From Promethearchaeota archaeon (GTDB taxonomy: Archaea; Asgardarchaeota; Lokiarchaeia; Sigyniarchaeales; SOKP01), in contig JAEOSD010000006.1 of NCBI GenBank assembly GCA_016840545.1, forward strand, positions 1 to 38,451: DNA of 38,451 nt. The letters run 5' to 3'. The translations under genes and the position numbers were made by a program. This document shows, piece by piece, positions 1 through 38,451 of the stretch (its first letter is position 1; each line of letters opens with the position of its first letter). The notes under the pieces were generated by a model. The model did no database searches. It was not told where the DNA came from and was given only the letters and a program-made list of their open reading frames with translations.

Positions 1-91
1 CAATTATTAAATTATCGATTGGTGTAACTTTTTAAGTATCATTATGTTATTTTTTAATTAAAAACCATTTTTATAAGAGCGTGATTCTAAT

Positions 92-391
92 ATGAGTGAA
101 CTTCAAGAAACAGATAAAGTTATGCGAGTTTTCGCAGTTATTGGGGGAATTGTTTCTGTTATAGAAGCTATTTTAGTAATAACCGGAACAAGTATAATGC
201 CTTACAACTTTGGAATTCTGGGACTTTTTTTATCATTAGCAGCTTCAATTTTAGTGATAGGATTAGGAATTAGACCAATTCATTATACTCCAACATTTTT
301 AGGAATCTTGGGAGTAGGTTTAATTATCTGTGCTGTTTTGATTGGGGGGATTATAGTACTTTTAGCCACCTTTATTGGAGCGCTTAGTTAG
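92..391 (+). CDS. Small three-helix membrane protein, unknown function
   Basis: A 99-residue hydrophobic protein that I do not recognise as a named family. After a short charged N-terminus (MSELQETDKVMR) it shows three likely membrane segments at about residues 12-32, 39-60 and 67-96. These are rich in Gly, Ile, Leu and Val, with only one short polar loop (GIRPIHYTP, about 59-67). There are no cysteines, no zinc ribbon and no catalytic motif. The ATG follows an AT-rich leader with a GAGCGTG stretch that is only a poor ribosome site. It is convergent with the MtxX-like gene, with a T-rich 34-base gap between. Small hydrophobic proteins of this kind are common in AT-rich archaeal genomes. The coding call rests on length, start and codon pattern. 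Confidence 0.6.
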   Translation: MSELQETDKVMRVFAVIGGIVSVIEAILVITGTSIMPYNFGILGLFLSLAASILVIGLGIRPIHYTPTFLGILGVGLIICAVLIGGIIVLLATFIGALS

Positions 392-425
392 TACCTTAAA
401 TAATATTTTTTCCTTTTTTATTAGT
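392..425. terminator. T-rich convergent intergenic terminator region
   Basis: The gap between two convergent genes contains the runs ATATTTTTTCC and CTTTTTTATT on the plus strand. Archaeal transcription ends on U-rich stretches without needing a hairpin, so this fits termination of the small membrane-protein gene. The minus strand has no comparable T run here. Confidence 0.35.
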
Positions 426-1283
426 TTAAGTCTTTACTAATGCTAGGCTGAGAATTAAAGCACCTTCTATCTCAGATATTTTTCCTACTCTTGATGTATC
501 TATGATTGTAGAATTTAAGCCCATATAAATAGCTCCATATGCTTTACCACCACCTAAATGAACTAAAGTACGATAGGTTAAATTTCCCGAAATACCATCT
601 GGAGCAATGATTAAATTTGATTCATTTTTAAGGCTGGTTTCAATTAATATTTCATCATGTCTAATATTCAATTTAGGATATTTTTCCTTAAGATGAGAAA
701 CTACTTGTTTAGCCATATTAATAGTTTTATCCACATATTCATCACGGCCAGTATCACTAAGCCTACCTCCACTCAAGATACTTATTCTTGGCTCAACGTC
801 TAAAGATTTTAAAAGGATAATCGCATTTTCAATAAAGTTAATTTTTTTTTGATAATCATTGCACTCATCAATGCCGACGGGTCCAAAAAAGAATTGTTTA
901 CCATCAAAAGACTCAAGTAAAGCCAAACGATTTATTTCTGTAATGTTTAATATGTGCTTTAACGGTATTAGAAATTTACTAGAACTCAAATTTCCCCTTA
1001 TAACAGCATTGATAGTATTTTCTTTTAAATAAGTTATAATGTCTTTTTCTGGCTTACTACTTTCGATTAATTCAAAATTAAATTTAGTAGTAGCTGATTC
1101 GTTTAATAATTGTGAAATAGCTTTTGGTTCACCGAAAAAATAAATTTTCGATGAATTTTTCCTTAAAAAATATTGAGTTGTTTTAAAAACCTTTAAATTT
1201 TGAGATTGCTCACTTCCAAGACCAATTCCAATATTAGCAATTTTTCCTTTGGCTCTTGATTCAAAAAAATTTAGAATTTTCAT
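426..1283 (-). CDS. MtxX-like protein (methanogenesis marker 4 / phosphotransacetylase-like fold)
   Basis: A 285-residue protein that I place with the MtxX/methanogenesis-marker-4 family, which is distantly related to phosphate acetyl/butyryl transferases. Visible family-like blocks are AVIRGN (about 93-98), FGPVGIDE (133-140), SGGR (171-174) followed by GRDEYVD (179-185), and APDGISGNLTYRTL (227-240) leading to a Gly-rich turn. The biochemical role of MtxX is not established; in methanogens it was linked by name to methyltransferases. No methanogenesis genes are visible in this window. It lies 20 bases downstream of the zinc-ribbon CPBP protease on the same strand, so the two are probably co-transcribed. 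Alternative: a general acyl-phosphate transferase-like enzyme. The family call is fairly firm, the function is not. Confidence 0.65.
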   Translation of the reverse strand: MKILNFFESRAKGKIANIGIGLGSEQSQNLKVFKTTQYFLRKNSSKIYFFGEPKAISQLLNESATTKFNFELIESSKPEKDIITYLKENTINAVIRGNLSSSKFLIPLKHILNITEINRLALLESFDGKQFFFGPVGIDECNDYQKKINFIENAIILLKSLDVEPRISILSGGRLSDTGRDEYVDKTINMAKQVVSHLKEKYPKLNIRHDEILIETSLKNESNLIIAPDGISGNLTYRTLVHLGGGKAYGAIYMGLNSTIIDTSRVGKISEIEGALILSLALVKT

Positions 1284-1303
1284 AAAAAATTAAAGTTAGC
1301 AAT

Positions 1304-2386
1304 TTAAATAAGACTAAAATAAATATAAGCTATAATTATCGTTATTGCATTATAAAAACCATGCATAATAACAACAGCAATAAGATTTTCTTTTCTCCAA
1401 TAAAATAAAAATCCCAACAATAGAGATAATGCAAAGTATGGAAAAAAGTTTACTAAAAAAGAGATTAGATAATCTATTGGAGTAGCATTTCCTATTTGGA
1501 AAATTCCTATTAAATGGATTAAGGAGAAGAGTACTGCTGTGATAATAAGCCCTCCGTATTTTCCAACAGTCCTTACTAAACCTTTTTGCATGAATCCTCT
1601 AAATAACAATTCTTCTGAAGTACTGACGATTGATATCATGATAATAGCCAGAAATATCAGAGCTAAAATATCAGAATTAGCAAGAATTATATCTATTTCA
1701 TTTAATGATCCACCTCCCGTAAATACAATATCCACGCCAAGAATTAATTCCAAAATAATTTCAATAAGGAATGACACTAAAAACACTAAAAGTATTCCCA
1801 CAACTGCAAATCCTAAACCAATAAAGACTTCTTTTATAGGTTTAAAATTATCATTGCCCTTTAGGGTGAATCCTAACAAAGTTAAACGATTATTGAATTT
1901 AGGATTTTGAAGATACTTTCCAACATAGTAAACTGGAACTAATAGAAATATTAATTCAGTAAACGAAAGTATAGCAACTAAATATGGATTAAACATTAAG
2001 GCCGTAAGCTCTTCCAAATTCGATACAAATGGAAAAAAAAATGAAATTATTATAGTTGTTAAAGAAATCATTAAAATAAAAGCAAGTATAGGAATACCTA
2101 TTGAATAAAAACTACTCCATAATTGTTTTTCTCCAAGATTTAAAATATCCTCATCTGCAATTTTTTTTTCATCCCATTCAGATCTATATGGATAAGTGCT
2201 TACTTCTGGAGCTGATGGTTGATGTGAAATAACATTGCTTTTAATATACTCTAAGTCCACTCCACACTTAATACAAAATTTTTGTCTATCTATTTCTGGA
2301 AGCTTAAATCCACATGAAGGACAGAAGGTCCATTCTTTTTTACTCAAAAACATATTTTCCTTGTGTTCTTCTTCATTCATATTCAT
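1304..2386 (-). CDS. Zinc-ribbon CPBP-family intramembrane metalloprotease
   Basis: A 360-residue protein with an N-terminal zinc ribbon (C22, C25, C38, C41), a polar linker, then about eight hydrophobic segments from residue 92 onward. The three CPBP (Rce1/Abi-like) motifs are intact: E258-E259 with R263 (SEELLFRGF), H291 (FSLIHLIG), and H342 with N346 (MHGFYNA). In this family these residues form the active site of a membrane-embedded protease; prokaryotic members are linked to peptide processing or self-protection. The cytoplasmic zinc ribbon is an added domain, presumably for protein contact or regulation. Translation may begin at M1 or M3. It is the first gene of a pair with the MtxX-like gene. 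The substrate is unknown. Confidence 0.82.
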   Translation of the reverse strand: MNMNEEEHKENMFLSKKEWTFCPSCGFKLPEIDRQKFCIKCGVDLEYIKSNVISHQPSAPEVSTYPYRSEWDEKKIADEDILNLGEKQLWSSFYSIGIPILAFILMISLTTIIISFFFPFVSNLEELTALMFNPYLVAILSFTELIFLLVPVYYVGKYLQNPKFNNRLTLLGFTLKGNDNFKPIKEVFIGLGFAVVGILLVFLVSFLIEIILELILGVDIVFTGGGSLNEIDIILANSDILALIFLAIIMISIVSTSEELLFRGFMQKGLVRTVGKYGGLIITAVLFSLIHLIGIFQIGNATPIDYLISFLVNFFPYFALSLLLGFLFYWRKENLIAVVIMHGFYNAITIIIAYIYFSLI

Positions 2387-2473
2387 TTTTATATTATGTA
2401 TTCACTTAATAATAATTATTGGTTCTAAATTAAAAATTAATCTAAAATGATGAATATACTATTAGAAGCCAGC

Positions 2474-4234
2474 TTAATGTGTAAAATAGCAAAATAATTC
2501 ATTATACTCTCTTTCTATTGGATTAACAAATCCATATCTTTCAAATTGCACAGGTTTATTTAAGGGAATGCTTACAAGATTTATTTCCCCATATCCCTTC
2601 GAAATAGTACCATCTGGTTTTAAAATTGATATATTTATAAATTCATCTTTAGGAACCCAGTGGATTATTGCAAAATCTCGATTTAATTTTAAACTATAAT
2701 AGTTCGCTTTTACTTTCTTATTCTTTAAATCCAAAGAATCAATTTCAATATTTACAAAATCTTTTAAACGAATGATATCTTTGTATTTCAACTTTTCAGC
2801 ATCTCTCTCTGAGATGAAAATGTATATTTTTCCATTTTTTGCTTTTCCTCTTATTTGTCTTTTTCCTTTATCTGGATTTGATGGTAATAATAAAGGCTCT
2901 GCGCAATATTCTAAGGGGGGGAATTTTGAAATTTCAACTAAAATTGGGTTTTCCACATAAAAATATCTATCCGAGATTTCATCAATTATGGCTTTGTTTT
3001 TTGAATACAACCAATCCACATCAAATGTAATGCCTGAAAGTGACATTCCAAGATCCAGCAATGTTTCGCGGATTGATTCTGGTTTAAAACCTCTTTTTCT
3101 AAGAGATTGCAAGCTCCAAGTTCTTGGATCATCCCATCCTTGATATTGACCTTTTTGAATATTATTTCGAGCTTCAGATTTGCTTAATTTCAATTCAGGG
3201 AATTTTATTTTTCCATAATGTAAAAATTCTGCTTTTTTCCAATTAAAATGATCCCAAATAAAATTTTCAATAAAATCTTCCTTTACTAAATCAGCTCCTC
3301 TTAAAATATGTGATATACCAATAAGATAATCATCGACACTCCAACTAAATTCCAGCATTGGCCAAACTATGTACTTTTTTCCTGTTCGAGGATGTTCTGC
3401 TTCAGAAATCCTCATAATAATTTGATCTCTTAAAGCAGGGTCCTTTTGGTCCATGCCAGTTTTTAATCTCACTACTGCTTCACCCTCGTTGTACTTTTTA
3501 TGGAGCATATTATTCCATTCCTCTAGATTCTTATCAATTGATTGATCCCTGTGAGGACAATTTCTTTGCTGTTTTTTGTAGTTTTCTCTAAATATGTCTG
3601 CAGGGCAAAAGCAAACATATGCGATATTATCACTTATTAGCTTTTCACAGTATTCATAAAAAATTTCTAATCTATCACTTTTATAATAAACTTTTTGATA
3701 TTTAACTCCTAACCATTTTAATCCTTCTTCTATTAGCCTATAAGCCTCAGGAATTACATATTTTGCCTTAGGGCTGTCCCTCAATGATTGGGGACTCCCT
3801 ATTGTATCATCAAAAAATAAAATCAACTCTCCGTTGTATCTCTTTACATATTCATCATTCAATACAACCATTCTAGCATTTCCAATGTGTAATGCACCAC
3901 TAGGATAAGGTGCTAACCGCATTACAATTTTTTCAAAATTATTAATATTTTTTAAATCTGGTAAAATTTTTTCCTCCTCTTTCGATTCTTTTTTATCTAA
4001 TGCATGTGGATCTAGTTGAAGTAGCTTTTCTTTTTGTTGCTCGATACTTAATTTTAAGATTTCTTTGATAATATTATCTAAGAGGGGAATTATTTCTTTC
4101 GCTAGGGGTCTTAAATCTTCTCTTTGTGCCATTAATTTTCCCATTACTGCCTTTTTATTAGGTTTACCCTTAAATTCAATGGCATTTTTAAGACCAGCTA
4201 TCCATAATATTTTTTTGATTTCTTTTTCATTCAT
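2474..4234 (-). CDS. gltX: Glutamyl-tRNA synthetase, archaeal type
   Basis: Attaches glutamate to tRNA-Glu, and in most archaea also to tRNA-Gln for later amidation. The 586-residue length fits archaeal GluRS. A helical N-terminal extension (about 1-95) precedes the class I catalytic core with its HIGH-type motif HIGN (116-119) in the context PYPSGALHIGN. The KMSKS-type motif is KLSKS (349-353). A cluster C208, C210, C226, H228 in the inserted domain looks like a zinc site. The C-terminal part (about 430-586) matches the beta-barrel anticodon-binding domain of the archaeal/eukaryotic GlnRS-like branch. It stands alone on the minus strand, divergent from the AsnC-type ligand-domain gene. Confidence 0.95.
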   Translation of the reverse strand: MNEKEIKKILWIAGLKNAIEFKGKPNKKAVMGKLMAQREDLRPLAKEIIPLLDNIIKEILKLSIEQQKEKLLQLDPHALDKKESKEEEKILPDLKNINNFEKIVMRLAPYPSGALHIGNARMVVLNDEYVKRYNGELILFFDDTIGSPQSLRDSPKAKYVIPEAYRLIEEGLKWLGVKYQKVYYKSDRLEIFYEYCEKLISDNIAYVCFCPADIFRENYKKQQRNCPHRDQSIDKNLEEWNNMLHKKYNEGEAVVRLKTGMDQKDPALRDQIIMRISEAEHPRTGKKYIVWPMLEFSWSVDDYLIGISHILRGADLVKEDFIENFIWDHFNWKKAEFLHYGKIKFPELKLSKSEARNNIQKGQYQGWDDPRTWSLQSLRKRGFKPESIRETLLDLGMSLSGITFDVDWLYSKNKAIIDEISDRYFYVENPILVEISKFPPLEYCAEPLLLPSNPDKGKRQIRGKAKNGKIYIFISERDAEKLKYKDIIRLKDFVNIEIDSLDLKNKKVKANYYSLKLNRDFAIIHWVPKDEFINISILKPDGTISKGYGEINLVSIPLNKPVQFERYGFVNPIEREYNELFCYFTH

Positions 4235-4375
4235 ATATCAGAATCAACAAAATGAAGGGATAATCTACTAAATCTTAATTTTATTAATAATATATAGTTT
4301 TCAAAAAGATAATTTTTTTAGCAATTCTTAAATAACAATAATGGTAATAGTCATCAAAAAAGTAGAAGTAAAAAA

Positions 4376-4660
4376 ATGTTTTATCGGGGATATATACTAG
4401 TAAGACTTAAAACCATAGGCACGGAATGGAAAGTCGTTGAGAAGCTTTCAAGTCTCAAATCGACTGAATCCGAGGAAAATTGGCGAGTAACTTATGTTAC
4501 ACCTGTTTATGGAGGGTGGGATCTTGTTGTTGAATGCTCATTCACTAAATTACAAGAGTTAGATAAAATTGTGACTTATATGCGCCTAGATGATCAATTA
4601 TCTCAGTGGATTGAAGAAACCACTACATTAGTATCTAGTAAACCTGACTATTTTGGCTAA
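4376..4660 (+). CDS. Stand-alone AsnC/Lrp-type RAM ligand-binding domain protein
   Basis: A 94-residue protein that begins directly with the first beta strand of a RAM-like domain (RGYILVRLK). It continues through a helix (WKVVEKLSS), strands around WRVTYVTPVYGGWDLVVECSF, a second helix (KLQELDKIVTYM) and a last strand (EETTTLVS). This is the effector-binding, oligomerising half of Lrp/AsnC regulators without the DNA-binding HTH. Such single-domain proteins are thought to bind amino acids or to partner with full-length regulators. It is divergent from gltX and convergent with the SGNH hydrolase. Fold assignment comes from the pattern of the conserved GGWD-strand turn; the ligand is unknown. 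Confidence 0.7.
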   Translation: MFYRGYILVRLKTIGTEWKVVEKLSSLKSTESEENWRVTYVTPVYGGWDLVVECSFTKLQELDKIVTYMRLDDQLSQWIEETTTLVSSKPDYFG

Positions 4661-4684
4661 TATTTATTTTATAATTGATGTTAA

Positions 4685-5356
4685 TCACTTAAATTCATCA
4701 ATTTCTTTATCTATAATATTTTTTATTACATTTTCAAAAAGGCTTAAACCCATATGCTTATACCCCTCAATTGAAAAATGTACACCATCCCCTGTTGTAA
4801 ATTCTGATTTTAAGTAATTTTCCTCATCTTTCATATAAGAATAATCAGTAAAAGGAATGTTATTAATTATGAAAAACTCTTTTAATTCTTCATTAAAATT
4901 AGATTGAATTATATCATATCTTTGATTTGAAGCACTTTTGGTTATTGGGGGGATCAATCCTCCAATAGAGAATATATTGTTATCTTTTGAGATTCTATGA
5001 AGCATCATTATGTTTTTAAGAATGTTTTGAGTAGAACTGCTCCAACCCAGGTCATTCGTTCCAATTATTACGATAGAATAATTTGGTTTTGGTTTATATG
5101 CTATTAAATCATCAATTCTGTATAACAATCCAGAGGAAGTATCTCCAGGTATTCCTTTGTTTACAAAAATTATTTCTCTTGAGATAGTTTCCTTTTCTTT
5201 ATCTACCTTCTTTTCAATATAATCTACACAGTATCTTTTTAACCAATATTCATATTGAGAATGAATATTTCCATTTCCCCTTGAAACTCCATCTGAATGG
5301 GGATAATATCCAGGCCAACCAGCTGTCAATGAATTGCCAAAACATAAAAAAATCAT
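4685..5356 (-). CDS. SGNH/GDSL-type hydrolase
   Basis: A 223-residue likely cytoplasmic esterase or lipase. Block I is FGNSLTAGWPG with nucleophile S9; note Asn in place of the usual Asp of GDS. Block II Gly lies in NKGIPGDTS, block III is GTNDL (oxyanion Asn), and block V is DGVHFS with the catalytic Asp and His near residues 190-193. No signal peptide or membrane segment is visible. The gene starts 5 bases after the stop of the upstream HAD gene, so the pair is almost certainly one operon. A deacylase plus a phosphatase acting on a related metabolite is plausible, but the substrate cannot be read from sequence. Confidence 0.85.
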   Translation of the reverse strand: MIFLCFGNSLTAGWPGYYPHSDGVSRGNGNIHSQYEYWLKRYCVDYIEKKVDKEKETISREIIFVNKGIPGDTSSGLLYRIDDLIAYKPKPNYSIVIIGTNDLGWSSSTQNILKNIMMLHRISKDNNIFSIGGLIPPITKSASNQRYDIIQSNFNEELKEFFIINNIPFTDYSYMKDEENYLKSEFTTGDGVHFSIEGYKHMGLSLFENVIKNIIDKEIDEFK

Positions 5357-5361
5357 TTAAA

Positions 5362-6030
5362 CTACTCCTGAACTACATTTAATAATAGCATTATATCCTG
5401 AAGACTTACTTTTGATAAATCTTTTACAATTAGATCAGCATTAAGGAATTCATTTTTTTCATGAGTGGTAGTAAGAGCAATTGTTTTCATTCCCGCTCGT
5501 TTTGCAGCCTCAATACCTACTGGAGCGTCTTCAATAACAAGACAATTTTTAGGTTCTATATTCAATTTTTCAGCAGAGATTAAAAAGACGTCTGGTTCTG
5601 GTTTTCCATTTTTAACTTCGGCAGCACTAATTAGTACATCAAAATCTTCTTTTAATTGTAAAGTATTAATTAATAATTCCACATTTTCACGAGGTCCACT
5701 TGAACCAACTGCTAATTTGAATCCATATGATTTAAGTTCTTGGATAATTCGTTTCACTCCAGGCAATGGTTTTAATTTATCTTTTACCATTTCTCTATAA
5801 TATTTTTCTTTTAGAGTTGCCCATTTTTCCACGAGTTCTTGTTCTATCCCATGTCCTACTAGTTTTCTCACAATTGTGGGGCTTTGTTGACCAAATGTCT
5901 TCTCGAAAAATTCTTTACTAAAACGATATCCCATTTCATTAGCTAATTTTACCCAGCTATCAAAATGAATTGGGCCAGTGTCTGCTAGCACACCATCCAT
6001 ATCAAATATAACACTGTATTGATCAAACAT
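5362..6030 (-). CDS. HAD-superfamily phosphatase, beta-phosphoglucomutase-like
   Basis: A 222-residue HAD subfamily IA hydrolase with all four motifs. Motif I is FDMDGVLADT with nucleophile D10 and acid/base D12. Motif II is GSSGPREN. Motif III is the Lys in NGKPEPDVF. Motif IV is VIEDAPVGIEAAKRAG. The small helical cap between motifs I and II (about 17-90) and the typical IEDA..GI.AA..AGM block put it with beta-phosphoglucomutase, phosphoglycolate and sugar-phosphate phosphatases. Substrate is not determined. It is the first gene of a two-gene unit with the SGNH hydrolase and is divergent from the tRNA gene. Confidence 0.85.
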   Translation of the reverse strand: MFDQYSVIFDMDGVLADTGPIHFDSWVKLANEMGYRFSKEFFEKTFGQQSPTIVRKLVGHGIEQELVEKWATLKEKYYREMVKDKLKPLPGVKRIIQELKSYGFKLAVGSSGPRENVELLINTLQLKEDFDVLISAAEVKNGKPEPDVFLISAEKLNIEPKNCLVIEDAPVGIEAAKRAGMKTIALTTTHEKNEFLNADLIVKDLSKVSLQDIMLLLNVVQE

Positions 6031-6080
6031 AATTTTAATTACTGAGACTGATTAGAAAAGTATTATAGTTACTCAATAAT

Positions 6081-6090
6081 TATTAAAAAT
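6081..6090 (+). promoter_or_regulatory. Possible TATA box for the tRNA gene
   Basis: TATTAAAAAT is centred about 26 bases before the first base of the tRNA, the usual distance for an archaeal TATA element if transcription begins close to the mature 5' end. The surroundings are AT-rich, so the match alone is weak. Confidence 0.3.
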
Positions 6091-6133
6091 TACAAATAAA
6101 TCATTTCAAAAGGTCTGGTAGTCTAGCTTGGAT

Positions 6134-6165
6134 TGCTATTTTAGTTTCAATAACATAGCATAAAT
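6134..6165 (+). other. tRNA intron in the D-loop (between positions 20a and 21)
   Basis: The D-loop would be 42 bases long without excision. Removing these 32 bases restores AGCTTGGATA, a normal 10-base D-loop. The insert folds as a hairpin, TGCTAT (6134-6139) with ATAGCA (6155-6160). The flanking bulge-helix-bulge is relaxed: TTGG (6128-6131) against ATAA (6160-6163) has one mismatch and one G-U pair. Exact ends are uncertain by a base because T-A flanks repeat. Confidence 0.6.
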
Positions 6166-6190
6166 AGGGCGCTGGCTTGCGGAGCCAGAT

Positions 6191-6216
6191 ATCTTGTATT
6201 AAATACTAGACTGGAA
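6191..6216 (+). other. tRNA intron in the variable loop with good bulge-helix-bulge
   Basis: CCAG (6185-6188, anticodon stem) can pair with CTGG (6211-6214), giving the 4-bp central helix. It is flanked by three-base bulges ATA (6189-6191) and AAA (6215-6217). The inner stem is TCTTGTAT (6192-6199) with ATACTAGA (6203-6210), seven of eight pairs, loop TAA. Symmetric cutting in the two bulges always removes 26 bases and leaves a 5-base variable loop, exactly the class I length. This is the form expected for archaeal tRNA splicing endonuclease. Confidence 0.75.
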
Positions 6217-6270
6217 ATCGAGGGTTCAAATCCCCCCCAGACCATTAAATTTTAAAACCCCATGAATTAT

Positions 6271-7494
6271 TTAAGTGTCTTCTATTGTAATGAACTTATT
6301 GCATCTTGGGACTAAAAATCGACAACCATCCTTAGTAACAACGATATCTTCTTCCAATGAAACCATTCCATAACTTTTCGTTTTAACATAGAGTTCAAGA
6401 GTAAAAATATTACCTTCTTCGACTTTTCCTTTGGGAATATCACCATATCGTTCCCAGAGTGGACCAAGTAAGACACCTCCATCATGAGCATTAGTACCTA
6501 GTTGATGCCCTAAAGCATGAGCATATTCTTCATAACCTTGAGATTTCACATAATCACGAGCTACTTTATCCACAGAAAATCCGGTAACACCTGGTTTGAT
6601 ATATTCCGCAGCCTTTGTAATTGCTTCATGAACGGTTTTAAAAGCGTGTTTTAATTCTTCTGGTATTTCATCTTCAGATCCAAAAAACCACATTCTCTGC
6701 AAATCCGAACAATATCCATTAAGTTTTACTCCTAAATCATTATGTAAAATATGCCCCTTTTTTGTTTTGGAATTAGGGAGGGGACCAACATGTCCAAATT
6801 CTTTATCGGGCCCAGCATCTATGGCAGGGCATGAGATGCGCTGCCAAGCTTCAATTATGTTATGCTTATCCATCTCATTATGAAATAAATTCTGAATTTC
6901 CGTTTCATTCATTCCAGTTTTTATCAACTTGGTCATCTTATGATTAATTTCTTCAGTAAGTTCACAAGCTTTTGCGACAAGCTCAATTTCTGTCTTTGTT
7001 TTTCGTCCTCGAATTGTTTGAATTATTGGTGCAGCGCTTATAAAAAGATCCTTTTTATCAGAGAAAATGGAAAGCAGTTTAAGAAACATTCCATGAGAGA
7101 GTCCATCTGAGACTGGATCATCCTCAGAATAATTCAGAGCAATCTTAGATGGATTAATCCTGTGGAAAAGTTCCTTCATAGGAGCACTAATTCCTTCTTT
7201 ATAAGGAATAACTACATCCCAAATACCTTTTCTTTCTTCAGCTAAAGCATCAAAATCGCCAACTATAGCAGTTTTGGTAAATTTTTCCCCTTCAAATGCA
7301 AAAACAAAAGAAGATTTCCAAACCACATCTCCACCAATTACTTGATTCATAACGGGATCAGGATTAACAGAAGTTTCACGAGCAAAGATTAACCAGCAGT
7401 CAATACCTTTTTCTTTCATAATTTTAGGGATAAATTCATGTTTTTCTTTAACAATTTTTATCAATAGATCATGAGGTATTTTTGCTTGACTCAT
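6271..7494 (-). CDS. M24-family metallopeptidase (Xaa-Pro peptidase/creatinase fold)
   Basis: About 407 residues when started at the MSQAK methionine, which has a GGAGGGG ribosome site six bases upstream; an ATG five codons earlier lies before that site. The N-terminal creatinase-like domain (about 1-160) is followed by the pita-bread catalytic domain. The five metal ligands are visible: D253 and D264 (HNDLGVKLNGYCSD), H330 (HALGH), E367 (FTLEL) and E382 (SLEED). It therefore should be a two-metal aminopeptidase or dipeptidase for Xaa-Pro-like bonds, or a related C-N hydrolase. It follows a HAD hydrolase gene by about 30 bases on the same strand. Cytoplasmic; no signal peptide. Confidence 0.88.
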   Translation of the reverse strand: MSQAKIPHDLLIKIVKEKHEFIPKIMKEKGIDCWLIFARETSVNPDPVMNQVIGGDVVWKSSFVFAFEGEKFTKTAIVGDFDALAEERKGIWDVVIPYKEGISAPMKELFHRINPSKIALNYSEDDPVSDGLSHGMFLKLLSIFSDKKDLFISAAPIIQTIRGRKTKTEIELVAKACELTEEINHKMTKLIKTGMNETEIQNLFHNEMDKHNIIEAWQRISCPAIDAGPDKEFGHVGPLPNSKTKKGHILHNDLGVKLNGYCSDLQRMWFFGSEDEIPEELKHAFKTVHEAITKAAEYIKPGVTGFSVDKVARDYVKSQGYEEYAHALGHQLGTNAHDGGVLLGPLWERYGDIPKGKVEEGNIFTLELYVKTKSYGMVSLEEDIVVTKDGCRFLVPRCNKFITIEDT

Positions 7495-7500
7495 TATTTT

Positions 7501-7507
7501 CCCCTCC
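7501..7507 (-). promoter_or_regulatory. Shine-Dalgarno site deciding the M24 peptidase start
   Basis: On the minus strand GGAGGGG ends six bases before ATGAGTCAAGC. It lies inside the five-codon N-terminal extension, so the downstream ATG is the better start. Confidence 0.6.
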
Positions 7508-7524
7508 ATAAGTTCTTTTTTAAT

Positions 7525-8274
7525 TTAATGAATATGGTTTAATATCTCTGAAATATCATTTACTTTTATATAATTTGGGACATTAATTTCTCTTTCAAAA
7601 GGAAATCTAAGCATTCTCTTACACAAGATTGTTTGTAATCCAGCTCTATCTCCACCAACAATATCAGCATGCTCATCCCCACATACCATGCATGTTTCAG
7701 GTTTTTCTAAACCCATTTTTTTTAATGTATACAAAAAAATATCGGGATCAGGTTTTCTTTTTCCAAATTCAGCAGATGTAACCACAGCATTAAAAAATTC
7801 CATTAAATCATACTTTTTAAGTAAATTAATTATTGTCATATGATGTGGATGATTAGATAAAACCGCCATTTTAAGATTTTTAAAATTTGATAACTTTTCT
7901 AAAGTATCTTTTGTATTTTTAAAAGGAACCCATTCTTTCTCTTCATATGAATGATATAAATCTGCTAATTCGAAATAAATTTCTCTATTAATCTTCTCCA
8001 GATTCAATTCATCTAAAACCAATTCAAATACATTTGAAGTGGGAAATTCTTTTTTTGTCTTAAGGCTTTGTTTAAAATATTGAGTTCTTTTTTTTTTGAA
8101 CAATTTGGAAAATTGTTTAATGATTTCCTCGTTATTTAAAATATTTGTCTCCCTTAATTTTTCTATTGACTTTCTAAGCCCTTTTCTAAAACATTCAAAA
8201 TATGTCTCTATAGAAGCATTCCTGAATTCAAATAACGTAAAACCGAAATCAAATATTAAACCATCTAGTTTCAT
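7525..8274 (-). CDS. HAD-superfamily hydrolase, unusual motif I
   Basis: A 249-residue HAD subfamily IA protein. Motif I reads IFDFGFTL: nucleophile D9 is present but the usual second Asp two residues later is Gly11. Motif II is LSNHPHH, motif III the Lys in FGKRKPDPDIF, and motif IV CMVCGDEHADIVGGDRAGL. The cap (about 15-110) is long, charged and helical. Loss of the second Asp removes the general acid used by phosphatases. The enzyme could therefore be a dehalogenase-like or otherwise altered hydrolase, or use another residue. It is the upstream gene of a pair with the M24 peptidase. Substrate unknown. Confidence 0.8.
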   Translation of the reverse strand: MKLDGLIFDFGFTLFEFRNASIETYFECFRKGLRKSIEKLRETNILNNEEIIKQFSKLFKKKRTQYFKQSLKTKKEFPTSNVFELVLDELNLEKINREIYFELADLYHSYEEKEWVPFKNTKDTLEKLSNFKNLKMAVLSNHPHHMTIINLLKKYDLMEFFNAVVTSAEFGKRKPDPDIFLYTLKKMGLEKPETCMVCGDEHADIVGGDRAGLQTILCKRMLRFPFEREINVPNYIKVNDISEILNHIH

Positions 8275-8409
8275 ATTCTATTTTATTAAAAATCTTTTTA
8301 AATTTTAATCTATCTCTCTCCTTTTATAAATTTAATTTAATTTGGATTTGTTAAAGATTTAATAATAAACAAGTTTTTTGAGAAAAATTAATAATTTATT
8401 TGAAGTACC

Positions 8410-8934
8410 ATGTCAATTAAAAAATGGCTTACTGATGATACAATTGGAGAGGATAGGAAAAAAAGAGAAGAGGAATATAATAAGTTATCCAAGGAAGAAA
8501 AGACAGAATTAAAAAAGAAAAAGCTACAACAAATAATTCAAAAAGATAAGAAGGAAAAGCCAATTATAACAAAATCAGAAAACTTTTTGAATGAAGTTAT
8601 AAAATTTAAGGAATGGTTAGACGAGAGAAATTATATAAAAGGAGATTTAGTTAAAATCGAAATGTGGATAAAAAATTTATATAGGAGCCTTGAATCGAAT
8701 TATATTCAAAACCAATCTCAGAAGAAAAATATCTCTAAGTTAAAGGAAAAATATAGAGAAATTCCACTAGCATTTTTAGATGAAAAAACCAGAATTGCAC
8801 TAAACAAGAAATTAAGGAATGTTAATAGAACAGCATCAGATAATTATTATCTAAGAAAATTAAAAGAGACTATAAAAGAAAGATTAAAAGAAGCGGAATA
8901 TTATGAGACTTTAAGAAAGATTTTAGAAAATTAA
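8410..8934 (+). CDS. Charged helical/coiled-coil protein, unknown function
   Basis: A 174-residue protein that I do not recognise. It is extremely rich in Lys and Glu and almost entirely helical in appearance. A disordered-looking charged stretch (about 12-55, runs such as KKREEEYNKLSKEEK) is followed by regular heptad-like segments (about 60-100 and 135-172). It has no cysteines, membrane helices or catalytic motifs. It lies 49 bases upstream of the nucleotidyltransferase on the same strand, so it may be co-transcribed. The ATG follows the sequence GAAGTACC, not a clear ribosome site. A scaffold or nucleic-acid-binding role is possible but unsupported. Confidence 0.6.
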   Translation: MSIKKWLTDDTIGEDRKKREEEYNKLSKEEKTELKKKKLQQIIQKDKKEKPIITKSENFLNEVIKFKEWLDERNYIKGDLVKIEMWIKNLYRSLESNYIQNQSQKKNISKLKEKYREIPLAFLDEKTRIALNKKLRNVNRTASDNYYLRKLKETIKERLKEAEYYETLRKILEN

Positions 8935-8983
8935 TCTTAATTGATAAAATTATTTTGTTAATCATCAGAAAAAACGAAGTTGA

Positions 8984-10072
8984 ATGTGGTTAATTTGCCC
9001 TATTGCTGGAGTCGGAACACGCCTTCAACCTTTTACATATTCTAAGCCTAAGGCTTTTTTAAAAGTGGCAGGAAAAAGATTAATTGATCATATATTGATC
9101 AAATTAAAAAAAACATTTCCCAAAGATTCAAACATATGCTTTATAGTGGGATATAAGAAAAGGCAAATTACCGATTATTTACAAAAAAATTATTCAGATT
9201 ATTTTAATTTGGAATTTATTGAACAAATTCCTTTGGGTTTCGAGGCAGATTCTCCTTTCTTTAGTGGTTTGGGTGATGCGATACTATTAGCTAAGAATTA
9301 TGCTTATAATGATGATTGTTTTATTTTTCTTAGTGATCGTTTACCTTTAGAGGATTATTCATCTATTCTTCTCACTTATCATCAAGGAAATTGTGAAGGA
9401 ATTATCAATATGAAGAAAGTTGAAAATCCTCAATTTTATGGAGTAACAGTGCTAGATGAAAATGGATATGTAGAAAAAATAGTGGAAAAACCAAGTGCGT
9501 TCATTTCTAATTATGCTGTGTCCGGAGCGTATTTATTTGGGAAAAGTATAGCCCCAAGATTATTTCAACTATTAGAAGAGCAAAAGAAAGTTGAAATAAA
9601 AAATGGAAAAGAACATCAATTAACTCCAATTATTCAAAAGTTAGTTGAGGAAGGTGTTAAACTTAAAGTTAATGAAATGCAGAACGAAATCTTGGATTTT
9701 GGTCGTCCTGATAGTTTATTAGATGGTAATCGTCATCTTCTCTCAGAATTAAAGTTAAAAGATCCTTTATATGAAAACCTATTCCGTTCTGGAAATATTG
9801 TTGATTCTAAGATTATTCCCCCTGTATTTATTGGAAAAGATGTAAAAATAACTGATTCAGTAATAGGTCCTAATGTATCGATTGGAGATGACTTAATTAT
9901 TAATAAATGTATTCTTTCTGAATCTGTTATTGGAGATGGTGTAGTTATGAAAAAAATAATATCAACTAATAGTATTATTGGAGATTATTCAATTTTGGAA
10001 GATTTAATAAAGAATAATATTACTATTGGAGACTCTACTTATATCACTACATCTAATATGAAGTCCTTTTAG
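8984..10072 (+). CDS. Sugar-phosphate nucleotidyltransferase with left-handed beta-helix
   Basis: A 362-residue enzyme of the glucose-1-phosphate thymidylyl/uridylyltransferase family that makes NDP-sugars. The N-terminal Rossmann-like domain starts with PIAGVGTRLQPFTYSKPKAF, the nucleotide-binding signature with R13 and K21. The metal-binding Asp lies in FLSDRLPLE. GRPDSLLDGN marks the end of the catalytic domain (about 230). From about 265 the sequence has hexapeptide-like turns (VFIGKDVKI, SVIGPNVSI, SVIGDGVVM, SIIGDYSIL, ITIGDST) that form a left-handed parallel beta-helix. Bifunctional members acetylate the sugar; no acetyltransferase motif is certain here. Probably supplies surface glycans. 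A shorter relative lies at 30866-31594. Confidence 0.88.
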   Translation: MWLICPIAGVGTRLQPFTYSKPKAFLKVAGKRLIDHILIKLKKTFPKDSNICFIVGYKKRQITDYLQKNYSDYFNLEFIEQIPLGFEADSPFFSGLGDAILLAKNYAYNDDCFIFLSDRLPLEDYSSILLTYHQGNCEGIINMKKVENPQFYGVTVLDENGYVEKIVEKPSAFISNYAVSGAYLFGKSIAPRLFQLLEEQKKVEIKNGKEHQLTPIIQKLVEEGVKLKVNEMQNEILDFGRPDSLLDGNRHLLSELKLKDPLYENLFRSGNIVDSKIIPPVFIGKDVKITDSVIGPNVSIGDDLIINKCILSESVIGDGVVMKKIISTNSIIGDYSILEDLIKNNITIGDSTYITTSNMKSF

Positions 10073-10107
10073 ATTTTTAAAAAAAAGAATTTTTGTTAAA
10101 ATGGAAA
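10073..10107. terminator. Convergent T/A-rich terminator region
   Basis: The gap between two convergent genes contains TTTTT runs on the plus strand (ATTTTTAAAAAAAAGAATTTTTG). It has a run of eight A that is a T run on the minus strand, fitting termination from both sides. Confidence 0.35.
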
Positions 10108-11526
10108 TTAATTAAATACTGGTTTTTTATTCTGCCAAGGAGCAATCTCTTCAAACGCGCTCGATATTTGAAGTACAGTTTCTTCATCAAATCTTTTCCC
10201 AACAATCTGCATTCCTAAAGGCAATTTTTCGCTAGACCAACCGCATGGTATTGATGCAGCAGGTAATGAAGTTAAGTTAAATGGATAAGTAAAGGGATAC
10301 CATCCTGAATGCGAAACCGCTTTACCTTGGATTTTTGAAGGTCCGACACTTCCCAATTCAAAAGCAGGCACTGCTGTAGTTGGCGTAATTAAGATATCAT
10401 AATTCTTAAAAAACTGATGCATTACCTCATCACAAGCCAATCGCTGAGATAAAGCAAGTTGAAGATTCATTGCAGTCATTGGTAAAGCAACTTCAATTTG
10501 TTTGATCAGACCAGGTGTTATACGATCTCCCCATTCATCAAGTTTTCTTTTAAAATCATAAGCGGTTCCAACAGTACCATAGGTATAAAATGCATTTTCT
10601 GCTTTTCTCATGTTAATATTTACTTTTTCGGCTGTCCAATCGAACGTTTCTAGTTTATCAATTGAATTAAGTACCGCTTTCTCAACATCAGAATCTAATG
10701 CTTTTGCTAAACCCAAATCAAGGGAATAACCAATTTTTAATTTTGAAGGCTTTTCATCAAGTATCTCGACATATTTTATATCATTTTCTGGGAGTGACTG
10801 TCTGTCTCCCAGGTGGGGTCCTTTCATAACATCCAACATAAGAGCGGCATCTTTTACATATCGAGTCATTGGTCCATAATGATCCATAGTGTAGAATTCA
10901 AGACCTATGCGTGGATATTTAGGGATTCTTCCATATGTAGGTTTCAAACCAAATATCCCACATAAACAGCTAGGAACCCTTATAGATCCACCTCCATCTG
11001 AGCCTAGCGCTAATGGGCTGATACCTGATGCTACTGCGGCACCAGCCCCACCACTTGAACCTCCAGGTGTTTTTTCTAAATTCCAAGGATTTTTAGTCTC
11101 TCCAAAAATTAAATTAAACGTAACCGTAACATGTCCGAATTCTGGTGTATTTGTTTTTCCTAAAATTACACACCCTGCATTTTTAAGCCTTTTAATAACT
11201 ACTTCATCTTCTTCAGGTATAAAATCTTCATATAGTTTAGAACCAAATGTAGTCCTAATTCCTTTAATCATAATTAAATCTTTAATGCTAGTCGGAATCC
11301 CGTTAAGTAATGGTATATCTACTCCATTTTTAACTCTTTTATCTGCTTCTTTAGCCATTTCTCTAGCTAAATCAAACGTTGGAGTACAATACGCATTTAG
11401 AATTGGATTAATCTTTTCAATTCTTTCAATAATTATCTCTGTAATTTCTTGAGAAGTTAGATCTCCTTTTTTTATAGAATCTGCCATGTCACAAGCAGAC
11501 ATATAACAAATTTCTTCATTTTTCAT
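10108..11526 (-). CDS. Amidase-signature family amidase (GatA-like fold)
   Basis: A 472-residue amidase of the Ser-cisSer-Lys type. The triad is readable: K82 in TSIKDL, S157 in the Gly/Ser-rich PGGSSGGAG, and nucleophile S181 in DGGGSIRVPS. Length and the C-terminal block (SLPAASIPCGW then LPLGMQIVG) fit general amidases and GatA. True archaeal GatA or GatD/E would be expected beside gatB or in a GatCAB set. No partner is present, so a stand-alone amidase acting on small amides, formamide-like or aryl-amide substrates is more likely. It is transcribed alone, convergent with the nucleotidyltransferase, and has a 243-base AT-rich gap upstream. Confidence 0.88.
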   Translation of the reverse strand: MKNEEICYMSACDMADSIKKGDLTSQEITEIIIERIEKINPILNAYCTPTFDLAREMAKEADKRVKNGVDIPLLNGIPTSIKDLIMIKGIRTTFGSKLYEDFIPEEDEVVIKRLKNAGCVILGKTNTPEFGHVTVTFNLIFGETKNPWNLEKTPGGSSGGAGAAVASGISPLALGSDGGGSIRVPSCLCGIFGLKPTYGRIPKYPRIGLEFYTMDHYGPMTRYVKDAALMLDVMKGPHLGDRQSLPENDIKYVEILDEKPSKLKIGYSLDLGLAKALDSDVEKAVLNSIDKLETFDWTAEKVNINMRKAENAFYTYGTVGTAYDFKRKLDEWGDRITPGLIKQIEVALPMTAMNLQLALSQRLACDEVMHQFFKNYDILITPTTAVPAFELGSVGPSKIQGKAVSHSGWYPFTYPFNLTSLPAASIPCGWSSEKLPLGMQIVGKRFDEETVLQISSAFEEIAPWQNKKPVFN

Positions 11527-11769
11527 ATTTTAATACCCTAATCTTCCTAGATTATAAGATCTTTTATATTATCTTTTATATAATTATTGTGTTTTATTTT
11601 AATTGTTATTAAGGATTAAAATAGCATTATTTAAAGCATTAATAATAAATTGTTTTATTTTGAGAGATAATAATATTGTGTTTAAATAAAGTATAAATTT
11701 CTCAATATACTATTATCGAATATAATTTAACATAAGATAGGAAAATCATAATAAAAATAAGATGTTAAG

Positions 11770-12453
11770 TTGAAACGTAAAAACAAAATTATATTAGCTT
11801 TAGTATTTCTAAATGTTGTCGTTTTTTGTTTATGGTCCAATGGGTTTGTTAAAGCACAGACTTATTCCTTAGGAGTAAAAGAAGATAAAGAGTATATTTG
11901 GGAAGTAACTTATTTGGATTCAAGTTTATTTGGTAGAATATTAGGTTATGAGCCCAATTTTGATGTGGGTGATAGAATAAGGGTAATAATTAGAGAAATT
12001 GTTGATGTTGAGACATATTGGAGAATAACTGTATATTTTTGGGATTATCAAACTGATTGGGCTCAACAAGGAGCTATTGAGAACATTGAACTATATAAAA
12101 TGGCCGCTCAATACGAACATTGCATATTTTTACCAACTCCGGTTGATAGTTTCCTTGAATCAGTTGGAGACCAATTTCCAGCAGACTATCAAGTAGATGG
12201 ATTTAAAATATCCCAAATCTTAAAATCAGAAATAGATAAAGAATATTTACATGAAAGAACATATAATAATGACGGAATTCTAGAAACAGAAGCGGTTTAT
12301 GAATATGCTAATACAAGATTAATCATCAAAGTTGAAGCAACATTTATGATGATTCCAATGGGAATATATTTTATTGGTTTCATTTTACTGGCTAGTATAG
12401 CAATTATTTTTATTAGTATTAAAAACAAGAAGTATTCAATTAAAATGCTTTGA
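11770..12453 (+). CDS. Membrane-anchored extracytoplasmic protein, unknown function
   Basis: A 227-residue protein that I cannot assign. It begins at a TTG codon; the nearby upstream ATG is followed at once by a stop in its own frame. The N-terminus KRKNKIILALVFLNVVVF is a signal peptide with likely cleavage near VKA-Q (about 29). Residues 35-190 are a beta-rich aromatic domain (EYIWEVTY, YWRITVYFWDY), outside the cell by inference. Residues about 195-215 form a C-terminal membrane helix with a short basic tail (KNKKYSIK). The upstream 243-base gap shows only AT-rich DNA with no clear operator. Architecture fits the single-pass surface proteins found in Asgard-type genomes. Confidence 0.65.
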   Translation: MKRKNKIILALVFLNVVVFCLWSNGFVKAQTYSLGVKEDKEYIWEVTYLDSSLFGRILGYEPNFDVGDRIRVIIREIVDVETYWRITVYFWDYQTDWAQQGAIENIELYKMAAQYEHCIFLPTPVDSFLESVGDQFPADYQVDGFKISQILKSEIDKEYLHERTYNNDGILETEAVYEYANTRLIIKVEATFMMIPMGIYFIGFILLASIAIIFISIKNKKYSIKML

Positions 12454-12480
12454 ACAAAAAGTTAATTGATCTTTTTTTTA
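12454..12480 (+). terminator. T-run terminator after the membrane-anchored protein gene
   Basis: A run of eight T (12472-12479) follows GATC 24 bases after the plus-strand gene ends and reaches into the stop of the convergent gene. This is the usual archaeal U-tract signal. Confidence 0.4.
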
Positions 12481-12885
12481 AAATTTAAAATCTTCCTGCC
12501 ATTTTTTATATCCAATCTGCCATAGTTTTAATCTAGGTTTGTTTATCTTATTATCAACTTGCAGTCCTGGTTGAGGATTGTCCATAACTTTCCGATAACG
12601 ATGATAATATTCTTCTGCACTTGGATTTTGTTTAATGAGATTCAAAATTGCTCTTTCAGTAAAATAGAGAATTAAATCGGGTTTAATCTTCGGATTAATT
12701 TTCGTTAGTTCAAGTGTATTTTCATCTTTTTTAATTAAATAATAATGTAATTTGAAATTTTCATCATCCATAGAATTTACAGTTATGAAATATTCCCAAC
12801 ATGCATTAACTCTAAGATGTCTCATTAAATCTAAATTATTCGGAAAATAATTGTTTAATTCATTAAATAATTCCTCTGAATTCAT
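12478..12885 (-). CDS. Small SCP2-like domain protein (A)
   Basis: A 135-residue soluble protein with the feel of an SCP2-type lipid-carrier fold. N-terminal strands (ACWEYFITV, FKLHYYLIK) are followed by PDLILYFTERAILNLIK, the strand-helix pattern common in SCP2, and a C-terminal stretch ending GYKKWQEDF. It resembles protein B at 14458-14937 over the second half. Both have DL-x-L followed by an A-x-x-x-L/I helix, an NP turn and a terminal L-x-x-x-GY. The two small proteins bracket an aldehyde dehydrogenase in one minus-strand unit, with gaps of 19 and 59 bases. A role in presenting a hydrophobic aldehyde or acyl substrate is inference. No catalytic motif is seen. Confidence 0.55.
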   Translation of the reverse strand: MNSEELFNELNNYFPNNLDLMRHLRVNACWEYFITVNSMDDENFKLHYYLIKKDENTLELTKINPKIKPDLILYFTERAILNLIKQNPSAEEYYHRYRKVMDNPQPGLQVDNKINKPRLKLWQIGYKKWQEDFKF

Positions 12886-12904
12886 AATAAACTCCCTTTC
12901 TAGA

Positions 12905-14398
12905 TCACTTAAGTTTTCCTAGACTAATTGGAGTTCCATCATAAATATATTTTCCATAAACTAATTCTTGGGGATAATATTTACATCCAGGAGGATAGGC
13001 GGAATCTTTAATTCCCCCCAGAGCAACTGTAATATCAGTGAGCATGGGTCTTGCATTAATATATATGTTTGCAGCTTCTAATTCATTTTTAAAAGTTTCT
13101 ATTGTTTCTAAATTTGAGGTATAAGCTACTGCTCGCATACCATAGTTGCTGGCATTAGCCAATTTTATTGCATCTTTTAAGTTTTCAGCTTTCGTAATAG
13201 ATCTAACAGGTCCAAACGCTTCCTCTCGCCATAGAAATGGAGCATCAGTTAAGTCTTCACACAATTCAGGTTTTATTTCTACCAGAGTTGGTTTGTAAAA
13301 TAAGCCATAATCTTCGCCAGGATCTATTTTTTCGGCTCCAGTATATATTTTACAACCATATTTTTTTGCATCTGCAACCATCACTTCCATCATCATCAAA
13401 ATTTTACGACTCCCTAATGGGCCAATATCGGTACTTGGGTCCGTAGGGTCTCCATATTTTAATTTCTCAATTTCTTTTATTAAATATTCGATATATTCAT
13501 CATAAATGTTACTATGAACAATTAAACGCTTCATTGAAAAGCATTGTTGACCAGAATTTGTGTAACTAGCCATAACGTTCCATTTCGCTACCTGTTCTAG
13601 ATTTACATCATCCATCACAATCCCTGCATCGTTTCCGGCACATTCAAAGAAAAAATTCTTAAATGGACGAGTATACATTGCAACACCCATTGATTTATCA
13701 ACGGTTTTTTTTAAGATATTGGCATAACGAACTAAGATGTCTTTGGCAGTGTGAGAGGAGGTAATCGTCATTAAAGTTTTAATTAATGGAGATTTAAGAA
13801 ATTCATCAACAGCCCAATTTCCAGGCGCAATTACTAAATTAAGAGCTTCAAGAGCAGGTAAATTCATTTCTTCCATCATAGATTGTGCTTCTATCATAGT
13901 TAATGGACAAGCTGTGGAAGGTTTAACGATGGCTGCATTACCTACTAAATAATTTGCCCCCCATTGATAAAGAGGAAGACTTATTGGTGTATTACGAGGA
14001 GAAATACATGCTGCTAATCCATGAGGGATATACCTTATTCTGACAAATTGCTCTCCTTCTATGCTTGTTAATGTTTTTTCTTCTATAAATTGATAATACC
14101 AGTCACAAAATCTAAACCCCGTCATTACAATATTCAATTCCCATTCTGAATATTTGATGGGTAATCCCCCTTCTGCAACAATTAAATCTTTTAGTTGCTT
14201 CTTTTTAAATCGCAATTTGCTTGCATAATTAGAAAGAAGTTGAGCTCTCTCAAAAAAATCCATTTCTTTTAAGAGATTTTGACTTGCATGTACTTCTTTA
14301 ATTTTTTCTTGAACCGTCTCTGGTGTATCTGCTGGTATAGTTCTTAAAACTTCACCAGTATATTTATTTTTTATTTCTAATTCTTTTACTTTTGACAT
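12905..14398 (-). CDS. Aldehyde dehydrogenase family protein
   Basis: A 497-residue NAD(P)-dependent aldehyde dehydrogenase. Key residues are K159 (AAIVKPS, cofactor binding), general base E252 in FFECAGNDAGIV and catalytic thiol C286 in TNSGQQCFSMKR. The C-terminal block EEAFGPV contains the usual Glu. The region between residues 205 and 252 departs from common members: the usual FTGS turn reads TITSSHTAKDI, and the E252 segment is ECAGND rather than ELGGKN. It therefore belongs to a divergent branch. It oxidises an aldehyde to an acid, or to acyl-CoA in some branches. It sits between two SCP2-like small proteins and downstream of an NAD-dependent epimerase/ketoreductase-like gene, suggesting one catabolic unit. 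Confidence 0.87.
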   Translation of the reverse strand: MSKVKELEIKNKYTGEVLRTIPADTPETVQEKIKEVHASQNLLKEMDFFERAQLLSNYASKLRFKKKQLKDLIVAEGGLPIKYSEWELNIVMTGFRFCDWYYQFIEEKTLTSIEGEQFVRIRYIPHGLAACISPRNTPISLPLYQWGANYLVGNAAIVKPSTACPLTMIEAQSMMEEMNLPALEALNLVIAPGNWAVDEFLKSPLIKTLMTITSSHTAKDILVRYANILKKTVDKSMGVAMYTRPFKNFFFECAGNDAGIVMDDVNLEQVAKWNVMASYTNSGQQCFSMKRLIVHSNIYDEYIEYLIKEIEKLKYGDPTDPSTDIGPLGSRKILMMMEVMVADAKKYGCKIYTGAEKIDPGEDYGLFYKPTLVEIKPELCEDLTDAPFLWREEAFGPVRSITKAENLKDAIKLANASNYGMRAVAYTSNLETIETFKNELEAANIYINARPMLTDITVALGGIKDSAYPPGCKYYPQELVYGKYIYDGTPISLGKLK

Positions 14399-14457
14399 TT
14401 ATTCTATTTACCTTTATATATTTGAATATGATTTCAAAGTTAATTTAAAAAAAAGCT

Positions 14458-14937
14458 TTAGATACTATAAACATCATCATCCTCTTCGAGAATACCAGCG
14501 GTTCGAGCAAATCTTCCATAACCCATATCAATTAAAATCTGAGTTCTTTTATGCAAGATAAAATCAATCCAACCTTTCTCCTCGTCGGGGTTATTAAAAA
14601 AATAGCCAAGAAGCTGTGCATATTCCACTTTGTTTTTTGTTTGGATTAAGCTTTTAACCGCTTTGATTGAAAGTGCCAGTTCCAAATCAGAATCATCTGC
14701 TCGCCCTGGTCTAATTTCTATTCCATGATCGTTACAATATACATTAAAAATATCTACGGGAGATCTATTATCATAAGCTTCAATTGAATCATAAAGTGCA
14801 AAATCAAAGTCTGAACCAGAAATTAAATCAGAAAAGATTTCAGGATATTTTGATAAAAATGTGGTATATTTCTTTGCTAGTTCTGTTTTAAATTTCTGTT
14901 GATCTATAATTTGACTTGTTAACTCTTCTTCCAACAT
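14458..14937 (-). CDS. Small SCP2-like domain protein (B)
   Basis: A 159-residue soluble acidic protein. It starts with a helical segment (about 1-40), then a central part with IFNVYCNDHGIEIRPG. The C-terminal half SDLELALSIKAVKSLIQ plus WIDFILHKRTQILIDMGYGRF looks like the SCP2 core. The same layout appears in protein A on the other side of the aldehyde dehydrogenase, so I treat them as paralogues. It begins 21 bases after the epimerase-like gene and ends 59 bases before the aldehyde dehydrogenase. No catalytic residues are visible; binding of a hydrophobic ligand is the natural guess from fold only. Confidence 0.5.
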   Translation of the reverse strand: MLEEELTSQIIDQQKFKTELAKKYTTFLSKYPEIFSDLISGSDFDFALYDSIEAYDNRSPVDIFNVYCNDHGIEIRPGRADDSDLELALSIKAVKSLIQTKNKVEYAQLLGYFFNNPDEEKGWIDFILHKRTQILIDMGYGRFARTAGILEEDDDVYSI

Positions 14938-14958
14938 GTTTTTAAGATCCTCTTCTTA

Positions 14959-15951
14959 CTATTTTTCTTTTTCATTAAAGTCCTTATACCATTCAATTGT
15001 TTTTTCTAAACCTTCTCTTAAGGGAGTAATTTTGTAACCTAGTTTTTCAATAGCTTTTTCTGATGAATATGACCAATTGTAGTTAATCATTTTTATTGTT
15101 GGGCGATTTATATAAGGCAATTTCTTTGTAAATTTTGTCTTAGCCTCACATAGCCAACCATACATAAGTGCTAAACTCATAGGAAAATGTCTTACTTTTT
15201 TCTTATTTCCTGAAATTTCAGCAATTAAGTCAAGCCAATCACTAAAAACTGTATTTACCCCACCAAGGATAAATTCTTCTCCTTTTAAATCATCCCTATC
15301 TAATACACTTGCCAATCCATCTGCAATATCATCCACATATACGAAACTACCAATATTAATCCCTTTACCCGGGCATCCCATAAAAGATTTAGCGGCTATG
15401 TCTAATACTGTTTGGCCAAATATATTAAAATCTCTAGGTCCGTAGGCAATTCCAGGATAAAATATGGTTGCATTAAGTCCTCTGCTAATATAATCCTTAA
15501 TTAGCTTTTTTGCTTGAAATTTTGTTTTAGCATAATCAAGAAATAATCCATCCTCACTTTCAAACGTTTCATCAACAGGTTCGGCAGGTGTTGCACCTAA
15601 TGCGATAAAAGAACTAACATAGATTAATCTAATCTTTTTATTTAGGGCTATTTTAGCAACATTTTCTGTACCTATAATATTTACATTTTCAAAAATTGAT
15701 TTATCCCTTGCCCACATACGAGTATAAGCTGCAAGATGATATATAATATCTACATTTTCTACTGCTTTATTTAGACTTTCAATATCTCGGACATCCCCTA
15801 TCACGTATTCTATATTTTTAATTTTTTTAAAGGGAGAAACATCGCTTGTCTCTCTTACTAGAAGTCTCAAATCATGACCTAGCTCATATAATTTTTCTAC
15901 TAAGGGAACACCAAGAAAACCAGTCCCACCAGTTACTAATATTTTAGCCAT
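14959..15951 (-). CDS. NAD-dependent epimerase/dehydratase (extended SDR)
   Basis: A 330-residue extended short-chain dehydrogenase. The nucleotide-binding loop is TGGTGFLG (7-14), followed by DVRD (53-56), HLAA (72-75), VSS (112-114) and active-site Y140-x-x-x-K144. The sequence resembles the dihydroflavonol-reductase/3-beta-hydroxysteroid-dehydrogenase-like branch more than sugar 4-epimerases (short C-terminal domain, IAYGPRDFN). It is the first gene of the four-gene minus-strand unit ending with the small protein at 12478, and its promoter region contains a 12-bp inverted repeat. Substrate unknown; a hydroxy/keto lipid or sugar substrate would fit the downstream SCP2-like and aldehyde dehydrogenase genes. 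Confidence 0.85.
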   Translation of the reverse strand: MAKILVTGGTGFLGVPLVEKLYELGHDLRLLVRETSDVSPFKKIKNIEYVIGDVRDIESLNKAVENVDIIYHLAAYTRMWARDKSIFENVNIIGTENVAKIALNKKIRLIYVSSFIALGATPAEPVDETFESEDGLFLDYAKTKFQAKKLIKDYISRGLNATIFYPGIAYGPRDFNIFGQTVLDIAAKSFMGCPGKGINIGSFVYVDDIADGLASVLDRDDLKGEEFILGGVNTVFSDWLDLIAEISGNKKKVRHFPMSLALMYGWLCEAKTKFTKKLPYINRPTIKMINYNWSYSSEKAIEKLGYKITPLREGLEKTIEWYKDFNEKEK

Positions 15952-15995
15952 TTTGTAAGAAGGAATTGAGAGGTTTTAAAATTTTAATATTAGAA

Positions 15996-16060
15996 ATTTT
16001 TAAGAGTTTTTAAGGGTAACAATACTTTTGCAATTCGCAACCGTTAATACTCTTAAAAAT
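15996..16060. repeat. Inverted repeat in a divergent promoter region
   Basis: ATTTTTAAGAGT (15996-16007) is perfectly complementary to ACTCTTAAAAAT (16049-16060), and the similarity runs on imperfectly inwards for about eight more bases. Between the arms are TTGC and GCAA (16028-16040), a small hairpin. It lies between the divergent SDR and methyltransferase genes, so an operator for either is likely. Confidence 0.5.
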
Positions 16061-16109
16061 AGGAAAATAGAAGAAAAAGTTTACATTATTGTGTAATATA
16101 ATAAAATAG

Positions 16110-16667
16110 ATGCCGGCGATGAAGAAATCTCGCTTTTTAGAAATTAGTTCGCAATTAGATTTACCATTTCTAGAAACAAATAGAGAACTAATTCAGAAAA
16201 TATTCGAAACTTTAAACCTAAGTTTTAGATTAACTAAAAATTCAAATCAGAGATTTATTGATTTAGGCTCTGGAAATGGCCAAATACTTATATTTTGCGC
16301 CTTAAATTATTGTATCAAGTCTTTTGGAATTGAAATTAATCTAGATTTAATTAAGGAGGCAAAAATGTATATTAAGTTATTGAAAAAACAAAAAATGTAC
16401 CAGCGTAAATTGTTTAGGAAAATAAAGTTTATTCATGGAGATTTTTATGAAATTGACATGAGAGATTTTGATTTTATTTATATATATTCACTACCGACAA
16501 TGCAGAAGTATTTAAAACATGCATTTTTAACAGTCAAAAATAAATCTATTATAATATCTTATAAATATCCCTTAAATGGATTCGAGAGTTTTTTAAAGCT
16601 AGAGTATGAGCTAAGATCTGAATTTATAGATCAAATAATTTCAACATTCTTTTATGAGAAATATTAA
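16110..16667 (+). CDS. Class I SAM-dependent methyltransferase-like protein
   Basis: A 185-residue protein with the first half of the class I methyltransferase fold clearly visible. Motif I is DLGSGNG (51-57), an acidic residue E75 ends strand 2 (FGIEIN), GDFYEID (110-116) gives motif III, and DFIYIYSLPT (121-130) is motif IV. The protein is short and ends soon after strand 5-6 elements, with no substrate-binding extension. The SLPT motif IV without NPPY or DPPY argues against a base methylase. DOT1-like or small protein methyltransferases show a similar DLGSG.G start. Translation could start at M1 or M4. It is convergent with the nitroreductase. Substrate unknown. Confidence 0.72.
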   Translation: MPAMKKSRFLEISSQLDLPFLETNRELIQKIFETLNLSFRLTKNSNQRFIDLGSGNGQILIFCALNYCIKSFGIEINLDLIKEAKMYIKLLKKQKMYQRKLFRKIKFIHGDFYEIDMRDFDFIYIYSLPTMQKYLKHAFLTVKNKSIIISYKYPLNGFESFLKLEYELRSEFIDQIISTFFYEKY

Positions 16668-16711
16668 CAAAATTTACGTGAAATGAGTGTTTCACGAACT
16701 GATTTGATAAT

Positions 16712-17575
16712 TCAAGTCGCTTTCCAAGAGATTACATACTTTAAGCTTTCAGGTTTGGTAATCTCTGGATTTATGAATTCCCATCTCCCTTTTAGTCCTA
16801 ATTCTTTAGCAGTGAGATCAAAGTGACACACGGCAATTCCTATATCAACTCGCACAAATTTATTATAAACGGAACCTCTTTTGGAATCCGAATACTTTAC
16901 AAAAAAATGAAATATATCTCGATTAACATTCTTTAATATCCTCCATGGTTGGTTATTGCCAGCTGATGGACCAATCCTAACCATTTCAAGAATCGTTTTA
17001 TACTCTCCAATACTTTCTTGATTAATTGGGGTATTAAAATCTCCAATGTAAAAGATTTCATCCCATGATTTCCTTACTTTAGCTTTAGCTAGCGATCTAA
17101 TGAATCTTTCTCTCAATCTTCTGGTTGCAGGGTATCCAATGGGAGTTATAGCAGGAATTATCTCATTTTCTTTGAGTTGAATCATTTTAGAAAATTGAGA
17201 ACGCTTGAATGTCCCACCCAGCCAGCAGGTTTTTAAATTCATATCAGTTGCTGCTAATATCACAGCCTCAAATATATACCCATAATTCTCGAGATCGTAT
17301 TCAGATCTCTCAGTGGCTCCAGCTATAAATTCCTGAGCACCCTTAATCATTCCATAAGTACCTATCTTAATATTTTCCTCGGGATCGAGTTCTGGTACAC
17401 TTATTAATTGAAATCGAGAACTAGCAGATACATTTTTAAAAGGACTTTCAATATCTTCTAATTTTAAAAGCTTATCAATTTGACTTCTTGGCTCATTTTC
17501 TATGAGTTTATTTAAATATGTTCTCCAGGAAGTTCGTTCTTTTATTATTTCAACTATTGATTTTGAAAATATCAT
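16712..17575 (-). CDS. Nitroreductase-family flavoprotein (TM1586-like)
   Basis: A 287-residue protein resembling the long single-chain nitroreductases, in which two half-domains are fused and which bind FMN. SIVEIIKERTSWRTY (about 6-20) is the N-terminal FMN-phosphate Arg/Ser segment. EAVILAATDMNLKTCWLGG is the central helix-strand. MVRIGPSAGNNQPWRIL is the second FMN-contact block, with the diagnostic SAGNNQPW. The C-terminal part ends WEFINP. Such enzymes reduce nitro groups, quinones or other flavin acceptors using NAD(P)H. It is alone on the minus strand, next to a decayed ORF upstream. Function beyond flavin reductase is not readable. Confidence 0.8.
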   Translation of the reverse strand: MIFSKSIVEIIKERTSWRTYLNKLIENEPRSQIDKLLKLEDIESPFKNVSASSRFQLISVPELDPEENIKIGTYGMIKGAQEFIAGATERSEYDLENYGYIFEAVILAATDMNLKTCWLGGTFKRSQFSKMIQLKENEIIPAITPIGYPATRRLRERFIRSLAKAKVRKSWDEIFYIGDFNTPINQESIGEYKTILEMVRIGPSAGNNQPWRILKNVNRDIFHFFVKYSDSKRGSVYNKFVRVDIGIAVCHFDLTAKELGLKGRWEFINPEITKPESLKYVISWKAT

Positions 17576-17652
17576 AATCTTATAATTAATACTAATAAAG
17601 TTAGTTTTCCTAAGAATTGGAATTTAATAACTTTATTTTTTATAATTTAAAA

Positions 17653-17949
17653 TTAATCAGGAACACATTTATTAACTTTTAATAAGGTGTATTTTAAATA
17701 TTGTTTCATGTAATATCTTTCACTATTACAATAATCTAATTTCTGATTATTGTTTAAATTATCACATTTTTTTAGAAGTGTATGAATATCATTTGCCATG
17801 GTAAGATATTCTTTTTTTGCTAAATCACAATTCTGAACTAAATTTTCATCACTTAATAAGGAGGAAAAGTCTAAATTTTCAATTTGAAATTCTCCATTTT
17901 CAATAAAAGCTACTTCTGAATTATTAACAAAGCCTTTTGAAATGAAGAT
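17653..17949 (-). pseudogene. Cysteine-containing ORF remnant without a usable start
   Basis: In the otherwise empty 494-base gap upstream of the nitroreductase, one minus-strand frame is open for 98 codons before a stop (TAA at 17653). It encodes a non-random looking sequence with segments FVNNSEVAFIENGEFQIENL, ENLVQNCDLAKKEYL, LLKKCDNLNNN and KVNKCVPD. There is no ATG, GTG or TTG near its 5' end; the first ATG would give 48 residues. A TGA precedes it, and an ATG in another frame lies just upstream, so a frameshifted or decayed gene is likely. The regular cysteines suggest a small secreted or metal-binding origin. The remaining gap bases are AT-rich with nothing else seen. Confidence 0.35.
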
Positions 17950-18069
17950 TCATCTCGAAGAATTTTCAAATTAATGAAAATAAGATAAAAAGGGTATTTA
18001 AAAAAGAAGAGCCGTAAAGTTTAGTAGAATTATAATTTGCTTTACAAAATTAATATTTATCATATATCC

Positions 18070-19197
18070 TTATTCTATACAGTAATTATTTTGAATTGAT
18101 TTATTTAATCCTTCAAGAATTGTCTTTGTACCTTCAGTTTTGTAAATTTTCATTAACTCTTCATATTTTGTAGTTTTCCCTCTTTCTGCTGATAGATATG
18201 ATAATAACACTGTTGCTATAGCTTCTTTAGCTTGTTGGGGAGTAAATTCAGGTTCTTTATTATCAAGTATGCAATCAGTGAAATGTGAATCTTCAGCACC
18301 CATAGAGATTTCATAATATTTTGGAAAAGGTCCATGATTTATTTCAGGTTCATGCCATTTACCTTTATTCTTACCCATTTTTTCATTGTTGGAAAAAATT
18401 CTAACTGGTTTATACCATTCATGATTTTCTATAATTGTTCCTTCTGTTCCATAGATCTCTAAACTATTAGTAGGGGGTGAAATAACTGAAAAACTTACTA
18501 AAGTTTCAATAATAGTTCCTTTAGAATATTTTAAAAGAACCATAGCATTATCTTCAGCTTTTTCATCTAAATTGGTACATTGCTTTGTTAGCCAACAATA
18601 TGCAGATTCCACTTTATCATTTAAAATCCAATTGATAGTGGCAAACTTATGAGCTCCCATATCCATTAAAGATCCTCCTCCTGCTAAAATTGGATGTCCT
18701 TTCCAGAATCCTTCCTTCATGAGTCCAGGAATTTCATTAACACCTTCATAAGATCGAATTAAAAATATATTTCCAATTAATCCAGATTGTAGAGCATCTT
18801 TTATATATGCATGAGCAGGTAAGAAGCGGTGATTTTCTGCGATCATGAATTTTACTCCTGCCTTTTTAGTAGCTTTTATCATATCATCACATCCCTCAAG
18901 GGTAGTAGCCATGGGTTTTTCACAAAGTACATGTTTACCGGCTTCTGCAGCAGCAGTAACATACTTTTCATGAAGAAAATGGGGAACCATTATTAATACC
19001 GCATCAATATCACTTTTAATTAAATCATCTACGCTATTGTAATAGTTCATTTTACTAGTTTTGGCGCTCCTTCTCGCAACTTTTTCATTGATATCATAAA
19101 CAGATGTAAATTTAATTTTTGGATTACTTTTACATCCAATTCTATGAAAGCGCCAAACAGTGCCAGAGCCAATTATTCCATACTTAACAAATTCCAT
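18070..19197 (-). CDS. Gfo/Idh/MocA-family NAD(P)-dependent dehydrogenase
   Basis: A 375-residue oxidoreductase acting on a sugar, inositol or similar polyol. The N-terminal Rossmann fold starts KYGIIGSGTVWRFHR (5-19). The family signature EKP is at 93-95 (HVLCEKPMATT). The C-terminal substrate domain holds GGGSLMDMGAHKFATINW, whose Asp and His are the usual catalytic pair. No signal peptide is seen. It is divergent from the M24-SDR pair with a 152-base gap containing a 14-bp palindrome. Together with the SDR and BKACE genes it suggests catabolism of an oxidisable sugar acid or amino-sugar derivative. The substrate is not determined. Confidence 0.88.
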   Translation of the reverse strand: MEFVKYGIIGSGTVWRFHRIGCKSNPKIKFTSVYDINEKVARRSAKTSKMNYYNSVDDLIKSDIDAVLIMVPHFLHEKYVTAAAEAGKHVLCEKPMATTLEGCDDMIKATKKAGVKFMIAENHRFLPAHAYIKDALQSGLIGNIFLIRSYEGVNEIPGLMKEGFWKGHPILAGGGSLMDMGAHKFATINWILNDKVESAYCWLTKQCTNLDEKAEDNAMVLLKYSKGTIIETLVSFSVISPPTNSLEIYGTEGTIIENHEWYKPVRIFSNNEKMGKNKGKWHEPEINHGPFPKYYEISMGAEDSHFTDCILDNKEPEFTPQQAKEAIATVLLSYLSAERGKTTKYEELMKIYKTEGTKTILEGLNKSIQNNYCIE

Positions 19198-19254
19198 AAT
19201 TAAGAAATAGCATTAAAATTTTTATAGATTTGCTCCTAATCACTATATTTTTAC

Positions 19255-19268
19255 ATTATGATCATAAT
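19255..19268. promoter_or_regulatory. 14-bp perfect palindrome, candidate operator
   Basis: ATTATGATCATAAT is a perfect palindrome in the 152-base divergent region between the Gfo/Idh/MocA dehydrogenase and the M24-SDR genes. It is placed to control both directions. AT-rich DNA makes palindromes common, but 14 bases including the central TGATCA is longer than most seen here. Confidence 0.4.
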
Positions 19269-19349
19269 TATTGAATAAAAGAATTTTGTTATAAATTTTT
19301 AACTAACACTTTATTTTAATCATTTATAAATAAAAATCAATGAGATTTA

Positions 19350-20483
19350 ATGATTGAACCAATAGGTTATAGTAAAAAAAGAGCAAAAGAAGTTTTAAAC
19401 AAATATGATATTGATCTTTTAATTGCTTCTACACCTGTTAATGTTTTTTATACTACTGGACTACCAGTAACTCATGTAGCCCCTAATCCAATTTTATATG
19501 TATTATCAAATCAATATCCATTTCTTTCAATGGTTAGAAGAGATGGTGAAGAAAGTGCTTTTATATGGTCTTTGTATGATAGTGTAGAACAATTCTCTTG
19601 GCTTGATCCAAGTGAAGTGATTAGAATTGGTTCTTTGGATGCAGCGGTAAATTTATTATTAAAAAAAGTGGAAGAATGGGATTTAAGAGATCAAACTATT
19701 GCGCTTGAATCTTATATGCCTAGATACCAATCTGAAGCTTTACAAAAGAAATTTCCTAATGCTAAAGTGGTAAATGGAGATAGAGCATTTATTGATATGA
19801 GATTAATTAAGTCAGAAGAGGAAATTAGACGAATTAAAAAATCTACTGAAGTGGCAGAAAAAGCAATTCAAGCTTGTATTGATGCGACTGAATTGAATGT
19901 ACCAGATACAAAATTATTACAAATTGCAAGAAAAATTATTGTAGACGAGGGAGCATGGGGATGGGATCATCTCACAATGAATATTGGACCATCGGATCCG
20001 GAAGCTCCAGGTCTAGGAATTCCAGTCACACCAAATGATATTGTACGTTTTGATTTTGGAGCAGTTTGGGAAGGATATATCTCTGATGTGAGTAGGGGAG
20101 TTGTTATTGGAGAGATACCTAAAAAGGCTCAAGAAGCAATGGATTATATGATTCAAGTTCAAGACTACTGCGCCGATAACATTAAACCAGGAGTGAATGC
20201 TAGAGAATTCCGAGAAGAGGCTCAGAGTTTTTTGAAATCTCTTACAAAAAGAGGTTTTTATTTAATTACTGGACATAGCATTGGACTTGAATGTGAGGAA
20301 ACTCACTTATTTGGTCCTACTGGAGCTATGGATGTTCCATTTGAAGAGAATATAGTTCTAGATCTAGAAGTTTGGCTTAATGTAAGAGGTCAAGGATTAG
20401 TAGGAATTGAGGATTGCTATCGAATTACAGGCACAGGGACAGAAAGACTTACTAAGCTTGATAAAGAAATAGTAGTAAAGTGA
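19350..20483 (+). CDS. M24-family metallopeptidase (Xaa-Pro dipeptidase-like)
   Basis: A 377-residue M24 enzyme, distinct from the one at 6271-7494. The N-terminal creatinase domain (about 1-155) is followed by the catalytic domain with metal ligands D235 and D246 (RFDFGAVWEGYISD), H309 (ITGHSIGLE), E340 (LDLEVW) and E354 (GIEDCYRIT). Intact ligands imply an active metallopeptidase or C-N hydrolase. The next gene, an SDR, starts within 14 bases and its ribosome site overlaps the region just after this stop, so the two are translated as a pair. Placement with a BKACE and a dehydrogenase suggests that this M24 member may hydrolyse a small-molecule amide or peptide substrate of that pathway. This is inference. 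Confidence 0.87.
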   Translation: MIEPIGYSKKRAKEVLNKYDIDLLIASTPVNVFYTTGLPVTHVAPNPILYVLSNQYPFLSMVRRDGEESAFIWSLYDSVEQFSWLDPSEVIRIGSLDAAVNLLLKKVEEWDLRDQTIALESYMPRYQSEALQKKFPNAKVVNGDRAFIDMRLIKSEEEIRRIKKSTEVAEKAIQACIDATELNVPDTKLLQIARKIIVDEGAWGWDHLTMNIGPSDPEAPGLGIPVTPNDIVRFDFGAVWEGYISDVSRGVVIGEIPKKAQEAMDYMIQVQDYCADNIKPGVNAREFREEAQSFLKSLTKRGFYLITGHSIGLECEETHLFGPTGAMDVPFEENIVLDLEVWLNVRGQGLVGIEDCYRITGTGTERLTKLDKEIVVK

Positions 20484-20496
20484 AGGTGTGGAATTT

Positions 20497-21273
20497 ATGA
20501 GAATAAAAGATAAAATAGTAGTATTAACCGGTGCAGCTTCTGGAATTGGACGCGCCACAGCTGCATTATTTGCAAAAGAAGGCGCAATTCAAATTTTATC
20601 TGATATCGATGAAGTTGGTCTTAGAAAAACATATGAAGCCTTAGGTGAAGCACAAGAAAGAACCACAATTATGAATGTGGACATAAGAAAACCAGAAGAA
20701 GTAAAAAAAATGATTGAGAGAACTGTAGATATGCATGGTCGAATAGATGTCTTAATTGTTAATGCTGGAGTTGTACGAGTAGGTCCTGTTGAGGACTTTC
20801 CAGATGAGGATTATGATCTATTAATTGATGTGAATCTTAAAGGAACTCATTATACATGTAAGTATGCTGTACCATACTTTAAAAAGCAGAGATCGGGCTC
20901 TATTATTACTTTAGCTTCAGTGGCAGCTCATATTGGGCAAGTAGCGCATGCTAATTACTGTTCAACAAAAGCAGGAGTACTAGGATATACAAGAGCTTTA
21001 GCTTTAGATTTAGCACCCTATAATGTGAGAGTTAATAGCGTAAGTCCTGGTGCAACAGATACACCAATGTTGCAAAGTGATGTTGCTAAACAAGCTAAAG
21101 ACAGGGGCGTCTCTTATGAGGAAGTTAAAAAAGAATTCGAAAAAGAAGGAGTTATGGGACGTTGGGCAAAACCAGAAGAGATAGCCACTGGAATCTTATA
21201 TTTAGCTACTGAAGAATCCTCTTATATGACAGGAGCAGATTTAAGGTTAGATGGTGGTTGGACAACAAGATAG
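20497..21273 (+). CDS. Classical short-chain dehydrogenase/reductase
   Basis: A 258-residue NAD(P)-dependent oxidoreductase. TGAASGIG (11-18) binds the cofactor, NAG is at 89-91, and the catalytic residues are S141 (LASVAAH), Y154 and K158 (YCSTK). The C-terminal GRWAKPEEIA and GADLRLDGGW blocks are typical of 3-oxoacyl-ACP reductase/glucose-dehydrogenase-like SDRs. D37 after strand 2 (LSDID) suggests NAD preference. I chose the ATG because AAGGTG lies eight bases before it; an in-frame GTG three codons earlier overlaps that site. It sits 13 bases after the M24 gene and convergent with BKACE. Confidence 0.88.
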   Translation: MRIKDKIVVLTGAASGIGRATAALFAKEGAIQILSDIDEVGLRKTYEALGEAQERTTIMNVDIRKPEEVKKMIERTVDMHGRIDVLIVNAGVVRVGPVEDFPDEDYDLLIDVNLKGTHYTCKYAVPYFKKQRSGSIITLASVAAHIGQVAHANYCSTKAGVLGYTRALALDLAPYNVRVNSVSPGATDTPMLQSDVAKQAKDRGVSYEEVKKEFEKEGVMGRWAKPEEIATGILYLATEESSYMTGADLRLDGGWTTR

Positions 21274-21281
21274 TACTTAAA

Positions 21282-22079
21282 TTAAATTCCTAATAATTTT
21301 CTTACTTCAGATGGATCTGCAGCTTTACGTCCCATTTCTTTACCTATTTTAATCATACGAGAAACTAATTCGGTATTATCTTTAGCAGGTATTCCTTCAT
21401 TTACGTAAGGATAATCTTCAGTACCTACTCGAACATTCCCTCCATGTGTGATTGCTAAAGTAGCTATTTTTGTTTGTTCTTTTCCCATAACGCTAATTGT
21501 ATGAATGCTATTGGAAGGCATATATTTAACTCTGTGTAAATATTCATCTGCCGTCGGTGGAGACCATGTCCCTCCTGGCCAATTAAAAAAAAGAGTCAAC
21601 ACATACGGAGGATCTAGCAATTTTTTTTCGATTAAATAATTCAGGTTCCAATATGACCCTGTATGCCAAACTTCCCATTCTATTTTTATGTTAAATTTCT
21701 TACATGAGATGCAGTACTGCTCCAGTTCATCAATATCATGGACAACATCTACATTTGTTTCTGGAAAGTGTTCAGCATGATGATTGGAAATAACAGAAAG
21801 CATATCTGGTTTTGCATGAAAATCTGGAGCTCTATCTTCAATTGGATAACTAGACATTCCTGCTTGTATTATAATATCACATCGTTCTCTTATTCTTTTC
21901 ACAGTTTCAATTTCTTCACCTCTGGGTAAATGAACATGTGCAATTGCAGCTCCAGCTTCATAGCACTTCACAACATCTTCTATTAATTCATTTGTTGTTT
22001 GTGCCCAATTTTTTAAATCAGGATAAATCCAAGAATTCGCTGTTGTTGCTGTAATTATTAATTTATCAAATTCTTTCAT
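21282..22079 (-). CDS. Beta-keto acid cleavage enzyme (BKACE, DUF849 family)
   Basis: A 265-residue TIM-barrel enzyme of the BKACE family, whose best-known member cleaves 3-keto-5-aminohexanoate with acetyl-CoA in lysine fermentation. Zn ligands H48 and H50 (AHVHLP) and E221 (GGNVRVGTED) are present. HTISVMGKEQ (193-202) and ITHGGNVRVG are typical family blocks. The N-terminal segment TATTANSWIYP is less typical than the common APTGA, so the acyl substrate may differ. The family transfers acetyl-CoA-derived units from a beta-keto acid, giving acetoacetate and a new acyl-CoA. Neighbouring dehydrogenases could make the beta-keto substrate. A palindrome lies 48-59 bases upstream of its start. 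Confidence 0.88.
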   Translation of the reverse strand: MKEFDKLIITATTANSWIYPDLKNWAQTTNELIEDVVKCYEAGAAIAHVHLPRGEEIETVKRIRERCDIIIQAGMSSYPIEDRAPDFHAKPDMLSVISNHHAEHFPETNVDVVHDIDELEQYCISCKKFNIKIEWEVWHTGSYWNLNYLIEKKLLDPPYVLTLFFNWPGGTWSPPTADEYLHRVKYMPSNSIHTISVMGKEQTKIATLAITHGGNVRVGTEDYPYVNEGIPAKDNTELVSRMIKIGKEMGRKAADPSEVRKLLGI

Positions 22080-22126
22080 ATAATTAATACTCCTCTAAAC
22101 TAATATTACTTTAAATAAACTAATAG

Positions 22127-22138
22127 TTGATATATCAA
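22127..22138. promoter_or_regulatory. 12-bp palindrome upstream of the BKACE gene
   Basis: TTGATATATCAA is a perfect palindrome about 50 bases before the BKACE start. It could be an operator, but AT-rich DNA gives such palindromes by chance. The rest of the 224-base gap shows no clear feature. Confidence 0.25.
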
Positions 22139-22303
22139 AAATTATATTTTTTATTAACATCTAATATCGAATAATTATTTATCCAAAAGTAAGATTTTTA
22201 TTTCTCACAAACATCTCTCTTTAATTAAAATTATCTAATAATTAGTTAAAAATAGTAAAAAAGAAAGAATTTAATTAATGAAGTTTAATAAATTAATTGT
22301 AAA

Positions 22304-22870
22304 TTATAATTCTGAACCGCAGTTCTCACAAAATCGAGCACTTTCACGTAGTTTATGACCACAGTAAACGCAAAAATTTTTACCAGTTGTGGACAAAGGT
22401 TCTTGAAGTTGCTTTGGTGGAGCCACATAACTTTCATGGGGGGCATATTGTACTTTTTCTCCTAGAAGGATTTCTCCTGTCTCTTGATTAAACTTATAAG
22501 CGATCAGTCCATTTGCTCTTAAATCAACAAGGACCCTTAATACGTCGCGAGGCTTTATTCCAACCTGAAGTGCGAGATCTTCAAGCTTAACTGATCCTTG
22601 AGCTCCATGATCCATGATTGCATTTTTGACTGCATTTTTAAATTTCATATTTGTATAAATTTGTTGAAATCCACCAAAAAATATAATAAAGAAAGCCGGA
22701 ATAAATAACCAATATCCCCAACCAGAAAGTCCTAAGAAATTATTGTTCATTGTTAAAAGCACTAAGGATAAAATTGCAACAAATAAAAAGGCTCCGCCAC
22801 AGAAAAATGAGGTGTAAGTACTTTCATATTTTTCTTTTGAATAATAACGATCTTTTTTATTTATAGACAT
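22304..22870 (-). CDS. Membrane protein with winged-helix and C-terminal zinc ribbon
   Basis: A 188-residue protein. A basic N-terminus precedes two membrane helices (about 20-42 and 51-70). A cytoplasmic helix-turn-helix or winged-helix unit follows (about 84-130, GSVKLEDLALQVGIKPRDVL with a wing YKFNQETGEI). After a Pro-rich linker comes a zinc ribbon (CVYCGHKL then CENCGSEL at the C-terminus). The winged-helix resembles PCI/proteasome-lid-type or MarR-type wings and may contact protein or nucleic acid. Membrane-tethered wHTH plus zinc ribbon proteins are a recurring type in Asgard archaea, though their function is unknown. It stands next to the two small tail-anchored proteins and may share their regulon. 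No partner gene overlaps. Confidence 0.7.
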   Translation of the reverse strand: MSINKKDRYYSKEKYESTYTSFFCGGAFLFVAILSLVLLTMNNNFLGLSGWGYWLFIPAFFIIFFGGFQQIYTNMKFKNAVKNAIMDHGAQGSVKLEDLALQVGIKPRDVLRVLVDLRANGLIAYKFNQETGEILLGEKVQYAPHESYVAPPKQLQEPLSTTGKNFCVYCGHKLRESARFCENCGSEL

Positions 22871-22987
22871 TTATTTTACACGATTAATAATTTTTTGATT
22901 GGTAAGATTGTTAATTAAACAGATTATTTATTTTATTTTAAACTAGATTAGACCAATATTTAATAATCATTAAAAAATAACTAATGT

Positions 22988-23134
22988 TCAAAATATAAAA
23001 TGGTCTAAAAGAGTTACGACAATCGGGAAGAGGAAAAGTAAGAGTATCTTTGCGATTATTATTAAGATCTTTTTAATACGACTATATTTCTTTAGGACAA
23101 TAAATTCTTTTTGTTCCTCTATTTCTTCTTCCAC
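22988..23134 (-). CDS. 48-residue single-helix membrane peptide
   Basis: A very short gene starting at GTG, 15 bases after the stop of the 80-residue gene. The product starts VEEEIEEQKEF, then a basic stretch (LKKYSRIKK), then about 20 hydrophobic residues (ILIIIAKILLLFLFPIVVTLL) and the tail DHFIF. This is the charged head plus C-terminal helix plan of the upstream 80-residue protein in reduced form. No ATG is available, and an in-frame stop lies six codons upstream of the GTG. The coding call relies on the coherent acidic-basic-hydrophobic layout and the tight spacing. It could be a tail-anchored regulator or an exported peptide. Confidence 0.5.
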   Translation of the reverse strand: MEEEIEEQKEFIVLKKYSRIKKILIIIAKILLLFLFPIVVTLLDHFIF

Positions 23135-23149
23135 TTTTTGAACACCACT

Positions 23150-23392
23150 TTAAAAATTAAATATTCTAAGGACAAAAAACGCAATATGGGCAGCGATAAT
23201 AAATGATTCAAGTCCTAGTATGATATATTTTTTTGCTTTTTCAGAGAGATGATCACTTATATTTATATTCTCAATAACTTCCCTCAATTTCCTTTTTTTC
23301 TTTAAAAGTATTATGTCATCTTCCTCTAAAAAGTTGATTCCATAAATCCTTTCTATTATTTCGGATTCATTTTCCAACATTCTTTTAATCAC
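23150..23392 (-). CDS. 80-residue tail-anchored membrane protein
   Basis: A small protein with an acidic head (ENESEIIERIYGINFLEEDD), a basic patch (LLKKKRKLREVI), a polar middle and one C-terminal hydrophobic helix (about 58-78, ILGLESFIIAAHIAFFVLRI) ending in NF. It is likely inserted post-translationally with the head in the cytoplasm. Start is GTG at 23392, or ATG four codons later. It is the first gene of a two-gene unit with the 48-residue peptide and lies divergent to the bPH2-XRE fusion. The 18-bp inverted repeat in that gap could control it. No family recognised. Confidence 0.55.
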   Translation of the reverse strand: MIKRMLENESEIIERIYGINFLEEDDIILLKKKRKLREVIENINISDHLSEKAKKYIILGLESFIIAAHIAFFVLRIFNF

Positions 23393-23460
23393 ATCCCACT
23401 TTTAAAGGGTTTTTATTACATTTCTTTAGGTATGACTAATGATTTTTTATTATATCCATG

Positions 23461-23668
23461 TTAAATTTACTAGTCATTATATTTAAATTTTTCTATAATT
23501 TAAAAAAGATTTTTGTATTTCTATAAATGTAAGTTAAAATTATTTAGCATTTTTTATTTAAAGTCTACAATTACTCAATAAATCATAAGAATGTTGAGTT
23601 TAAGATTTAGAAAAATATATATTTCCATGTTGATATTAATAATATAATAAAATGACTAGTAAATTTAA
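23461..23668. repeat. 18-bp perfect inverted repeat in the divergent bPH2-XRE promoter region
   Basis: TTAAATTTACTAGTCATT (23461-23478) and AATGACTAGTAAATTTAA (23651-23668) are exact reverse complements, with 172 bases between. Each arm contains TNACTAGTNA, itself a near-palindrome centred on CTAG, as expected for a dimeric HTH operator. One arm sits about 70 bases before the small minus-strand gene and the other ends 27 bases before the bPH2-XRE start. I see no gene in this 303-base gap. Confidence 0.65.
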
Positions 23669-23682
23669 ATATTAAAAAAAAA

Positions 23683-23688
23683 GGGAGG
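23683..23688 (+). promoter_or_regulatory. Shine-Dalgarno site of the bPH2-XRE gene
   Basis: GGGAGG lies seven bases before the ATG and is among the strongest ribosome sites in the window. It fixes the start. Confidence 0.65.
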
Positions 23689-23695
23689 AAGTATC

Positions 23696-24520
23696 ATGAA
23701 CGAGGAAGAATTTGTCTATATAGGCACAATATCTCGTGATTATGTAAAGAAAGAAGTTTTAAAAAACAATTTAATTCTTGTAGTGTATGCTGTGGTTGTA
23801 TCAATAATTTGCTTATATGTTTATTTTGAAGATACAGGATTCAATTTTGATTTATTTCTTATTTCAATTTTTACGAGCGTAGTAGCTCCATATGTAGCTA
23901 TAGCATTGATATCTGCCTTGTATTTTTCAGCTTTTGTTCGAAACTTCACATATAAGGTGCAAAAAGACAGCATTGTGATTAATCATGGCGTATTTACAAA
24001 AACGAGGGCTACAATTCCTTATAGAAGAATCCAAAATATCAATATAACTACAGGAATATTTGATAGGATGTTTAAAACTTTTACAATAAAAATTGAAACA
24101 GCTGGTCATAGTGCAGTCAGTTCAGGTACGACACGTAGAGGTATAGGTCCTGAGGGATATATTCCAGGTTTAAAAGATCCCCATATAATTGAAAATAAGA
24201 TTAAGGAAATAATCGCAAAAATTTCTACAACCCCAAGTGGTTTAGAAGATAAAATTTTCAAACCTGAACAATTGGCATTTGATAATTTTATTAGCTATAT
24301 TCTTTCTAAAATGCGAGAGGGAGAAAAATTAAAGACTTCAATTAGGCAACTAAGGGAAAAAGCAAAATTATCTGCTGTGATGTTAGCAGAGAAGGTAGGT
24401 GTTCCTATTGAAACCATTAACTATTTGGAAGAAGGGAAGTATAATCCAAGTTTACTGTTGGCTTCTAAAATTGCTGAAATTTTAGATTGTAAAATAGAGG
24501 ATTTATTTGAGTTAGCATAA
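23696..24520 (+). CDS. Membrane bPH2-domain protein fused to an XRE helix-turn-helix
   Basis: A 274-residue fusion. Two membrane helices (about 25-44 and 52-78) lead into a bacterial PH domain of the bPH2/YdbS type (about 82-175). That domain has FTYKVQKDSIVINHGVFTKT and the core IPYRRIQNINITTG followed by TIKIETAG. After a linker comes an XRE-type HTH (about 214-273) with LREKAKLSAVMLAEKVG and the family tail EEGKYNPSLLLASKIAEIL. YdbS-like proteins serve in membrane homeostasis and in self-protection against leaderless bacteriocins. The HTH tethered to the membrane suggests a one-component sensor. It heads a plus-strand run with another XRE gene and an ABC exporter, and likely binds the inverted repeat upstream; this last point is inference. 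Confidence 0.82.
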   Translation: MNEEEFVYIGTISRDYVKKEVLKNNLILVVYAVVVSIICLYVYFEDTGFNFDLFLISIFTSVVAPYVAIALISALYFSAFVRNFTYKVQKDSIVINHGVFTKTRATIPYRRIQNINITTGIFDRMFKTFTIKIETAGHSAVSSGTTRRGIGPEGYIPGLKDPHIIENKIKEIIAKISTTPSGLEDKIFKPEQLAFDNFISYILSKMREGEKLKTSIRQLREKAKLSAVMLAEKVGVPIETINYLEEGKYNPSLLLASKIAEILDCKIEDLFELA

Positions 24521-24589
24521 AAACAAATTAGTTTTTTCAAATTTTAAAAAATTAGTTGATTTGCTATTTGATTGATTGGTGAGAAATCT

Positions 24590-25018
24590 GTGAAATTTAA
24601 AACTAAGATAAAGACAAGGATCAAAGAAATTAGAAATAATTTATGTCTTAGTCAGCAAGATCTAGCAGATCGCATCGGAGTTTCTCGCCAAACAATCTAC
24701 TTCTTAGAAAAAGGAAAATATAATCCATCACTTACAATTTCTTTTAAGATCGCTGAAGTGCTAAATAGACCTTTAAATGAAATATTTTATCAAGAACCTA
24801 TAATTAAAGAAGAGCTTAACGAAATTAAATATAAAAAACCTTATAAGGAAGTAGAGGATTTTATTAACACTCAAGGTATTGATCATAACATATTATTTCG
24901 AATAGGGGACATAGATGAGGAGGAACTATCAAAAAGTTTTAGTAAAGAATTTTTAGAAGAATTAGCCGAATTTTTGGGATATAAATTTGATGATCTTTTT
25001 ATTGATGCTGATATTTAA
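24590..25018 (+). CDS. XRE-family transcriptional regulator
   Basis: A 142-residue DNA-binding protein. An XRE HTH covers about residues 8-65 (IKEIRNNLCLSQQDLADRIGVSRQTIYFLEKGKYNPSL), closely matching the HTH at the end of the preceding bPH2 fusion. An acidic C-terminal domain of unknown role follows. The start is placed at a GTG with GGTGAG six bases before it; an in-frame TTG six codons earlier overlaps that site. It lies 69 bases after the fusion gene and 65 bases before the ABC ATPase. It probably regulates this run, perhaps competing with or pairing with the membrane-bound HTH. Confidence 0.82.
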   Translation: MKFKTKIKTRIKEIRNNLCLSQQDLADRIGVSRQTIYFLEKGKYNPSLTISFKIAEVLNRPLNEIFYQEPIIKEELNEIKYKKPYKEVEDFINTQGIDHNILFRIGDIDEEELSKSFSKEFLEELAEFLGYKFDDLFIDADI

Positions 25019-25083
25019 CCACTATTTAACAGAATTTATGAAACATTAAAAAGCATCTTTTCTTTTTATTCTTGAATGAATAA

Positions 25084-25917
25084 ATGGGTGAATTAACGAT
25101 AGATAATATTGCCATTAGTACGAAGGGTTTGACTAAACATTTTGGTAAAATTTTCGCGGTAAATAATTTAAATATCGAAATTGCTTATGGTAAAACTTAT
25201 GCTCTCTTAGGACCTAATGGAGCTGGAAAAACTACAACTGTTCGTATGTTAAATTCGATTATTTCCCCTACTTCTGGCACAGCATTAGTTGGTGGTTATG
25301 ATATCATTTCCCAGAGTACGGATGTAAAAAAAATTTGTGGATTTCTCCCTGAATCTCCTGGTTTATATCAAAAATTAACCCCTCGAGAGTTTTTAGAATT
25401 TATAGGTGAATTATATTATTTACCAAAAGAAGTAATAATTGCTCGTATAGATGAACTATTAGATATTTTTGATTTAGAGGGGAGAGAAAATGATCTTTTA
25501 GAAGGTTTTTCAAGAGGTATGAAACAGAAAGTTTGTTTATGTGCTGCATTGATACAAGATCCTAAAATAATTTTCTTAGATGAACCAACTTCAAATTTAG
25601 ATCCTGCTGCTACTAGAATGGTAAAAGATCTAATTTTTGAATTAGCTAAAAAAGCAGATAAAACCATTTTTATTTGTACTCATCTCTTAGATACAGCTGA
25701 AGAATTGTGTGATCTAATCGGTATTATTGATAAAGGATATTTGAAAGTGGAAGGAACACCACGAAAAATTATTGATTCCGTTGATGCTCAAGATTTAGAA
25801 GATGCTTATTTAAAAATAATGGGTGTTACTAAAATTGAGGATTTATTAGCTTGGAGAGAAGAATTACCTGAAAAAGTTAAAGAGAAAAAAAGAACAAAAA
25901 GAAGAAAAAAGAAGTAA
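25084..25917 (+). CDS. ABC transporter ATP-binding protein
   Basis: A 277-residue ATPase. Walker A is GPNGAGKTT (43-51), the Q-loop region follows near LPESPG, the ABC signature is FSRGMKQK, and Walker B with the catalytic Glu is IIFLDEPTSNLDP. The switch His lies in FICTHLLD. The C-terminus is an unusual Lys/Arg-rich tail (about 260-277, KEKKRTKRRKKK). It is coupled to the permease one base later, and is of the type paired with ABC-2 exporters for drugs, lipids or peptides. The neighbours (bPH2-XRE, XRE, small membrane peptides) suggest export linked to envelope stress or a peptide. Confidence 0.93.
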   Translation: MGELTIDNIAISTKGLTKHFGKIFAVNNLNIEIAYGKTYALLGPNGAGKTTTVRMLNSIISPTSGTALVGGYDIISQSTDVKKICGFLPESPGLYQKLTPREFLEFIGELYYLPKEVIIARIDELLDIFDLEGRENDLLEGFSRGMKQKVCLCAALIQDPKIIFLDEPTSNLDPAATRMVKDLIFELAKKADKTIFICTHLLDTAEELCDLIGIIDKGYLKVEGTPRKIIDSVDAQDLEDAYLKIMGVTKIEDLLAWREELPEKVKEKKRTKRRKKK

Positions 25918-25918
25918 A

Positions 25919-27532
25919 ATGACAGCTTGGAAAGCGATTGCCAAAACAGAATTAAGAAAAAAAACAAGTAGTTTTCGCAATCATAGATTTTTGTTGTTTA
26001 TATCAATTTATACAATACTCTGTATATGGGCATTTCTAATTGCGCCTTTAATTTTTGACTTATTCATGCCTACTTTAGCCACTAGTTTCCCAGGAACTAT
26101 TTTTACAATTGTTGGATACTTTATAGAATTTATATTAATGATGCTATTCTTGATAATTATAATGTATCCAATGCAAAATATTTATCGGAAGACGGAAGTT
26201 GGCTACAAAGAAATCGTGTTAGCATCACCAGCTAGGCCAGGTGATATTTTTTTTGGAGAATTTATAGGAAAAGTACCAATATATTTAATATTTATTTTAG
26301 CATTGGCACCAGTTATAACTGGTTTAATAAACCCAATTATCAATTTAAACATTCTTCATTATATAGTTATTTATTTATGTGTAGCTGGACATGTTATTTT
26401 TGCTGCTTTATTAGGGTCCATTTTAGTCTCTTGGCTCGAACATAAAATAGCAAGAAGTGAAAAAGCACGTGATTTAGGTAAAGTACTACTATTTCTTTTA
26501 GCTATTGCCATGGTAGTAATTATGTATACATTTACATATTTGTTTGATTATATAAAATCTAATCCCCAGATTAAAAACTATTTAAGTTTTTACCCTTCGT
26601 TATGGTTTTCAAATATTATCTTATACACGATTCAACCTGCATTAATAAGTGCCTATTTTCTAAACATCTGGGGAAGCATTTCTCTTGCTACTTTTATTCC
26701 ACTTACAATTCTATATATAACTTTCAAAAAGGCGCATGTGTTTTTCTCTTTAGAAACCAGCATCGAAAAAACTACTACTATTATTGAAAAAGAAAATAAG
26801 TTCTATACATTCATAAGAAAAATTACGGGAGTAAAATGGGAAGGATTAATTATAATTCAATTAAAAGAATTTTTTAGAAAAAGAGAAAATATAATGAAAA
26901 TTGTATATACCATAGGGTTAACTCTATTTGAAGGAGTTATTTTTGCATTTTTAGGAGGAGATTATCCAAATTTAGATATCGAAGATATTAGCATGTATAT
27001 GATGATGAGTGTTATGATTGCTGGGATGTTATTTAGTTTATTTTTAGGGAATTATATTTTTGTTGGGTCGAAAGAGCTAATATGGGTATACAAGAAATCC
27101 CCCAGAAATATTAAAGTATTAATCTTTTCATATCTGCGAATGATAGTTATTATTATCTTCTTTATTGGAATTGGTTTGACTATCTTTTTTAGTTTGTTTT
27201 TTCAATATGATATATTTACTGCGATTTTCTTTTTTCTATTTCTTCTCATATATAGTTTAATATCTGTTTCTCAAGCTATAGGACTTCAATGTATAAATCC
27301 AGCATTTGAAGAAAAAGGAGGTGATATGCAACTTACTATCGGGATTTTAGTTATTATTAACATGGCAACAATCTTTGGAAGCCTATTCTTAGGATTTCAA
27401 TTATTAGGGAGTTATAATCCTCCACCAGAATTAATAAAAGTGTTTTTCAGTATTCCTTTAATAACTTTTGGTACCTTATTTGCTATTCCATTACTATTAT
27501 TCGGTCTTAAAAAATTAAATAAAATGGAATAA
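25919..27532 (+). CDS. ABC-2 type transporter permease
   Basis: A 537-residue membrane protein with about twelve hydrophobic segments in two halves. The first helices lie near residues 25-50, 68-88, 110-140 and 145-175. A short cytoplasmic loop (about 280-325) separates them from a second set at 330-535. It has no nucleotide-binding motif. Its ATG is one base after the ATPase stop, so the two form an exporter. Charged loops such as YRKTEVGYKEIVLASPARPG near 100 fit the coupling region of ABC-2 permeases. Direction is probably export; the cargo is unknown. Only one permease gene is present, and its length suggests that it carries both six-helix halves. Confidence 0.85.
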   Translation: MTAWKAIAKTELRKKTSSFRNHRFLLFISIYTILCIWAFLIAPLIFDLFMPTLATSFPGTIFTIVGYFIEFILMMLFLIIIMYPMQNIYRKTEVGYKEIVLASPARPGDIFFGEFIGKVPIYLIFILALAPVITGLINPIINLNILHYIVIYLCVAGHVIFAALLGSILVSWLEHKIARSEKARDLGKVLLFLLAIAMVVIMYTFTYLFDYIKSNPQIKNYLSFYPSLWFSNIILYTIQPALISAYFLNIWGSISLATFIPLTILYITFKKAHVFFSLETSIEKTTTIIEKENKFYTFIRKITGVKWEGLIIIQLKEFFRKRENIMKIVYTIGLTLFEGVIFAFLGGDYPNLDIEDISMYMMMSVMIAGMLFSLFLGNYIFVGSKELIWVYKKSPRNIKVLIFSYLRMIVIIIFFIGIGLTIFFSLFFQYDIFTAIFFFLFLLIYSLISVSQAIGLQCINPAFEEKGGDMQLTIGILVIINMATIFGSLFLGFQLLGSYNPPPELIKVFFSIPLITFGTLFAIPLLLFGLKKLNKME

Positions 27533-27790
27533 TTAAAAAATATTAAAAGCACGACCCATCCAATAAAATATAAGAAAGGATGTAGGTACGGCCTGTTTTA
27601 AACCATTAGCGGAGGAATGATCAGAATTATCACCATAAAATTTACTATTTTCCCAAAAAGAATAATGTACTTTACTTTCTGATACTATTCTAGGTAATAA
27701 ATAGAGAGGATCATCAAATCCAAGTTCTTCACCGATCCAAGCAAATAGACTTCCAAAGGTATTCTTTTCGAAAAAATCACATAGAGTCAA
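27533..27790 (-). pseudogene. M28-peptidase-like C-terminal fragment
   Basis: An 85-residue frame starting only at a TTG that overlaps the end of the surface-protein gene. It ends at the very edge of the convergent permease gene. The sequence looks like real protein: GFDDPLYLLPRIV, then NSDHSSANGLKQAVPTSFLIFYW. It resembles the C-terminal end of M28-type Zn peptidases, where SDH carries a metal-ligand His and is followed by a G-I-P-like turn. The rest of the peptidase is absent and a stop immediately precedes the TTG. I read it as a gene remnant, or a small unlinked ORF; the M28 link is tentative. Confidence 0.35.
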
Positions 27791-29699
27791 TTAAATAATC
27801 TATTAAGTTGTCAACATTGTCAATGATTTTCTGTAGTGATGCTAATAAAAAGTCTCTATCTTCAATACATATACATACGATATCATAAATACCATCTATT
27901 AAATCCATGCTAACTAATACTTTTAATCTTACCTCTCTTACATAATCTAGAGATTTAATAATATTATCAACCATAAAGTTGTTATAGGCTTCTTTTAAAT
28001 CTTCTTGAATAGTATTTAAGAAACACACCACAAAACCACAAATACATGGATTTACGATATTGCAAATATAAGTCTTAATATCATCAATCTGTTTGGTTAT
28101 AAACTTGAAATAGTCATCTGGAGTTATGATAATAACTTTTTCAATAGTCGAGGTTTCTTCATCACCTTCCCATTCTAGATCATTATTTGTCGCTTGAATG
28201 ATTAATGTATGAGTCCCGATACCTCCTGAATAAAAGATATTTTTGCAAAGTCGATATTTAATTTTTTCTTTGTCTAGTATACCTGCCGCTATTACTTCTT
28301 CATATTGGTTGATAATTTTGTAAGTTCCTGTTGCTTCACTATCAACTACTCCATCATTATCAATAACTACTAAATCCAAATAATCTTCATTTTCATAAAT
28401 CGATATTTGAGGAGGAGTAATATCATCATCAAAAATCTCAAAGGAGGATGTTATAGTGGTGTTTAATTGATCTTGTCCATACTCAGAATCATTATCAATG
28501 GCAACGGCATAAAACGGATATACTCCAGGAACTCTCGGATTTGGAATCCATATTTGAATACTTTCATCGTTATAATAATATCTGGTATCTATAAAATCAA
28601 TAAATAACTCTGCAATACCGGATTCATCCTCAGCCATAACTTCGAAAATTATATAATCATAACTATCATATATTGGAGCATTTAGTATACATACATCTGA
28701 AAAAATGGGACAATTAACATCATCATCAAAAATTTTGAAACTTGAATACAAGTTAGATCTTAATTGATCCCCTTCTCGATCATTATCTGCATCATATGCA
28801 ATAACCTCTAAACTATACTCTCCGGGAATAGCAGGATTGGGTATAGATATGTGATTATCTTTATCTTCATCGATATACTGATTCCCTAGAAAATCAATAG
28901 ATAACTCTGCAATTCCAGTATCGTCCTCAACTAGTATTTCAAAATCAATCGTTTCATTATTATCGTAGATTGGTGGATCTTGAATTTCAATACTAATAAA
29001 AGTTGGAGGAGAGGTATCATCATCATAAATATTTAATGTTTTATATTTAAAATTAGATGTCCAATAATTAGAAATGTAGAATGTTCGATAGTAATAATAA
29101 TCATCCCCTTCAAAATCTATTTTGTACAGAACTTTTACGTGAAAATATAATTTATCGCTAATCAAATCAACATTCTCTTTTCTTGCGGTATAATCTTTTT
29201 CTGAGCTTGTCCATTGTACATGATCTTCTAAAATCTTGCTATATCTGACTCCCATAAAACTCTCGTCAGGATTAAGTTCGTTTACCACAGGGGGAATACC
29301 CGCTTGATACTGCTTAAAATCACTTCCATCTTCGAATTTTTCGCTATCCCCTAAGGAAGTATCCTGAATATTATAATCAAGATAAGCATAAACTCTGATT
29401 ACCCACTCATTAGGGGTGTTATCGTCTAATCTAAAATCAATCTCGAATAATTCGTCGGTATGACTTTTTAGATCAAATCCTTCTATTGGATGGTTGTCAG
29501 GTCCAAGATATCTAATAAGGGGAGTATTTATTTTCTCGCTTAAGGAAGAAATTGATCCTGTATCCCTATTGTACAGTTCTTCAAAAGCATTAAAAGTATT
29601 AGCTCCCCTTGGAGTTGTTTCGTTTATTGTTCCAATAAGAGCAGTATTTATTAAGATTAAGGAAATTACTAATAATAATCTGAAAGTTTTTCTCCCCAT
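27777..29699 (-). CDS. Secreted surface protein with three Ig-like repeats
   Basis: About 640 residues from the ATG that follows AAGGTG; an in-frame GTG four codons earlier is less likely. A signal peptide (RLLLVISLILINTALIG) is followed by a non-repetitive beta-rich domain (about 60-225). Three repeats of about 100 residues follow (near 229-328, 329-428, 429-527). Each starts with an Asp-rich linker (FDDD), then a PIYD or PQISIYEN strand, then GIAELxIDF. Two carry IPNPxxPGxY, the pattern of cadherin-like or Ig-like domains with Ca-binding Asp clusters. The C-terminal 110 residues are helical with several Cys (CNIVNPCICGFVVC) and may contact the membrane. Divergent from a NosD-like surface protein. 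Confidence 0.75.
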   Translation of the reverse strand: MGRKTFRLLLVISLILINTALIGTINETTPRGANTFNAFEELYNRDTGSISSLSEKINTPLIRYLGPDNHPIEGFDLKSHTDELFEIDFRLDDNTPNEWVIRVYAYLDYNIQDTSLGDSEKFEDGSDFKQYQAGIPPVVNELNPDESFMGVRYSKILEDHVQWTSSEKDYTARKENVDLISDKLYFHVKVLYKIDFEGDDYYYYRTFYISNYWTSNFKYKTLNIYDDDTSPPTFISIEIQDPPIYDNNETIDFEILVEDDTGIAELSIDFLGNQYIDEDKDNHISIPNPAIPGEYSLEVIAYDADNDREGDQLRSNLYSSFKIFDDDVNCPIFSDVCILNAPIYDSYDYIIFEVMAEDESGIAELFIDFIDTRYYYNDESIQIWIPNPRVPGVYPFYAVAIDNDSEYGQDQLNTTITSSFEIFDDDITPPQISIYENEDYLDLVVIDNDGVVDSEATGTYKIINQYEEVIAAGILDKEKIKYRLCKNIFYSGGIGTHTLIIQATNNDLEWEGDEETSTIEKVIIITPDDYFKFITKQIDDIKTYICNIVNPCICGFVVCFLNTIQEDLKEAYNNFMVDNIIKSLDYVREVRLKVLVSMDLIDGIYDIVCICIEDRDFLLASLQKIIDNVDNLIDYLIDSM

Positions 29700-29868
29700 A
29701 AAGAATTTCACCTTATACCTATAATTATAATAAATTTTGTTTTAATCTTTTATATTTGTTTTTTTTCTATAAATGATTTATTATTTTTTGCTTGTTACCC
29801 AAAAATTTTTTTAATAAGTTCGTAATTATGATCAGTTGATTAAAAAAATTTTAGTTGAATTCCAAAAA

Positions 29869-30846
29869 ATGAAGAAGATAAGAGCAATAAAATATTTAAT
29901 GGTTTTGATATTATTTTCGTTCTCTATAAATTCGATTTCATGTATAGTATACAACCATCTTGATAACTTAAAGCCTATAGAAAGCGATAATCGGATTATT
30001 AAAATAAATTTAAGTCATCAATCTATTAATATTAGTGGAAATAGTGAATTTAACCCGTCCAACGGTGTTACCTCTGGAGATGGTACTTATGCAAACCCTT
30101 ATATAATAGAAGATTATATTATAGATGTAGATGGGCCTATTAACTGTATCTTTATTAATAATACTAATGCCTATTTTAAGATACAAAACTGTACATTGAT
30201 AAATACAAGAACAACACCAGAACATACCGCTATTAAATTAAATAATGTTACTAATGGATTGATATTTGATAATGATATAAGATTAGCAACAATTCATTTG
30301 AGTTATTCCTATAATATTACTATTTCAGATAACCAAATACTGGATTGTAAAGAAATTTATTTTTGGTATTCTGACAATAACGAACTTAGAAATAATTATA
30401 TTCAAAATAGTACTTATGGAATTAGATTTATAAATTCAAATAATAATACAATTATCGCAAATGAAATTTATGATTGTGGAGATTATGGCATAAAAGTATA
30501 TTCTGCAAGCAATAATACTCGAATAATTGAAAATTACATTTACAATAATGGTGGCTATACTGGTATAGACCAAATTGACATCCATGGAGACTGCTATGGT
30601 ACTGTTGTAGAAGGAAACTTTTTCAGGTATCGTGAAATAAGCCTACCAGATTTCCCATGGCTTTATATAATTCTAGCTGTACTAATTGGGGCAGTTATTA
30701 TCATTAGTGTAGTTTTATATCGTAGACATCGAAGAACAAAAGAACATAAACATCCTGAGCCTCCCGAATTTCCTGAACCTGATGAACCTGTAGCAAAAAC
30801 GGAACAAGTTGATCTTCCTGAACCGCCTGAACTTGATGAAGATTAA
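29869..30846 (+). CDS. Parallel beta-helix (NosD-like) membrane-anchored surface protein
   Basis: About 325 residues from an ATG giving a signal peptide KKIRAIKYLMVLILFSFSI; an in-frame TTG 11 codons earlier is a weaker start. The extracellular part (about 40-260) is a right-handed parallel beta-helix with NosD-like repeats: FINNTNAYFKIQNC, IKLNNVTNGLIFDNDI, NNELRNNYIQNS, IRFINSNNNTIIANEIYDCG, NNTRIIENYIYNNGG. A single helix (about 264-286) anchors it. The cytoplasmic tail is basic (RRHRRTKEHKH), then Pro/Glu-rich. Such beta-helices bind or cleave carbohydrate; no catalytic residues are obvious. Convergent with a nucleotidyltransferase that may feed glycan synthesis. Confidence 0.75.
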   Translation: MKKIRAIKYLMVLILFSFSINSISCIVYNHLDNLKPIESDNRIIKINLSHQSINISGNSEFNPSNGVTSGDGTYANPYIIEDYIIDVDGPINCIFINNTNAYFKIQNCTLINTRTTPEHTAIKLNNVTNGLIFDNDIRLATIHLSYSYNITISDNQILDCKEIYFWYSDNNELRNNYIQNSTYGIRFINSNNNTIIANEIYDCGDYGIKVYSASNNTRIIENYIYNNGGYTGIDQIDIHGDCYGTVVEGNFFRYREISLPDFPWLYIILAVLIGAVIIISVVLYRRHRRTKEHKHPEPPEFPEPDEPVAKTEQVDLPEPPELDED

Positions 30847-30865
30847 AATAATATTTTTTTTAATA
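30847..30865 (+). terminator. T-run terminator after the beta-helix gene
   Basis: AATATTTTTTTTAATATT contains eight T in the 19-base convergent gap, flanked by a short AATATT inverted repeat. It can stop the plus-strand transcript; the minus-strand gene has a matching T-poor end. Confidence 0.4.
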
Positions 30866-31594
30866 TTAAATTTTATTAAGCCAACTTGAATCGGATTTTA
30901 ACTGCTTATAGACATTTTTATCCCCAAAATCTCCTCTAAATTGCTTTTTTGCCATTTTGACTATTCGGACTTCCCAATTCCTTTCATTTATTCCAATATT
31001 TATTGCTTGAGGTAACTCAATTTCACCTTTTTTAGAGGGATTTAGAGATTTCAGTACTTCGAATATGTCTGTTGATAAAACAAAAATTCCACAATTATTA
31101 TAATTTGATTTTGATTTACCTTTTTTTGGTTTTTCAATTATATTTACACAATAGAGGCCATCATAATAAATAGCAGCTCCTTTATGAGGATCCTTCATGT
31201 AGTTAGCAACCAATATGAAATCTAGGTTCTCTTTTTTATATATTTCGTAAACTTCTCTATAGATTCGATAAGGGACTAAAATATCTCCCCAAGTTAGAAA
31301 AAAATGTTGGTTTTGGATTAAATTCTCGCACAATAATATAGCTCCACCTGTCCCATTTAAATTTTCTTGAATCACATATTCAATATTTAGTCCCCATTTT
31401 GTTCCATCCTGAAAATGACGTATAATTTGTTCTTTTCTAAATCCTACTACAATTATTAAATCTGTGAAACCAGCATGGATTAAACCTTCTACTATATATT
31501 CTAATAGTGGTTTACCATGAACTGGTAACATAGTTTTTTGATATATATTAGTATATGGTCGCAATCGTGTTCCATAACCTGCACATAAGATCAA
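30866..31594 (-). CDS. Sugar-phosphate nucleotidyltransferase (short form)
   Basis: A 242-residue NTP-transferase without the C-terminal beta-helix. The N-terminal signature is ILCAGYGTRLRPYTN with KTMLPVHGKPLLEY. The central nucleotide-sugar block is ENLNGTGGAILL, and the metal Asp lies in FLTWGDILVP. GIFVLSTDIFEVL and the C-terminal GDFGDKNVY complete the Rossmann-like domain. No ATG is available: the frame opens with CTG-AAA-GCA-TTG-ATC, so the start is TTG at 31594 or CTG at 31603. The family's usual N-terminus M-K-A-L-I-L favours the latter. It is divergent from the longin protein across a region with three tandem 11-bp repeats. Confidence 0.82.
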   Translation of the reverse strand: MILCAGYGTRLRPYTNIYQKTMLPVHGKPLLEYIVEGLIHAGFTDLIIVVGFRKEQIIRHFQDGTKWGLNIEYVIQENLNGTGGAILLCENLIQNQHFFLTWGDILVPYRIYREVYEIYKKENLDFILVANYMKDPHKGAAIYYDGLYCVNIIEKPKKGKSKSNYNNCGIFVLSTDIFEVLKSLNPSKKGEIELPQAINIGINERNWEVRIVKMAKKQFRGDFGDKNVYKQLKSDSSWLNKI

Positions 31595-31666
31595 TGCTTT
31601 CAGTAGGTTTCAACTCTATTACTAGTTTTCATTATATTCAGGTGAGTGATGAATTTTCTAATCATT

Positions 31667-31699
31667 TTTTGATATTATTTTGATATCATTTAGATATTA
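31667..31699. repeat. Three tandem 11-bp repeats in a divergent promoter region
   Basis: TTTTGATATTA, TTTTGATATCA and TTTAGATATTA lie end to end between the nucleotidyltransferase and longin genes. The 11-base period puts each unit on the same helix face, as expected for cooperative operator sites. A weaker fourth copy may precede them (TTTTCTAATCA at 31654-31664). The remaining 206-base gap is AT-rich without a gene. Confidence 0.5.
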
Positions 31700-31800
31700 C
31701 ATTTTTTTTTCTTTTTAGGCACTTAGATTTTATTGATATATTCGTTGAATATAAAAGTTTAGTTTTTATAACTTTCTATATATTAATTATTGAGATTCAA

Positions 31801-32568
31801 ATGATCAGAGACATTATCATCATTAAAGATGGTTTACCATTATTAAATAGAAGTTTTTTTAATTCAGTTGAAATTTCTAAATCAGGAAAACTTTTTGCAC
31901 ACGAAGATAACTTAATTATGGTTTCTGGTTTTTTTACTGCATTAAATTCATTTTCTGATTCATTTGAAGACCTTGGAACTATTAGTGAATTAAAACTTTC
32001 TAATAATGAACTCAAATTATCATTTCTTAAAGAATCTAGCATTCCTAACTTAATATATCTAGCTACATATGACGATGACTCTAAAGCTGTAGATGTTCAA
32101 AGAGTTTTAAGGAAGATTTCTTTTGCTTTTCTAAATAAATATAATATTAATCAAATTTTAAATTGGAATGGAAAAGTTGATGCATTTAAATCATTTGAAC
32201 ACATCTTAAATATCTATGTCACTGAAGAGCAGAAAGAAAAAGAAGAAGAATTTAAAGAAAAAGTTACTGAACTTTTTAAAAGTGTTGAGGAAAAAATCAA
32301 TGAAGAGACTTGTCTATTAGCATTAAAAACAGAAAATGAAAGCATAGAAGACTTACCAGAATACTGCAGACAAATTCCAAAGTTTATAAGTTCTAAAAAA
32401 ATTAATCCTAAATATTATTTAACAGGTAATACAGCTTGTAACGTTTATTATGAAATAGATGGGAAAAAATCAATTAAACTGATTACAAATAAATTAAATT
32501 TGGGGCATGAACAGGTTTATAATATATGTAAGAACTTAATTAAATTAGGATTTATTAGTTTATCTTAA
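31801..32568 (+). CDS. Longin-like domain protein with C-terminal winged helix
   Basis: A 255-residue protein. Residues 1-138 look like a longin-type domain: MIRDIIIIKDGLPLL is strand 1 with the turn. LIMVSGFFTALNSFSDSF is helix 1, then LGTISELKLSNNELKLSFL and IPNLIYLATYDD give the central hairpin and strand. A long helix follows (VDVQRVLRKISFAFLNKY), and then a charged coiled segment (142-178). The C-terminal part (about 205-255) is winged-helix-like: IKLITNKLNLGHEQVYNICKNLIKLGFISL. Longin and roadblock proteins are abundant in Asgard genomes and are related to eukaryotic small-GTPase exchange and vesicle adaptor proteins. No GTPase gene is adjacent. The assignment is from pattern recognition, not a match. 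Confidence 0.65.
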   Translation: MIRDIIIIKDGLPLLNRSFFNSVEISKSGKLFAHEDNLIMVSGFFTALNSFSDSFEDLGTISELKLSNNELKLSFLKESSIPNLIYLATYDDDSKAVDVQRVLRKISFAFLNKYNINQILNWNGKVDAFKSFEHILNIYVTEEQKEKEEEFKEKVTELFKSVEEKINEETCLLALKTENESIEDLPEYCRQIPKFISSKKINPKYYLTGNTACNVYYEIDGKKSIKLITNKLNLGHEQVYNICKNLIKLGFISLS

Positions 32569-32586
32569 AGAGTAAGATATTTATTT

Positions 32587-32886
32587 TTATGAACGTTTTT
32601 GATGTTGCTTTTTACGTTTACGTTGTTCTTCTTGGATTTCCTCATTCAATTGTTGTAAATTTAATGTATCTTTCCCTTGGAATTTAAAAACTCCAGCAAT
32701 CTTACTTTCTTCTTTATCACCTGATTTACTTACTTTTTCAAAAGAGAGGGTAATTGGTAAATCTTGATGTAAAGCCAAATTTATAAAATTAATAAATCCA
32801 ATATGCTTTTTTGGAGCAACATTAAACTTTATGGATACATCCTTGTTTTTTTTCGTTTTTGCTTTTAGTATCAATCGCAATTTCAA
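32587..32886 (-). CDS. Small basic protein, unknown function
   Basis: A 99-residue protein starting at TTG (MKLRLILKAKTKKNK), with no ATG available in frame. The first part is beta-like and Lys-rich (DVSIKFNVAPKKHIGFINFIN). The middle, LPITLSFEKVSK, continues the strand pattern, and the C-terminus is a highly charged helix (LQQLNEEIQEEQRKRKKQHQKRS). I do not recognise a family. The neighbouring reading frame also carries coding-like codons upstream (NTIEIAIDTKSK), so the true N-terminus may be in another frame through a frameshift. It is convergent with the longin-like gene. Nucleic-acid binding by the basic helix is possible only as a guess. Confidence 0.45.
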   Translation of the reverse strand: MKLRLILKAKTKKNKDVSIKFNVAPKKHIGFINFINLALHQDLPITLSFEKVSKSGDKEESKIAGVFKFQGKDTLNLQQLNEEIQEEQRKRKKQHQKRS

Positions 32887-33064
32887 TAGTATTCACATTC
32901 TCTTGTGTTTTATTCGAATTTAATATTTAATTTAAACTATAAAATTAAAAAAATTATATTATTGTGATAATTAAATATTATATAAAAATGAACTTACCGT
33001 AGAATTGGTTAATTTCAAAAGGATAAGCTCAAAATAATTCATAAAATTCATTAACTTGATAATT

Positions 33065-33685
33065 ATGCCCTCAAAATTTCGATTACGCAAAATTTTCCGT
33101 CCTTTGATAAAAATTCTAGCCATGGCTTTAAGTAGGATTGGGGTTACTCCAAATATTGCAACTTGTTTAATGCTAGCGTTCTCCTTTCTAAGTTTTTTTT
33201 TCTTAGTGATTTTATCTAATCTCTTAATATTTTCAATCTTTGTTTTTATTACTGGAATTTTTGATGGAGTAGATGGAGCAATTGCAAGATTAACAAATAA
33301 AACTTCTACTTTTGGTGGTTTCTTTGATTCATTAATGGATAGGATTAGTGAATTTATAATTTTTTTAGCCCTTTTAATTTATTGTTGGGATAATATTCTC
33401 TGGAATTTTGTGGATGTAAAAATAATTATACTTATTTCCTTTATAACTTCTCTTATGATTAGCTATTTACGAGCTAAAGCAGAAGTAATATATAAGGGAG
33501 ATTTCGATTTTGGATTAATGGCAAGATCGGAAAGATTATTTTATATATTCATATCTATGTTATTAACGTCTTTTTTAGGATATATCAATGAATTTCTTTT
33601 TATTTTTATGATTTTGGTCTTAGCTACGGGTTTTTACAGGTTTTTCAAAATTAATAAATTAATAATCAATTATCTAAATGAATAA
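33065..33685 (+). CDS. CDP-alcohol phosphatidyltransferase, probable archaetidylinositol phosphate synthase
   Basis: A 206-residue membrane enzyme that joins CDP-archaeol to a polar alcohol, making the head group of archaeal membrane lipids. The full CAPT motif D-x2-D-G-x2-A-R-x8-G-x3-D-x3-D is present at D67, D70, G71, A74, R75, G84, D88 and D92 (FDGVDGAIARL then GGFFDSLMD). Membrane helices lie on both sides (about 32-65 and 95-195). Start at ATG; an in-frame TTG three codons earlier is less likely. The short form and archaeal setting favour archaetidylinositol phosphate synthase over the serine or glycerol types, though the head group cannot be fixed by eye. Confidence 0.87.
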   Translation: MPSKFRLRKIFRPLIKILAMALSRIGVTPNIATCLMLAFSFLSFFFLVILSNLLIFSIFVFITGIFDGVDGAIARLTNKTSTFGGFFDSLMDRISEFIIFLALLIYCWDNILWNFVDVKIIILISFITSLMISYLRAKAEVIYKGDFDFGLMARSERLFYIFISMLLTSFLGYINEFLFIFMILVLATGFYRFFKINKLIINYLNE

Positions 33686-33702
33686 AATTGATGAGTGAGC
33701 TT

Positions 33703-34413
33703 TTATTCTTTTGTTTTAATTACTTCAATAATAAGCTTGTCTCCATCTTTCAAGTTGAAATAATCTCTCAAATAAGGTTTAGCTAAAATTTCTACCACAT
33801 TTTTTTTATGATGGGTTCGTTTTATATCAAGTATTGCTGCTTTACGACGATTATTCTTGTTATCAAATCTGTAAATGTGCACGTCATAACATTTTACGGG
33901 GCCATATTCTCTTTCTTGATTTTTAAATCCGTTAATAATTACAGGTCTAATATGATGCAGTTTTTCTCTTAAAATTGAATTATCTGTATCACTCAACTTC
34001 AAATTGAGTGTTCCCTTATAAGGTTCAAAACCTAATCTTTTTTTAAATTGATCGAAATAACCTTTAATAGCCACATAATAACCTCCTTCATGTATTCCTT
34101 CAACTACTTCCCCTACAATCAATATAGATTCGAGAAGTTCCTTCAGATTTTTATATATATTAAGCATTACGCTTGCCCCCAATTTTGTAATTGAGATTTT
34201 CTGTGTTTTACCTTCACTTCTTCTTTTAATCCAGCCTAAATCTTCTAAATCTTTAATTCTTCGACTTCCAGTTTGTTGGCTTAAACCTAATAGTTCTCCA
34301 AATTCTACGCTACTGATATTAATAGACCTTCTATTTTTTGTTAATCGACAAAGTTCAAATAGAGCGAACCAATTAGCATAATTTTCAGGGGTGATCTCTT
34401 CACTTTCTTTCAT
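33703..34413 (-). CDS. ribK: CTP-dependent riboflavin kinase with N-terminal HTH
   Basis: A 236-residue archaeal riboflavin kinase that makes FMN from riboflavin using CTP. The N-terminal part (about 12-85) is a winged-helix DNA-binding domain (FGELLGLSQQTGSRRIKDLEDLGWI). The kinase part (about 100-236) has VEGIHEGGYYVAIKGY, LGFEPYKGTLNLKL, the RTHHKKNVVEILA block and LKDGDKLIIEV, as in the DUF120 family. The HTH makes it a candidate autoregulator sensing flavin. It is the last of a minus-strand unit: translin, sepS, ribL, ribK, with an 11-base gap after ribL. FMN made here feeds RibL. Confidence 0.9.
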   Translation of the reverse strand: MKESEEITPENYANWFALFELCRLTKNRRSINISSVEFGELLGLSQQTGSRRIKDLEDLGWIKRRSEGKTQKISITKLGASVMLNIYKNLKELLESILIVGEVVEGIHEGGYYVAIKGYFDQFKKRLGFEPYKGTLNLKLSDTDNSILREKLHHIRPVIINGFKNQEREYGPVKCYDVHIYRFDNKNNRRKAAILDIKRTHHKKNVVEILAKPYLRDYFNLKDGDKLIIEVIKTKE

Positions 34414-34424
34414 TAACTATGCAA

Positions 34425-34868
34425 CTATTTATTTTCTTTATAAATCTTAATAATTTTCCTTTTTATTAAACTAGAAGAATGCAAAGCATATTTATCATAA
34501 TATGATTTGATTCTTTTTACTTCTATATGGTTTAATCCTTTTCTTTTCAATCCCTCCTTTAAAGTATTAAGATCATACTTTTGATCTGGACCTAATAAGA
34601 TAAGGTCAGGATTAATCTCTTCGACTGTTTTAAGAGTGTCATTATCACTTCTTCCCAATCTAGCTTCTTTTACATTTTTGATATTTTTTACAACTTCTAA
34701 TCTCTGTTGTTCTGGGATAATAGGACGTTCACCTGAATATAATTCCCGATTATTATCTGTAGCAACAATTACATATACATCTCCTATTTTTGCTGCCTCA
34801 TTAAACAAGAATATATGACCTGGATGGATTATATCAAAAGTTCCAGCAACTAATACCTTCTTTTTCAT
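34425..34868 (-). CDS. ribL: FAD synthetase, archaeal RibL type
   Basis: A 147-residue nucleotidyltransferase that adenylates FMN to FAD. HPGH (15-18) is the nucleotidyltransferase signature. ARLGRSDND and LLGPDQKYD follow, then the C-terminal LHSSSLIKRKI. These are the archaeal RibL features and differ from the bacterial bifunctional RibF. It begins 22 bases after the sepS stop and ends 11 bases before ribK, so FMN and FAD production are in one transcript. Close relatives include archaeal glycerol-3-phosphate cytidylyltransferase-like proteins; the ribK neighbour makes RibL the best reading. Confidence 0.9.
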   Translation of the reverse strand: MKKKVLVAGTFDIIHPGHIFLFNEAAKIGDVYVIVATDNNRELYSGERPIIPEQQRLEVVKNIKNVKEARLGRSDNDTLKTVEEINPDLILLGPDQKYDLNTLKEGLKRKGLNHIEVKRIKSYYDKYALHSSSLIKRKIIKIYKENK

Positions 34869-34890
34869 TTTAAAACCTATTTTCTAATAT

Positions 34891-36450
34891 TCATTCAATT
34901 ACATTAAATGAAAGACCGATAAAAACTGGTCCTCTAATATCAATTTTTTTTTGTTTAGAGTGAATATATTCTAGTACAACATCATTTACCTCTAAATTCA
35001 CTTCAGAAGCACGATAACACATTTTTATTCTATATTCATAAGAAGTTTTATTTTGATCTAATAAAATTTCTATATTATAAGCCATTTCTGAAGCGATAGC
35101 TTCAAGGTAATTTTTATTTGTGTTGATTGCATTTTCAGGAATTTCATTTGGAGGTAATCCTATAATGTTTCCATCTTGTACCCATATCTTATTAAGGGAG
35201 GCAGGGCCTAGCAATTTTACATTTTTATCATTTTCCCATATAAATACAGCAATCCTCTTATTTTTTATGATTCCTTCCCAAACCTTAATTTCTATTGGAG
35301 ATTTCTCATCCTTCCTATTCAAGGCTGTTTGTAAAATTGCATTTTTGATTTCAATTCCTTTTTCAGTTAATGGTATATATTTATAGTTAATTGATCTACT
35401 GATTTCTTCATCTGAAAACGCAATATCTTCATAAAAGTAAGGATATACTAATTTTCTTATGTCTTCAATTTCAGTTTTTATCATACAAATTCTCTCAATA
35501 CCAAAACCAATATTAAAAACAGGATACTGAATATTATATTGTGCTAAACTTACAGGTGAATAAAATCCTCCATCTCCAATCTCAATCCATTCTTTAGTTT
35601 TAGGATGTTCTACAAATATTTCAAACTCAGTTTGAGGAGCATAATACTTTGATGTAGCTTTCTTAATATCTGATTTATTATTTTTAAACCCTATTTTTTC
35701 ACATATATCAGATGCAATATTCTGACAATCTTCCAAGGAGATTTCTTCTGCCATGATAACTAAAGATAAAGTATTAGAACAATATAGATGAGTGGCATCA
35801 ATTTTTTGTTCTCGACGAAATTTAGGGCAAATTGAAAAATATTGAAGTGGAAGGGGCTTTTTTTTCTGCAATTCATTTAATACTAAAAACCATAGAGCCG
35901 TAGTATGGCTTCTGAGAGTAGTTTTTGTAGGGATTGGTTTTAAATTCTTCAATTCTGGAAAAATTTTATCAATAATTTCGGTCGCTTCAGTCTCTTCAAC
36001 TTTTAACCTTTCAATAAAAGTCTCAATTAAATCATCAGCTTCAATTTCTCCTTTTTTATATGATCTAAAGATATTCTTTAATACATCAATTTTATTAAAA
36101 TTTGGAATTATTTTCATTAAAAAATTAATTTTTTCCTTTGAAATTCCGATATCGGGGCGAGGTAAACCCGCTAAATAAAATAATCTATCAAGAATTAAAG
36201 CCGCTTCAGGACCATATTGTTTATAAATTTCACTTTCCTCAACAAACATTGGTAAAACTAGTTCTTCAAACCCTAGAGAGAGCATCTTTTTCCTTGCATC
36301 AAAGATAAAGTCATTTACAATATGACTTTTACCCTTTTTCACCAAATTAAAATAGTTGCCTTTTAACTTCAAAAGGTTTTTAGTCTCAAGCCATGCTTTC
36401 TCATAATTTATCTTGCTTTCATGTTTTATTTTTTCAGTTTCAAAGGGCAT
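34891..36450 (-). CDS. sepS: O-phosphoseryl-tRNA(Cys) synthetase (SepRS)
   Basis: A 519-residue class II aminoacyl-tRNA synthetase that charges tRNA-Cys with O-phosphoserine. This is the first step of the RNA-dependent cysteine route, completed by SepCysS. Typical SepRS sequences are seen: FYLAGLPRPDIG (91-102), TTLRSHTTALWF (177-188), PKFRREQ (209-215, motif 2) and FNIGFGIERICMI (motif 3). The C-terminal anticodon-binding part (about 350-519) is present. SepRS is known from methanogens, Archaeoglobus and some uncultured archaea. SepCysS and cysS are not in the window. It lies between a translin gene (27 bases) and ribL (22 bases). Confidence 0.93.
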   Translation of the reverse strand: MPFETEKIKHESKINYEKAWLETKNLLKLKGNYFNLVKKGKSHIVNDFIFDARKKMLSLGFEELVLPMFVEESEIYKQYGPEAALILDRLFYLAGLPRPDIGISKEKINFLMKIIPNFNKIDVLKNIFRSYKKGEIEADDLIETFIERLKVEETEATEIIDKIFPELKNLKPIPTKTTLRSHTTALWFLVLNELQKKKPLPLQYFSICPKFRREQKIDATHLYCSNTLSLVIMAEEISLEDCQNIASDICEKIGFKNNKSDIKKATSKYYAPQTEFEIFVEHPKTKEWIEIGDGGFYSPVSLAQYNIQYPVFNIGFGIERICMIKTEIEDIRKLVYPYFYEDIAFSDEEISRSINYKYIPLTEKGIEIKNAILQTALNRKDEKSPIEIKVWEGIIKNKRIAVFIWENDKNVKLLGPASLNKIWVQDGNIIGLPPNEIPENAINTNKNYLEAIASEMAYNIEILLDQNKTSYEYRIKMCYRASEVNLEVNDVVLEYIHSKQKKIDIRGPVFIGLSFNVIE

Positions 36451-36477
36451 TGGTATCGTTATAGAGATTTTTCTATT

Positions 36478-37101
36478 TTATTTATTTAATTTGACATTGT
36501 TTTCTATGCATGTTTTTAATTCATTCATTTGTAAAGAAATGGAAATATCTCCTCGTGTTTTTTCGATTATACTTCTTGCTATATCTGTTTTCTGTCTTAG
36601 ATCCTGAGTTAATCCAGAAGGATAATCTAATGCAAATAAATAAGAATAAATTTCGTCCATGTTTTCTAAAATTTTATTTAAATCTTGAATCTGTGAATTT
36701 CTTATATTATCTAATGCATATCTCCTTAATTCTCCAATAACATCGGCTAAACCAAATGCATAATTCAATGGATTAATATTCAATTCACTAGGGTTTGGTA
36801 ATTCTTTATCAGCTACAATTGAATAGAAGGTTACTGCTTCAGCATATTCTTGCTCGGGAGTTTTTAAATACTTAAAAAATGCTCCAGGATTACTTTTTAC
36901 GATTGAAACGAGTTTTTCATGAATACGTTTAATATTAGTTAATTTTTGATGATATTGTTCATATTCTTTTCTATGAATATTTTTAATCGCAATACTACAA
37001 TCGCGAATAATTGTTCGAGAAATTTTTAATATTTCTTCACGGTCTAGATCTAATTTATCTAATGCTAGTATGAGTTCTGAAAAAATGTTTTTAAGATTCA
37101 T
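36478..37101 (-). CDS. Translin-family protein
   Basis: A 207-residue helical protein of the translin/TRAX family, which in eukaryotes binds RNA or single-stranded DNA and acts in tRNA maturation and RISC activation. Recognisable blocks are QEYAEAVTFYSIVADKELP, YAFGLADVIGELRRYALDNIR and YPSGLTQDLRQKTDIARSIIEKTRGDI. The last holds the conserved helix before the C-terminus. Archaeal translins form octameric assemblies and can carry the TRAX-type RNase acidic residues; here E106, E108 and similar acids need checking. It heads the minus-strand unit with sepS. A link to tRNA processing is plausible. Confidence 0.87.
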   Translation of the reverse strand: MNLKNIFSELILALDKLDLDREEILKISRTIIRDCSIAIKNIHRKEYEQYHQKLTNIKRIHEKLVSIVKSNPGAFFKYLKTPEQEYAEAVTFYSIVADKELPNPSELNINPLNYAFGLADVIGELRRYALDNIRNSQIQDLNKILENMDEIYSYLFALDYPSGLTQDLRQKTDIARSIIEKTRGDISISLQMNELKTCIENNVKLNK

Positions 37102-37227
37102 TCTAATAGATAACTATTTTAGTAATAATTAATTTGAATTTTAAATATAATAAATTATCAAAAGCTAGAAAAATATTTAGAATTTTTTGTTAGAGATTTC
37201 ATAATTAATTAACCAATCAAGATAATC

Positions 37228-38451
37228 ATGAAAATATTATTAATTCATTCAGATGGCGTAAAAGTTGTTAAGAACAAACCTGCCACAAGTGAGCCACAAG
37301 AATTTCCAGAAGATATAATCGATATGAAGGGTTTAATACTTGTTGCTTATGTTTCAGTTGAAGATCAGGATACTTATGACACAGATTTGATTTCCAAGCA
37401 GGGGGCTGATGTAATTGAAGAAGCTGTAATTCAAATAACAAATTTTCCAGAGAAAATTAGAGAAAAGAATGAAGAAATACGAGATTACAATAAAAATATC
37501 GAAGAAGGTAAGACCAAAGGAAAACAAAGAAAATTTGTCGAATTAATTAAGGATAGAAGTATGTACCAAGTTGATAAGGTATTAGTTTATCCTTGGGCTC
37601 ATTTAAGCAAATTTCTTAGTAATGAAGCAGTTGCTATGGAAGTATGTCCAAAAATAGCTGAATTCTTAAATGAAAAAGGAATTAACGCAAAATTTTCGCC
37701 TTTTGGATGGTACAAATCTTTTGAAATTTCCTGCATTGGTCATGAAGTAGCTGAAATGTATAGAGATGTAAAATTGGCAATTACACCTGAAGAACAAATT
37801 AAGAATTCCATCTTCAAGGTAATCACTCCTACAGGTAATGAATTAGATATAAAATTCGATGATGAGCATAATGTTCTTCCGTTTAAGGAAGTTAAAGATC
37901 AAGATTTTTACATGTTTCTAAAATCTGAACTTGGATCTAGGAGAGTGGATAAATCAATAGAACCTGCTCACATAAAAGTGATGAAAGAATTTGAATTAGT
38001 TGATTTTGATCCAAATACCGATGCTGGAAATTTAAGATGGTATACGAAAGGAGTTATAATGAAAAATTTGATAAAAAATTTCGTTGAGGATAAGCTAATC
38101 GATTACGGTGCGATACTTATTGATACTCCAATAATGTATACAGTTAAGAATAAAAAGTTAACTGCTCAAACAGCAAGATTTCCAGCTAGAAGTTATTGGC
38201 TTGAGTCTGGAAGTGATAGATATTTATTGCGATATGCTTCAGATTTTCTTTTATTTGATTTATTCTCATCCATGAATTTAAAACCTCAATATTTTCCTCT
38301 AAGGGTTTATGAATGGGAACAATATTCATTTAGACGGGAATTAGAAGGAGAACTTACTGGGTTGCGGAGGTTACGTGCTTTTATAATGCCGGATATGCAT
38401 AGTTTATGTAAAGATTTAGATTCTGCGATAGAGGAATTCAAAAAACAATAT
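37228..38451 (+). CDS. thrS: Threonyl-tRNA synthetase, archaeal type (3' end missing)
   Basis: The frame opens at ATG and is open to the right edge (408 codons, no stop), so the gene is cut by the window boundary. The N-terminal about 145 residues form the archaeal editing domain related to D-aminoacyl-tRNA deacylase, starting MKILLIHSDGVKVV. It includes YPWAHLSKFL and PFGWYKSFEISCIGHEVAEMY. The class II core follows with RRVDKSIEPAHIKVMKEF, LRWYTKGV, FPARSYWLESGSDRY and YFPLRVYEWEQYSFR, the motif 2 region. Full archaeal ThrRS is about 610-640 residues, so roughly the first two thirds is here. Divergent from translin across 126 bases of plain AT-rich DNA. Confidence 0.92.
   Translation, partial: MKILLIHSDGVKVVKNKPATSEPQEFPEDIIDMKGLILVAYVSVEDQDTYDTDLISKQGADVIEEAVIQITNFPEKIREKNEEIRDYNKNIEEGKTKGKQRKFVELIKDRSMYQVDKVLVYPWAHLSKFLSNEAVAMEVCPKIAEFLNEKGINAKFSPFGWYKSFEISCIGHEVAEMYRDVKLAITPEEQIKNSIFKVITPTGNELDIKFDDEHNVLPFKEVKDQDFYMFLKSELGSRRVDKSIEPAHIKVMKEFELVDFDPNTDAGNLRWYTKGVIMKNLIKNFVEDKLIDYGAILIDTPIMYTVKNKKLTAQTARFPARSYWLESGSDRYLLRYASDFLLFDLFSSMNLKPQYFPLRVYEWEQYSFRRELEGELTGLRRLRAFIMPDMHSLCKDLDSAIEEFKKQY

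Follow-up and report, generated by a model that had tools for sequence, protein, structure and literature searches.

A tRNA-Arg(GCG) gene interrupted by two introns outside position 37/38 in a Lokiarchaeota-type archaeal genome

Positions 6112 to 6244 of the window (the whole 38,451-nt stretch of DNA analysed here) hold a tRNA gene interrupted twice, in neither case at position 37/38. Read from its sequence, this segment of the forward strand is a complete tRNA-Arg(GCG) gene of 133 nt containing two inserts, and a class I tRNA of 75 nt is obtained once both are removed. A first-pass annotation of the window had proposed this product, with anticodon GCG, and had placed both introns outside 37/38. 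The product is borne out by a match of 75/75 positions to a family covariance model and by intronless orthologs, and the introns were located at 20a/21 and 45/46. The gene is composed of the following parts:

6112 to 6244, forward strand: tRNA-Arg(GCG), exons and two introns (family covariance model R1, 61.1 bits)
6112 to 6133, forward strand: exon 1, with the acceptor 5' strand, the D-stem 5' strand and the D-loop to U20a, in agreement with intronless orthologs
6134 to 6165, forward strand: intron 1, 32 nt, in the D-loop at 20a/21; three equivalent registers, absent in orthologs L045 and L043
6166 to 6190, forward strand: exon 2, with A21, the D-stem 3' strand, the anticodon arm and positions 44-45
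6191 to 6216, forward strand: intron 2, 26 nt, in the variable loop at 45/46; four equivalent registers, site common to 9 other orthologous genes
6217 to 6244, forward strand: exon 3, with positions 46-48, the T-arm with A50.C64, the acceptor 3' strand and the discriminator A
6112 to 6118 and 6237 to 6243, forward strand: acceptor stem, GGTCTGG and CCAGACC
6121 to 6124 and 6167 to 6170, forward strand: D-stem
6172 to 6188, forward strand: anticodon arm, CTGGC-TTGCGGA-GCCAG (stem 6172 to 6176 and 6184 to 6188)
6179 to 6181, forward strand: anticodon GCG, within the 7-nt loop TTGCGGA closed by a 5-bp stem
6220 to 6236, forward strand: T-arm (stem 6220 to 6224 and 6232 to 6236)
6244, forward strand: discriminator A

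All stem pairs are standard (G.U counted) except A50.C64, a pair on which the first-pass annotation is silent, and CCA is not encoded at the 3' end. The analyses reported here confirmed that 6112-6244 is a real tRNA-Arg(GCG) gene with two introns outside 37/38.

The gene was overlooked by general tRNA searches. ARAGORN found no tRNA in the whole window, 6112-6244 included, and the Rfam tRNA model gave no match in the window at its gathering score; on 6112-6244 itself this model reached 17.8 bits, the cut-off being 29. Since ARAGORN (as run here) and Rfam both missed the window gene, such genomes may contain more tRNA genes than are counted in them. A covariance model, R1, was built from ten intronless relatives, and the cloverleaf of its alignment was paired in 97.1% of 210 cells. 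R1 matched the window gene over positions 1-75 of 75 with two local inserts (E 2.2e-15), and a search of the window with R1 at E up to 10 gave no second match besides 6112-6244. After splicing, the gene product shows the four-stem cloverleaf of archaeal tRNAs, with one A.C pair at 50:64.

This non-standard T-stem pair (window positions 6221 and 6235) was found in 21 of 36 tRNA-Arg(GCG) genes counted (locus L054 of G036 being left out), and the remaining genes have G-C, G-U or A-U. In the R1 cloverleaf count, 50:64 is the only pair with unpaired cells (6/10 sequences). A50.C64 could be tolerated, could tune elongation-factor binding, or could be repaired by C-to-U editing.

The inserts were then compared with the archaeal bulge-helix-bulge, a 4-bp helix with two 3-nt bulges at the junctions. 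Intron 2 shows the strict motif and intron 1 the relaxed form only, the elements being:

6128 to 6131, forward strand: TTGG, 5' strand of the intron 1 central helix, bulge at 6132-6134
6160 to 6163, forward strand: ATAA, 3' strand of the intron 1 central helix, bulge at 6164-6166; 3/4 pairs, one of them G.U
6185 to 6188, forward strand: CCAG, 5' strand of the intron 2 central helix, identical with the anticodon stem 3' strand, bulge at 6189-6191
6211 to 6214, forward strand: CTGG, 3' strand of the intron 2 central helix, bulge at 6215-6217

For intron 2, the 4-bp helix and two 3-nt bulges described in the first-pass annotation were found as stated, with 4/4 central pairs (CCAG/CTGG), bulges AT/A and AA/A (the slash marking the junction) and an inner helix TCT/AGA. 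Intron 1 had been described as a hairpin whose removal leaves a normal D-loop; it does fold as a hairpin, and it also forms a relaxed bulge-helix-bulge with 3/4 central pairs (G.U counted) and a 5-bp inner helix. Sliding of the junctions through the equivalent registers leaves the product unchanged, and the bulge-helix-bulge motif picks among those registers. When the insert letters were shuffled with the junction fixed (3000 shuffles), an equally good motif arose in 0.4% of cases for intron 1 and in 0.2% for intron 2; with the junction sliding by 6 (2000 shuffles), these values were 5.4% and 3.3%. Such single-gene statistics are modest, so the weight of the case is comparative, the strong evidence being the R1 match and the intronless orthologs.

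In order to compare orthologs, 79 genomes of the order were searched with the 5' half of the anticodon arm as pattern, and 39 places in 38 genomes were obtained. Two of these places (in G026 and G033) were not tRNAs by eye and were dropped, and the resulting set of 37 tRNA-Arg(GCG) genes (36 genomes), with that of the window among them, was aligned to an intronless ortholog with inserts of free length. The pattern gave a single tRNA match in 35 of the 36 genomes. Eight genes have no intron, 16 have one, 11 have two and two have three; 29 of the 37 are therefore interrupted, carrying 44 introns at five sites, and 13, including that of the window, hold two or three introns. A 3-nt acceptor-stem insert in the alignment of G036 was taken as an artefact and left out of the intron count. 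Outside the 37-gene count stand L040 and L041, both intronless and matched by another pattern only, and the GCG genes of G008, G009, G011, G022 (T-loop insert) and G012 (D-loop insert). Of the 24 genomes in the genus, at least 12 yielded a GCG gene on reading (28 loci read among the matches listed). Genome G072 has two copies (L116 and L118), one intronless and the other with a variable-loop intron.

The spliced product of the window gene differs from those of the intronless G056, G065, G071 and G072a at 5, 4, 4 and 3 of 75 bases, respectively, and from the other four intronless orthologs at 14-17 of 75; comparison with the first four indicated that exact removal of the inserts restores the mature tRNA. 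The letters around both junctions, in the D-loop and in the variable loop, are identical in the intronless G071 (L115), which is also the one of the eight intronless orthologs containing the D-loop stretch AGCTTGGATAGGGC. The five variable-loop bases that cutting was expected to leave are ATATC, also present in 4/8 intronless orthologs. Both introns occur in G016 as well, where all 133 nt are identical to the window gene while the 200-bp flanks show 8 and 17 differences. G021 contains the variable-loop intron only, and G019 a variable-loop intron and a T-loop intron; among orthologs the inserts vary in sequence, length and position, whereas the exons stay similar. A synteny search among genome contigs gave three loci: that of G016, the Lokiarchaeota locus L049, in which no tRNA was seen within the 300 bases inspected, and a match to a bacterial protein with 24% identity. 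As the introns of the 37-gene set come and go at five sites within one order, their gain and loss can be studied.

The five sites, in our own numbering, are distributed as follows:

17/17a: 4 introns, exon tetramer CTAG in 4/4
20a/21: 6 introns (that of G048 placed two bases off), exon tetramer TTGG in 4/6
Anticodon loop: 11 introns (10 at 37/38, that of G049 two bases on), exon tetramer TTGC in 9/11
45/46: 10 introns, exon tetramer CCAG in 10/10
58/59: 13 introns, exon tetramer GTTC in 13/13

With 3-nt bulges, G.U counted as a pair and the junction allowed to move by 6, a bulge-helix-bulge having 3/4 or more central pairs could be placed at or near the junction in 44/44 introns, the central helix having 4/4 pairs in 33 and 3/4 in 11; in the shuffle test with sliding junction, P was below 0.05 in 26/44. 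The exon half of the motif is the usual tRNA tetramer of its site in 40/44 introns. At 45/46 the central 4-bp helix is complete in 8/10 introns, and three of the six genes interrupted at the D-loop site have 4/4 central pairs, the motif of one being placed two bases off. Among the variable-loop introns, which are 26-37 nt long, the inner helix has at least 3 contiguous pairs in 7/10 genes, with differing letters; in G019, G021 and G074 it has 2 pairs, with more beyond a bulge by eye. Variable-loop and 37/38 introns, both of which involve the anticodon stem, occurred together in 0/37 genes where 3.0 were expected (uncorrected P 0.015). Mutual exclusion of the two is not claimed, ten site pairs having been compared uncorrected in genes that share ancestry.

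Patterns allowing up to one mismatch found a single tRNA-Arg(GCG) gene in the assembly (92.1% complete), and anticodon GCG was absent from all other tRNA genes read there; the intact second copy that the first-pass annotation had held could speak against its reading was thus not seen in the assembled part. The 17 open reading frames of the window use CGT 24 times and CGC 9 times, i.e. 33 codons among 6641. A census by eye of Rfam matches and T-arm pattern matches gave 32 distinct tRNA genes in this genome, 18 of them interrupted: 13 are intronless, 2 have an anticodon-loop intron only, 16, the window's included, have one or more inserts outside the anticodon loop, and one (Asn) has a T-arm that was not resolved by eye. 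The census is manual, and because multi-intron genes score poorly some are probably missing; C119:13544 and T-arm pattern matches without a surrounding tRNA were excluded, and two Val(CAC) places were entered as a single gene. These are two near-identical tRNA-Val(CAC) genes (L136 and L134) at two contig ends, both with inserts after the anticodon arm and in the T-loop, which differ in a few insert bases and are perhaps strain variants. Seven tRNA genes besides that of the window seem by eye to hold two or more inserts. The Arg(TCG) gene (L135) has a D-loop insert at the site matching that of the window gene; its counterpart has no insert in G018 and a T-loop insert instead in G002. The view that two introns in one tRNA are exceptional in this genome was rejected, other tRNA genes of the genome being interrupted too. 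The rarity that the first-pass annotation had ascribed to such a gene in an Asgard-like genome does not stand, in view of the 18/32 interrupted genes, of the 13/37 orthologs with two or three introns and of Asgard cases described in the available part of a published study (PMC11291895).

The assembly contains one splicing-endonuclease gene, coding for a catalytic subunit of 201 aa. Among solved structures it is closest to Aeropyrum pernix 3p1z_B (E 1.9e-36, aligned over 181 residues), and its loop GIAKPRLEYF aligns with DVEKPRGADF of 3p1z_B with Lys-Pro-Arg in register. Loop Lys-Pro is present in 28/28 catalytic subunits aligned (30 loci given), followed by Arg in 22/28 and by Lys or Asp in 6/28. 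According to the parts of the reports available, the loop lysine matters for broad specificity in Crenarchaea (PMC6379350, PMC12397907), and endonucleases with the broad-specificity loop cut relaxed motifs (PMC6379350). The catalytic subunit has the loop lysine that marks an (alpha-beta)2 broad-specificity endonuclease. This fits the earlier suggestion that splicing would call for an enzyme accepting relaxed motifs, and the catalytic subunit is most like that of A. pernix. The second subunit was not found in this incomplete assembly. Two endonuclease matches, one strong and one weaker, exceeded the cut-off in 34 of the 39 genomes examined (the window's being one of the 39); G000 and G001 had the strong match only, and G012, G036 and G037 the weaker only. 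In the weaker subunit of G019, Ser occupies the position of what we take to be the catalytic His of 1a79; by eye, His is missing from this position in all six weaker subunits read, as would be expected of a structural subunit. In this one sequence, from G019, the second subunit is closer to M. jannaschii 1a79 (E 1.8e-22) than to 3p1z_A (E 0.01), presumably the partner subunit of A. pernix. In the six relatives read (L152-L157) the second-subunit gene is adjoined by a gene which we assume to encode a PIN-domain-like nuclease. Two contig ends carry RtcB matches, which cover model positions 1-336 and 293-426 of 426, as would result from a single gene being split.

The gene anatomy, the mature product as given by comparison, the conservation of the motifs and the sequences of the catalytic subunit and of RtcB make us highly confident that 6112-6244 is a working tRNA-Arg(GCG) gene, whose precursor would carry two archaeal-type introns and be spliced by an endonuclease and an RNA ligase. 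The transcript would be cut at the bulges of the strict motif in the variable loop and of the relaxed one in the D-loop, by a tRNA splicing endonuclease that probably has two subunits, with the broad-specificity loop on the catalytic one. The second subunit, missing from the incomplete assembly, would be supplied in the cell as in most relatives, which have one. The ligase, for which RtcB is encoded, would join the exons into the normal 75-nt tRNA, and this would read CGU and CGC codons. That the window gene is instead a decayed pseudogene, its task falling to a further tRNA-Arg(GCG) that lies outside the assembled sequence, is highly improbable: the assembly is indeed short of complete and G072 does pair an intronless copy with an interrupted one, but the 133 nt shared with G016 include both introns while the flanks diverge, the stem pairs are standard apart from A50.C64, most orthologous genes (29/37) are interrupted and all but one of the 36 genomes gave a single tRNA match. 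The pseudogene reading was set aside on this conservation and ortholog evidence.

It is scarcely credible, too, that the inserts are retained in a tRNA whose D-loop and variable loop are enlarged. Such a D-loop would interfere with the contact between D-loop and T-loop; moreover, although the D-loop insert forms a hairpin, orthologs with similar exons have inserts of different sequence, length and position, and bulge-helix-bulge motifs can be placed at their junctions. An order of removal, in which the endonuclease takes out the variable-loop intron first and the D-loop intron leaves only after refolding of the RNA or by a less strict route, seems unlikely. It would suit the relaxed motif (3/4) of intron 1 and the minimum-energy fold of the whole precursor, which has no cloverleaf and in which the D-arm strand (6119-6126) pairs with intron 2, so that the D-arm may be able to form only once intron 2 has been removed. 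This fold is, however, one thermodynamic prediction for naked RNA, the D-loop site has complete central helices in 3/6 orthologous genes, and loop-bearing endonucleases are reported, in the part of PMC6379350 available, to cut relaxed motifs.

Beyond this gene, we advance tentatively, as a joint proposal short of probable, that one tRNA gene in Lokiarchaeia has been repeatedly interrupted and restored at five fixed sites, the place of each being dictated by a conserved tRNA tetramer that contributes the exon half of the bulge-helix-bulge (conserved letters serving as ready-made splice sites), and that the broad-specificity loop predates the split of Asgard archaea and Crenarchaea and is not peculiar to the latter. 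If this were true, versatile tRNA splicing would have been present in the ancestry of eukaryotes.

In the literature searched, including passages of PMC6125680, PMC8813620 and PMC8997704, neither tRNA introns of this sort in Lokiarchaeia nor an Asgard endonuclease with the broad-specificity loop was found described, and no claim of priority is made. The passages of PMC11291895 that name Lokiarchaeia do not address their tRNA introns, the word intron is absent from PMC9723677, and no paper from 2016 on combining the Crenarchaea-specific loop, Asgard archaea and tRNA was found in the literature searched. The window gene belongs to a known kind of archaeal tRNA intron and is not an oddity of one gene. 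As far as the available text of a 2024 study goes (PMC11291895), 92-95% of the tRNA genes in three genomes of Atabeyarchaeia and Freyarchaeia have introns, often at non-canonical positions, and over half have several. The present case is likewise one of an Asgard lineage with non-canonical positions and multiple introns; in contrast, it concerns a Lokiarchaeota-type genome with 18/32 tRNA genes interrupted by eye, and the comparison follows one orthologous gene through an order and takes in the endonuclease loop. The intron-rich tRNA state is thereby extended to a Lokiarchaeota-type Asgard lineage, beside an endonuclease with a broad-specificity loop. These relatives of eukaryotes differ widely in the sites at which their tRNA genes are interrupted, and what makes the case of interest is the lineage, together with the ortholog set. 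The catalytic subunit is like that of A. pernix (3p1z) with its Crenarchaea-specific loop, Lys-Pro-Arg being in register, whereas the second subunit in relatives, judged from the one sequence of G019, is closer to 1a79. Thermoproteales, as described in the part of a review available (PMC4033280), share with the window's genome introns outside 37/38 (up to three per tRNA in that order) and an endonuclease with a broad-specificity loop; unlike them, the present lineage is Asgard and not crenarchaeal, and intron transposition between tRNAs is a report from Thermoproteales.
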